DNA from: Hygrophila difformis
Lineage: Eukaryota; Streptophyta; Magnoliopsida; Lamiales; Acanthaceae
DNA: 64,000 bases
Reading direction: 5' to 3'
Assembly (NCBI GenBank): GCA_030278955.1
Contig: JAOANR010000004.1
Coordinates: 53,571,459-53,635,458, forward strand
The notes beneath the pieces were generated by a model. It had not been told where the DNA came from and did not search any database. It worked only from the letters and a program-made list of their open reading frames with translations. The position numbers and the translations under genes are program-made. Of this stretch, positions 1-64,000 are shown one piece after another (the stretch's first letter is position 1; the number at the start of each line of letters is the position of its first letter).

Positions 1-2906
1 GTATTACAAATGTTCAACATGGTGTCTCTGCAATCCAACAGAAACAAAAGGGTGCAGTTGAAATTTTTGATGGGGTATACATTCAGTATTTTAATTTTTA
101 ATGACTACGATCATATTTTACCCCTGCAGTTGTTCCTGGCTTAATAAGATTTCAGTATTATAAAGCGTGGCTTTACCATAATCACTCAATTCACATGTTC
201 GTTTGGTTTCAAGGAGACTGAAACAGGAGATTGTAAACTTGGGATCTATTCTTGCCTTAAGCTGTTAGTCAATATGGAAAAGTGATTTGTCTGCCTCATG
301 TTGCCCAGCTAGATGCTCTAGCATGAACACCAACCGCTACCTTTGGTCTTAATTGATTATTTTACCCTATAGGTGGTTGGTCTCGTGGGAACTCGTATGT
401 GCATATGGAGGCGCATTGGAACTCGAGATCTTTTTTCCTCGCGTGATGGGTTGTTTACAAGGGGATTGTGCATGCGGTGAGAAATATTGATCCTATTTGG
501 AAACTTCTCTTTTGGAATAAAAGTTACTGTATGGCACAGTGTGACAGTGAGTCATTTCTATCATGGATTGACAGTCAGCATTACAAATATGAAATATACT
601 AATTCTGAATTTTGGGAAGGCTCTGAAACCTTCTTATCGTTACTTGATCAACCAATTAATATCCTGACAAAACGAGGCGCTGAGACTATAGTAGTAACTA
701 GTAAAGTCATTAGCCAGTTGTAGAAAATGTAGCTATAATCATGTGTTCGTTTGTAATGGGTGGATATTGGTTAATGAGTTCTGTAGATCAATATTGTGAT
801 TTGTGAAAACTTTGCATATTTAATCACTAAGTTAGGGGAATTGCAAATCCAGATGTGTAGGATAATATGTTGCAACCGAATGTTTGTTAATATTGTACTC
901 CGTATTTGTTTTCTAATCTGTTTAATGCCATATAATCCCTCTGTAATGGGTATGTTATTTGCTACCCTTCATAAATTGAAAATGTATTTTGATTAAATGG
1001 CTTTTAGATTTTTCTTCTTTGCAGCTATGTAGACCCACAGGCAGTAGTGGGCTGTGAGGATGGGAAAGTTCGTGTGTTTGACATGTACAGCAGAAAGATT
1101 TCACAAATAATAAAGTATGTATCTCTGTCAACTTTGTTTTGCCTTCCGGACAAGATCAAGTTCTAGATCTAATATTGTTCTTAAGCAATAGTGTGCTCTT
1201 GCTAGTACATTGGCCAACTCCTTATTTTCCTGTTGGTTATTTCCTGAGAAGATATATTCGTTTGCTGTCATCCGGACTTTTGAAAATTAGACTTGTATTG
1301 CAAATGCCAAATGTAATATTAACACGTGTACTTTTCTCCAATCCCCTTCATTAAACATCATTTCAACGACCACCCTTTCACATTCTTGTTACATATGATT
1401 GAAGGGTCAATTCAATTTTATTATTCGTCAGTCGTCACAATAAAATCAGATGCTTGATAGTTGTGAACAGCTACCTGCCCTACCATGAAACTGGGGATTA
1501 ATGTAGTGTCTCGTTCTATGAATTGAGGATTGACCTTTTATGTGCATTTCTTTTCGTGTATCATAATGCTGATGCAGGATGCATCCTGGGGCTGTATCTT
1601 GTTTATCATTCACAGATGAGCAACTGATTATCAGTGGTTCATCTCTTGGTGGTATATCAATATCTGATCTTTCATCAGACCAACGTGTGGCTACCTTGGG
1701 CCCAAATAGTTATACAGGTACTTAGATATATGCTGAGTATTTTGCAATTCTTGTACTTCTATTCAGTAATATATTCTTATATTTTGTATTCCACAATTAC
1801 ACTTTGGATGAAATGAATTGACGGATGAATACATACCATTGGTTTATCCACTATCCTCTAAAAGTCCAAACCATGTGGCAGATGAAGGAGTCGTTTAGTT
1901 TACTGTGCTCCACTTGAGTGAGAAAAGTATTAACACTGGCCGTTGATTGAAACTGAAGGGGTTGGAATAGTTTGATTTCCTAATTTTTCCGTAGCCACAC
2001 TTCACGAGATTAAACGATGATTTATTGTTTTTGTCGGCTAAATATGATGTTTATATGTTGTTTAATTTGATATGGAGGCACACTGTAGAATGGTAAATTT
2101 CTTGCACCGTTCACATATCCGTGGAGTGTCCTTTACTCTTGTGACCAAATACCAGTTGAGATTTCAGAACCAGCTTTACTAAGTTTGTCCTCGCACCATC
2201 TACAATTGTATCTCTTGTAATTGACCAAATCGTTAATTTTTTTTCACCGTGCATGTATTACAGACATTCAAGTTCTGATAGTTGGAATATTAATTCTGAA
2301 ATTGTTTCTTTATTTTATTCTCGCACGTTTTGCAGATGGCATAAAAACTATTTGCTTCAACCCGAGCTCGCATTTACTGTTTGCTGGATTAGTTTCCGGT
2401 CATGCATCATGCTGGGACCTAAGGTATGCTGCCTGTCACATATGTGTGATTATTTTGCCCTTTTGCTCTGTTTTCTGCCCATTACTTCTGTTGTTTAAAG
2501 CTGCTAATAGCAATTTTTATGTTCCATGGTTTCCTTCAGGACATCAAGGCGCTTGTGGAATACACGAGTGAGTCCCAATGTGCTTTACTCTATGAACCAC
2601 CTGCGAAATGACATATCAACATTGGTTGTTGGTGGAATAGACGGTGTGCTGAGAATCATTGATCAGAACAGCGGGGAGATCCTGTCCAGGTGCATTGTGG
2701 CAGAGGAAAATAACAACCGACGGAATAATTCAACAGCGAAAAACCAGAACCGAGTTGTGGAACGCAAACGTGCAATGAGGCTTTCTGAGGATGACCGCGT
2801 CGACCTGATGCAGTCCCGGCCTCCTATAACATGCTTGGCAGTTGGAATGCACAAGGTCGTTACAGCCCACGGCGATAAGAACATCAGAGTATGGAAGTTC
2901 AGATAA
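1..2906 (+). CDS. WD40-repeat protein, probably F-box/WD type (5' end outside window)
   Basis: Six exons are visible: <1-74, 373-476, 1025-1114, 1578-1717, 2336-2423 and 2540-2906. All have GT-AG borders and the phases join, giving the last ~286 residues. The protein shows WD40-like blades: VVGLVGTRMCIWRR, AVVGCEDGKVRVFDMYSRK, then GAVSCLSFTDEQLIISGSSLGGISI, KTICFNPSSHLLFAGLVSGHASCWDLR and a last blade ending VVTAHGDKNIRVWKFR. The final 'D-K-N-I-R-V-W' followed closely by the stop is typical of a propeller that closes at the C-terminus. A basic linker (residues like NNRRNNSTAKNQNR) interrupts the last two blades. Such proteins are scaffolds, and plant relatives with an N-terminal F-box act in SCF ubiquitin ligases. 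The F-box part, if present, lies upstream of the window, so that assignment is inference. The phase at the left edge is set by reading from base 3. Confidence 0.8.
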
Positions 2907-3956
2907 AAGTAATTTGATCAAATAGTGTTTTACTATTATTTAACTATAATACTACAATATTTGTCAATGGTTCTTTCCAACCTGTAAACTTTTCCTGAGA
3001 ACATCATATGTATCATATGTGTGTGTATGATACTCAAGGACTCGTTTAAGCTTTAAATTCAAACCACTTGAGAAATAGTAGTACACTATTTCACTTATCT
3101 ATGTTTTTTTCCATTATTTTATAGTAGTATTAATTTTGATAATTTCATATATACACGCATCTTATTTCTTGATTTGTCTTGATTGTATATTAAGGGGGGT
3201 TTGGTTGACTTGACGATTTTTAAAGGGAAAACTGTTAGGGTGTTCCGATTACTCCCCGTTTTTAAATTATTTTCAGCTATACCCTCTGCTTAATCAATAA
3301 TGAAATTATTGCGACCAACATTTCTGCAGCAACTCCATATTGATTGAAAAGCGTAGTGAGATTAGGGTTCCTTGGTTCACTCACTATAGTGAGATTAGGG
3401 TCTCATAGCACTCAAGTCACCTACTAAACTACTAATATCTCAAATGTTAATTCTAAGACTTCTTTGGTTCGCTCACTATATATTAAAAATATATTTTTTT
3501 ATAATTCCATTTTAAATCTTTTTTAATTATTATTAAATGTAATGATTAAATCCTGGCTTCAGCTTCGCAAAAAATGTAATGATTAAAGAACAAAATTTAG
3601 CCTTAAAAATAAAAAATAAGTTATTCTTAAAATTATAAATACGTTTAATTTAAACCATCATGAAATTAGTAGAATTATATTTAAAAATATATATGTAAAA
3701 TGTTAAATTCATGTTATATGTATTTGTACAAAAAAATTAATTAAAATTATTTTATATGATAATAAATTTAAATACATGAAATAATCTAATAAAAATAAAG
3801 TATTGATATAAAACATAAATAACTAATACTATATGCTCAATATATATTAAAAACATAAAAATAATTTCAATTACTTTAAAAAAAAAATTACATGGCCCCC
3901 TAAAATGGGGGCCCTGAGCACCGGCTCATGGTGCACATGCCATTAAGCCGGGCCTG

Positions 3957-4170
3957 CAACCTACAATCATATATCAGTAAATCACACATAAATAAAGAAA
4001 TTAAAATTATAAATTCATTACCGTCACATTATATAAATTCTTAAGTTGCCTTTTATATAATGTGATCGTAATAAAAGGTAACTTAAGAATGTATATTATG
4101 TTAATGTAATGAGTTTACAATTTTAATTTATTTATTTATATGTGATTTACTGATATGTGGTTGTAGGATG
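3957..4170. mobile_element. Foldback MITE-like inverted repeat
   Basis: The two halves of this ~214-bp segment are near reverse complements over about 100 bp each. The left arm begins CCTACAATCATATATCAG and the right arm ends CTGATATGTGGTTGTAGG; the arms meet near 4061 with almost no loop. The arms keep matching through AAATCACA, TTCTTAAGTT and the central TTTTATATAATGTGATC. No coding capacity is present. This is the structure of a non-autonomous inverted-repeat DNA transposon; I could not assign the superfamily because no clear target duplication is visible. Confidence 0.6.
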
Positions 4171-4211
4171 TATTGTAATTAGTATTAATGGTAGTGGGTT
4201 TGAAAGTTTAA

Positions 4212-4474
4212 TACTTCCTCCGTTCCTAATTAATTGACACGGATGGTGTTTTGACACTGTTCATTGAGTAATTTTGATTCGACTTTTTCATACAATTATA
4301 GAAGATAAAATATAGTCAATTGAGATCTTGTTGGATTCGTCTAATCGCATAGATTTAGAATATCAAATTTTTATAATTTTTCCTCGTATGCAATTTGAGT
4401 TATTAAGGATTAAAAATGTGATTGGATTGCGTGAAATGTGGGTCCGTGGCAATTAAAAAGGAACGGAGGAAGTA
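4212..4474. mobile_element. Stowaway-type (Tc1/mariner) MITE, copy 1
   Basis: The ends are TACTTCCTCCGTTCC and GGAACGGAGGAAGTA, an exact 15-bp inverted repeat starting at the TA target dinucleotide. The inside carries the core found in seven other copies in this window (motifs like ATAGTCAATTGAGATCTTGTTGGATTCGTC in either orientation). It is non-coding and ~263 bp. Confidence 0.8.
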
Positions 4475-4643
4475 TATTTATTTATTAATGTGATGTGATG
4501 GGTAAGTTTGACGATTAATATTTAATTATTTTTTAAAATGAAAATGTTGGAACAAGAAAAAAAAAAAGGACATAAATAATGGCACAAAATGAGTATTATT
4601 TATTTTAATTACGTAAAATAAAAGATAATTGAAAAAAAAAAAC

Positions 4644-4807
4644 AAAATAGATCACCAGAAGGAGTTATTTCCACTTTTAAGCCATCACGGCCCGAATTCC
4701 AGCCCAATGACCTAAATTCAGGGCCGGAATTCTTCTAATGGCTCATTTCCCTAAATCAAAATATGGTGGCCTAAAAGTGGAAATGACTATTTCTGGTGGC
4801 CTATTTT
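4644..4807. mobile_element. Small inverted-repeat element with ~45-bp ends
   Basis: The left end reads AAAATAGATCACCAGAA and then TTATTTCCACTTTTAAGCC. The right end is its near reverse complement: GGCCTAAAAGTGGAAATGA, then TTCTGGTGGCCTATTTT. The middle holds a pair of GAATTC-containing GC-richer blocks. No ORF is present. It resembles a MITE of unassigned superfamily. Confidence 0.5.
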
Positions 4808-5237
4808 AATTATTATCTCTAAGTTTATTGATTATTGGGTTGATGGCATGCCACTCTTTAATTTTTAATTCATTCATCTCATGGATGTCGTCGTTTATGT
4901 GAGCTATTTCCTTCCTTCGATGCTATCTTTATGGGTAATTTCGTGTTTATCAATCTCGTCAATTTTCTGTTCTATTTTTGTCATAGTTGCATCTTACATG
5001 TCAGCATTCATATACCCGAATTAGATGTTGCTAGGAGAGGTGTAGCTAAATACTCAACTACCTCTTTTGCAAATCCAACATAACATCTCCAAAATTAGAA
5101 CCTTTTTCTTTAAAAAAAAAATATTGATGAACCACATAGCTCCCGCATTGAAGTCTTTTAATTCTCAACAATCCAAAAAAAAAATGTAGTCTTTTTTTAT
5201 TCCAAAACATGTACATCATGAAAGTGCAACTGTGCAG

Positions 5238-6545
5238 GCCGAATTGATAGAACCGGCAGTGAATGGGTCTTTGAACCTCATCAGATCATGCACCAAAGCA
5301 TCAAGCGTTAGAGCCTTAGAGGGTACAATTTGAGTGCAGTTGTCTGCACCTAATGTTGTGGGAGGTACGGGTATTTTTTTGATGTCCTATTAATATTAGG
5401 ATGGCTCTGAGTATTTTTGTGATGTCTATATTATTGAATTTTTTTTAATGTGAATTCCGTACATCACGAAAGGGAATGCAGACATCACAATTGAGTACAC
5501 AGCAGGTGCAGTTGTCCTTTGAGGCTGTACACGAACTTTATTGAGCGTTAGACGTGTGGTAATAACGCCGTCCATAGCTGCAGTTGACTGCAACAAGAAC
5601 CCCCGAGGCCCTTATGCTGTGATCGACGAAACTTGGTTTTCGGATGTTAGAGTTCTGCAAAGAAGTAAAGGTGTGAATTTTCAGTATATGTACTCTGACT
5701 ATCACCATGCTTTATTAGCAGCTTGATTCATTTTCAACCCTGAATCATATTTATAAATGTACATGCATTTATAGTTAATGAATCATATAATTGGTTTTGG
5801 TCCAGAAATGGTATTGGGTTGCAAAAACCTTACAAGAGAAAGAAGCACGGAAATATGCAGAACAAAAAGGGACAGACTTGGTAGTAATGAATCCTGGACT
5901 TGTTCTTGGCCCCCTTCTCCAACCTACACTCAATCCTTCTTGTAACTGTTTTTGAATCTCATCAAAGGTAAAGGTAGATGTAAAAGTAGAGAGAGGGGGT
6001 AAATATCCATTCAACAAGCCCCATTTCTAAATTTACCAATTCTCCCTGCTGCATTCATCAATTCAGCGAAAACCTATTTACGTCTTCTTACAGGGAAAGA
6101 AGTCTCTGCAGACTATCAAGTTGTTGATGTCCGTGATGTCGCTCTTGCACATGTTTTGGCATTTGAATATCCATCAGCTTCTGGCGGATACTTTCTGATT
6201 GCGACAACAGTAAATCGAGCTGATCTTGTGCAGTTTGTTGCATTCCATGTACCCTTCTCTCAGCTTTCCCTCCAAGTAAGCCATTCTAGTCCAGATATCG
6301 TCAGCTCATCCCATGTAATGTCAATTTTCTTACAAACAAATAATAATCCCAATTTTATTTTTATTTTTTTTTTTTTAAAAAAAAAAAACAATCTTGTTTA
6401 AAATTGATGTAGTGCTGTCGGAAATTTAAGCCCACCAGCATTCCGGGAGAAAGCTGAGAGTTTGGGCATCAACTTCACTCCTCTTGTGGTGACTTTAAGG
6501 GATGCTATTCAGAGTTTGATCGAGAAAGACTATTTTAAGATTTGA
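5238..6545 (+). pseudogene. Decayed CCR/DFR-like reductase, interrupted by an insertion
   Basis: The exons match the intact gene at 7501-9335 but the copy is dead. The first two exons, with the NAD(P)-binding G-x-x-G-x-x-A loop, are absent. Exon 3 (from 5238) reads AELIEPAVNGSLNLIRSC and is split by a 231-bp insertion (5313-5543). It resumes as RRVVITPSIAAVDCNKNPRG and shifts frame by one base near 5645, just after DETWFSD. Exon 4 (from about 5814) has KWYWVAKTLQEKEARKYAEQ and then a second frameshift near 5945, before the normal block LFLNLIKG. Exon 5 (from about 6094, GKEVSADYQVVDVRDVALAH) and the last exon (ending 6545, LRDAIQSLIEKDYFKI) are still open. Splice sites are partly kept. It is a tandem duplicate that lost function. 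Confidence 0.85.
5313..5552. mobile_element. 231-bp insertion with 9-bp target duplication
   Basis: The reductase exon reads ...AGCGTTAGA at 5304-5312 and AGCGTTAGA again at 5544-5552. Removing 5313-5552 joins the exon in frame (K-A-S-S-V-R-R-V-V, as in the neighbouring intact gene). The insert is non-coding. It contains a small hairpin, GTGCAGTTGTCTGCAC, and a related GGTGCAGTTGTC near the other end, but its extreme ends are not a clean inverted repeat. A 9-bp duplication fits a Mutator-type non-autonomous element, which is inference. Confidence 0.7.
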
Positions 6546-7500
6546 TACTTGAAAGTACATAGTACTAGTATATATGGGTTTAACATGATCAACTTGATTT
6601 TGTGGTTGGTAAAATTCAGGCATAAATTGAAAGGAGTTGGTAAAATTCAGACATGATCAACTTGATTTTTGTGGTAGGTAGTTGCATCTTCTTCTTACAC
6701 GTGTGTGGGTTCCATCCTAATTATCATACAAGTGTGTATGACAGAGATATTTGTGGACAAACTACACCCACAGGCCACAGCCCACAACCCCCTCCAAACT
6801 TAACAACTCGGAAAGGATCATTTTTTGCAACTCCAAAATTTTAGATTCTTGAATATTCAAGGCCAAGATGGTCGACCACAACTTTTCTCATCCATTTCCA
6901 TTTATGTACTTGAAAAAAAAAAAAATACCTTCCCCCATCCAATAATGTCTTCTATAATCAAAAGGAATTGTGCACTTCTATATACTACTAGTATTTAGTA
7001 CAGAGTAACCATCTTATTTCATCCATCTCAATCCTTTTCCAATCTCTGTAAGATATATGGTTTTATTACAACGTTTTCGAATAATTTATTTCCTTGATAA
7101 CACAAGGCATGTGTATTGTGTAATAATCCTAAATAAAGAACTGACAGAGTAGAATCAATGCCGAGTCACATTGCCGCCAGAGTAGAATCAATCCCAACTC
7201 CGAAGGGATTAGGAAAAAGCACAAACAAACAGAGAACTAGCTACAAATTCCAGTTGACAGCAGATAAAGTCAATTGTGTTCGGCAATTACAAGCCACCCG
7301 AGACACAATGGTGATTCAATATCAACAACCATCATAAGAATTGGACAGCCGCCTCATTAGACTAGTAAGGTCTCCTTTGTATTGGGCAAAGGCAAAGATT
7401 CACCAAGTAATGTACTTGTAGAAGCCAAGGGAACATCAGCTTTGAGGCTCACTCGTTGTCCTTTGGTAGACAAGTATCATCTCTAAAGTACACATACAAA
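6546..7500. other. Spacer between reductase pseudogene and intact reductase gene
   Basis: No credible gene is visible. A partial direct repeat (GAGTAGAATCAATGCCGA / GAGTAGAATCAATCCC) lies at ~7150-7195. The last ~150 bp before 7501 are probably promoter and 5' leader of the intact reductase gene; I see no unmistakable TATA box. Confidence 0.4.
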
Positions 7501-9335
7501 ATGGGGAAAGTTGTCTGTGTGACCGGAGCATCTGGCTACATAGCGTCGTGGCTGGTTAAGCTTCTTCTAGACGGCGGTTACACGGTTAAGGGCACTGTGC
7601 GAAGTCTTGGTTAGTGTTATACATATAGTATCTGCTTGTGTTTCAGTTTGCCCTCAGAATCCATCATTATTTTAATGTAGAAATGAAGAGAAAATATTAT
7701 GCAGCAGTAGCATATGTAGTTGCATATCTTTAGTGACAAATTCTCATAAAAGTTCCAAGTTGTGAAAGGGGTAAGCGATTATTTATTGTGTGTCATGATT
7801 GTGTGATTAGATTATCCAAACAAATTTGCACACCTTATGGAACTTGAAGGAGCTAAGGAAAGACTGCATTTGTTCCAAGCCAACTTGATCGAAGATGGAT
7901 CGTTTGATTCCATTATTGATGGTTGTGATGGTGTGTTCCACACTGCTTCACCTGTTTTGGCTTCCATAACCGATCCACAGGTAGGTCATGTAAAATCATA
8001 CATATACACAGACACACACACGTATATGGTCGCGAATGCAACTACAATCAAGTGCACTACTCCCTCAGTTCAATACAAACAAACATTGATTTTTCAATTT
8101 AATCACGTCTTCTTCATCTGTCATTAGGAAGATATTTGCTGTGGAACGGATGGAGTACTGTTTACTTATTTGATAGTTGCATTATCATTCTTTGATACTC
8201 GTATAGCTATTTTTTTTTTTTAAATGGTATGAGAACATATTTTGATCAGGCAGAATTGATGGAGCCAGCAGTAAAGGGAACACTCAATGTCTTGAAATCG
8301 TGCAGTAAAGCAGCGACTGTTAAGCGTGTTGTGGTAACATCATCAATAGCTGCGGTTAACTGCAACCAGGATCATCAGGGGCCGGATGTAGTAATTGATG
8401 AAACTTGGTTTTCTGATCCAGATTATTGTAGAGAAACCAAGGTGAGGATACTTCCATATAAGTTTAAACCTGCAACATTTCATGTACACATATAAACAAG
8501 CTTTGAAGAATCACTTTATAAAGTGGATGGAATGTTTATAATGAAAATGGCTTAGAGGGTGGTCTTTGTTCTTTGCTACCCTGTATATTTTGAAGATTCA
8601 CTTTATAATGAAGTGAATTTTGGATGCACTTGTGGTTGATCAGAATTGGTATTGGCTTGCAAAAACCTTGGCAGAGGAAGTTGCCTGGAAATATTCAAAG
8701 GAAAATGGGATTGACTTGCTATCTATAAACCCTGGTTTTGTTATCGGCCCTCTCCTCCAACCAACCCTAAATGCTTCTTCTACATTTGTTTTGAGCATCC
8801 TTGAAGGTAACTTCAATCTTTTCTCGTTATTGCTGTAGGCAAATTGAATGTCTTTGAGACAAAAGTGTCCCTAAAGCGTGCTTACATAAATTTCATTGCA
8901 ATTACCTTTCCAACACAGGGAAGGAAGTGTTTCCAGACTATCAATTTGTTGACGTCCGAGATGTTGCCCGTGCACATCTTTTGGCGTTTGAAAATCCATC
9001 AGCCAGTGGAAGATACCTATTAGTCGAGACATCGATGAGCCACGGTCAGGTTATACAAAGATTGCATAGCCATTACCCTACCTTGAACCTTCCCAGCAAG
9101 TAAGGTTTTGTTTACGAACTAGAAATATATACATTTCACCGAAAGTTACGGATTTTCATTTATGTCATTTTGGAACTGCAGTGTTCCAAATAATCCAACC
9201 TTCCAGGTGTCGAGAACAAAAGCAAGAAGCCTGGGCGTTGATTTTATTCCCTTCGACGTGAGCCTCAGGGACACCATTCAAAGTTTGAAAGAGAAAAACT
9301 TCATAGATTTGGACAGTGCATTTGCTTGTTTGTAA
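7501..9335 (+). CDS. NAD(P)H-dependent reductase of the CCR/DFR (short-chain dehydrogenase) family
   Basis: Six exons (7501-7609, 7811-7980, 8250-8441, 8644-8806, 8919-9099, 9182-9335) join in phase to 322 aa, the usual length for this family. The N-terminus [16 protein letters not shown] carries the nucleotide-binding loop (G9, G12, A15). The catalytic set is Ser124/125 ([10 protein letters not shown]), Tyr160 and Lys164 (NWYWLAK). Bona fide lignin cinnamoyl-CoA reductases have NWYCYGK at this place, so this is a CCR-like enzyme. The nearest characterised type I recognise is phenylacetaldehyde/aromatic aldehyde reductase (a soluble cytosolic enzyme reducing phenylpropanoid or phenylacetaldehyde substrates). 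The exact substrate cannot be read from sequence. The start ATG at 7501 directly precedes the Rossmann strand. A decayed tandem copy lies 1 kb upstream. Confidence 0.9.
8058..8157. mobile_element. Short Stowaway-like MITE remnant in reductase intron 2
   Basis: The segment starts TACTCCCTCAGTTC and ends GAACGGATGGAGTA, imperfect inverted ends typical of plant Tc1/mariner MITEs with TA borders. At 100 bp it is shorter than the other copies in the window and lacks their shared core, so it is an internally deleted or different subfamily member. It sits inside the intron 7981-8249. Confidence 0.55.
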
Positions 9336-9779
9336 AATGTAGTGCTGTCAAGTGAGAGACAATGCAAGATAGCTCTTTAAATTCTGCAACGCAATCCTTT
9401 AGCAAAAAAAATTCAAGAACATGATAAACGCATGTGACTATTTTAGATAAACAGGTTGTTTCAAATCTCAAAATTTCTCAATCGAAATTATATATCATCA
9501 GTAGCAACAAACCAACGAGTTTCACAGCAACAGTTAAATACCCCATGTCCTCATTCTAATTTCATACAACAGGCGGCTGACACCCCTTCGGATTGTGAAC
9601 CTGCAAGTTAAACAATGATACCTGTATATATAAATTTTTAGCCCAGTGATGAATATTGATCATATTTAACATTTGAATAATTAAGTATACAGCTCACGTA
9701 CGATACTGAAGTGCCATCCATCAACTCAACTGAAGTACGACACTGGAAGATAGATTAATCAAGAAACAGTATCTAGACC
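9336..9779. other. Spacer between convergent reductase and SPF27 genes
   Basis: This ~440 bp separates the stop codons of two convergent genes, so it should hold both 3' UTRs and polyadenylation signals. I see no further gene. Confidence 0.5.
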
Positions 9780-12700
9780 TCATTTTCCAGCATCCGGAAC
9801 TGGCTCATTCTCAGGATTCGCTTCCAAATTCCAGCCCCTGAGTAACCAATAATAAGTAAACAAACAAAACACCAAGCAGTTTCACCCATAAGATGAGGGC
9901 AGTAATTACCTTTCAGCAGCTTCATTTTTTAGTTCCTTAATGTGAGTCTCAATTTCTGCACATGCTCTTTGGATTTCAACGTTTTTCAAGCACAGCTCCC
10001 GCCATTGGGTAGACAATGCAGTGAGCTCATAGGCTGTGTTTTGCTGAACAAATACAGAAGCATAAGATCCTCGGAAATAAAATCCATTAGTTTTCTTCCA
10101 AGTGGAATTTCTCTTAAGGAAGTGCGCGCTGAAAGTATTATAGGAAAGTTAATCTGAATTACCTGGTGATACTTCCTCTCCCGGTTTACAGATTCAATTT
10201 TCCCATTGAGCTCCAGAACTTGTGACTGTAATCTGTACTCATCAAAAAAAAAAGAGAAACCAAAAATTAGTTGTCATGTACCCAAGAAAAATGGAAAGAA
10301 AGCAACCAACTGCGGGAAAATTATTGGCATTTCACAAACTCATACCAACTAAAGAAAGCACACAGCCATCATCTTATGTAGTACTTATCAAATATAATGA
10401 GCAGCTGGTAATAAAATTGCTACCCAGAAAAATAGCATCAAGCTTCTTGGCTTATCAAACTTTTCTAATAATGAAAAGGGGGCATAGGCACATGTATCAT
10501 TGTCCTAGCTCTACAAAACAAATGAATGAACACAAGCAACTCCTTCAGGGTTTTGCCTGTGAGTGGCAAGAAGCTCCTTCAGAGTGGAGAACAAACAAAA
10601 TTACCTTTATTTGAACATGGAAGGAATGAAAGCAGAAAAGGGGGAGAAAATGAGGAGAATAACTGGAATTTTATCCCTTGAAAATTCTTAACTCTCAGAA
10701 CAAAAGGCTATGGTAAAAGAAATGCAACCAAATAAATGCACATGCTCCCTTCCCACTTTCCAGCAAACTTTTGGCATATCAAAGGAAAGAGAATGCACAG
10801 ACTATAGTTTCTATCAAAAATTACAAACGATTTCCAGATTATACATCCCACATGCCAAGTCAAGAATTTCCTTTTCCATCCTGTAGATGACCATCCCATC
10901 TAAACCAAAAAGTACAAGTCCAAGTAGCATAAATGATCAAAATTATAATCAATCAATACCTTGACAGAAATGCTTCCAATTGTTGATTATACAACTTCCA
11001 AACATCAGGGCCATGCTTTGACATTAAATCCAGATTCTCAAGCCTACAGACAAACATAGGATACTCTGAAAGCTTGAAAATCAGAGTTTTTGAAAAACAA
11101 TGGACTAAACCATGATGAATTATACCAAGAACAGAAGCAACATAAGCATGAAATAAAAAGTTTTCATTGTAAGAATACATAACAGGGCACATCCCTGCTA
11201 AAAATGGGAGGTAAATGTTTTGCACATTGTATCAAGCTAAAAGTAAACCAAATTTAGAGAGAACTCGCTTAGTTTAAAAAAACCACACTGCGCCTCTCCC
11301 TGCTTTCAGAAATCACTTTTAACCACGCCCATTACCTGATTACTTGATGCTGCAACAAGCGCTGGACCTTCTGGAGGGCTTGCCTCCATGCGCCCTCATC
11401 ATTTCTTTTGTTTACAGATGGCATTTCAATTCCATATCTGGAGGTATCCATTTGAACTGGAGGCTTACCAGCTCTGACCCTCTCATATTCCCTAGCAAGC
11501 ATTGGGTGATCCTAAAACATTGAAAGCATCTGTTACAAGCCCTGTCCATCTCATACTCCCTATAAAGCATTGCATGATCCTACCCCCACCCACCCTTAGC
11601 AAAAAAAATAGTTCAAATGAAAATCCTAGACGCTAAAACTAGAAGTTACTACTCTGCAGCCATAACCGTCCTGCTAAATGTTGGGATCCTGCCACTTAAC
11701 CCGGGTAAGACACATACCAACAGGTCCCACATCTATGTGCTATTCCACATGTGGGGGGCCAAATTCAGTTAAATTTTGGACTTTTAAGTTGGAAGACCAA
11801 ATGGTATACTTCGCATCATGTTGCATCAATAGAACATAGATTTGAGTATGAACTTGAGTTCTCTTATAACATTGAACTAAATCCCATATGTTAATGACTT
11901 TATACCTTCAGTTTTATTGAATATATATATTCCATCACACATCCTAAAAGAAACTCCAAAACAAATTTGCAAGTACTCCCTCTGCCCCACTATTTGGGTT
12001 GTTCCAACATAAATGTCTTTCTTCCAAATAAGGTAATAATCGAAATTTTAAACACACCATAATCATTAAAACCAAACCCACTACCATCAATTATATCAAT
12101 AAATAAATCAAATAAATTTCAAAACTCACTACTACCGAAGATCTAGACTCACAAAAATTGCATCATATCAATAATAAATCAAATAAAACTCCAAATCCAC
12201 AATAATCACATCACACAAATCCCTAATTTACCACACTTTAAATACCAACCTACCTCACCTAAATTCCCATGCCGTATAATAACTGGACAACAACAATGGG
12301 ATGGAGGGTGTAATAATTATAAATAAATAAATATAAAAATAAATAAATAAATAAATAACACCAAATAGGCGGTTTAAACTCAAATTGGCAAACTCAATTT
12401 CATGCACAAATTACATAATTCCATAATAACTGGAAGGTTAAAACCAATTATTATGTACTCTGGCCGTCCTACAATAGTTGCTCCATTTTTCAGTTTTGTG
12501 TATGTCATAAGAGGTGCTATATTCCTTTTCTGGCAACTTTTTCCCATCTCACCATTAAACAAAAAATATATTTTATCTCATTCCACTATTAAAAACCTCG
12601 TATACCTTTATTCCTATATATTGTACTGCCACCTAAGTGTGGCATATATTATAGAACAAAGAGAATATATTCCATAAAGTATCCACAGAACTCAAAGTGG

Positions 12701-12950
12701 GACTCATGCAAACCTTAAAATCAAACTTTGGGAGAGGATTTAGATCTTTGAGGAAATCAGATGGTTTTTTGGAACTACGCAGCATCTCTTCTTCAACCAA
12801 TCGGTCCACTTCCTCTTTAACTTTAGGATTTCCATAGTCATCGTCAATATAAGGCAGTGCATCGATTATTTCAGGTTGTGGAGTGACACCCAACTGTGGT
12901 GGAGCCTCTAGCATTAGAATATCAGCCTTACCCCCAGTTGCCATAGCCAT
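9780..12950 (-). CDS. MOS4: Pre-mRNA splicing factor SPF27 (BCAS2 / MOS4 homologue)
   Basis: Six exons on the minus strand (12714-12950, 11336-11511, 10960-11043, 10163-10232, 9910-10043, 9780-9837) join in phase to 252 aa, matching the plant family length. The protein begins [18 protein letters not shown] and keeps family blocks: [53 protein letters not shown] and NRERKYHQ. The C-terminal half is a long helical/coiled-coil region. In animals and plants this protein is a core subunit of the Prp19/NineTeen complex that activates the spliceosome in the nucleus; in Arabidopsis MOS4 is also needed for innate immune signalling (established knowledge). An acceptor-like TTCAG lies at 12957-12961 on the coding strand and a donor-like CTCGAG|GTATGT near 13910, so a 5'-UTR intron of ~0.95 kb is likely. 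Confidence 0.93.
11970..12316. mobile_element. MITE with CTCCCTC-type ends in SPF27 intron 1
   Basis: The segment starts ACTCCCTCTGCCCCACTATTTGGGTTGTTCC and ends, in reverse complement, with the same pattern (GGACAACAACAATGGGATGGAGGGTGT). The inverted ends are ~30 bp and imperfect. Its interior differs from the eight-copy family described elsewhere, so it is another Stowaway-like subfamily. It lies inside the 1.2-kb intron 11512-12713. Confidence 0.6.
12459..12668. mobile_element. Degenerate MITE-like segment in SPF27 intron 1
   Basis: The segment begins TACTCTGGCCGTCCTACAATAG and ends TATAGAACAAAGAGAATATA, a weak inverted pair. It contains alternating TTTTTC and ACCACTA blocks common in plant Tc1/mariner MITEs. 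The inverted ends are poor, so this is tentative. Confidence 0.35.
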
Positions 12951-14200
12951 AAATGGTCTGAATTGAGCAGATTGTAACAGTCAAATTCCAATTCCAACTG
13001 GACAGTCAAGATATCAATTTGAGGAATAAATAATAATTTCAAATGCAATTGTGTTGGGAAAAATTAAATGTAAAAATCATATCATATAGTACATGATTAC
13101 ATGTAATTTGTATATCTACAAGATAGAAAGATCAAAGACTCAAAACAGGTGGAAATGATCAACGTCGAAAGCTAGCATGATTAGGGTTGCTAAAATTGTG
13201 CTGATCCAAAATGTTGTTCTCATCTAATCAATAACGCATAATGCACTAGGCCAGCAAATACTTACAAACAAGTACAACTGACATTGATTCAGGACAAACA
13301 AGTAAAAATAATGATGAAGCCTGAAGGAACACATAATATCCGCCAGAGATGGCATAAAGAGAGTCAGGTTAGTTAACTTTCTTAGAAGTGACACATTACA
13401 GAAAAATCCCAAGCGAGAGACAAGAAGAAGGCAACTATAGAGTAAACCACTTCGGAACTCAAAAGTCGCTTTGCTTACAAGAAACGCCGGAGTTGTGCGT
13501 GTTTCTTGCCGGTAAAACGAAGCTGGCTGCTGCCCAAGACTTTCGTTTTTCTCACTACGAAGCCTCCACAATGTGGGCTAGGTAGAGGAAGGCGCAGGCA
13601 TATTGGGTTAAGGCTACGGGTAATATATCGAACAAGACAGACCCAATCCGTTCTTTCGGTTCGGGTAGCTCGATAACATTCAGTAAAAAGTAAAACCCTC
13701 GAAACGCAAAGAAGGTTTCAAATTTAAACACGAATCACCAAAGGGCCGGCAAACAGAACAAAAAAGGAGTCTATTCCGCTAGAATAGTTAACAAGCTTTC
13801 GAACAAATTATATTAAAAATAGACATAAACAATGTAGTGAACGGAAAATTGCCAATTCTTCTAAAAATTTAAATACGTCCCCCAAATTTAAATACATACC
13901 TCGAGGATTAGTTGGGTTGATGCAGAACACAACCTACTTGCGGCGGACCGGCGGGTTTGACGATTGGTAGTGTGTGCGAGCTTATTGAACACACGATAAA
14001 GAGAGGAAAAAAAAAAACTCTTTTTTTCCTGGGAAATACGGGGAAATTGATATATCAGACGAAGAATATGGAAAGACAGCGAATATCAATGGAGAAGTAA
14101 CAAATCTGTGAGGGGAGACGGAGACGACGGAGAACTGCGCAGTCCACAAAAGTGATTGGTCGAAGCCATACGTCGGCTCTGGAGAAGAAGAAACTGAACG
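12951..14200. other. 5' region of the SPF27 gene
   Basis: This holds the probable 5'-UTR intron (about 12958-13910) and first non-coding exon of the minus-strand SPF27 gene, then its promoter. ORFs here are short and unlike any known protein. The sequence is otherwise ordinary. Confidence 0.45.
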
Positions 14201-14544
14201 CCTAATTTTGGGCCCGTTGGACTAATTTTGTTATTGGGCTTGATTGAAATTTTATTTTATTTATTAGGCTAAAATATTTAATTTGGGCCAGCCGAAAGTT
14301 CGGGAGTACTAGGGGCATTTTAGACTTTTAATAATAGTGAAGACTGAAGAGTATGGGTTCCTTCCAAGTTCCAACATGTGTGGTAGGCGAATATTCCACG
14401 TTTTGAATATGAACATTTCTTCCCTTTCTCCTTTGCCTATTGAAAGACGAGAATGGCGGAAACTTGACGCGGCATTTTACTAACGTCATATTCTCATTTT
14501 AATATATTTTTATTATTATAATATTGCCCCTATTATTACTATTT

Positions 14545-14820
14545 ACTATTCCTCCGTCCCATATTTATCTTCTTCGACACTGTAGATACGGAAATAAAAT
14601 TGTTGTATTTTATTATTTTCATGTGTACTTTTTGATGGGTAAATTTGTCTCTTTTTGTCTTGTAGTGCAATTATTAGTAAAATTAAGGATTGATTTTTCT
14701 GTAAATATATGGACATGTAGGGACATTTTAGTAAAAAAAATTCCCTTTTTGGGGTAGGAAGATACATGTGGAACGTCCAAAAACGGAAAGTAAGAAGATA
14801 AATATGGGACGGTACAGTCT
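14545..14820. mobile_element. Stowaway-like MITE (second subfamily)
   Basis: The left end CCTCCGTCCCATATTTATCTTCTT is matched by the right end AAGAAGATAAATATGGGACGGTACAG in inverted orientation, about 22 bp almost exact. The interior is unrelated to the eight-copy family. The ~275-bp segment is non-coding and lies upstream of the divergently placed SPF27 gene. Confidence 0.7.
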
Positions 14821-15901
14821 ACGCCAATAATAAAATTAATAAACAAATCACAGTGGAGCTTTTCAACGCCACAAGCAGATTTATTCAATTTCCACAACCA
14901 CCCTTTAGCTTTTAGGTTTTATCACAACTGCATACAATTCTTCTCAGAAATAACTCCATGTAAAAAATACTCCTATAAGTTAATTGTTAAAAATAAAAAT
15001 AAACAAATTCCTACAAACAAAAAGACTGAGGAAGTAACTATTAGAATTTTTTCCCCTTATAAACAAAACAAAATACATACAAAAATATGTACTTATTAGG
15101 TGAGCATATTGAATCAATTCCACTTGATACTATTTGCAATATCCTTCTTTTTTTTTATTTGGTGCAATTTATATACATATATTAAAAAATGATTCTCGGT
15201 GGAATTAAATTAATGTTACAACTTGGACGCTGGGAATAAACAACATGATCAAGGACAATTCAACTTCATATTGGCTATTCCATTTTCTTTTATGAAATAA
15301 TAATCTCTAATTAATAATTTGGCACGCAATTGCAGACAAATGTATATTTGTAGAAAACTGGATTTAGCCTTCGTTTGGTAAATAAATAGACTTTAGAGTT
15401 TAGAGTTTGGTTTCAAAGATTACAATTTGGCTTCAGAGATTAGAGTTCCCAAAACCACAATTTGTGGAGAAAATCAGCGATTCCAAATCTTATTTTTATG
15501 GGAAAACAAACAGATATGAATCTCTTAGAGTTGGGAATGAGTTTTTAGCGTTTGGACTGCTTATTCCAAACGGGGCCTTATTTAGGTATGATTTTATCCC
15601 GTGGGATGTTTGTCCTTAGAGTTAAAAAAATGAAAAATTAATGCAAATTATCTGTCATCAATTTGTCCTGTATGCAGTAATCTGAAGCAACATGGATAGC
15701 TTGTAAAAATGAACATTGGTTATGTTGGAAGATTTGCATTTCAATCATTATAATACATAAATTCAACAATTATATTTGAACCATTAATATTAATATATTA
15801 AAAATTTGTTAGTGAATTCAGACATTACTCCTAAGCAAATACTTATAAAGAAATTAAATAGCTCAACTTGGAAAAAAACTGTAGAAAAAAAAAATAAAGC
15901 C

Positions 15902-15902
<1 letters not shown>

Positions 15903-15954
<52 letters not shown>
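15903..15954. repeat. (TAA)n microsatellite
   Basis: About 17 perfect copies of a TAA/AAT trinucleotide run without interruption. This is an ordinary plant intergenic microsatellite, likely polymorphic in length. Confidence 0.95.
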
Positions 15955-15956
<2 letters not shown>

Positions 15957-16814
15957 GCACCAATTAAAATCAGCATATACCTTACTCCTATTGCATTAAA
16001 TTTAAAATTTCCATGCGTTCTATTTGAACATAGATTTTGTGAAGTTAAATTCAAAACCAACAATGTGTTGCTTCAAATTATTCATTTTTGGGATTTAAAG
16101 TAATGTGTTTGCCAAGTTAAATGATACGTTTTTTCCTTCATTGGAGTATTTCTAACATTTTTCCAAGTGTAATAAAAATAACTATTACAATGCACTATCT
16201 GAGATAGGAAAATAAAAATTACTAAGTCAATAAAATTATATTTTCAAACATTAACTATAAACAATTTTCAAGTGAATGAAAATTTAATACTATTAACTAT
16301 ATGAATTTCAACGACAATTTAACAAGAAAAATGGGGGAAAGTAATATATCGAACATGCTTCATGTAATAATATTTGTGATTATATAGATTATCTATTTTC
16401 TATTTTATCATTTTTATAATAAAATGAGAGTACTTGTTTTTTTTTGCCAGAAAACCTATCAAAATTAGAAAAAAAAAATGAGAGAACTTTTAATTTTGTT
16501 CTATAATTTTAATTAGATTTTTTTTTCATCTTCCTATTTTCATTTCCATATATTTCTACCTTGGTAGTAAAAGCACGCAATCTGGATTCTAGACTCCGGA
16601 GCGGTGGAGCCCCAAAAGAGGGCTAAAATACAACAAATTATAACTCAAGGAACCAAAATGGAAATCACAAACATTAAAGGGGCATGAGAGCAAAAAAAAG
16701 AACATTGAGGTTAAATTCACTGTACCCGTGTGAAGACGACGGAAAGCACATGGAAAGACAACCTACGCCGCTCCCATTTCCCAAGATACAAAAATTCTAC
16801 TATGTATATGTGTG

Positions 16815-16826
16815 TATTATATATAG
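16815..16826 (+). promoter_or_regulatory. Probable TATA box of the small gene at 17032
   Basis: The sequence TATTATATATAG followed by a C/T-rich leader is a good plant TATA box. It lies ~210 bp before the ATG, giving a predicted leader of roughly 180 nt rich in CCTTC. Confidence 0.5.
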
Positions 16827-17031
16827 CCACCAGTCTTTCATCCTCCCCACCCAATATTCCTTCCTTCATCCCTTCTCCCATTTTATGGCCCCAATCTCCC
16901 CGGACTTCAAAGACTCATCTTTTCTCAAGTTCTAACCTTCAATCGGGGCATCCATTAACCCTCCTCACCTTCCCAGCTTCGATCAATTCCGATTTGTTTT
17001 AATCAATCACCGAATTGATTGATTCAATTCA

Positions 17032-17280
17032 ATGGGGAAGTATATGGAGCTTCTGGATGCAGGTGTCAGAATAGTGTGCAGATTTCAGTCGCACTGCCCA
17101 CAAACGGCCCGGATGTATTACCACCCGCCCGCCGCTTGCGGGAAGGACGAGGGACGGATTCACCACGGCGGCGCCGGGGAAGCGATGGCGGCGGCGGCGG
17201 CGGTTCAGGGGGAGGCGCAGCTGGGCGGATGCCGGATTAAGATTGATACTACTGATCTCATTCTTTATACTGTTGCCTAA
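17032..17280 (+). CDS. Small conserved plant protein of unknown function
   Basis: A single-exon ORF of 82 aa starts [18 protein letters not shown] and continues [15 protein letters not shown] recognise this N-terminal block (M-G-K-x-x-E-x-L-D-x-G-V-R-I plus [14 protein letters not shown]) as conserved in a family of tiny single-exon plant proteins with no known function. The middle is alanine/glycine-rich and poorly conserved in such proteins; the end, [10 protein letters not shown], is the usual hydrophobic tail. GC content rises sharply over this ORF relative to its surroundings, which supports coding. No signal peptide or membrane helix is evident. No function is proposed. Confidence 0.75.
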
Positions 17281-17679
17281 TTGATCGATTGTTGCAAATT
17301 CAATGGGAGAACCCTTTGTTTTTGTATTGAAAAAGATTGATACTTTATCATGAGTTTTGTAAGAGTTTTGCTGCCGGAATTTTATTCATACATTCTTTTT
17401 AGGGTAGATTGTTGTATGTATAACAGGGTAAATATTGCAATGAGGAGATTTCAATCCAAACTTAGGATATCACTTTATTGGTATTTATATTGCTTTATTG
17501 ATTAAAAACATTACAATTTTATTCTTCGTTTATATCGTTTTACTTGTTATTGGCGATGGATCAAAGACACAATTTCAATGGATTTTTTTAAGTCAATAAT
17601 TTTCGTATTTGTTTGAGTAATAATGGATTTTTTTCAATGGAAATGCCAATTGTTTTCATCAAATGAGTAGTTATTTGGG

Positions 17680-17781
17680 ATGGGACTTAGTCCAAGTGCC
17701 TTCTAAATCCCTCTTTTTTATTCTATTTATAATTTGTGTGTCATTAGCTTACATTACACTTGTTTAGAAAAAAAAAAAACA
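17680..17781 (+). repeat. Degenerate SINE remnant
   Basis: GGGACTTAGTCCAAGTGCC followed by TTTTATTCTATTTATAATTTGTGTG and a poly(A) run at 17767-17780 resembles, in order, the body and 3' end of the better SINE at 19766-19939. The B box is lost. This is inferred from resemblance only. Confidence 0.4.
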
Positions 17782-18221
17782 AATAGTCATTTAGGATCTG
17801 GAAAGCAGTAGGTGTTCACATTCATAAATTTCGAACCCCACAAAATTATGACTTTCTTAGGCTTGATTACGTATTTTTATTATTTTATAAATTAGTAGGT
17901 TGTTGGTAGGTTGGATTAGAAATTCGTAGTTGGGTTGTAACAACATGTTGGTCGTCTGCACAATTATTTCAATTTTACAATATTTTATATTTTATAAAAT
18001 ATTCAATTTGGTCTAAAATATGCATGAGGATTGTTAGTTGTTACAAAAGGTTTTGCTAAAGAATTGTTGCATATCATTTATGAATAAACGTTTAACTTTA
18101 TGGTCATTTGCCGAATCTTGGAATCATAAAAATATATCAAGACATCAACCATCTTATAAGTAAATAATAATAATAAAAAAGAGAGATTAATTTCTTTTAG
18201 AAAACTGCTGGTGGCATATTA

Positions 18222-18365
18222 ATTACTCTCTCCATTATAGATGCCATTTTAGAAATTAAAAAGCATTTCATAAATAGTTGTGGTTTTTTAGATGTCACTT
18301 TAAAAATGAAAAAAATATTCCCCAAAGCATTCCACAAATAGTTGTTGCTTATTATCAAGGAATAA
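18222..18365. mobile_element. MITE remnant
   Basis: Starts TTACTCTCTCCATTATAGATGCC with two ~50-bp related blocks (AGATGCCATTTTAGAAATTAAAAAGCAT / AGATGTCACTTTAAAAATGAAAAAAATAT). Only the left end resembles a Stowaway terminus; no right end was found. Confidence 0.35.
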
Positions 18366-19026
18366 TAACCAAAAAAAAAAAATCATGAGTTAATTAATAA
18401 AATAATTAATTATTGTCTAATGGGAATAATAGAAAATGAACGATATTTCTCTGCGGCTCTAAGCGGCTACTTAGAGCTAGTTTGATTAAGTATTTCATTA
18501 GTAAAAACCTTTAATAATTACCAGCTATTGATGTGTTAATTATAAGTTGAACAATCATTTCCGTACTTATTTACATAGTGTATGAATATCGAATGGGTTC
18601 TCATCCGTAGTCCGCATATGCGGAGTGTTCCGGGAAGGCACAGATTGTGCTGCATACACCCACAGACACATATGGCAGTAGATCATCAAATTGACTTTCC
18701 CTTTTTTATTCGAGAGAATGGTGGGTAATTAATAAGATTTTCCATTTGTGAGTTGTACTAAAATCGTGCACAATTTATCAAATTTGATTACCAGATTGAC
18801 CCCATTTTTGGAAAGATTATGTGCATTTTTTATTTTTAGTATGGATTTGGTGTTGAATATTTGACCCCACCAGTTCTTTTCTATTGGACCACATTTGTTC
18901 ATACAATATTTTAACACATTTGCCATTTGACATCACTAAAAAGTCTTTTTGAAAAGGACCCAACACCCCCATCCCTTCAAACCTCCGAAACCGACTCACA
19001 AACCCCTCCCCCCGCCCCCTCAAAAA

Positions 19027-19292
19027 TCATGTGCTGCCATACTTTTCATATTGTGATCTGCCCATGAGTAACTTATGCTGTGGAAGTTGCAGTACCATGT
19101 TATGTGTTAAAATATTACTTATGCTGCCATGAGTAACTATTAGTACTTATGATGTGTATGTGCATATTGTTCAGACGATGTATTTCTGCATATTCTAGAA
19201 TATTCATGTGCTGTCATACTGTTCATATTGTGATCTCCCCATGAATAACTTATGCTCTGGCAGTTGTAGTACCATGTTCTGTGTTAAAATAT
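19027..19292. repeat. 88-bp direct repeat, two copies
   Basis: The blocks at 19027-19114 and 19205-19292 both read CATGTGCTG-CATACT-TTCATATTGTGATCT-CCCATGA and continue to CATGTT-TGTGTTAAAATAT with about 9 differences. They are separated by 90 bp. No coding content is seen. Confidence 0.75.
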
Positions 19293-19765
19293 CAAATAAG
19301 ATACTTTGCTGCCAACTAGTACATTATTTGTTCATGTGCTGGCTTCTCCAACCAAATAAATGACCTCTGACTATTTATACATATGCAATCATTACTCCCA
19401 CTAATTAGTGCAATCATTACTTCCACTAAGCAGTGCAATCAGTGATTCATTTTCCTTTTTTAATTAATGCGTCTGTATGGAATCTAATACCCACATCTTG
19501 ACGCATAGCATATGGTCAACATTGTCGGAACACGTCCGCATATGGGCACTATTAATCCTCCGTATAGTAACTCTATTGTATAAATATTATACAATGAGAT
19601 ATGGAAGTATTGATGACGTATCCATTATTTTTAAAACGATGATTGTAGATGATTCTCTATTGGTATGAAATTTCATCAATTTTCATTAGTAGATCTCTTT
19701 GGATCGCCAAATCTGAATTTATTTCAAAAATTAACATATTAATTCCTTCAAATATGATTCATGTC

Positions 19766-19939
19766 GGGTTGGGGACTTATCCTAGTGGTCAAGTCCCCCG
19801 TCCCCCAACAATAGGTTGAAGGTTCGATCCCTACCCGGCCCGCTATCCCTCCCCTTTATCCCCCTTTGTAATTTGTGTGGTTTGGGCTCCCACACACCTT
19901 TGCCGACACATGAGTGTCACCGTTTACCAAAAAAAAATT
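19766..19939 (+). mobile_element. tRNA-derived SINE with target duplication
   Basis: The segment carries pol III promoter boxes: A box TAGTGGTCAAGTCCCC and B box GGTTCGATCCCTAC. A body ending CCTTTATCCCCCTTGTAATTTGTGTG and a short A-run follow. It is flanked by TGATTCATGTC (19755-19765) and TGATTCGTGTC (19940-19950), an 11-bp duplication with one change. This is the structure of a plant SINE mobilised by LINE machinery. Confidence 0.8.
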
Positions 19940-21619
19940 TGATTCGTGTCACTTTGTCAGTGCCACAGAGAACCGGTTAATTAGTTTACCGAATAGGTTT
20001 GAATCCAGAATCTGGATGTCCAGAAATGATACTACCAAGGGGATAAAGTGCTTGAACTATTTTTTTATTTATAGATTGTGTATTTTGTGAACCATTATTG
20101 CCATATTAAGTGGATTGTAATTGTCATAATTGATGCCGGGGCCCACGTATTTATTCAAATTTTTATTGACATAAATTTGGCATTGATTTATATTATAAAG
20201 GAAAGATTTTTTTTTTCGTATATGAACAGATTCCATGTACTTACAATTAAAAGTGATGAATATCTCATTTGTCTTTATCGATAACATTACATTGTCATAT
20301 ATCTAACAAAAAATAGACCTTCATGTATCATATTGTCAAACCACATTCAACATATTAATGTGTATTAGATAGCACATGTTATTAAGTTAGTACCTATGAA
20401 TTAGGTAGCACATATCCACTATTTCTTCATCATATTAATGTGTATTACGTAGCAAATGTTATTAAATTACTACCTATGTAAGGTAGCACATACTCAACAT
20501 TTCTTTAGTATATTAATGTGTATTACGTAGCATATGTTATTAAGCTACTATCTATGAATTAAATTATTCTTTCGCCGGTAATTGGCATTTTTTTGTTTTT
20601 TAACAGCAATTTCTAAACCAATTTTTGTTTATGTACTATCCTTAATCGGCTAAATACAAAACTCAATCCCAAACAATTATGCTAGCATTCCATAATTTAA
20701 GGAATTGATTGCATTTAATTAATTCCCTTATTAATTTACTTTCTATTAATGCATGCTAATGAAAATGACAATAAATCAATCCAAAATTACGGACATCATA
20801 TTACAAAGAAGTTCGTAGCATTTATGTATTTTCAGAAATTCATTATTCTGGACACAAACTTAATTTTTAATTTACATTAGGACAAATAAAACCCGGCATT
20901 TGAAGTGACCGTGACAGTGCCTTAAATGTACTCCTCCATAATTATTGAGAGTTCGAGGCTCGAATGGCCCAGATTTAGTCGCAAAAAGTAGTAGTGGCAG
21001 AAAAAGGAAGAAAAGTAGGAAAGTCAAAAAGCACATACATATTCAATGGTACTATTTCCCCATTCAAGGAAGGTTGTGAAGTGGAGGAGTATTGAGAAAT
21101 TTGACCATGACAACGTTCCTTCGCCAACCCGTCTCATTTGAGTTTGTCAACTTTTATTGGGTTTCCCTATTCACGCTGTCTTTCAAGATATTCTAAAGGT
21201 TTAAAATTAATTTATTGGGAATATTTTATTTTATTTTTTTGGCGGATTTTAATTGATATGCTTATTAACTAAAGTAAATTTATTATTATAATACTCCATC
21301 CGTTCCATTACAGTAAAATTATTTCTAATTATATTGGGTTTAGTTACTATTGATTAGCCTCCCTATTGGGATTAGAGTTTTGAGGATGGTACCAAATTCT
21401 AGATCTATTGTGGCCTTGTCGGTAGAACATATACGAAGTACATGTTTGAATAGTTGTACCAAACAAATTAGTCTCCCTATTTTGATTTTCAATAGAAACT
21501 TTATTTTGTTAGGGGCTAGTGGTCTCCGACTGTCTTCTCTCCTCTTCCATTGGCATAAAAATATCTTCAATGACGATCCACCACCACCATCCGTTTTATT
21601 CTAACTTTAGACTTTAAGA

Positions 21620-21881
21620 TACTCCATCCATTTTTTATTATTTGCATCATTTATGATTTCGCTATTATTAAGCTCACACATTTTAATTTAAAGTTTTATC
21701 ATAGTTATACAAGTTAAAATATAGTTAAGTGAAATCTTTATAGATCCGTCTCATCATTTAGTTTTTAAATATCGAACTTTTAGAATTTTTACTTGTGCCA
21801 AACTTCTGTTATTAATGGTCTAAAATATATATTAGACTGTATGCTGGGTGGATCCGTAGCAAATATAAAACGGAGGTAGTA
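21620..21881. mobile_element. Stowaway-type MITE, copy 2
   Basis: Ends TACTCCATCCATTTTT and AAAACGGAGGTAGTA are inverted. The core ATAGTTATACAAGTTAAAATATAGTTAAGTGAAATC is shared with the other copies. It is non-coding. Confidence 0.75.
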
Positions 21882-21896
21882 TTACAGTTTATTTTA

Positions 21897-22189
21897 TACT
21901 CCATCCGTTCTTGATAAATTGAAACGTTGGGAAATTTGGTACTATTAACACATTTACTTTGATTTAAAGTTTTATCATAGTTATACAAGTTAAAATATAG
22001 CCAAGTGAGATCTTGTTAGATTCGTCTCGTCGAGTGGTTTTTAAATATCCAACTTTTAGAATTTTTACTTGTACCGAATTTGAGTTATTAATGATTTAAA
22101 ATGTATCTTGGATTCCCCCAAAAAAATAAAATGTATATTGGACTGCGTGAGCTGTGGGTCGTTTTAAGTTTTTGAAAACGGAGGAAGTA
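21897..22189. mobile_element. Stowaway-type MITE, copy 3
   Basis: Ends TACTCCATCCGTTCTTGA and AAAACGGAGGAAGTA are inverted. Its core is nearly identical to that of copy 2, only 16 bp away (shared run AAAGTTTTATCATAGTTATACAAGTTAAAATATAG). It lies upstream of the PPR gene. Confidence 0.75.
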
Positions 22190-22427
22190 TATATTAAATT
22201 TTTTTTTTAGCAACGTCATTGTGAAAGGCTTTCGGATAACATTTTATTAGTGATTTAGTGTTTTTTTCAGGACCACTGAATTCGGCCCAATTAGACCAAA
22301 CCAAATTTCCCAGGCCTAGCCCAATAATTTCAAAGAATCGCTAGTGCTCAGTTTTCAATTGTGAATTGTCCCTGAAGAATAAGAATGGGTAAATGAGGTT
22401 GAAGCATCAAATGTGGCCACCGAATCC

Positions 22428-23272
22428 ATGGCGATGCTCAGGAGGCTTCGATTCCGAGGATTTGTTCGGGAGACATGCTTCTCTCAATTTTCAAATTCTA
22501 TTCCTCACCAATTGTCTCGACCTGTACTTCCTTCTGCAATGCTGTGTTTGTCTCGGGCATTCCATCGAACATATTGCGGACAATATGCGCATAGACCTCA
22601 AGTAGGCATCTTTCAGCGGAGCACTTACGAAACTTGCAAATTTGAGGAATTTATCAAGGAAGTAGATGGGGATGTCCGGTTGGGCTTCAGTGAAATCCTT
22701 CAGAGAGTCCAGAAGGCTAAGGATTTCGCTTCTGGTGATGAAGCCATAGCCTTTCTTGACGAATCAACAGTCAAACCTGATGGGGAATTTATATTTTCAC
22801 TTGTATGGGCATTGAGAGACGAGTGGAAATTGGCTTATTTGGCGTTCAAGTGGGGACAGAAATGGGATTGTGTGGCAGAAAAGACGTGGATGTTGATGAT
22901 ATGGCTGTTGGGTAACCATAAGAAGTTCAGCACCGCTTGGACTTTGATTCACGAGCTTCATCATTCTTCAAAGGATACTCAACAAGCAATGCTCATCATG
23001 ATTGACAGGTCACCATTGATTGGAGATGCAATTGTTTATGCTTTTGATTCTTACTCGTATATTATTATTTTGGCTATGTGGAACTTTCATATGTGTTATA
23101 AATACATGAACATCAATATAATCCCATAACACGCCGGTATAATGCATATTTGGGAAGGAGGGTGTGTCACAACCATTTATGCAAACACAAGGGCTAGATA
23201 ATTATTCAATGTTTCTAACATAAGGGGTTTTGTCTGACTTCAGCATATTACAGGGGAGTAAAATGACTTTAC

Positions 23273-23303
<31 letters not shown>

Positions 23304-24456
23304 CGAGGATTAGCGGAGATTTCTTTATTTATATCTAAATGAGAATCTTAGTTTTGATCTGGATAAGCATTATTACTCTGATGATGTTGTTTTTGTGATA
23401 TTTGATAGGTATGCTGCTTTAAATTATCCGGACAAGGCTATACAAACATTCCACTTATTGCAGAAGTTTAACTTTTATCCTGAACAGAAAACATACTGGA
23501 CATTCTTGGATATTCTTTGCCGACATGGGAACATAGAAGAGGCCGAAGAGTTCATGTTTGTTAATAAGAAGTTCTTCCCTTTAGAAGTTGAGTGCTTTAA
23601 CATAATTCTCAATGGATGGTGTAATGTAGCCAAGGATATATATGAAGCCAAGAGGGTGTGGCGAGAGATGTCCAACTGCTGTATTGAGCCAGATGGGGGT
23701 TCATACTCGCACATGATTTCCTGCTATGCGAACTCAGGTAATTTATTTGATACCCTGAGATTGTACGATCAGATGAAGAAAAGGGGGTGGATCCCGGGGT
23801 TGGTAGTGTATCATTCGTTGATTTATGTACTGGCTCGTGAGAATTGCCTGGACGAGGCTCTTAAAACTCTGGATAATATGAAAGAAGCGGGTTTTCAACC
23901 TAATTCCACAACATATAACCTTATAATACGCCCTCTTTGTGAAGCTGTGAAGTTTGAAGAGGCCAGAGCTGTTTTAGCCCGGATGATTGGTGAAGACATC
24001 AGTCCTACTGTCGACACTTTTCATGCATTGATTTTGGGTGAAAATTTAGAAGGAATGATGGGAGTACTCGATCATATGGAAAAAGCTGGTTTGAGTCCAA
24101 ATAGGAGCACCTTTATTCTCATCCTTGATAGGTTCTTCGAATTGGATCGAGCTGAAGATGCACTAAAGATATGGTCAGAAATGGAGCGCTACAAGATAAA
24201 GCCAGATCAGGCACTCTACTGTATATTGGTGAAAGGATTGGCGAAGAAGGGGCTGATTGCTGATGCTAGAAAATTCTATGCTGAGATGAAAACTTCTGGA
24301 ATATCGGATGATCCTTCAATAAAAAAGCTCTTGGAAGGTACGCTGCATAAGGGGGGCTGCCCAAGAAAAGATGAGGAGCAGATGACCGTTGTCAGGCATA
24401 TAAAAAAAGGGAAAGGCTTACGGTGTAGAAAGTTTAAAGTGTCACGGAGTAGATAA
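22428..24456 (+). CDS. Pentatricopeptide repeat (P-class PPR) protein, probably organellar
   Basis: Two exons, 22428-23008 and 23409-24456, join as ATT GAC AG|G TAT and give 542 aa. I chose the ATG at 22428 (MAMLRRLRFRGF); the open frame extends further only through a GTG codon, while other upstream ATGs are out of frame. The first ~70 residues are rich in Arg and Ser with few acids, as expected for a mitochondrial or plastid targeting peptide. From residue ~120 onward there are about nine 35-residue PPR units, for example GGSYSHMISCYANSGNLFDT and STTYNLIIRPLCEAVKFEEA. No E, DYW or SMR domain follows; the C-terminus is lysine/arginine-rich. P-class PPR proteins bind specific organellar RNAs and affect their stability, splicing or translation. 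The RNA target is unknown. The intron contains a ~24-base T run at 23277-23300. Confidence 0.9.
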
Positions 24457-25892
24457 GTATCTCTATCAGTGAGAAAAAGGGCAATCTGAACTCTGAAGTT
24501 TGGGTCTTCAAAGGAGCGGAAAGCAATGGGTGGATTGGGTAAATGTACCCCTTAATTAAAGGATAATGTGCATCATAAATCAGTTCATCAAATCCCAAGA
24601 GTCGACGTTGAAGTTGATTTTGTAATACCTGTTAGTTTAATGGTGGAGAGAGCAGTACTTGAAAGTATTTTGTGGATACATGCCCATGAAGAGGTCTCTT
24701 CCCCAGAACCTTTCATGTGTGAATTTGGAAAAATCACTGCATTGACGACCTGCCAGGCAATGAATGACGAGGCTAGGGATCGCAGGATATATGAGATGCA
24801 CCGAGAAGAAATTATTTGAACTTGAGTACTCAAGCCATAATTGAACTGAACTGAAATTTTAATTATTCTGAGTCTTGATTATTGGCCTTTTTCTTGTAGG
24901 AGTAATTTATATTCCTGGTCCTTTCTTTTGTTGTATTTAAGCGGCTGTAACTGGAGGTTTCAATCATTTTCGTCAATAGTGGAGTATCATTTTGGCCAAA
25001 ACGTTGTAAGAGCTAAAATGTTCCAGGAGACTTGTTTTTATTTCTTATATTTTGCTTGCCGCTTTTTCCTCACAGACCCCAAAGTAGATGGGGTATTAAG
25101 GTGCCTTATAAAATTTCCCAGCATGCTGCTGCAAATGAAGTTGAGAAGGCAAGGTAATCCAAATTCCAAATTAATGTGCTGGTGCCTGGTTGACTGGTGT
25201 TGTGTTTTTCTTGTGAAGATGAAGGAAGCGACAGGGCAAGAAAGATACTGGACTCAATCAACTATACAGTTTAAAGGGAAATCAAGCTTAAGCTCACATC
25301 TGATGTAATAAGTGAGCGGCCCAATTGAAGCCCGCTCATTTAGCTGTCTGACACTCTGGCATGAATTAGCTGTTAGCTGTTAACTGATTCTGTGAGTAAT
25401 AATTAGTTAGCTGTTTGACAATTTCGAGACTAACTTTTTGCCTAGAATAAGCTAAAATCCAAAATGCTGCTATTTGCAGCGGTTTCAAAACAGCTGATTG
25501 AACACTGTTTTAAGTTATTTTGTCCTTTTAAATAAGCTAATTCAGTTAAAATTGCCTAAAATAAGCTAATTTCATATAGTTGTTTTGCCAGACAGGGCCT
25601 CTGACTCTGTTCAAAGTTCAAAGGGCTGATTATTAATTATCAAAACCTTCAGGGACTTAACGAAATTCCGCCGCACAAAACCCGACCCGCCATTTCGAAA
25701 TCAACATCTCCTCTATTGCTCTCGGCTCGCTTGTCTGTCCGCCTGTCCTCCCCAAAATTTCTTTTCTGAAATTCTCATTATTTTTCCATCAATTTTAAAA
25801 CTTTTAAATTTTTTTATTTTTATTTTTGTCACCAAACCGAAATAACGCTGCCCCCTTTTCACCACAAAAGTTTTAAAAAAATTCGTGGGATT
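24457..25892. other. Spacer between PPR and PHD-finger genes
   Basis: It contains the PPR 3' region, a stray copy of a PHD-gene exon (25150-25256) and a repeat-like block (25370-25600) with several TTAGCTG/CAGCTAA and AATAAGCTAA motifs ending ...TTTTGCCAGACAGGGCC, which resembles the end of a hAT-like plant repeat. The last ~200 bp are the probable 5' UTR of the PHD gene. Confidence 0.45.
25150..25256 (+). pseudogene. Partial duplicate of a PHD-gene exon
   Basis: The sequence GCAAGGTAATCCAAATTCC...GAAGGAAGC.ACAGGGCAAGAAAGAT is a clear but damaged copy of the exon at 27484-27570 of the downstream gene. It differs by a short insertion (TGACTGGTGTTGTG) and scattered substitutions that abolish the zinc-binding Cys pattern. 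Flanking sequence does not match, so only this exon fragment was copied. It is not functional. Confidence 0.75.
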
Positions 25893-28800
25893 ATGGCCTT
25901 CCATGTTGCGTGCCCAATTACCTGGTAAAACCCCCTTCTCTAATTTCATCACTCAGCCCAAATAATTTTACAGCATCAGTCACATTTATGTGTGGTATCT
26001 GTATCTGTCTGTTTGCGTTTCTTTCCCCCCTATTTCGTGTTCGTGTTATTTGATTTTCAAATTTTGAGTGTGGGACTGATGTGGGTTTTCATGTTTGGGT
26101 GAATCTTTTTTGTCTCTTTTTGTGTGTTTGCAATTGCAGCCGCAAGATATGTTTTTGTGCATTTGGGTTTCCGGCGGGGCTGCGGAGCGAGAAGGGCAAG
26201 AACGACTTTTTGCAGGAGGTGGCTAGGGTTGAGCAGTTCTTGAGTGACCCGTGGCTGATCAAGGCCAGGGAGAATGCAACGATTCAGGTTAAGGTTCCGA
26301 AGGTGGTTGTTTCTTCCGCTCCGGTCCCTCCGGCGCCTCAATTTCCTGCGGCGGAATCCGTCGGAGCTGGGGTTGGAGGAGATGAGGCCGCGAAGATGGC
26401 AGCTTCGTCGCGAGTGAAGAGGGCTGTGCTGCAGAAGCAAGCTGTTGCGGCGTCAATGGTGGCAGAGGATTATGCCAGGAAGTTCGAATCTGGTGATTTA
26501 GTGGTGAGTTACTTGCAATTTTGAAATTCAAATTGTATTTACTTTGGGTTTATTCAGGTTTTGCTATATCTTTGTTGAGTGTATTTGTTAAAATTGAGGT
26601 ATTCTCTGTTGGTGATCTTATATCTTATTCTACTCTGGTTTCACGCAATGGTTCATTGGATGTCTTTGGATTTGATTCATGCATTTGTATGCTTTTTGTT
26701 TGCTGCATACTTGTATTTGGAATTAATTTTTTGTTTACTTTCATTGTAGGTTCAACTGTGTTCCTCACATTGCATTAGTTACTTTTGGCCTTAATTAGCA
26801 CATAGAACCATTCTTCTTATATGGTTTGTGGGTGCATTACAGCTGTGGCTGACGTTTGTTATAGCTATGTTATGTTCATTATTATTATTAATTGTAGTCC
26901 ATTTTCTGGTTACTATTCTTACTAATGATGAGTTTGGTAAGATTTTACACACTCAGAAATTAACGTGTTTCTTTCAGGAGAAAGGTCTTTTCTGCATTCA
27001 CTATCTTATAGATTTGTTGAGAAGTTAATCCTATGCAGTTGGTTGGATTGGGATGAGAGTGGCTTTTCATCTAATTAGTAGTTTAAACTGAAAACAGAAT
27101 TGACTGAGAAAATCCAGGTTATGATGATTATGAATTGTCTTGTTGAGAAGTTTTTTGTCTATGTAGTGTTATTCAAAGAGCAGAAGTTTCTTAGCTCTTA
27201 CCGAGTATTATTATAAAATGTATATTCAATTCGATGATGTACAAAGAATTTTTGGTGTCTCCATGCCCTTGGGTTATGAGGATGGAACTCGCGTTCTGTT
27301 TTATCCACTTTTTCTCTCAGTGATAAGCATGCCTATCACTGTCCCAGAATATGCGCACCTTGAAATTAGTACTTACATTTCCGTTGATGATATCATCTTC
27401 AGTCAAATTGCTTTCGTTCAGCTAGTGGTTGACTATGCTCTTACATTTTTTTACATGATATTGTGAAGGATGTTGGAGAAGAGCAAGGTAATCCAAACTC
27501 CAAAGTAATGTGTCGCTTGTGCTTTTCTGGTGAAAATGAAGGAAGCAATAGGGCAAGAAAGATGCTATCTTGCAGTAGTTGTGGCAAGAAGTATCACCGA
27601 AGTTGTTTGAAAGCTTGGTCTCAAAACAGAGGTAGTATCTTTTGCTCCAACAATTTCATAGTTCTTGGGTTTTTAGTGATGAGTACCTGGTTTCAGATCT
27701 TTTTCACTGGAGCTCTTGGGCCTGTCCATCTTGCCGTACATGTGAGGTAAAAAAAAATCAATGTCTTTTTCCTTATAGTATTACCTGATTGTGTATAAGA
27801 TTTGAAATCTTCTGCATCAAACTTTAGGAAGCATTAAAATGGGTTAGTTTAAGATGGGGTAGAATTATTTAATTTACTTGTTGAATGGAGATAGTTTTAA
27901 TGCTTCCCTGGAATTAGAGTAAAAGTTAGAAGCTACCCCACAGCAATTCAGTTATTTTAATGTATACCTTGTGAGGGTGTAGCCTCTGTGCCCCCATCAT
28001 TTGCCTTTTATGACATACCGGAAACACTTCTGATCATAATGGAGGGCTGGTAAAATACATTCTAATTTCTCATTTATGCATTAATTGTATTTTGATATAC
28101 TTTATTACTGTAGGTCTGCCGAAGAACTGGGGATCCGAGTAAATTTATGTTCTGTAAAAGGTGTGATGGTGCTTATCACTGTTACTGTCAACAGCCCCCA
28201 CACAAGGTGTGTTTTGCATATCCTATCCTTGCATCTATTCAGAGTAAAAATGGGCTTGAGTAGGTTCACTTTGCACTCATGCAGAATGTCGGTCATGGTC
28301 CTTATTTGTGTCCAAAACACACCAAGTGTCATAGCTGCAGCTCTACTGTGCCTGGAAATGGTTTAAGTGTGAGGTATGACTTTGACCCATTATTGATGGT
28401 TTTAATTTCTTTTGCATACCAGGAAAGGTATTCATTTTTTTTCTTATACCTTATGTTTCTTTTCTTTCAAAAATCCTGTATGCTGCTATTATCCTGAAGG
28501 ATATGAGGTTGTCTTCTTAATTCTAATGGTGCATTCTTGGATTCCTTGTGTGGATTCAATCCCTTTTCCCCAACACACATGCACACACCCATGGACTCCA
28601 ACCAGCATGAAGAGATGAAGAAAGTTGGAATATGCAGTCTTCTCATAAACATTAAACTTTAAATGCTCCAGGTGGTTTTTGGGCTATACTTGTTGTGATG
28701 CATGTGGAAGATTGTTTGTGAAGGGAAACTACTGTCCTGTTTGTTTGAAGGTATGATGTCATGCTTCTGATTATTTATTTTGACTTTGGTTTTACATCTT

Positions 28801-31463
28801 GCAAGAAATTACACATCGATGACTGACCAGTTGAAGTAAAATGCCAACTTTCTCAAGCAGCAAAGGCACAGCTGACTGCTTACGTATTTGTCTAACGAAC
28901 TGCAGGTGTATAGAGACTCTGAATCAACTCCTATGGTATGCTGTGATATCTGCCAGCGCTGGGTGCATTGCCCCTGTGATGGGATAAGGTTTCTTAACTT
29001 TATTCAAATATGCCCCATTCTTTTCTGTAGCAGCTTATGTTAATATTATATTTGGTAGTTGAATCTTTTTTTTCTGTATCTTATGATAAACACTACTTAA
29101 GAAAAAGGAATAAATTCCAAAATCTGATGCAATCCAATAATTACCCCTTTGTTACCATATCTTAATAATTCATAAATGTTTTATTCATTAACTGGATTCT
29201 GGAATTATTGCCATATGGTCTAACAGTTACCAAATTGTGTGAAATATGCTGTTAGAATAGAAGACTTGGTAGTAAAATATACGGAATGCATCTCTTGGCC
29301 TCCTGTGTTGAACATTTTAGTTTTTGTTAACTGCAGAGTAAATGATCTTGAAAGTGTTGTTTTGGAAAATTGACTGCACGAGAGGGCCTAGGATGAGTGT
29401 AAGGGTGATACATGCCCAATAAGGAGCAGCTCACTATATGTTGTTCTCCTATAAGTCATAACCTTGCATTTTGTCTGAGTAGGGAGTGGATTTAAACACA
29501 GATTTTGTATTCAACTTGAATTGTAGTCTCTTGGGATGCTTTGCTTTTAATAATATTTTCTAGGGAGACCTGTTCTGTATTTGATTGAAGCTTAATTATT
29601 TCTTTTACTGATGTTTGTTGGAAACTTTTGTCCAGTGATGCAAAATACATGCAGTTTCAAGTAGATGGAAACCTTCAATATGTTTGTCCTATGTGCCGGG
29701 GGGAATGCTGCCAGGTCTGTTTATTCGATGACTGGTATACTAGGATTTACATCGTGCCTGTGTTGTAATTTCCCTTAATTTTTCTTCCTGTTACCAGGTT
29801 AGAACTATTGAGGATGCTGTTCCTGAGCTATGGAGACGAAGAGATGAAGCCGATAAGGATTTGATAGCAACCTTGAGGGCAGCTGCTGGTCTACCCACCC
29901 AAGATGAAATTTTTGATATTTCACCTTTCTCCGATGATGAAGAAAGTGGAACGTTGCTAAAAAATGAACAAGGGCGATCTTTTAAGTTTCCGGTCAAAGG
30001 TTTTGGAGATAAATCACCAAAAAAGAGCAAAGACCATGGAAAGAAATCATCCAAGAAAGGCAAGAAAAAAGGGAACGACACAACCTCAATCAGTGCAGGA
30101 GATGTGTATCACGGTGCTGGTGGGCAAGTTGATGGTCCACTTGGACATGATACTGTCAGTAACAAGAGAGAAGAAACACAATCCCCAGGCGCAGATGATA
30201 CTTATTCTCCAGTGACTGGAAGTGTGATGGAAGGCCTTACTGTAGCAAATGAGGCATCAGTATCCAAACTCAAATCTGAAGATGAGATGAAGCCTACCAA
30301 CATAACTAAAGCATCAAGAGCCATCAAAATAAAGAGTAGTAGTAGATCTCGTGGCTTCGTTGACAGTGAAGATACTGGAACAAACAGTGATGCGCCCAAG
30401 CCTGCACATGGACCAAAGCTTGTTATACATTTGGGTGGGCGGGGTAGGAATACAATTACTCCTCCAAGATCTGAAGTGTTAAGCTATAAAAGAGCCCAAG
30501 ATATGACTTCCCCAAATGGTATGTCATCTGTTACTGTGTTTTACTCTGTCTGCACTGTGAACTTTATCTCTTGTTAAAAAGCACTTGTTCGTGGTTTGTT
30601 GTTTGTTTCTGAAACGAAATAGACCAAGTAAAAGGATCCAAGCCACGAGAGAATGAAGGGCACTCGATGAAGCTCAAGAATGCCAAATCACAACACTCCA
30701 ATCCGAGCACGAAACAGTTTGGAGAGTTTGCTGATGGGTATGAATCTGTTTCTTCAAAGAACAAATACTCTTTACTAGGAAAAAGAGGCAATGAAGAGAT
30801 TACGTATGCAAGGAGGGGATCTCAAGATCCAACAGGCAGGAAGAAGTCTGGCACAGGAGATTTAATTGATGACAATAGTAGCATGCCCTCCATTTCACAG
30901 GCTTCGTCAAAGGATCACAGGCCATATTTGAAGTTTAAAATTCACAGAAATTCGAACACTGGAAACCAAAATGTTTCCAGTAATTTGAACACTGGAAATC
31001 AAAAGCCATCACCTCTTCCTGTGAAGGAAGAGATAACCTACACGCGGGGGCAAAGGTCAAAACGGAAGAGGCCGGCTGGACTGGGCGATGATGACCTGTC
31101 TCAGTTGCGTGAAGAAAACTCAATGAAAGACTTATCCGATGCCAATTGGATACTGCAGAAATTGGGAAAAGATGCTGCCGGGAAAAGAGTAGAAATTCAT
31201 CAGGCAGCCATTGATTCCTGGTAATGTAACGCTCATCTTTTTTAATTTAGAAACCTTTCTGAAGCATGTTACTATTGTCAATTCCTATATGCTACAATAA
31301 CGTTAAATTTCTGTTTTCCTCTTTATCCAGGTGCCGGGGAACAGTAACTGAAATATCTGAGGATGCAACGATGGTTTCTATAGCTCTTGACGATGGGAAA
31401 ACCAAGAACTTTGAACTTGGAAAGCATGGAATCCGTTTTGTTTCACAAAAGCCAAAGCACTGA
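25893..31463 (+). CDS. Multi-PHD-finger nuclear protein with Tudor-like C-terminus
   Basis: Twelve exons (25893-25924, 26140-26503, 27469-27631, 27697-27746, 28114-28206, 28285-28373, 28672-28750, 28906-28988, 29636-29714, 29798-30518, 30623-31220, 31331-31463) join in phase to 827 aa. The N-terminus MAFHVACPITC plus RKICFCAFGFP is the start I recognise for this plant PHD family. Residues ~145-340 hold a dense Cys/His region of several PHD-type fingers: MCRLCFSGE...SCSSCGKKYH, CPSCRTCEVCRRTGDPSKFM, CDGAYHCYCQQPPHK, then CCDACGRLF and MVCCDICQRWVHCPCDGI. A long charged, low-complexity region with KKSKDHGKKSSKKGKKKGN follows. The last ~65 residues, ending GTVTEISEDATMVSIALDDGK, look like a Tudor/SH3-like barrel. 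PHD fingers read histone H3 tails, so a chromatin role is expected; which mark is bound is not readable. Confidence 0.88.
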
Positions 31464-32526
31464 TTCAGATCTTTTCTGGTATATATAACTCTGAAACACG
31501 GCCAAAACATCCATCAGTCAACTACTAACTGCATTTGTGTCTTTGAAAGAGATTCAGGAAAGTGAAGCAACTGTTTCCTCCTCCATGTTAACATTGCCAG
31601 CCAGTCGTTGCCCAAGCGGTAGAACAAGTAGGATAGATCGTTGGCGTAAACACATTTAGATTATGCATCGCAGTTAGTTGTTACTGCTGCTCTGTGATGT
31701 CCTATGGTGAAACCTGTTTTGCAACACTCACGTATATGTGTTTAGGGCTGCAAAGTGTGCATAGAATTCAGGACCTTGTAATTCTTGTAATGTAGCGTAT
31801 GTACAACTTGTACGAGATATTACAGCACTGCTGCTGCTATTGCAATCTTCAAATAAAGAATGGTTCTTCTATTACAGCACTCGCAGCGTCATAATTCCTT
31901 CCATCACCAGCGGTACGGGTGGGGAAGATGTTTGTAAATTGAAAAAAATTCGTGATTTTAAAATTATTTCTATCAAAGAAATTTTGATCAAACCAGCAGT
32001 TGGCAGCAGTTGGTTTGAGTGGATGGGCTCTAAATTTTGATCAAAACTTAAATACAAATTCATATGTAGTACGTATTTTGTTGTTTTCTTTTAAATGACA
32101 ATTATATATATTAAAGTTACTATTACCTTTTAATATGGATATTTATTTATTAAAGTTATGGTTTATTTATTTTTTAAAAGTTGACCTTTATTTTGGAATG
32201 GGCTTTGGTGCAGCTGCTGTACATGCAGCTGATGATGGCCCAAATAAATAAAATGATGTGTAACAAATAGATTATGTTTACGTCTTATTAAATGATATAA
32301 TATGGGACCCACAAATCTCCAGATTTTTGCATACTCGTGCAGGTTGGAGAGAATTCAGAAAAATCCCACCGTCTTCGCAGGGTTGTTATATGGTGGGATA
32401 TGGGAGACATCACTTTTAGAATGGGAGATATCACGTTGCACCTGCAGACTAAATTCACGTCTGCACCATAACCGAACTGCTTTATTTTTATTATTAATGG
32501 GATGGAAGTAAAAAGAATGAATGATA

Positions 32527-33860
32527 ATTTAATGGAATAATTGCCAAATAAGTCTTTTCTTGTCATTTTTTCCAGATCCATCCTATTCAAATTTTTGGCG
32601 CCTATTAGTCCGCTTCATTTGCTAATTAAAACCAAATCCGTCCCAAACTCACTAATCCAAATCAATTAGAGATTTAATCAGAAAAATTGCCAAAAACGTC
32701 CATTTTCTTGTTGTTTTTTCCGAACCCATCCTCTACAACCCTTGCAAATAATGGCTCCAAAGCTCCAACTGTTGTGATCATTGCATTAAATATAATATAC
32801 TTTTGTGCATTATTTATTTATTTATTTATTTTTTCTGCAGTCTACATTATACTGTCACAACTACAAGCACGATGTTTTCAATGCATATCGTATTCTCATG
32901 TCAAACATGAAAAAACCTAATTATATGCATTGCATACTCTCATACAATACCATCAAACATTGGTTCGAAATTAAATATTTCATCGGCGCCTTTCTTCAAA
33001 ATAAAAGTAAATGGCAAACCAATGACATTAAATCTTATTCATTACCACTTTTACTAATCACAACTTCCTTCTTAAAAAAAAGAACAAATCGACCATGTTG
33101 GAATCCGGATGGCATATCAAAACGTTGGAAATGATACTTCATTTCAATAATACAAAAAATGGGCAATAATCAACTCTACGCAAATAAGTTTCTAATCTCT
33201 GCCTACTTCATTTATTTTAACATTTGAGTGCTCCACAAATTCATCCGCTCTCTGAAATGCCTCATTCACATTGACAATTTTCATACCTAATTCCTTCTTT
33301 GCTTGGATGGCGACCCCACTAGCTTGTCATTGAGCCCTCATTGGTTGTGTCCATGGTTACATGTTCATTTTTGTTTTGAAGGAAGACACCGTTGGAATAT
33401 GTAATTTTGAATTTGATGTCATTATAATGTGAATATGTAATGCATCTAATTAATTAGGTTTCTTGATTGTTGACATGCGAATATGATATGCATTGAATAT
33501 TTTTGACTTGTAGATGTGATGGTATAATGTAGACTGTAGAAACAAAAAAGAACAAAATATAATGCACAAAAGTAGATTATATTTAATGCAATTATCACAA
33601 CAGTTGAAGCCAATTATTTGCAAAGGTTGAAGATGACGGATTTGGACAAAACGACAAGAAAATGAATGTTTTTGGCAATTTTTCTGATTAGATCTATAAT
33701 TGACTTGGATTAGTGAGTTTAGGACGGATTTGATTTTAATTAGCAAATGAAGCGAACTAACAGGGGCCAAAAATTCGAATAGGACGGATTTGGAAAAAAT
33801 GACAAGAAAAAGGATTTCTAAAAAGGATTTCTTTGGCAATTATTCCATAATTTAATAGTA
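32527..33860. mobile_element. Non-autonomous element with ~0.4-kb terminal inverted repeats
   Basis: Left arm ~32527-32932 and right arm ~33438-33860 are diverged reverse complements. Matching landmarks include GGAATAATTGCC / GGCAATTATTCC at the outer ends, ATTAGCAAATGAAG and its complement, GTTGTGATCATTGCATTAAATATAAT and its complement, and TCAATGCATATC near the inner ends. The ~500-bp spacer codes for nothing recognisable. The 7-mer AATGATA directly flanks both ends (32520-32526 and 33861-33867) and may be the target duplication. Arm length suggests a Mutator-like or foldback element; superfamily is not certain. Confidence 0.65.
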
Positions 33861-33911
33861 AATGATAGTGGATTGACTGACCCAACTTCATTAACATTAT
33901 ATAGAACTGGG

Positions 33912-33919
33912 AAAAAAAA
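33912..33919 (-). terminator. Pol III terminator of tRNA-Glu
   Basis: Eight A residues on the plus strand form an oligo(T) run on the tRNA-coding strand about 3 nt past the 3' end of the tRNA gene, the standard RNA polymerase III stop. Confidence 0.8.
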
Positions 33920-33921
33920 TG

Positions 33922-33994
33922 TTCCGTTGCCGGGACTTGAACCCGGGTCTCTCGGGTGAGAGCCGAGTATCCTAACCACCTAGACTACAACGGA
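33922..33994 (-). tRNA. tRNA-Glu (anticodon CTC)
   Basis: Read on the minus strand, the 73-nt gene begins TCCGTTG and ends CAACGGA plus discriminator A, giving a perfect 7-bp acceptor stem. The D arm is TCTAGGTGGTTAGGA. The anticodon arm CTCGG-CTCTCAC-CCGAG has a 7-nt loop with anticodon CTC, decoding GAG (Glu). The T arm is CCCGGG TTCAAGT CCCGG, one mismatch or bulge from the usual 5-bp stem, and serves as the B box (GGTTCAAGTCC). There is no intron and CCA is not encoded, as expected for a nuclear plant tRNA. A run of T after the gene on the minus strand (AAAAAAAA at 33912-33919) is the pol III terminator. Confidence 0.95.
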
Positions 33995-34188
33995 CTTGTG
34001 ATGCAAAGCGTATATTCATTTCATAAATATCAATACTGTCACACACGTCAATCGGAAGCCACTACTCTCACTGCAATTTGAACAGATTCAAAATACATTT
34101 ATGCCGTGCATTGCGATAGTCGATAGGGATGCTCATATAGCGATCGTGGATGGCTGAGTCGATCTAAGAGAACGTAAGCAATTTCAGT

Positions 34189-37129
34189 ATGGACCATAGC
34201 ACTGAAACCGGGGTGATTCCGTTGAGCTCCGGGACGAATTGGATCATTGATCACGGCTCTCTGGATGCTTCCGTCGCCGTCGAGTCCTCCGATTGCCCAA
34301 TACCTGAATCCGTCTTGGAATCCCGGAAATCGCCTCTGATTCTGAGGCCTGATGGCTCCGATTCTGGGCCTTGCGAAATCACGAGTAATTTCTTGGGCCT
34401 TTTTCTCCTTCTGTTTCTTTTGCTGAGCAATTTTGGTTCCAGGTTTAACCAGGGTTCTTATATTTAGGGTTTGATAATTGGGGAGTTCTGTATATCAAAT
34501 TCAAATTGATTTTTTTGATTGTGTTTTGGATAGATTGTTCGAAGTTTATTATCCTAGACAGAGTATACTAGATGGATTAAATTTATTTTAAAGCGAAATC
34601 CCCACAACAATTTCATCTTTCTCTCGACCGTTATGTAGCGTAAGTTAATCATCTTGTGATGACTAACAGCATACGTTCTTTGCAGTTCATTTTGAGCAGA
34701 AGTTTGACATTTCCCAAATTTATGTGAGAAGCACTGCGCGGGTGTATGAGATTTATTATGCACGCACTTCTCATAGTGGCAATGAGTATCTATGCACTGT
34801 TCGGTGTGGTGTCGCTGAGAGAGATGGAAAGGTACTCCAAACCGCTATCATGGTAGATGTGGATAGACATAGGGATAGTTCGTCGGAAGAATTGGCCGAA
34901 GAAATTGCGACGAGTGCGGGGAGCACTTCCAATGGTGACGATGATTGGGTTAATATTAAAAATCCTGGCGATGGGATATCTTCATCGGAAAGGATTAATT
35001 CTGACCGAATAGAAAGCGTGCAGGTATGGTTAATTACTGTATTCACTTACCCTTTTCTGGTGCTCCAAATTGAAAATTCTGTTTTCTTGTTTTTTCCTCC
35101 GAAATATATCTCCAAAACAATTGATAGCTTTTCCCCCTGAAATATATTCCATGTGCAAGGAAATTGAATCAGTGATGTCCTGCGACTTCCCTATTTTCTG
35201 CCTGTAGCTTGAATGGGTAGTATCAGTTTTCATGTATGCCACAAGTTTACTGGGTTATGTTACATGTATTTGTAGGATCTTTATGAGGCTACAGCAGAAA
35301 TAAGTGACGCAGAACCTTGTTCGTTGCTTACAATTAGATTGCTATCACTTCAGGACAAAGGCAACTTATATGTTGATGAAATATATGTATTTGTGGACCC
35401 TGCAGAATCCAATGATTCTGGAAATGAAGCAGCATTGGCAGCTAGCTCTACTCAAAGTTCATTAATGGCGATGATGGTACCTACTCTTCTTCAATTATCG
35501 AAATCAGGTGTCGGCTGGGTGCAAGATAAACGTGGTTCTGAAGAAGCACTTAAGGATAATAAGACGGAAGCTAGGTCCAAACAAATTGATCAAGTTGATG
35601 CTGGATTGCATAAAAATCAAGTTCAACATATGGAGTCAAAAACACATGATAAGGGTATATCTGACTCTGCTGAACCCCACCAACCCACTATAGAAAATAA
35701 TAGTAGTGCTGAGGCTGTAAACAATAACACTTTGCCTGCTAGAAATCTTGAAAACACTTTAGAGCAGCTTGTTTCTCGAGTGAGTAGAATGGAAGATATA
35801 TTCTTGAGGTTTGAAGAGAAAATGTTGAGGCCCATTGAAAGCATCGAAGCTCGGCTTCAACATGTTGAGCTTCAACTTGAAAAGCTTTCCCAGAGTTCTC
35901 TTGGTTCTGGTATTCCACATGTCACAGGAATATGTGCTTCAGCACACTCATGTAGCAAATCAAATTCAAGCCCGCTCTGCAATGACAAGAATGTTTTCTC
36001 GACTTGTGGCCCTTCAGAAATTGAAAAGAAAGATCTGTCCTGTGATGCCATGCCCGAGGTACCCCAATTCCAAGATACAAGAATTCAACCAGGTCTTGTT
36101 GTTTCTGCACCTGACTTTTCATACGATGAAGATGAAGAAGATGGTGTGACAACATTGGAGGATTCTCCATGCATTAAACCGAAGAAAGCTTTATCTGTTG
36201 ATGATGCTTTAGCAGCAGCACTCAGTGGATTTTTATCTACTGCTTTGAATAATTTTTCTGTGGATATTAAGGAAACTTCAGGTTGTTCCACTGAAGTTAA
36301 GGAAGACCTACATCAGGAACTTGAAGGATTGCAAGAAATCACTGGCGAAGAATTCCCTGTTGGGGAGAACACTGATGGAGGGTCATTGCAGTATACCCAA
36401 GTCCTAGCCATCAAGGCTCCTGATTTCAATGCAGATGAATTTGGAAATGAGGATGAATTGAAGGATTCCGAGGCTTCTTTGGGTATGGGTTTATGTGAAA
36501 ATGAGGAGAAAGGACACGATGATCAAGTTGCTTCTCCTCGCAGTCTAAGCACAGATTTTCCATTTAGTTCTGTGGATTCATACCATTTCTGTGAAAATAA
36601 AAGCGGCAGTGGCTTTGAGATGGAAAACAATGGTGAATCCTCTGATGTTCCAATTGAGGTGACTAATGACAATTATTCCTTCAAAGTTTCCAAGGAATCC
36701 GTGGAAACCGAAAATCTGCATATTGACGATGCATCTGAAGTTCCAGAAAAGAATGTCATAGCAGCAGACAAGTGCACTGAAGATGCAATGCCACTTAATT
36801 CTGACGACTCTTTAAGTTCTTTGGACTTTAACTTTCCTATTTTAGATGTGAAATTCGCGTCTGATGTCTCTAGCAATCCTGAGTCCCCCCTTGAAGTTCT
36901 TTTGTATGGATCAATCAGCTCTAGTATTGAACCTCATCCGATTCATGAATGCCTTGATGGGAGCCCTACTTCTGTCACCGACTGTACTGAAGCAACCAAT
37001 TCTTTTCCAGGCGGCTCTCTCTTGGTAGATATTGGTGTTTCTAGTGCTGATGATGTCCCCAACATGGAGGGAGGATGTTATGACTTGTCTCCCCCAAGCA
37101 GCCCTACAATAGATGTGAGCCTCATTTAG
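34189..37129 (+). CDS. Conserved-looking plant protein of unknown function (795 aa)
   Basis: Three exons (34189-34384, 34686-35023, 35276-37129) join in phase (ATC ACG A|TT CAT) to 795 aa. I do not recognise a named family. The first ~220 residues look like one folded domain rich in beta strands: TNWIIDHGSLDASVAV, HFEQKFDISQIYVRSTARVY, CSLLTIRLLSLQDKGNLYV and DEIYVFVDP. The pattern of paired strands with a buried 'KFDISQIYV' segment resembles a galactose-binding/discoidin-like jelly roll, but this is inference. Residues ~330-370 (LENTLEQLVSRVSRMEDIF through LEKLSQSS) form a coiled coil. The C-terminal 400 residues are acidic, serine-rich and probably disordered, with repeated phrases such as KAPDFNADE and SAPDFSYDE. 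A GT donor-like site lies just before the stop (GAT|GTGAGC), so an alternative last exon cannot be excluded. Confidence 0.75.
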
Positions 37130-37567
37130 TCCGACATTATGAATGTTAAGAAACTTACATGGATATATGCTTGTACAAATAACTTTTGCCACATTCATTT
37201 CTCCCCATGTTCTCTACGTGATGGTACATCGGATTATCCTACCTGTTATGATGATCTCAGGTTTGAGTTTATTAAGTTTTTGTGTGTGTGTGTGTGTGTG
37301 TGTTTGATGGTTTTCTATGTTGAGTACTTGATTGCTCAAATTTATCTTATCATTCTAACAAATACGCAGAATGGGTCCTGCATACATCCCATAAATTTCT
37401 TGAGAAGATTCACAAAAGTACCCACGCCTGTAACCATGTTCATTGGGGCTACCTATTCCACAAACAAAATGAAGGTTCATCCTATGTTGTAATGCCATAG
37501 AAAGATAAAAAAATCCCTCATGGCTAATTGATTATAGCCGACGTCCTACTATTCTGCAGCATATACA
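37130..37567. other. Spacer between convergent genes
   Basis: Contains the 3' ends of the two convergent genes and a (GT)n microsatellite at about 37281-37302. Nothing else is recognised. Confidence 0.5.
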
Positions 37568-39616
37568 CTACTCGTTGTCCCAATAGTTTCGAAGCTGCGA
37601 CATGTGCAGAAGAAGCTCATCCCTGCCCAGCCCTGTTGTGCTGCTTGTCATTATCCATGGAGGATGTTTCCGATAGTTTTCTCTGATTGTCCCCTGAAAG
37701 TTTATGATATTCTCATCGGGTCTCCTCCCTTTGCCTTTTTTCATTTTATCACACTTCGTGAAAACAAAGGTCATCGGTATCTACAAGAGTCCAAGTACAC
37801 AACACATGAGCAGTCAGTAATCGCATTCTAGCCAGTTTCTATATACTAATAAGGTGGTAATATTACAGGCGTACGTTATTTCGCCCAAGCCAGTTTGCAC
37901 AGTCAATGTCAATTTTCTGTGGCGGAACGCTTGCATCGACCAAAAGTAGAACGGACACCAGACTTTCTCGATTCAGAAAGTAACCTTTAGTGAATGAGGA
38001 CCAATCCATTCTCGCTGCATCCGGAGCATTGGCAAAACTGAAAATAATGAGATCTGCATGACACTCATTGTTTTAAATATCCCCGAAATTTCCGAAGTTT
38101 CGGATTTCGGGACATCCCGAAGCGAAATTTCACATGCAATATTTTTTTGCAAAATTTCCATCGAAATTTCGTCCGAAATCCGAAATTTCCCGAATTTTTT
38201 TTTAAAAAAATAATTTTTTTTTCTAAATTTTAAAAATATATTTTTTTAAAAAAATTAAAAATTAAAATTTATGTTTCAACCCATATTGATGATGGCATCC
38301 AATTAACTTGTTTATCAATTTTAAGTCTTTTATCAATCAACATGGTGAATGATATCAATAATATTACTAGCATATTATATCAATAAATGAATATTGTTAG
38401 CATATTACTAATTTATATAGCAACGGAGATGAAGAATTTTGAAAAATCTTCATTTTCATCATCTCAGAAACTCGAATTAGTTTTCTCAAAAAATTACAAA
38501 TATCTCCAAAGTTTCCTCCGAAATTTCAAATATCTTCGAAATTTCCCTAAATTTATATTTATATATCCGATATAGATACCGAAACCGATATTTAAAACCT
38601 TGATGACACTAGAGTCTTGATTGTTCAGAAACAAACCAGTACTTGTTCGTATATGCAAATAAATGTGTGATTCTAAGGTTAGGATAAAAACCAAAATTTA
38701 AATTTTAGAAGATAAAAAAGGAGGACAAAGAGGGGTGTATTGATCTGAAGATCCCATCACTCAAATAAGAAGCCTATTTGTCCTAAAACGTTTACCTGAC
38801 GATACATGCATATTTGTTGATTTTAACTATTTCTTCACACATGACATGGTATGCCAAACATGAGCAAGTTGGATGTAATGTCCTTTCACACACACTCACA
38901 CCCACACTCAGTCAGACAAAACAATACTATGAAACTGTGACCCAACAATAATATACTGAAAGATATAAGAGCTTACCCATAGCCGGGCAAATCTACAATG
39001 TACCAACTTTTATTAACCAAATAGTGATTAATCAGCTGTGTTTTCCCTGCATAATACACAACAAAAAAGTTTAACATGAGCTGGAAGAAAATCAAACCAA
39101 CGGAATAGTTCTTGTGGAAAGACAGCATCCAGAAGTATGACCTGGCTTTTTAGAAGTAAGAGCAACCTCCTTCTTGCGTACCAAACAGTTAATGAGAGAA
39201 GATTTGCCAACATTAGACCGGCCCAACATGGCAAACTCAGGTCGATTATCCCTGGGACAATCCTTAGGCCGGTTACTGCTTTTCACAAAATCAACCTCTT
39301 TGATTTTTGAATCACCTGCATATGGTCCTACTACAATATTTGAGCCAGGCAGAACCATATCTTCAGTGACTTCATCTGGGTCGACTCCAGGTGGCACAAA
39401 GAGCACAGTGCGCACGAATTCGCTAGCCTCTGAGGTTGTCGATGGTCGAGGAGACTTGGCAGCAAAAGTGTAGTGAATGTTTTGCTTTTGTAAACTAGAT
39501 GAGTTCAACAGAAGAGAGAAAGACGGGACTGCAACTTTATGAGGATGTAGAGATGAGAGGTTACATAGAGATGAAAAGGCGGGATTCATTAGTCGAGATG
39601 TTAAGTGCAGCAGCAT
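37568..39616 (-). CDS. EngB/YihA-type GTP-binding protein, organelle-targeted
   Basis: Four exons on the minus strand (39142-39616, 38977-39046, 37875-38037, 37568-37780) join in phase to 306 aa. GTPase motifs are complete: G1 GRSNVGKSS (132-140), the family-specific SKKPGKTQ after it, G3 DLPGYG (177-182) and G4 TKCD (244-247). The first ~60 residues ([20 protein letters not shown]) are Ser/Leu/Arg-rich without acids, as in a plastid or mitochondrial transit peptide. The open frame extends upstream only from a GTG, so the ATG at 39616 is the likely start. Bacterial EngB helps assemble the large ribosomal subunit; plant organellar members probably do the same in chloroplast or mitochondrion. 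Intron 2 (38038-38976) carries a hAT-type element whose end is 28 bp from the exon 3 acceptor. Confidence 0.92.
38066..38602. mobile_element. hAT-type non-autonomous element in EngB-type gene intron 2
   Basis: The ends CATTGTTTTAAATATC and GATATTTAAAACCTTG are inverted (14 of 16 match) and flanked by an exact 8-bp duplication ATGACACT (38058-38065 and 38603-38610), the hAT hallmark. The 537-bp interior is low-complexity and very AT-rich, with many CGAAATTTC repeats facing both ways near each end. It has no coding capacity. Confidence 0.85.
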
Positions 39617-40594
39617 TTTCTCTCGAGAAAATGGGCCAAAGGTATACAATGCTAAAATGGATGTTAAGAACAGCGATGAAATATCCAAAATTTTGTCCAC
39701 GCGGATTGTCAGAGTTTTAAAATATCAGTTTAGATGTCAACCAACACCTGCATTAAGCCAAAAACCTTTTTAATAATCGAGCAAAGAATCATTCGCACTA
39801 TGCGTGGTAAGAAACACAAACTATCTGAAACAAGCTCCATAAACAAGAATGAGAAATACATTTTGGAGTGTCACCCACGATAGAATAAAAATTAAGGCAC
39901 AAATCACAATGTGAGTGCCATTGATTCAATGGTATTAAATCACGAATAGTATGAAGGGAAACACGGATAAAACATGGAAAAGGAGAAGTTATCATCGAAG
40001 GCTCATTCAGGCAATTCATCAAACACATAGGAAGCAGCTCAATAATTCAATTACAGCAGACACAGAAACTCATAAAATAACAATAAGATGGACAAAGAAA
40101 CATGCTTTAGTCACTTTTGCAGTCAATTCATCAAGCAAGGCAGAGTGAAAAACACAGTAACATTAGAAGGGATGATTACCGAAAACTCAATCGAGCTCAC
40201 GGACCAAACATACAGAATAATGTATGGAGCTTCGGACGCGGATGCGTGGTTCCACAATAGAACAAACCAAGAATTGATCGGGAATTCAAAGGATTCTCTA
40301 GGCCGTGCTAAGAGTTGGCTTCACTTTCAGCGCAGCAGATGTCATAGAGAGCAAATACAGAGAGAAAGAGCCATGCCGGGCTGGGCTTTATCTTATTTTA
40401 TACCCTGTTTTCAAAAAACGGCACATTTCCATTTTTCATATGAAATTTATATGTATTTTTAAGTAATCATTAATAAATTAAACTATGTAAAATAAAAATT
40501 ATAAAAAATTAATACTTTAAAAATATTAATTAAATATTTCAGTAATATTTTAATGGATTTTAATAGGTTTTTGAAGGAATCATAGAGCTACAGT

Positions 40595-40757
40595 CAGTGG
40601 CGGACCCATGATTTTTCGAGAGATAGGGCCGGAGTCTATTTTTTTAATCTTAAATAAATAAAAAAATCTGATAAAAAAATGTAATAGAATTTCTTTTTTT
40701 TTTTTAATTTGAGGTGGGGCCGAGGCCCCACCGGGCCTAGGGTTAGATCCGCCCCTG
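40595..40757. mobile_element. 163-bp hAT-like MITE
   Basis: The ends CAGTGGCGGACCC and, inverted, CAGGGGCGGATCT match at 10 of 13 bases. Flanks GCTACAGT (40587-40594) and GTTACAGT (40758-40765) form an 8-bp duplication with one change. CAGTGGCGGA-type termini are common in plant hAT-like MITEs. It is non-coding, with GC-rich patches near the right end. Confidence 0.75.
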
Positions 40758-40862
40758 GTTACAGTCAAATGTAAAACATTCCAAACAAAAGGTTTAATTA
40801 CATATTTTAACTTTCAAATAATGTTAATAATATTCTATTTAAATTAAACAATATGAAGTAAA

Positions 40863-40980
40863 CAACCAACAACAGTTGGCTTAAGTGGATGGGGCTCTAG
40901 TCGTTTAAGTAAGGTTTCAGGTTAGAGCCTTGTGTATGCAAAAAAACTGTTTTGGGAGAGGCGTCCTTAATTGTCTTTGT
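40863..40980 (+). mobile_element. tRNA-derived SINE with 16-bp target duplication
   Basis: Exact flanking repeats AACAATATGAAGTAAA sit at 40847-40862 and 40981-40996. The body has an A box (TGGCTTAAGTGGATGG) and a B box (GGTTAGAGCCT), in tRNA-like spacing. The 3' end lacks a long A tail. The perfect duplication indicates a fairly recent insertion. Confidence 0.85.
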
Positions 40981-41060
40981 AACAATATGAAGTAAATACA
41001 ATTGCCTTCTGTTGACAATTTTATCTCGGGTAGGAATTAAGGTTGAAATTAAAAAACTAA

Positions 41061-41192
41061 GCTCCATTATTGAAAATGGTCAAATATAAAATTTTCTAAT
41101 CCTTTAATTATAATATTATGTGTACTAGCTCCATTATTGAAAATGGTCAAATATAAAATTTTCTAATCCTTTAATTATAATATTATGTGTAC
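41061..41192. repeat. 67-bp tandem duplication
   Basis: The unit starting GCTCCATTATTGAAAATGG occurs at 41061-41127 and again from 41128 without visible change until TGTGTAC. It is non-coding. Confidence 0.9.
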
Positions 41193-41238
41193 CGGAGCAA
41201 GTAAATGTTTGTAATTTTATTTCAATTGTTTATTGAAC

Positions 41239-41391
41239 TTAGATCAAGCGGTTAAGTCTATCTACTCCTAACGGGAGGTTCGAGGTTAGATTCCCACTGT
41301 CCCCTATCCCTTCCTTTTATTCCCTTCAATTTGTGTGGCATGACCCATTTCCTAGCCTACAGGCTGTTTTTTTTTTTTTAAAAAAAAAAAC
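41239..41391 (+). mobile_element. tRNA-derived SINE with 14-bp target duplication
   Basis: Exact flanking repeats ATTGTTTATTGAAC lie at 41225-41238 and 41392-41405. The body contains A box-like AAGCGGTTAAGTC and B box-like GGTTAGATTCCCAC. The 3' half CCTTTTATTCCCTTCAATTTGTGTG is shared with the SINE at 19766-19939, so they are one family. The tail is a T run followed by an A run. Confidence 0.85.
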
Positions 41392-42299
41392 ATTGTTTAT
41401 TGAACAATGAACATACATTTTGATTTGGCAAAGCAAACAATATGGCTGATGGAATGGAAGGCATACATGATACATGCGACATGGGACATGTCCACTGTCA
41501 TAGAAAGCATCAAGGAAGAATTTTGAAGGGTAAGAAATGCAAGAAAAATGCTACTACCTTTTACGGACAATCTTCCATTTGGAATGAGGAAAATGATGCA
41601 AAAAAGAAAAGTGTCACGCAAATATGGAGAGGTAGGGAAGTTATCATCAATTTGACCATTTTGTAAACGTGAAGGAAAGGAATTTCCCATGCCATCAACA
41701 ACCGGATACCAGTCTTCTTGTATTTTGGTAAACCATTCTTTGCCTTTTGGGTGAGAGCTCATCCCTATGAGGACTCTGTCTCCTTGTCATTAACAATTGA
41801 CTGAGGACGACATTTTGCCCCCAAAATTATACTTATAAGCAATCCCATTTGCTTCATTATATTCCTGCATAAGATTCTGATTAGATAAGAGGAATTAGTA
41901 AGGAATTCTTTTTTGAAAGCCCCATGTGCCCAAAGTCACAAACAAAACAGACCTGATTCTGCCCTGGAAATAGAAATGTAGGCATGCATAGCAAAATGTC
42001 CATGTGGCCGCACCATTTTCAGATTGATTGGATAACAAAACAAGAAACTAGATTGATTGGCCACATGTTCTCCTTTTCTTGTGGAGGTTTAGGGGCCACA
42101 TAATTTATTCAAATGAAAGACAAACACAACACTCTTTTGCAAAAAAAAAAAATCTCATAAAAATATCCCAGGCGGTCAATTCATAATCTTCCTCTCACTG
42201 GCAGTTCTTCCAAGTTTCACCAAGCTGCTGGTGCCCAGTTTCATACTTCAATTTCTAAAGTAACATCAATAAAATAAAATTGAATTCTGAAAAGCAAGC

Positions 42300-42689
42300 A
42301 TGGCGGCGGTGACTGCTCCGGCCAAGACTCTTACAGATGGCGGCTGCGCGTCCTCGTTTCCATGTCTGTGCCAGGATTCCATGCCAGTTTTGAACCGTCG
42401 TCGTACAATGGGGAAAAGAGTAATCAAATTGACGAAGGTAGAGATGGTTGATTTGGGGAGTTCCTTCATAAGGCTATCTGCCGCAAAAACGGCAATGATT
42501 GGCAATAATGACCTGAGAAAGAGACAGAAGAAGCCTAAAGGCTTCATTGTTGTTGATGAATTGGGAGGACAGTATGATGATACCTTCATTGATGTGAAAC
42601 TGGTCGGTTTTCTTCAAATCTCTTGTTTTTTTCAGTTCCTTTTAATTTGGTACTTGCAATTGGTGAATGGCATCTATCTATTCATGATT

Positions 42690-42727
<38 letters not shown>

Positions 42728-43488
42728 CAGCAAATTATGGACTACTTCACGGTTAAAGCGGTGAGGACAGTTCTTGATCAGCTGTACGAAATGAATCCGC
42801 CGCAATACCAATGGTTCAACAAGTAAGCAGCAGCCTCTCTGCAATTTCTGTAATTAAATGGTTTGTGCCCTTTGTGGCTGTATTATAGTAGTAAGTAGTT
42901 AACCCTTTGACTTGTTGGCAGCTTTGTTGCAGATAACAAACCAAGAAATGGGAAACGCTTTCTCCAGATCCTTGTCAAGGTTAGCATAATAATTGATGAG
43001 ATCTAAATCTTGCACAGATTATTCATTAATTAGTAATTTCTACTAGAATTCTTCCATTGTTCCCCCCAGTCCACCCCACCATGGGATAATTACGTGGTTC
43101 ATAGAAAATGCTTAAATTGAAACATTTCAAACCGGAATTTGAAATGAGACATGATGATTGTCATGACATTTAGCATGTTTTCGACATTAATTTAATGTGA
43201 GTGATAGGAAAGACAAGATCTTGCTGAAAGAGTGATGATCACCCGCCTTACCCTATACAGCAGATGGATTAAGGTTTGTATTGTATGCTAAATTAATTTA
43301 TGTATGTATCTATATAATAATCATTGTATTAAGAATAATGGGTTTTTTTTTTTTGGTTTTGTGTGTAGAAATGTGACAACGAGGGAATGTACAAAGAGAT
43401 AGAAGAAGAGAATTTGAAGTTAATGAGAGAAAGGCTGCTGGAAACCATCGTATGGCCATCCGACGATCATAATAACACCACTGATTAA
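42300..43488 (+). CDS. RBCX1: RbcX Rubisco assembly chaperone, chloroplast
   Basis: Five exons (42300-42602, 42731-42822, 42922-42979, 43208-43273, 43369-43488) join in phase to 212 aa. The RbcX domain runs from about residue 102: QIMDYFTVKAVRTVLDQLYE, MNPPQYQWF, NGKRFLQILVKERQDLAERV, then LTLYSRWIKKCDNEGMY and LMRERLLETIVWPSDD. Family members are homodimeric helical proteins that clamp the C-terminal tail of the Rubisco large subunit and promote L8 core assembly in the stroma. The NPPQYxWF and WxKKCD segments point to the plant type that resembles Arabidopsis RBCX1 rather than the cyanobacterial-like type. The first ~60 residues act as a transit peptide. Intron 1 carries an (AT)n run (about 42692-42724) right before the exon 2 acceptor. 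Confidence 0.92.
42692..42724. repeat. (AT)n microsatellite in RbcX intron 1
   Basis: A run of about 16 TA/AT dinucleotides lies 6 bp before the exon 2 acceptor (TGTGCAG). Length changes here could affect distance between branch point and acceptor. Confidence 0.9.
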
Positions 43489-45731
43489 TCATCATCATCA
43501 TCATAATCATCATAATAATACATACATAATCCATCCTTATTACTCCTATTTGTTATTCTTAATCTTGACTCTCTTTCTTGTTTCCATCTATTTCCCTATA
43601 TAAATTTCAAAAATAAGGTTTGTCTTCAAATTTTGCCCTGCTTTTGTATACAACCTTATAATTAGATGCTAAATTGTTTAAATTTGTACAGTACAAATTA
43701 ACAGTATAGGACTGTTATAGGTATTCCTAAAAAGTAAGCATGTGGATAAAACATTATATATGCAGTAATAATATTTCATTGATAGTGTAAGATGGTTGAC
43801 ATGTTTTAGTAGCTTAAATTGATTTTAAATTAGATTTTAAGGTTTTTAAAAAATTAATTATATTAATTTGAATATACTTATTTTACTACAATACCATCTC
43901 GCCGGAAACTGGAAACAGATGGGCAAGGAGGGGAGTGAGGATTAACCTTAATTTGACATAATAAATGATCAAATGCATAATAGGGAACAAATAGTGGAGC
44001 ATGTACAAATCTACAATACATAATGGTCCGTACTGGTAAGAGATAAAAATAAATAAATATGGTACATAAAGGACATTTTCATTTGCGTAAATAAAAATAA
44101 CATAAAGGAAGGACATCGTAATTTCCATGTCATTTCGCGTAAATTTCAACGTCATTTCATTTGCATTTGAATTTCATCTTTATTTCGATTTCAAAACCGC
44201 TCCTCCAAAGTCCCAACCCTCCTGCTCCTGGCTGCTGCTTCGTTTTCTGCTCCACCCGTCCACCGGACAACCGATCCCCGCCGCCGGTTTCTCCCCATTT
44301 CTCTTCTCTCAACCTAGTTGTCTGTGCAAATTCTACACCTCCTCAATGTGGATCTTATTTTGAATTATGGCGAATTTTGATTCCGCTTCTGACCTTTTGA
44401 TCTGTTACTTTTTGTCGATCCAATCGACGGATCGGTGACTGATGTAATGCAATGAGTTCACAGATCTTTCGTGCAATAGTTGGTTATTCTGTCTAATTCG
44501 GTGAGTTGATTTCTGAAACTTTTGTCGACTTGCGTTGACTCATGAACTATTAATCTGGTCTGCTATGTTTTGCGGATTTTTGTTTTTTATTTTGTCATAC
44601 GAAGTTGGATCTTTCGTTAGGTTTTAGAATCGATTAACTATTGTGATGAAATTTGTTATTGGCTGGATTTGACAATTCTCCCATGGTAATCCAGCGCAAG
44701 CTTAGGGGCGTGTATTTAATTTGGAGAGCCTGGGCTGTGTGGTTGGTTTAATTAGATGAATCATGTGTGTACATAAGTATATTTGTGTGAATTTGGTGAA
44801 ACATGTATGAATTAATTCTTTTTCTTCTGTGTTTTGTAATTGAGGAGGGGAAATATTTGTATCCTGTTTTTGGTTATTTATACCTATTGTAGGCATTGGT
44901 TTTTTCTGCCCCTGTATTTGGTCATATATTCTACTTCTTAAATGGTAAGATAACACGCGATCAGTTGCATGCCCCTGGTGAATATTCGCATTTATCCATA
45001 GAGAGATATAAATTGGAAAATTTGGATCATCTGGGTGGTGTAATTTGTGTATCTATCTATACCTTTGGCATGATGCTTTGTAAATGTTATCTTTTTGCTT
45101 TACGTCTTGTGTCTAGACATATTTTCGTTTTCCTGCATTTCTTGGTCGTAAAACTGGTGGCTTTCTAGTTACTACATATGAGTATTATCTGCAAATATAG
45201 TTCTTGAATTGGAATGTATAATTTTTCGCAATAATTGTGTTTGTCTTATTATAGTTATCTTGGTCCATAAATGTATTCCTTGTCGTTGATCATTGCTTTA
45301 ATAGTGGTTAAAGGTAATTCGTTGCCGCAAAATATGGAATCGATATTCTTGCTCTTGGCAGTTTCTTTGATGTTAGTTAAAATTAATTAATGTCTACTAT
45401 GTTCTCATCATTGTGAAATACAGAGCCTATATGCTTGCGTCTTTTGATTATTACTTTAAAATATTGGGTATACTTCTTTTGGAAGATGGATTGGTTGGGA
45501 TTTGAACCTCCATGCCTAAGGTTGGGAGGTTGAGGGGTTAATCAACTTAGCTAACCCAATCCTCAATATTGTGTGCAATTGTCTCGCACGTTTAAGACCA
45601 CCCAAATGTTTAAACTTAATGCCTTGCATATTTTGTTGATTGCAGATTACCAAAGAGTCGCTGTGATCTGAAGCACTGAGTTTATAATCACCCTGCCACC
45701 AGATCAGCTGCTTCTAGTAAAATCTGAAAAC
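43489..45731. other. Spacer and 5' UTR region of the CCCH zinc finger gene
   Basis: The first part is the RbcX 3' region and AT-rich spacer. From ~44180 the base composition changes to a C/T-rich leader-like stretch (CTCCTGCTCC, CACCCGTCCACC), suggesting the transcription start of the downstream gene. One or more 5'-UTR introns probably remove 44460-45645, because an acceptor-like TTGATTGCAG ends at 45646 shortly before the ATG. A SINE-like segment sits at 45484-45572. Confidence 0.45.
45484..45572 (-). repeat. SINE-like tRNA-derived segment
   Basis: On the minus strand it reads GGTTAGCTAAGTTGATTAACCC (A box-like) followed ~35 nt later by GGTTCAAATCCCAACC (B box). No target duplication or tail was found, so it is an old or partial copy. 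It lies within the presumed 5'-UTR intron. Confidence 0.5.
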
Positions 45732-47885
45732 ATGAAGGGCACCCCTAAATTATGTATGGAGGTTTTGGATTCCTTTTCTAGTTTGCTTGAATTTGCTGCC
45801 AACAATGATGCTGAGGCCTTCAAGGCATCCATTGAGCTTGATTTGTCTACAGTTGATGAAGTTGGACTTTGGTATGTCCGCAAGAAAGGTGTGAAGCAGA
45901 TAATCCAGGAAGAAAGGACACCGTTGATGGTAGCTGCAACTTATGGTAGTGTTGATGTGTTGAAGTTGATAGTTGCTCTACCCGAGGTTGATTTAAATAG
46001 GGCATGTGGCCAAGATAAGTGGACTGCTCTACACTGTGCTGCTTTTGGAGGATCTGTTAATGCTTGTGATGTTGTTAAGATTCTCTTATCTGCTGGTGCC
46101 AATCCAAATATTGAGGACACTCATGGCCTACACCCTGTTGATGTAATTGTAGTTCCTCCAAAGCTTCCTGGTGCAAGAGCTGTTCTTGAGGAATTGCTTA
46201 TGAACAATACTTCTGATGGTTCTGCTGGTGACTGTAATTTACTGGTGTCCATAACTGGCTCGAGTGGATCATCACCCCTGTTGTCTTCATCTCCTGAAAG
46301 TAGTCGGTCTCCTTGTTCCCCTGTTGATTCTGTTTCTTCTCCTACGGCCCCAAAGAGGGGTGATGATATCCATGGTAATGGCATCTCTGAGAAGAAACAA
46401 TACCCTGTGGATCCATCTCTTCCTGACATCAGAAATAGTATCTATGCAACTGATGAGTTCCGCATGTTTTCGTTCAAGGTTAGGCCTTGTTCAAGGGCTT
46501 ACTCTCATGATTGGACTGAATGTCCTTTTGTTCACCCCGGAGAAAATGCCCGCAGAAGAGACCCACGGAAATATCACTACAGTTGCGTACCTTGTCCTGA
46601 CTTCAGAAAGGGTGCTTGTAGGCGAGGGGACATGTGTGAGTATGCACATGGTGTCTTTGAGTGCTGGCTTCATCCTGCTCAGTATCGAACAAGGCTGTGC
46701 AAGGATGGCACAAGCTGTACTAGACAGGTCTGCTTTTTTGCCCACACTCCCGAAGAGCTGCGTCCTTTGTATGTTTCTACTGGATCTGGTGTTCCATCAC
46801 CAAGGTCAGCTGCATCAGCAGCTGGTTTCATGGACATGGCCACAGCATTGAACATCATGCCGGGTTCACCTACATCTCAGTCTATGTTGTCTCCTTCGGC
46901 ATTCAATCAAACTACTATGTCCCCTACAGCAAATGGAATGCCACATTCATCTGCAGCTTGGCCTCAGCCAAGTGTACCAGCTCTTCATCTCCCTGGAAGC
47001 AACATGCAGTCTAGTCGGCTGAGATCTTCCCTCAATGCTCGTGATATTCCACCTGAGGATCTGAATATCACGTATGATTTTGATGCACAGTCACATGTTC
47101 TCAATGAACTGGCTTGCCAACAGACAAGGTCTATTCAGGCAATGCTGAACCGTTCTGGTCGATCTTCTAAGACAATCTTAACTCCTGCAAATCTGGATGA
47201 ACTATTTTCATCTGAGATTGCATCATCACCTAGGTTTTCTGACCATATGGCGGTTTCAGGTGTTTTTTCCCCTACTCACAAAGCCAATGCTCGTAATCAG
47301 TTTACGCAGCAACACCCGCAGCAGAGCATTTTGTCTCCAATTAATACTAATACCTTTTCTCCAAGGAGTGTTGAACACCCTCGGTTGCAGGCTTCGTTTG
47401 GTGTCTCATCTCCTAGGATGTCTCCTAGAAGCTTAGAGACTCTATCTCCAATGAGTGCTCGTCTGTCAGCATTTGTTCAGCGTGAGCAGCAGCCACAAAT
47501 GCACAGCCTTAACACCTGGGATCTTGGATCGAAACACACACCAGGACCCCCACTCACCGATTGGGCTAAGTGGGGAACACCCGATGCAAAAGTGGATTGG
47601 TCTGTTGATGGACATGATCGAGGCAATCCGAAACATTCTTCCGTCAACCCCAACAACAACAAAAATGGAGATGAGCCCGACTTATCATGGGTGCAATCTC
47701 TCGTCAAAGAATCACCACCTGAGATGATGGACAAGCCTTCCTCAGCTGCAGCAGCAACCTCCTCTAATTCTGGTGCTGCACCATCCGGTGAGTGTTTGAA
47801 ACCAAATCTTCCAACTGACTCTACTGATCATTTGGCTTTAGGGCTGTGGCTCGAGCAGATGCAACTTGATCAGCTCGTGGCCTAG
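45732..47885 (+). CDS. Ankyrin-repeat, arginine-rich tandem CCCH zinc finger protein (RR-TZF)
   Basis: A single coding exon gives 717 aa. Residues ~62-150 hold ankyrin repeats ([40 protein letters not shown]). Then comes the plant RR-TZF module: an Arg/His-rich stretch ([20 protein letters not shown]), finger 1 C-x7-C-x5-C-x3-H ([19 protein letters not shown]) and finger 2 C-x5-C-x4-C-x3-H ([16 protein letters not shown]). The C-terminal half is Ser/Pro/Gln-rich. Plant RR-TZF proteins bind RNA, shuttle between nucleus and cytoplasmic granules, and act in hormone and stress responses; the ankyrin-bearing subgroup includes Arabidopsis AtC3H30-like genes. All Cys and His ligands are intact. The exact orthologue is not assigned. 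Confidence 0.93.
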
Positions 47886-49029
47886 TAGTACAAAGCAATG
47901 TGGAATTTATTTATTTTTGGTTAGAGAAAAGGACTTAGAAAGTGAGGTGTATACATTTTTGGGTTCTTTTTCTGGTGCTGGTAAAGGTGCTGCAAAAATC
48001 AGAAAGACTTAACAAATGCTGGAGTCGGCAGTCAGTCAGGCACGTTTTTCTGGGTAACAATCTTTTAATTTACCCCCAGTTTAAGTATTCATCTTAAATT
48101 ATTTATTCCATTTATATTACGGGAGGTTTTTGTTCTGGGCTGTGTACTAAGAAACCCCAGTCCAGTTTGACATTTCTTATATTTTTGTATCAATGTTTTC
48201 TATTGTTGTGCATGTTCCATTCTGTCCTGTGTTTCCCCTCTATACTTTCTAATGCTGCAGTTTATGAATAGTTCCTTTCTTTTAAAGGATGGTTTGCTAT
48301 GAATGGTGTCTAATAATGCTCCTATTTCTTCGGTTTTACTATATGAATCCTAATTCCTTAGAGCCAAAATAAGAACGGAATTTCTCATGAGGTGTACGCT
48401 TACCCAGCCTATATTTTGGATATTCATAGCCGTGGTGGCACTTGGCCGGCTCATTTAAATCTAGGGACCTTTGAAAGAATGGTCCCAATTTGCTTAAAAA
48501 ATCTTTGGTTAGAGACTACACAAAACTCAAACTCAAAATAGTGTAAATATTACACCCAACGGTAATTCATTTCGAACCAAAAACACTAAACTCAAATCCA
48601 AAAGAATATTTCACAGTATATTTTCCTTTTAACCAATCAAACTCAAAAAAGGTGTTTTCGTGTATGAATAGTAAAAGACAAATATGCATTTGAGTAACTG
48701 CAAATATAGTGAAAAACTCATTTTGAGTTTGCGTTTGGTGTTTGGTTGGATCAAAATCTACCCCTGTTTTGCGTTATAGTTATTGCGTCAAAAACTCATT
48801 TTAATTCTTACTAAACTTAATCAAACTCTCACCACTATAACGTCTTCTTTAGCTTCTGTGGCTTGTCCGGTACAAACTTAAAACATATCAATAAAAATAA
48901 TTATTAATATAATATTTTTATTTAATTTGATATTTAAATTAAAATAAAATAAAATTTAAATATAAGTATTAAAAATAATATAAAAAATTCCCTCACAATT
49001 TGCTGAGAATTTCATTGCTGAAAATTTCA

Positions 49030-49500
49030 TTGGTAGGGGCTGGTATAACACTATCTTTAAATGTCTGAATTTGAAGTGGCATAGTTTATATTACTATATG
49101 TACTCGAAAAGATTGCCGCTATATGATTACCCGTAGAGTTTATAAGAATATAATCCGAAAATATCACATCTGATTGTACATCTTCAAAACTAAAACCGGT
49201 ATACCATCACCTACATCAAATATCCATTTTAAAAATGTTATATTATATATAAATTTCATTATAAACAACATTTGTTGTGGTATCTTGAGTTAATCATTCT
49301 TAATTGCATATAAATACTTTGAGCTACATCTTGCTAGTGACACGAAATATTGCAACATAACTGTTCATGACTAAAAATTAATTTTGGAATATAAAGTTCA
49401 ATACTCTTTAAAGATTGACATTAACTTTTGTTTATAATCATAGCAAAACAAACTGCGGTGAGAATTTTCTCATCTGAAATCGAATAGGGAATCTGGTTAA
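49030..49500 (-). pseudogene. Relic of WAK/LRK10L-type receptor ectodomain, copy A
   Basis: Read on the minus strand, short in-frame pieces resemble wall-associated/LRK10-like kinase ectodomains: LTQDTTTNVVYNEIYI followed by a stop, and further on VQSDVIFSDYILINSTGN. Stops and frame changes separate them. DNA similarity with copy B (49870-50345) is clear across ~450 bp, for example around GAGTTTATAAGAATAT and CATTATAAACAACATTTG. No kinase domain is present nearby. The family call rests on sequence feel and is inference. Confidence 0.5.
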
Positions 49501-49786
49501 ATCAGATAGGCTCATAATCATTCTACAAATCAAGATTTTTTTTACTTTCATGGTTTCCCGAAAATTAGTTTACCTCAATTATATGGTTCTGCATCTTGGT
49601 TACTATTACTTCCATCAGTAGTTTATTTGATGGATCTATATTCATAAGAAGTATGACTATGCAACCCTCATTCAACAATATTTCATGGTTTGGTCATCCA
49701 AAACAATTGATCATGTTTAGATATTCCAGTGAAAATAATTCATTGGCATTATCTATGCTTTCATCCTCGTGACAAATATTGTTAGA

Positions 49787-49790
<4 letters not shown>

Positions 49791-49818
<28 letters not shown>
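49791..49818. repeat. (AT)n microsatellite
   Basis: About 14 TA dinucleotides lie between the two receptor relics. Confidence 0.9.
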
Positions 49819-49821
<3 letters not shown>

Positions 49822-49869
49822 TTTGCAGACATATGTTTCATGATGTAATAATTGATCGTATCAACCATC

Positions 49870-50345
49870 CCATTTGTATAGGTTAGTACAACACTATCTT
49901 TAAAAATATTTGGATTTGAAGTGGCTCAACAATTGATGCTATAGGATCTTTTGTAGAGTTTATAAGAATATCATCTGGAACTGTCACATCTAATTGTACA
50001 TCTCCAAAATCAATATCAACTTTACAAATCCATGAAATATACATTTTGCAAATTTTTGTTATATATAACTTTCATTGTAAACAACATTTCTTGTAGTATC
50101 TTTAGTTAATCCATTTTAATTACATCTTAATACTTTGAGTCTCCTCTTTCTAGTGACATGAGATATTGCAATTGGTGTATAACTATTTGTGGCTAAAAAC
50201 TGGTTTTCGAATATAGAATCCAACCTTCTTTATATTGACATTGACTTTTATTTAGTTATAGCAAACAAACTGTCAGTGTGAATTTACTCCTTCGAAATCG
50301 AATGTGTAAATTGATTAAATCAGACGGGCTCATAATCATTTTACT
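49870..50345 (-). pseudogene. Relic of WAK/LRK10L-type receptor ectodomain, copy B
   Basis: This copy is slightly better preserved: LTKDTTRNVVYNESYI, and then DVQLDVTVPDDILINSTKD in an open stretch of ~40 codons. In intact receptor proteins of this type a 'V-x-V-P-V' strand and an N-x-S/T site follow in the same order. It is a direct repeat of copy A about 0.85 kb away, so a segmental tandem duplication preceded or accompanied decay. Confidence 0.5.
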
Positions 50346-50791
50346 AATCAAAAATTAAAATTTCATAAGTTGGAGATTTCTGTATACATATTATTGTATC
50401 TTTGAAAATGCATAAATAAATAAATAAAAATACAAAAATCTAATTCAGGTGGTGGGGTTTAGTGATTAAAGTGAGAAGAATATTTGTGTTTCAAAATTCT
50501 AATGAATTTTGACGTATTTTATTATTTAGCTTTGACTAAATATTATAGTAATGATTTAATTTGAGAAAACTATTCAAGTATGGTCTTGGTAGAATCGTCT
50601 AGGTGTCTAGTTTCAGAATATATATTTTATATAATTGTTTTTGTACCCATTTTGAAATACTATGAATTAAAGAAATGCAAGGAACTTTGTATAGAAAAAT
50701 AAAAGTGTATTGGAATTTGTGCAGAATAGTAAAAATGATTACTTTTAATAGGATTTGAAAATAATTAAGATTCTAATCATATTTAATTTCA

Positions 50792-50958
50792 GAGCTAATA
50801 AAAAAATTTGGCCATCAGAAGAGGCCACTTTAGTTTTTGGGCCTCGATTAATTTAATTTCCAATTGTTGGCCATATGAAGCAGAATGGGCCAGGGTAATG
50901 GACAAATGGACGGATTGCCTTCCAAAGCGGGCCGCGTGAATCACACACGCCCAATGCT
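50792..50958. repeat. MULE left terminal inverted repeat
   Basis: This 167-bp repeat is matched by 57243-57409 in inverted orientation. It includes GGCC-containing blocks (TTTGGCCATCAGAAGAGGCC) and GCGGGCCGCGTGAATC. In MuDR-type elements such repeats bind transposase and carry the promoter for the adjacent gene; here the GRF gene begins 179 bp further in. Confidence 0.95.
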
Positions 50959-51136
50959 GCCACGCGCCGGGTTGTTCAAAGTATTAATGAATTAGTTTGA
51001 CCCATTAGGTGCGGGTATTTATTGAAGGCAATTCTCCCTTCAACCCATTTTCTTCGTCGATTTCGAACCCTAAGAGCCAAAATCTCTCTTCCTCCTTCCC
51101 CTTCCCCTTCTCCCTGGAAAACACGCAGCAAACCAG

Positions 51137-52007
51137 ATGTCAATGGCGAGTTCGGGTTCAACATCAGAGGGCGAGAATAACTACGGGCTTCCAAACAAAG
51201 AATGCTTCTGCGGCCTCCGAGCTCGCTTGAATACAAGTTGGAAGGCTCCGAATGTGGGGAGGAGATTCTACGGTTGCCCGAAATGGAGAGTATGTGAACT
51301 CACTATAGTATGTTTTTTTGGATTCGGATTATGTGAAGTGATTGTTGTTTATATGCGTTAGTAGTGGTAAATTGTGGTTTCTTTTGTTGATTCCAAATGC
51401 CGAAGGATTTGGTTGATTAGGGGGTGTCGGGTCAGTAATTAGAGATGAGTGACATGGTGGTTGTTTACATGCGTTGCTATTGCCTTTTTAATTGGTTTAA
51501 GTGGCCTGAAGTTTAGATTAAGTAGTTGTGTTTTGTATGTTTGTTTGTAATTAGAGATGAGTGACATGGTGGCTGTTTACATGCGTTGCTAGTGTCTTTT
51601 TAATTGGTTTAAGTGGCCTGAAGTTTAGATTAAGTAGTTGTGTTTTGTATGTTTGTTTGCAGGGTGGAGGTTGTGATTTCTTTGATTGGGCGGAAGGGGA
51701 GATGTGTGTAAGATCCCAATCTTTGGTGCCTGGTTTGTTGAAGAAGTGCGATGCACTTGAGAAGAAACTTGCTGATGTGGAAATCGAGAGAGACCGTGTT
51801 GAGAACGAGAACAGGGAGTTGAAGCAAGATAAGAGGGAATGGATGAGAGTGAAAGAGGAGCTTGAGATGGAAAATGGTACATTGAGAAAGGAGAAGCAAA
51901 CAATGATGATGCTACTGGCCATTTGCATTGTGGTGTTAGGTGTTTTGTGTAAGGTATTGTATGATAGGGGAAGCTTGCACCGCAATCCGATGAAACAACT
52001 TAAGTAG
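51137..52007 (+). CDS. GRF zinc finger, coiled-coil, C-terminally membrane-anchored protein inside a MULE
   Basis: Two exons, 51137-51289 and 51663-52007, join in phase 0 to 165 aa. Residues ~20-67 are a GRF-type zinc finger: ECFCGLRARLNTSWKAPNVG, RRFYGCPKWR and then GGGCDFFDWAEGEM, with the Cys-x-Cys...Cys...Cys pattern and the G-R-x-F motif. Residues ~78-130 form a heptad-rich coiled coil (CDALEKKLADVEIERD through EELEMENGTLRKEK). Residues ~134-154 (MMMLLAICIVVLGVLCKVLY) are a membrane helix, with a short basic tail. It resembles plant proteins annotated as At4g04775-like, whose role is unknown. GRF fingers in other proteins bind single-stranded nucleic acid. Placement inside an element with intact ends suggests a transposon accessory gene; that is inference. 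The intron contains a 112-bp tandem duplication. Confidence 0.88.
51436..51659. repeat. 112-bp tandem duplication in the GRF gene intron
   Basis: The units 51436-51547 and 51548-51659 begin TAATTAGAGATGAGTGACATGG and differ at only a few bases (GGTTG/GGCTG, TATTGCC/TAGTGTC). The second unit leads directly into the exon 2 acceptor (TTTGCAG); the first ends TTTGTAA instead, so no second acceptor was created. Confidence 0.9.
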
Positions 52008-52354
52008 ATCTTGGACGTTGTTGTTCTATATATTAGCATAGAGGGACAAATTTTCAAAGTATATTGTTCCCTTGACATGTGTTCGGTGATGATTCGGCTA
52101 ATGAATTCGGATAGAGGAACAAGTTTTCCAAATGTAGTGTTCCTATTCCCATTATGTAATTGGAATGTGTAGTGTTTTTAGTAGGTTATGGACGGAACTT
52201 GTTTGTAATATTGTAATGAAACATGTTGTTAATGTTTAATGTGCATGTGTCTAAGTATTGTGTAAGTGTATTGTTTTTTCTTTTTTAGCAACAGAAACCA
52301 TGCTGATGGATCAATATGGATGCTTGAAGATGTCCAATTGTTCACTTTTGTTTG

Positions 52355-52560
52355 CCAAAATAAGCAATAAGCAGCAGCAAAATAAGCAATAAGTGCCAAT
52401 CTGATTTTGTTTGCCATAAATGCAATAGCAGCAGCAGAATAAGCAATAAGCCATTACTGCCAATCTGAACAAGAAACAGAATAAGCAGCAGCAGCGATAA
52501 GTAATAAGCAGCAGCAGCGATAAGTAATAAGCAGCAGCAATGAACAAGAAACAAAACAAG
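52355..52560. repeat. Imperfect minisatellite between the two MULE genes
   Basis: Repeats built of AATAAGCAGCAGC and CGATAAGTAATAAGCAGCAG alternate with copies of TTTGCCA..CTGAT sequence. At least six AAGCAGCAG-type units occur. It lies in the tail-to-tail gap of the convergent genes, about where transcripts should end. Confidence 0.75.
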
Positions 52561-53008
52561 AAAAATAATATTCAGTTTTGTTTGCCAATCTGATCTGATT
52601 TATTTGCCAGCATTTTCAAAGAATTAACCATATATTGATCACTTCAGACAATTGAAGAGCAATATGCAGCAGCAAAATCATGGTAATATGACCATCAGAG
52701 TAATCCAAAAGATTACAAATTTCAATAACTGCCATTCCATGTTTTGGATAAACTAAACAAAACATTTCACCAAGGTTATAAGCAGCAACAACACTGAACA
52801 TTGAACAATGTGGTAATCAAGGGTTAAGTTCATCAAGACTTCACACTTCCTAGAGACAAAATAGTGATCTACCACAAACAATCACATACGAAACACCAAC
52901 AACGGGTCCAGAAAATGGTGGAAGTTTATAATGTTTGTCTCCCCAACATTCAAAAGGCATTACAAAAATACAGCATAAAACCACTCTTTGTCATCCACGG
53001 TGCATTGT

Positions 53009-56000
53009 TCATTTCTTCCCTTTGCCCTTCATCGCAGCTTTGTTTCCAGTAGGCAAGGTGTGAGTTGGAGGTCCCTTGTGGCCAATACTAAACTTTGGTG
53101 CTCTCCACGAACCTCCAGCGTAAGGGACTGACCTACTCACAGGTAAAGGCCCAAGACCTTGCCTTTGTTGATTTATGGATGGACCTGGAATCAGTGGAGT
53201 GGGATCCAACAGTTGCTCTTGAGTGATCACGGGTTCTTCTACATGTTCATCTTCATCATTATGTGCAACAGGTGAGGTCGGTGGTAGTAATCGATCCTGA
53301 GAATAAATAAAAGAAAAAACTGGTGAATAAGCAAGGCTATTGAGTAAGAAATTATAGTTTGATTCATTCACCACATACCTGTGGTGCCAATACCGGGTCT
53401 GGTAGGGTCCCTCCAGGTGCAACAATGGTCCGAGTAGTCTGGTGCCACAACAGAAATTTGCACAATAAGTATGAGTAAATATTCGTAGCTGCACCTCACA
53501 TGAAACACAACAAAATGTAGTGATACATTCTACTTCCAATATAAGCACACATGTAATTACACTACATTATTGAGATAATATAATATTGCATTCCAAATTA
53601 ATTCTTACAGCCCTAGGTCGTTCCTTGTTAGTGTTTGATGGTGGGGCAGCCTGACTAGAGTTTCCAGTAACTGTTATACCAGCAGCCTTCCTTGCCTATA
53701 TGTAGTGAAATATGTGATGTTAATCTTAATGGCAGAACAACTGCTATTATTATATATGGATTATGAGATGTGATTATTATTACCTTGGCAAGTCTTCTCT
53801 TCTCCCGTAGTTCATCAGGAAAATCAGGGCAAGTGGTCCAACGATGTGCTTCTTCACCACAAGCACTGCAATGAACAATTGTGCCCCGTCTAGTCATCTT
53901 CGTGGGATCCTTCGTGTACCTTCTCTTTTGCTTCTTCTGTGGTTCACCAACAGATTTCTTCCTGGATTTAGGGGGTCTTCCAACACCTCTAGCAAAGTTC
54001 GGCGGTACTGGAGGTATATAAGAAGTTTTTTGCCAGAACAAGTCACTAGAAATCCCAATTATGGGATATTGGTAAGCCTGCTTGTATGTGGAGACTGAAA
54101 ATGCATCCTCTATATAATCAACCGGATCATGCCCTTGCTTGTAAATGGCTGCCAATCCATGAAGACATGGATAGCCATTCAATTGCCACAATCTACACGA
54201 GCACTCCCTCCTGACAAGATCTACAACATACTGAAAGTCCCCTTCCATCATTCTAATTTGGTAGTGTCTGTCACTACACTTTATTGGTATACAGTTTCCA
54301 ATCTTCCTACCAGTTTTTTGGATAATCTTCATAATCCTAGGACATATCGCTCGGCTAGACCACTTGATGACAGCCGTATCATAATTTTCAACATGCCTTT
54401 TCATTATGTATTCCCTTATACCTTCGAGGCTTGTGATAATGGTCTTGCTCCTTGCTTCCTTTATACAAAAGTTGAAAGACTCACACAGATTGTTTAATAG
54501 CATGTCACACATAGGGCCCTCCGAGAAGTGAGATTTACTCCATTGTGTTGGAGGCCTCTCACTCAACCATTTCCATGCTCCTTCAGAATATTCTCTTAAC
54601 TTCCTCATTGCATCAGTGAATTCTGGTACAGTCCCAGCTCTAGCGGCACTCCAAACAAGGTTCTTCAATGCAAGTCCTCTGTATCCAGCATTTGAAAAGT
54701 TGTTGTGCATGTGCCGCACGCAAAATCGATGATCAACACCAGGAAATAGTTGTTGCATTGCCTGTATCAACCCTTTTTGCCTATCTGAAATGAAAGTCAA
54801 ATATCTCACATTTGCCAATCCCAAATCCGCTTTCAGCATACCAAGAAACCACTCCCAGTTGTCTTTGTTCTCAATCGGTACGATAGCATAAGCAATGGGG
54901 TACAGTGCATTGTTTCCATCCACACCAACAGCCGTCAACAAGATGCCCTTGTGCGGTCCACTAAGGTGGCACCCATCAACCCCGATCAAAGGCCTACATC
55001 CTTGTTTCCACCCTTTCTTCAAAGCATCAAAGCATACGTAAAACCTGTCGACCCGTGTTTCACCATGATCCTCTTTTGTTCCCAATACAACTGTGCTACC
55101 AGGATTTCTTGTCCTGAGCTCTTCAGCATAGTCCCACAACCTGGAAAATTGGTACTCTGACGATCCGTTGAGCGCTTGCAATGCCCGTTTCTTTGCAAAT
55201 GTGGCCTGGTGTCTAGTCACATTAACTTTAAGCTTCTTGATGACATCTAATCTGAACCCTTCGACTGACCTCTTCGGATCTGAAATGAATTTGTGGAGGA
55301 ATCTCTCACTCAACCATGTACTGTTCAATGCTGGTACATCATAAGTCTCCTTGCAAGTGTGCTTAGACTCAAACCTGTTAACATAAATAAACAATATACA
55401 TCATCACTAACATGCTGTAAAGTTGTGAAGTGCAACAATTTTTCAATAAACATTATTCACCAACAAGCAGTAACAGTACCTTGTAACTTGTAAGCTTGTC
55501 TCCTTAGCAACACTGTGGGCACAAATCTTCCATTCACAATCTTTGCCCATACATTTGGCATACACCCTAGTTGGGGTTGACTTTACAAACTTTACTGGCC
55601 TTTGCTCCATAATAGCAAGTGATCGAACCGCTTTCTGAAACTCTTTCTTTGTGGCAAACAACATCTCCAAAGTGATTGTGGGTTTATAGATCTCGGATGA
55701 GTTGAAGACAGGAGCTCTCTTCTCACCATCGTTACCGTCGTCTGACAGCACCCTTGAATCAAAATCATCCGTCGTGAGGACCATGTCATCTTCCGAGTTA
55801 TCACCATCACTAAACTCCTGTAAGTTTTCAGGGTTGCCAGAATTGCTTGCCCTCCCAAGACCTTCCTCCGTCGCATTGTTTTCAGTTTCTTGTTCCTCTT
55901 CAAGGTCTTCATTTGTCTCATAATCGCTCTCCACGAAGATGTCTTCATCAGCCCACTCACTATCATCACTATCAGATTCATCACCCTCCACCATAGGCTC

Positions 56001-57053
56001 TTTACCCTTTCTTCGAGGACATTCATCACTCTCAAATTCACGAACAACATCATCTACTTGAACACTATCCACCTCAATGTCATCCCCAACACCCCCATCA
56101 GCCCCACCATCCACTTCACCCTCATCCGCCCCATCAGCCCACAGTCCTCTTCACCCTCATCCCTCCCTTCACACCCTTCATCAATTTCATCACCAACCCT
56201 TGCATCAGCCCCATGACCCGCCTCATCAGTCCCACCATCATTTTCATTCTTATCACCCTCATCTTCAGTTTCACTACCATATGGCCCACTTCCACCATCA
56301 TAACTTCCAGTAGAACTACTGCTTCCATCCTCTGCTTCACATAGTATCTCACCAACATATAGATGCAAAATTCTGAGTTTTATGTGTGCCCGAGCAATTT
56401 CCTTCAGCTGATTCTCGCTTGAAATAACTTTGAATCCATCGTCTTCCTTGATAAAGTATTGCAACTCCTCATTATCTGCTGCTGCACTCTCCTCTCTTAA
56501 TAGGTATGCAAGTACCGAGTAGTCTAAAATATTCGTGCTTACATGGTCATAAATTACTTGCTTCCCTCCTTGATACTCTGCCGGAGGCCCGTCGACGAAC
56601 TCCCCACCCCAGTGCAACACCACAGTCAAAGAAATACACCCTGGATCTGTAGGAATAGACAAGTGCCGTATTAAATAACAATTTCAAATAAGTTAATCGT
56701 TCTTACAGCTGTAATACTTGTTTAAACAACTCAACTCAACTATACACAACAATACAAAAAAGATTCCCCTTCCAGTGGGTACCACTGTCGGCTACACCAC
56801 CATAAATAAAGACTCAATATGTACAAACACATTCACTTTTTCGGAGCTTAGGACCACACCATTCGCTACACACTTATAATATATACCCTACATTCCATAT
56901 TTATCAATCCAACCAACCCATTCTACACAAAAACCATTCCGCATTTAAAGCATTTCCCTCATTTAGTTCGAAAAACTTAGAAATAGTCATAATGTACTTA
57001 CAATAGGGTGGCGGTGGCCAATCTATATTCGCATCCTTCCTACGTAAACCCAT
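53009..57053 (-). CDS. MURA-type Mutator transposase (one frameshift as written)
   Basis: Six exons on the minus strand: 57002-57053, 55480-56646, 53784-55374, 53609-53695, 53379-53438 and 53009-53296. Phases agree only if one base is missing in exon 2, giving ~1,081 residues. Order of parts: PB1-like N-terminus (ISLTVVLHWGGEFVDGP, about 20-120); long acidic linker; MuDR zinc/DNA-binding region (KCMGKDCEWKICA); DDE transposase core with D540 (GVDGCHL), D604 (FISDRQKG) and E705 (NNLCESFN); SWIM finger CSCRLWQLNGYPCLHG (~798-812); zinc knuckle CSACGEEAHRWTTC (~909-922); Pro/Gly-rich tail. It cuts and inserts DNA at the element ends in the nucleus. Catalytic residues and introns all look intact. 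The frameshift lies at CCC 56138-56140 and moves GEEDCG into the wrong frame before DGGADGG. Confidence 0.92.
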
Positions 57054-57242
57054 TGTGCTAGAATTTCTCGGACGGCGGCGTTCCAGGGAGGATTCAGTTT
57101 TTCTCCTCTAGGGTTCGGTGTAATTCGGAGCTAAGGATTTTTTGTTACTGAAGTGTAGCTTTGATTTTCACGCATGTAAACTTGTTTATTTTAACTTTGA
57201 GAACGTTTTTATGGATAAAAACGTGTTTTCCTTCGTTCCGGT

Positions 57243-57409
57243 AGCATTGGGCGTGTGTGATTCACGCGGCCCGCTTTGGAAGGCAATCCGTCCATTTGTC
57301 CATTACCCTGGCCCATTCTGCTTCATATGGCCAACAATTGGAAATTAAATTAATCGAGGCCCAAAAACTAAAGTGGCCTCTTCTGATGGCCAAATTTTTT
57401 TATTAGCTC
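57243..57409. repeat. MULE right terminal inverted repeat
   Basis: Inverted copy of 50792-50958, ending ...GGCCAAATTTTTTTATTAGCTC at 57409. The transposase start codon (57053, minus strand) is 190 bp inside it. The 9-bp duplication TTAATTTCA begins at 57410. Confidence 0.95.
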
Positions 57410-57558
57410 TTAATTTCACGTTCGGATCGGAGTTGCTGTCTGATTCTTGCATTTCACCCCGGCCCATCGAGAAAATGACTATTGTGTTATAACAAACAAC
57501 ATATATATTTGCGGTGAATAGAATTACACCATAAGCATGAAATGTTTTCCATATGTAG

Positions 57559-57821
57559 TACTCCCTCCATTTTTAAAAAATTGAAACATTCCTGTTTTTC
57601 ACATTATCCAATATATATTTTTAACGCTTAATATCTCAAAGTGTGTAGAAGTAAAAATTATAAAAAATTGATATTGTAAAACTACACGATTGGAAGAATA
57701 TAACAAGATCCCACTTGACTATGTTTTATCTTGTATAACTGTGTTAAAAATTTGAATCAAAGTTACTCAATGAATAGTAACAACTATGCAAATGTTACGA
57801 CTTTTAACAAACGGAGGAGTA
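57559..57821. mobile_element. Stowaway-type MITE, copy 4
   Basis: Ends TACTCCCTCCATTTTTAAAA and TTTTAACAAACGGAGGAGTA are inverted. The core AACAAGATCCCACTTGACTATGTTTTATCTTGTATAAC is the family core. It sits 150 bp beyond the MULE. Confidence 0.8.
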
Positions 57822-58942
57822 ATATATAGGTTTTGGTGGACGACTAGCCACGTGTAAGTCTAAATTAACTCTTATGGACCAACGACTTATATAACGCCAA
57901 CAGTATTAGAAAATTAATTGGATTGTTGCGAGCATCACATATATACATAAGATTTGGTTTGGGAGCTGAATAACTCATGCTGAAGTGTTAAAGAATGCTT
58001 TATATGAGCTGAATGAGTATTTTGTAAGTGCTGAGTGTTTTTATACAGGTTAGACATCATTAAATATCAGCACACACCTCATTAATACATAGCACACACT
58101 TCATCGAGTCAGCACTCCAGCATCCGCTGAATGCCACTCATTCAGCACCATATCCAAACATAGATACATGTATAATCCAATTTAATTTGTTCCCAATTAA
58201 CTCTTTGGATTAACAACTTACATTATAACTGCCGCAGTTTAATATTTGTTCCCAATTTTTCAATATCCAAACAATTTTTGGATGTAAGGTACTTTGGTTG
58301 AATTCCAATAAAAAGAATATAAATAAATAAAAAATAAAAGTAAAATGAATAAAATATGGCTGTTGATTGTGTCTCAGTTTATCACCTTGAAAGATGATCT
58401 GTGGATTTTTAGCTAGTATGCAATTGCTTTTACAAATATGAATAAGAGAGAGAAAAAAAAAAAGTTTATAGTCTTTTCTTATGATAATTAATGCTCATTC
58501 AACAATTCTTTTTATCTAGTCTAGCTAGTAAAATTAAACTTGTTCAGTTTTTTTTTTTTTTTTTGGTTCCTTAAAAAATACTTATGATTTTGTATTTTGA
58601 TTGTATTTAAATGCACAAGAAAACTATGTAACGAATTTTTTGGGAGTTTGATGAACCTAAATACCTAGGATATAGTGATTAGATTAGATATACACACAAA
58701 AAGTCTAATGAAAATGATATAATAAGCGATTGATTTTTGGTCACATTGCTAAGTGCTAACAAAAGCCGCCTCAAATCTTAGCCCTCCTCGAAAGTCAAAA
58801 ACACCTTCGACTTAGCCATATTTTTATTTTATGATTACTGATCATACTTAATGCATGCAAACTAGAGAGGAAACCTACTTAATTAACTTCCGAAGTCAAA
58901 TTCTTTTAAATTGTGAAAAAGTAATTTTGACACACTAAAGTA

Positions 58943-59217
58943 ATATTCCATATGTCCCATTTAACTTGTCTTGTTTGACTTCTGCTCCAATGCACTTTTT
59001 CAATCGTTAATATCTCAAAAAATATATATTGAAAAATTATGAAACATATATATATATATTATAAAAATAAAACTACATGATCATACGAATCTAACAAGAT
59101 GCAACTCGACTACCTTTTTTTTCTTTCAATATATACTTACAATAACATTGAGTCAAAACTGAATAATGAACAGTATCAAAAAGTAAAACATGACATGTTA
59201 CATGGGACGGAGGAGTA
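58943..59217. mobile_element. Stowaway-type MITE, copy 5
   Basis: The right end CATGGGACGGAGGAGTA pairs with the more diverged left end TATTCCATATGTCCCATTTAAC. The core contains CATACGAATCTAACAAGATGC and matches the family. Confidence 0.7.
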
Positions 59218-59584
59218 TATATGTACTCCCTACTTAGCTCGCATTTTACAGAATTATTTCTTCATACAAGGCCCCAAGAATGGAACGGAGAGCCAATTAA
59301 GTCCAGGAGGATTAAAAATTAATTATTAAAAGATAAAAGATAATATGAGGTGTTTGTAGTAATTATAAATTCTCTTCCTCTGATCTGTGTTTTGAGCAGC
59401 CGACGAAGTGAATTAACTCTCGGTAAGTAAACCAACCACCTGACAAAAAATTGAATGCAATAGTACTATATCACTGAACAAAGAAACTAAGACATGGCAG
59501 TACTCTGCACTAAAATTAAAGCAAATAAGCAATGAATAATTGATTCGCACATGGTATATAGGACCCCCACAATTTATTAGGACG

Positions 59585-60620
59585 TACTTCCTCCACCTTT
59601 TTGAAATAACCGTTCTAAATTCTGAGCTTCATGTAATTCAATACACCTTTTTACTCTTAATAATTTAAATTGTATATATATAAAAATTACAAAAAACCAA
59701 TATTATAAAACTACATTGTTGGTCCCAGTTTATTATCTTGAACTATGAGCACGTCGTCGAGTTGCAATCTAAATAAACAAATTATGTGTGTGTGTGTGCA
59801 GAGTGATAAGCGGAAATCGTAAAACAAGAACAAGAGATTTGGTAACCCAGTTCGATCCAAACGGATCTACATCTGGCGGATGACAATCCAGGTTCTAACA
59901 CTAACACTCAAAAGATTATAAACCTAACAAGACTTAAAAATAATCAAAAGACGGACTCTGTTACCAAGACGACAATGCTGGTAGAACAATCGCAGTCTGG
60001 ACTCCCCCACAACTCTGAGCGCTGGACAATCAGTCCAATCTGATTTCTTGATCGCAAAATCCCTCAGATCTCAGAACCTTGGTGTAGCAGACACGTTGAA
60101 TCGCTCCTTCAGATCTTTTAGAGGTTCCTCGCAAGGCACAACCTCTTAAACTTGATGGAATAAAGTTTTCTTCAATTCGGCGAAGCCAATTGAAGCAAAG
60201 TGAAGCGCGATCTCGATGAATAATAGCAGAATCACAATCGGTGAAGAACAGATCATCAAGACTCTAAAATTCTCTCAAAAGAAACTCTAAGAAATCTTGG
60301 AGAGAAAAACTATCTAATTCGAAGAGTGTGAAAATCTTATCAATTAAAAGTACAACTCAATCTATATACAATTGATCTAAACCAAAGATATATATATAAA
60401 TCAAAGTGTAAAAATAATGATCAATTGATCTGCTGAGTGGTCTGTAGTCATAACTGTTGTAGGCAGTTACAAGCCAGTCAGAACTGCTTAAGGACAAGAA
60501 CATCTGCACAAGAGTTTTGTTAAGACAACAACATACATTATTATACGAACCGAACAAGATTCATTTGGCTATGTTTCATCTTATATGACTGTAGTCAAAA
60601 ATTAAATTAAAGTTATGATG
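59585..60620. mobile_element. Stowaway-type MITE, copy 6, split by a solo LTR
   Basis: The left half (59585-59716) runs TACTTCCTCCACC to AAAACTACAT. The right half (60534-~60620) resumes the family core with ATTATACGAACCGAACAAGATT...ATCTTATATGACTG. Between them lies an 817-bp solo LTR. The MITE's right terminus is missing or mutated beyond recognition. Confidence 0.75.
59717..60533. mobile_element. Solo LTR (817 bp), Ty1/copia-like
   Basis: The segment begins TGTTGGTCCCAG and ends AGACAACAACA, with TGTTG/CAACA inverted ends typical of LTRs. The 5-bp duplication TACAT flanks it (59712-59716 and 60534-60538). No internal retrotransposon coding sequence is present, so it is a solo LTR left by recombination. 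The inside has GGTAACCCAGTTCGATCC, a motif I associate with plant copia-type LTRs (inference). Confidence 0.85.
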
Positions 60621-60709
60621 AGAGAAAACGTTTTTCACGGGCGCAGGACAAACCCTACCCATGTCATAACTCATATATACGTATACATGCTAACTCACTA
60701 TTACTCCTA

Positions 60710-60718
60710 TATATATAA
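60710..60718 (+). promoter_or_regulatory. Possible TATA box of the terpene synthase gene
   Basis: CTATATATATAA lies ~105 bp upstream of the ATG at 60822, a normal distance for a plant core promoter. The surroundings are AT-rich, so it is only suggestive. Confidence 0.4.
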
Positions 60719-60821
60719 TGCCAACATTTTCCCCATTATTAATCGCATTCATCACTTCTACCAAGCTAGTTTATTACTTAGATAACAACTTTTTTCTGTG
60801 TTGTTGGATTGTGAACTTGTA

Positions 60822-63800
60822 ATGGCGGCCAGCAACCTTAATTCTCTCACTTTCTCTACAGCTTCTGAAGATGCCTCCCAAAACAAGGTATATCTTAATA
60901 GTATCTTATTTAATTTTAACAACTTTCCCTCATATATATATATATATATATAACTCTCTTGACTCTTTAAGGTGTTAATGAATTTGTTTAATTTTGAGAC
61001 AAAACATCTGACAGCCAGCTTGTTAAGTTTTATACACACACACACACACAATTAAACATGGATTCTTGACTACTTTTAACAGGATGAAGATACATGAGTT
61101 CGAACTGAGTATGGTCAATAAAATGGGAACATTAAGCACATTAATTCTGTCCACTACAATGATATGATATTTTTTTTAGAAAAAAAATTTAAAAAAAAAA
61201 AAAAATCATGGAGTATTATATACTTAGTACATGTAAGTGATACTGTAGAATCTGGATTTTTTAACAGGATAATGATGTCGTCGTCCACATGAAATATGAG
61301 CAAACTTTGGAGAAAGTACGGTGCCTGTTCAACCATGAAGCAGAGTGTAATCATAGCTTGTCATTGATTGATGTTGTTCAACGGCTAGGATTGAGTCGCC
61401 ACTTCTCCGATGAAATCGGAGCCGTTCTTACCCACCACCACTTATACACTTGTTTTTCTCACAAACGATGCTGCTGCATCTCATCATCGTCGCCGTCGCA
61501 TCATGACTTGTATAATGTTTCCCTTGCTTTTCGCCTACTCAGACAAGCCGGTTTCACTGTTTCTCAAGGTACAAATAACCTATACCTATCCCGAAATCAT
61601 TTTGTCCTAAGACAAAAAAAAAAAAAAAGAAAAAAAAATTTATTCGGTCGGTATAATAATCAAAATGACTAAAAAAAGTTGTCACTATTATTGCTATTTT
61701 CTCCGACCTGAAATTTCAGATGTATTCGCCTCTTTCTTGGATGACAATGGGGAGACAAAGAGTTTCAAAGAAGATCTCAAACATGACACAAAAGGGTTGC
61801 TTGCATTGTATGAAGCCTCCCACTTAGGTTTCGAAGGAGAGGACATACTCGAGGAGGCAGCTATATTCAGTAGCCGTAGTCTGTGCTCGAATACTACTGA
61901 GGATGATGAGTGGCGAGAACCGACGAGACAATACACATTGAAAAATCCATGCCACACGAGTATAGCAAGGCTCATTGCAGCCATGGACATCATCGACAAC
62001 TATGTGACAAAGAACGAGTGGGCGAGTCTCTTTCAAGACTTGGCGAGGATGGAAAGCGCCGTGGTCGGATCGTTGTTTCAACAAGAAGTAGTACAAGTTG
62101 TCAAGTAAGGCGACACGAACAAATTATTAAATCAAATTTTTTTTTTCTCTAAATTTAGTTCAATTATTTTCGATTGAGAAGTTTAATTGGTGATGATGAT
62201 GATATGTATAAATATTTAACTTGGTGTTGATGATACATAGATGGTGGAATGGACTCGACCTAATAAAAGAAGTAGAGTGCGCGAGGGACCAACCGATGAA
62301 ATGGCACATGTGGTCCATGTTTGTGCTGCTCGATCCTAGTATGTCCTGGCAAAGAATACTTCTCACGAAACCTGTTTCTCTTGTGTATATCGTCGATGAT
62401 ATCTTTGATTTGTACGGTACTTTGGATCAACTCAATCTCTTCACACAAGCTATTCAAAGGTGGAGTAATTGTTGTACATGGTTTATTTATAATTGTACTT
62501 CCTATGTTCACATATAATTGCTCCACTTTTACATTTCACGCAATCCAATACACATTTTTAAATGTTTATAACTCAAATTATATACAAGTAAAAATTATAA
62601 AAATTTGATATTCTAAAACTACGTGATTAGACGAATCTAACAAGATCTCACTTGACTATATTTTATCTTATAGAACTATGTCAAAAATTTGATCAAAGTT
62701 ACTTAATGAATAATTACTACTATGCAAATGGATCATTTAAATGAGAACGGAGGTAGTATATAATAACAAGTTAATTAGAATTGTGTCATTATTGTACTAT
62801 TTTGCAGATGGGAATTTTGTGAAAGCGAAGGACTACTGCCAAACTACATGAACATGTGTGTTAATGTGATCATAGAGACAACGCAAGAAATCAGCCATGT
62901 AATCCACCAAAAGCATGGATTCAACCCTTTCGACATCCTAAAGAGATCGGTAAATACTTCCTCGTCTCATTATTTTTGTTACATTGGCGCCGAGATATAT
63001 TTTCAACGGTTAATAACTTAAATTGTGTACAACGAAAAATAATAAAAAGTTGATTGTCTAAAACTACAAGATTAGACGAATCTAACAAGATCTCACTTGA
63101 CTATGTTTTTTCTTACATGGCTATATTAAAAATTTGAATCAAAGTTAAACAGTGAATAATAAAAAAAAATGATGAATAGTGCAAAAAAAAACCTCTGTAA
63201 CAAAAATGTTGAGACGGAGGTAGTATAAATTAATAAAAATGATGAGACAGCTGACTAAACTCTCTCTCATGATTTATTTCTTTTTTGTAGTACTATTACT
63301 AGGGGTGAAAACGGGACGGATACGGGCGGATAGTACTCATCCCGTATCCTATCCCATATTTTTTTGTCGAATATGGAATCGGATACGAATAGGCCGGATA
63401 CAAATACGAATTCGAATATTTCGGGAAACAGATACGAGACGGATTCGGATTTTAACACGGATAATCTTATAATTACTAAAATTATTTTATTTTATTTTTT
63501 TATAATTTTAAGTGAAATCGGAATATACTACTATGTAAGCTAAACTAAATTTTTAAATTTTCCAAGATCATTAGTTATTTCGTTCAAAATATCTAAATAA
63601 CATCACTACAAGATGTTACATACTACAGTTTTGATGCAAAGAACCTAATGATGTAGTTGAGTTGATTGATATGATTTGATTTAATAAATTACATATGGCT
63701 TTCAAGCTTTTGATTATTTATACATATAGTATTACTTATTTATTTTATAGTTAATATACTATATTATATTATACATATAAAAATATATATAAATTTTCGG

Positions 63801-64000
63801 ATATTCGGATAGAAAATACGGATAATATCCGCATTATATTCGGATTTTTCGGATACGGGCGGATATATACAATCCCATATCCTGTCCCGTATCCGCCGGA
63901 TATAAAAATTCGAATTCGGATTCGAATATAATCGAATACGGCGTCGGATCGGGCGGATATTATCCGCCCCACTTTCACCCCTAACTATTACAAGATCTTT
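60822..64000 (+). CDS. Terpene synthase, probably TPS-g (acyclic mono/sesquiterpene alcohol) type; 3' end outside window
   Basis: Five exons (60822-60887, 61268-61568, 61720-62104, 62241-62459, 62808-62949) join in phase and give the first 371 residues; the last exons lie beyond 64000. The N-terminal domain has IDVVQRLGLSRHF and LYNVSLAFRLLRQAGFTVSQ, then LYEASHLGFEGEDILEEA. The C-terminal domain opens KWWNGLDL and ARDQPMKWHMWSM, followed by the Mg2+-binding DDxxD motif in VYIVDDIFDLYGTLD. The RRx8W motif of cyclising TPS-a/b enzymes is absent near the N-terminus, which fits the TPS-g clade that makes acyclic products such as linalool or nerolidol. Product and compartment are not readable; the short N-terminus (MAASNLNSLTFSTASEDASQNK) gives no clear transit peptide. 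A His/Cys/Ser-rich stretch near residue 70-85 (FSHKRCCCISSSS) is unusual for the family. Confidence 0.88.
62496..62758. mobile_element. Stowaway-type MITE, copy 7, in terpene synthase intron 4
   Basis: Ends TACTTCCTATGTTCAC and GAGAACGGAGGTAGTA are inverted. The core TAACAAGATCTCACTTGACTATATTTTATC is the family core. It occupies most of the intron 62460-62807. Confidence 0.8.
62955..63225. mobile_element. Stowaway-type MITE, copy 8, in terpene synthase intron 5
   Basis: Ends TACTTCCTCGTCTCA and TGAGACGGAGGTAGTA are inverted, nearly exact. The left end begins 5 bp after the exon 5 donor. The family core (ACAAGATCTCACTTGACTATG) is present. Confidence 0.85.
63300..63983. mobile_element. Complete hAT-type non-autonomous element in terpene synthase intron 5
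   Basis: The ends TAGGGGTGAAA and TTTCACCCCTA are perfect 11-bp inverted repeats, flanked by an exact 8-bp duplication ACTATTAC (63292-63299 and 63984-63991). Subterminal repeats of GGATACGGGCGGATA and their complements are dense in the outer ~170 bp on each side, as in hAT elements where they bind transposase. The 684-bp middle is AT-rich and non-coding. Confidence 0.9.

What the first reader, a model, noticed from the sequence alone, without database searches (positions are those of the whole stretch)
50792..57409. Structurally complete, apparently very young two-gene Mutator-like element
Both 167-bp terminal inverted repeats look identical by eye and the 9-bp duplication TTAATTTCA is exact, so insertion was recent. 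The element keeps catalytic residues D540, D604, E705, SWIM finger and zinc knuckle. Full-length MULEs with both ends, target duplication and two intact-looking genes are uncommon finds. This may be an active family in the genome.
Basis: seen in the sequence. Interest (0 to 1): 0.9.

Follow-up and report, generated by a model that had tools for sequence, protein, structure and literature searches.

The report
Two-gene Mutator transposon with zinc-finger partner
A recently copied plant jumping gene of the Mutator type has perfect ends but a one-base break in its enzyme gene, and it belongs to a family in which most copies found in this genome carry the same second, zinc-finger gene of unknown job.

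Summary
The structure is as reported: 50792-57409, terminal inverted repeats (TIRs) identical at 167/167, perfect 9-bp duplication, two convergent genes. Two readings need correcting. (2) Identical TIRs do not date the insertion: among five copies TIR divergence is inherited or homogenised. Youth is supported otherwise: a sister copy 3 Mb away differs at 36 of 6531 sites. 0 of 5 copies keep an uninterrupted transposase, so autonomy is not supported. The real interest is the second gene: GRF zinc finger, coiled-coil-like middle, hydrophobic tail. Of 74 related transposase loci, 66 have a convergent GRF gene downstream, 1 a same-strand one, 7 none; a hAT control gave 1 of 150. The two genes diverge together. 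GRF-less elements also moved recently, so it is not essential in cis. My paper searches found no report of this pairing.

The parts
50783..50791 (.). target site duplication, left copy (TTAATTTCA)
50792..50958 (+). left terminal inverted repeat, 167 bp
   Evidence: identical to the right one at 167 of 167
51137..51289 (+). GRF gene exon 1
   Evidence: GT-AG intron; frame open in 4 of 5 copies
51290..51662 (+). GRF gene intron; holds a 112-bp tandem repeat (51435-51659), 2 copies here, 3 in the sister copy, 1 in the other three
51663..52007 (+). GRF gene exon 2: rest of the zinc finger, coiled-coil-like middle, hydrophobic tail (residues 132-150)
   Evidence: (PF06839, E 3.6e-10, above cut-off)
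52008..53008 (.). spacer between the convergent genes, with a 23-bp tandem repeat at 52480-52539; its 52392-52791 window has the lowest identity of W to C13 (66%) and C1 (71%), and 60% to C12 (equalled there only at the edge of a large deletion)
53009..53296 (-). transposase exon 6 and stop
53379..53438 (-). transposase exon 5
53609..53695 (-). transposase exon 4
53784..55374 (-). transposase exon 3: DDE catalytic domain (D 54975-54977, D 54783-54785, E 54480-54482), SWIM finger (starts 54203), CCHC knuckle (starts 53870)
55480..56646 (-). transposase exon 2: PB1 domain, acidic linker, DBD_Tnp_Mut domain
56330..56644 (-). N-terminal PB1 domain
   Evidence: 17-sequence alignment, AlphaFold2 mean pLDDT 80.8, Foldseek best hits AtNBR1 and NBR1 PB1 domains, E about 4e-4
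56054..56150 (-). zone of the frame break: upstream frame stops at 56054, downstream frame opens at 56150; private one-base loss within one unit of a 36-bp tandem repeat
57002..57053 (-). transposase exon 1 with ATG
57243..57409 (-). right terminal inverted repeat, 167 bp
57410..57418 (.). target site duplication, right copy (TTAATTTCA)
   Evidence: two paralogous unoccupied segments carry this 9-mer once at the matching place

Best explanation
A Mutator-like DNA transposon of a plant lineage with two convergent genes, each starting just inside one TIR: a PB1-DBD-DDE-SWIM-CCHC transposase and a protein with a GRF zinc finger, coiled-coil-like middle and hydrophobic tail. Shown: ends, 9-bp duplication, gene structures by splice signals (no transcripts), a recently diverged sister copy, a private frame break in this copy's transposase, and frequent GRF pairing across the lineage in this genome. 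Inferred: a full transposase (from another copy) binds the TIRs, cuts and pastes into AT-rich sites, and PB1 lets it oligomerise; the GRF protein is an inherited accessory factor, most likely one that handles single-stranded or forked DNA left at cut or repaired ends, as mudrB is an accessory gene of MuDR. This copy is probably mobile only in trans.
For: Ends and duplication. Domains. Five near-complete copies, 5 of 5 with perfect and different 9-bp duplications. Sister copy 36/6531 differences. Frame break private to W, absent in 4 of 4 other copies; a relative (L024) reads most of PB1, the linker and the DBD in one open 379-codon frame; of 357 GT-AG pairs that would bridge the break, none of the twelve best-ranked combines T-richness, acceptor pyrimidines and donor sequence as the six real introns do. 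GRF pairing: 56 of 74 from lists (0.24 expected by chance; 51 of 69 without the query's own five copies) plus 11 of 18 re-examined: 66 convergent, 1 same strand, 7 none; hAT control 1 of 150. Codivergence: Mantel r 0.50 for 12 representatives, 1 of 2000 permutations as high. GRF dN/dS median 0.41 in 23 measurable pairs outside the subfamily; conserved Cys/Trp pattern in the 15 sequences aligned, gaps allowed. [quoted passage not shown] the W finger matches NEIL3 GRF chains in the PDB (E 1.7e-9).
Against: The GRF role is untested. Three elements with both TIRs lack it (L030; L040 and L041, 99.77% identical over 5.6 kb and thus recently moved). GRF dN/dS within the subfamily is 0.25-1.73 on few changes, weaker constraint than the transposase. 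Some of the 74 loci look like copies of one another (same scores), so they are not 74 independent events. By my lists 69 of 125 GRF loci had no listed transposase within 12 kb; 6 of these were later found beside one, 63 were not examined. The frame break is one base in a G-rich repeat and could be an assembly error.
Confidence: 0.75

Rival explanations
1. The GRF protein is an anti-silencing factor like VANC of VANDAL elements: it binds repeats in the element's own non-coding DNA and removes methylation, rather than acting in strand transfer.
For: VANC proteins, encoded by extra genes of a MULE (passage), bind motifs that are tandemly repeated in non-coding parts, including introns, and cause loss of methylation (PMC5735166, passages). 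Here the GRF intron carries a 112-bp tandem repeat of 1, 2 or 3 copies and the spacer is a fast-changing part. GRF changes faster than the transposase.
Against: The 112-bp repeat is found in W and its sister only, the 23-bp repeat in W only. No shared motif was shown. The hydrophobic tail suggests a membrane anchor, odd for a methylation factor.
Confidence: 0.25
2. The GRF gene is a captured host gene (Pack-MULE style passenger) with no role in transposition.
For: MULEs capture genes; Abermu ORFRs may be independent captures (PMC9168764, sections 16 and 23). GRF-less elements move.
Against: The same gene lies downstream at 67 of 74 loci, convergent at 66, codivergent with the transposase, and kept as a protein while synonymous sites are saturated. 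Repeated capture does not predict this.
Confidence: 0.1
3. The element is a currently active autonomous MULE.
For: Identical TIRs, perfect duplication; sister copy 99.45% identical.
Against: 0 of 5 copies has an uninterrupted transposase: W frame break; sister copy frame break plus a 54-bp loss; C13 stop at codon 784; C1 and C12 several indels.
Confidence: 0.12
4. The frame change in exon 2 is bridged by an unrecognised intron, so the gene is intact.
For: 357 GT-AG pairs would join the two frames.
Against: None of the twelve best-ranked combines donor, pyrimidine-rich acceptor and T content like the six real introns; 4 of 4 other copies differ from W by one base at the spot; a relative reads straight through.
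Confidence: 0.03

Closest known systems
MuDR of maize (mudrA + mudrB)
   Same: Two oppositely transcribed genes between long TIRs, 9-bp duplication, transposase of the MULE superfamily; second gene of unclear function (PMC3276141 passages; PMC9168764 passages and section 13).
   Different: mudrB is described as present only in Zea (PMC3276141, passage); here the second gene encodes a GRF finger. MURB could not be compared (no sequence at hand). Mu ends are GAGATA; here GAGCTA.
Abermu, type II (grasses)
   Same: Transposase plus an opposite-strand ORFR next to the other TIR; 138-145 bp TIRs, mostly 9-bp, TA-rich duplications; ORFR evolves faster (PMC9168764, sections 13-16 and 23).
   Different: Termini GGG...CCC; ORFRs of distant grasses share no detectable similarity; 'GRF' does not occur in the main text.
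VANDAL21/Hiun of Arabidopsis (VANA, VANB, VANC)
   Same: MULE with extra genes; an extra gene acts on the element; tandem repeats in introns and non-coding parts (PMC5735166, passages).
   Different: 'Zinc' does not occur in that main text; the function of the GRF protein is untested.
GRF zinc fingers of NEIL3 / APE2
   Same: Same finger, PF06839 above cut-off; PDB sequence match to NEIL3.
   Different: There the finger is part of a repair enzyme; here it is in a small protein with a coiled-coil-like middle and hydrophobic tail, encoded by a transposon.

Membership tests
MULE superfamily | MULE-type DDE transposase | tested here: met
   PF10551 E 1e-17, above cut-off; D/D/E present in W; over 23 loci first D 22 (one not aligned), second D 20 (3 N), E 22 (1 V)
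MULE superfamily | SWIM finger / MuDR DNA-binding domain | tested here: met
   PF04434 and PF03108 above cut-off
MULE superfamily | TIRs, usually long | tested here: met
   167 bp, identical
MULE superfamily | 8-11 bp target duplication | tested here: met
   9 bp, 5 of 5 copies perfect
MuDR family proper | mudrB homologue as second gene | not testable with these tools
   no MURB sequence at hand; protein database off
MuDR family proper | GAGATA ends and about 220-bp Mu TIR | tested here: not met
   ends GAGCTA, TIR 167 bp; Mu values from PMC3276141
Abermu | GGG...CCC termini | tested here: not met
   GAGC...GCTC; Abermu value
Abermu | opposite-strand second ORF near the far TIR | tested here: met
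   architecture only, no sequence comparison possible
VANDAL | VANC-type anti-silencing gene | tested here: inconclusive
   second gene matches only the GRF family above its cut-off; no VANC sequence compared; function untested
autonomous element | uninterrupted transposase gene | tested here: not met
   W first stop at codon 215; 0 of 5 copies uninterrupted

The most novel reading that the evidence does not exclude
The GRF zinc-finger gene with its hydrophobic tail is an old, vertically kept second gene of a whole PB1-transposase branch of plant MULEs, a general counterpart of maize mudrB, and many plant genes annotated as 'GRF zinc finger family' are transposon genes. It may act on single-stranded ends or as an anti-silencing factor anchored at a membrane such as the nuclear envelope.
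Probability: 0.45. Interest if true: 0.7.

Novelty: new variant of a known kind. Interest (0 to 1): 0.5.

Why it matters
The role of mudrB has stayed unclear, and it is reported only from Zea. A second gene with a recognisable domain, found at 67 of 74 related loci of one genome beside natural GRF-less elements, gives a comparative system for asking what accessory genes do for Mutator-like elements. It also warns that plant 'GRF zinc finger' gene sets, such as the twelve differentially methylated ones in a peanut study (PMC6293580, passages), may include transposon genes (inference).

Tried and rejected
TIR identity as a clock: rejected. Right TIRs of C13 and C1 group together and apart from their own left TIRs (support 0.92), and both C12 TIRs are of the left type, so divergence predates insertion and TIRs can be homogenised. 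A 95% upper bound from 0/167 would be 0.7-1.3 My at recalled rates of 1.3e-8 and 7e-9; not used.

Relatives in the viral and prokaryotic collections: none, as expected for a plant element. Single-sequence fold of the N-terminal domain: poor (pLDDT 44.7), replaced by an alignment of 17. No Pfam family above cut-off for that piece. Transposase core against PDB sequences: no hit.

Clean empty site: only half found. Two paralogous segments on the same chromosome (94-95% over the right flank) hold TTAATTTCA once, followed directly by the right flank, with no element; but homology on the left ends about 15-20 bp from the junction. The search with the left flank did not complete.

The seven transposase loci without GRF were rescanned with profiles built from up to 14 GRF sequences: still none. 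For one of them (L035) a convergent GRF match lies 14 kb downstream, outside my 12-kb limit and the fetched stretch; I left it as 'none'.

Literature: searches for GRF plus Mutator/MULE/transposase terms gave no paper on a GRF second gene of a MULE: searches (20 of 106 listed, none with the GRF term; 20 of 2451 listed, none with zf-GRF; 0 papers; 2 papers, wheat and peanut; passages read, neither about MULEs; 8 of 66 listed, none with a GRF term; At4g04775, a label I recalled) gave 2 unrelated papers. Subscription journals and Repbase are not covered.
Full report
WHAT IS THERE. The element spans 50792-57409 (6618 bp). Its TIRs agree at 167 of 167 bases and then diverge at once; TTAATTTCA flanks both ends. 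On the plus strand, starting 179 bp inside the left TIR, lies a two-exon gene for a 165-aa protein: GRF zinc finger (PF06839, E 3.6e-10, above cut-off), coiled-coil-like middle (only weak, below-cut-off matches to coiled-coil families), and a hydrophobic stretch at residues 132-150. On the minus strand, starting 190 bp inside the right TIR, lies a six-exon transposase gene with GT-AG introns. Gene models rest on splice signals and frame; no transcripts were available. Both genes run inward and converge on a 1-kb spacer, the layout of MuDR.

THE TRANSPOSASE IS BROKEN. From the ATG the frame runs through the N-terminal domain and the acidic linker and stops at codon 215. The DNA-binding domain, DDE triad, SWIM finger and CCHC knuckle lie in another frame, open from 56150 to 53009 (898 codons). 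The break is a one-base loss in one unit of a 36-bp tandem repeat; 4 of 4 other copies lack it. A relative, L024, reads most of the PB1 domain, the linker and the DBD in one frame of 379 codons. I scored 357 possible introns (58-500 nt) that would bridge the break; none of the twelve best-ranked combines the donor, acceptor and T content of the six real introns. An assembly error in a G-rich stretch remains possible.

THE N-TERMINAL DOMAIN IS PB1. Pfam gave nothing above cut-off. An alignment of 17 family members gave a model with mean pLDDT 80.8, and Foldseek's four PDB matches below E 0.001 are all PB1 domains (AtNBR1, NBR1, a PB1 complex, a human PB1 domain; E 3.6e-4 to 9.7e-4, probability 1.00, TM by query 0.55-0.64). 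PB1 domains oligomerise (established knowledge); the frame break separates this domain from the catalytic part.

COPIES IN THE SAME GENOME. The 167-bp TIR finds 17 places in the 915-Mb own genome (lower bound). Ten form five near-complete elements: W, C10b (3 Mb away on the same chromosome), C13, C1 and C12, 6207-6644 bp, 5 of 5 with perfect 9-bp duplications, all different and AT-rich. Two more TIR places bound a 2.25-kb derivative with decayed GRF remains and no transposase match (L022). The other five places are single weaker matches. W and C10b are 99.45% identical (36 differences in 6531 sites; 14 derived in W, 19 in C10b, 3 unresolved). With recalled plant rates of 7e-9 and 1.3e-8 this puts their split at about 0.2-0.4 My. 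So recent movement is supported, but by this comparison and not by the TIRs: TIR-TIR identity is 100% in W, 93.4% in C10b, 89% in C13, 86% in C1 and 98.8% in C12 although C12 is the most diverged copy, and the TIR tree joins C13 and C1 right ends apart from their left ends. No copy has an uninterrupted transposase (0 of 5, using W's exon borders). The GRF frame is open in 4 of 5.

THE SECOND GENE IS A LINEAGE TRAIT. A transposase query gave 97 matches (75 of 2991 first-look candidates scored), which merge into 74 loci; a GRF query gave 154 matches, 150 listed (150 of 591 candidates scored), which merge into 125 loci. 56 of 74 transposase loci have a listed GRF locus within 12 kb, all 56 downstream and convergent, at 1.2-5.2 kb; 0.24 expected by chance. 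Without the query's own five copies it is 51 of 69. I fetched the other 18: 11 hold a GRF gene by tblastn, 10 convergent and one (L028) on the same strand; 7 hold none in the fetched 10 kb. In all 66 convergent, 1 same-strand, 7 without. Several loci look like copies of one another (equal scores), so the number of independent events is smaller. Control: of 150 hAT places, 1 lies within 12 kb of a GRF locus and 0 near this MULE lineage. A second transposase query returned, by eye, largely the same set; of four new loci, two have a listed GRF partner and two do not. In the other direction, 69 of 125 GRF loci had no listed transposase; 6 of them were then found beside one and 63 remain unexamined.

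In the 15 GRF sequences aligned, a Cys/Trp pattern (C-x-CG, R-x-Y-x-C, W, C, Q, P-x-LL) is kept, gaps allowed. Transposase and GRF distances correlate among 12 representatives (r 0.50; 1 of 2000 permutations as high) and among all 16 loci with both genes (r 0.83; 0 of 2000). Synonymous sites are mostly saturated between subfamilies while the protein is kept; dN/dS has a median of 0.41 in 23 measurable pairs outside the subfamily (some with decayed copies), against 0.06-0.35 for the transposase where measurable. Within the subfamily GRF dN/dS is 0.25-1.73 on few changes, so short-term constraint is weak or blurred by decay and exchange between copies.

AGAINST AN ESSENTIAL ROLE. L030 (4.6 kb, 9-bp duplication TATAAACAT) and L040/L041 (5.6 kb, TIRs 98-99%, 99.77% identical to each other, different right flanks; left flanks not seen) have no detectable GRF gene. 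GRF is therefore not needed in cis, as PMC9168764 suggests for an ORFR-less Abermu (section 23).

MECHANISM. Shown: anatomy, copies, pairing. From known families: MULE transposases cut and paste and make 8-11 bp duplications. Inferred: PB1-driven oligomers; a GRF protein that handles single-stranded or forked DNA at excised or repaired ends, because GRF fingers of NEIL3 bind such DNA (PMC9266487, passages), held near a membrane by its tail. Rival: anti-silencing, as for VANC, whose targets evolve as tandem repeats in introns and other non-coding parts (PMC5735166, passages); here the GRF intron repeat varies 1-3 copies and the spacer changes fast. I put the cofactor at about 0.4, anti-silencing 0.25, passenger 0.1, the rest unknown.

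EMPTY SITE. Two segments about 130-155 kb away repeat the right flank at 94-95% and carry the 9-mer once without an element, but their left sides are not homologous beyond about 15-20 bp; this is only half an empty site.

VERDICT. A real, recently copied but probably non-autonomous MULE; a member of a known superfamily with a second gene that I did not find described. New variant of a known kind.

Noticed in passing
L021 (C12 copy) versus window 51547-52278: The C12 copy is a mosaic: the segment with GRF exon 2 is 95% identical to W, the transposase segments 85-89%; synonymous divergence 0.021 in GRF versus 0.257 in the transposase. Suggests exchange between copies.
   Followed up: partly
window 57556-57821: About 265 bp of the right flank is a dispersed repeat; at least three dozen places at about 88-93% are listed from a capped search; related repeats at 62495 and 62940.
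   Followed up: no
window 32532-33848: A foldback-like structure with arms up to 198 nt (89%) and a tRNA match just outside, at 33922-33994 minus.
   Followed up: no
L039, L037: Related transposase loci whose transposase matches are split by 2.6 and 4.7 kb, perhaps nested insertions.
   Followed up: no
L040 (C4) and L041 (C5): Two 5.6-kb GRF-less relatives, 99.77% identical; no stop in the tblastn-aligned transposase core, though one search lists one TGA in a match at each. A recently moved subfamily.
   Followed up: partly
L035 (C14:18089286-18090506): A convergent GRF match lies about 14 kb downstream, possibly this element's partner pushed away by an insertion; counted as 'none'.
   Followed up: no
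window 45672-47885 and 61611-62108: Neighbouring genes: an ankyrin/CCCH zinc-finger gene to the left and a terpene synthase N-terminal exon to the right.
   Followed up: no
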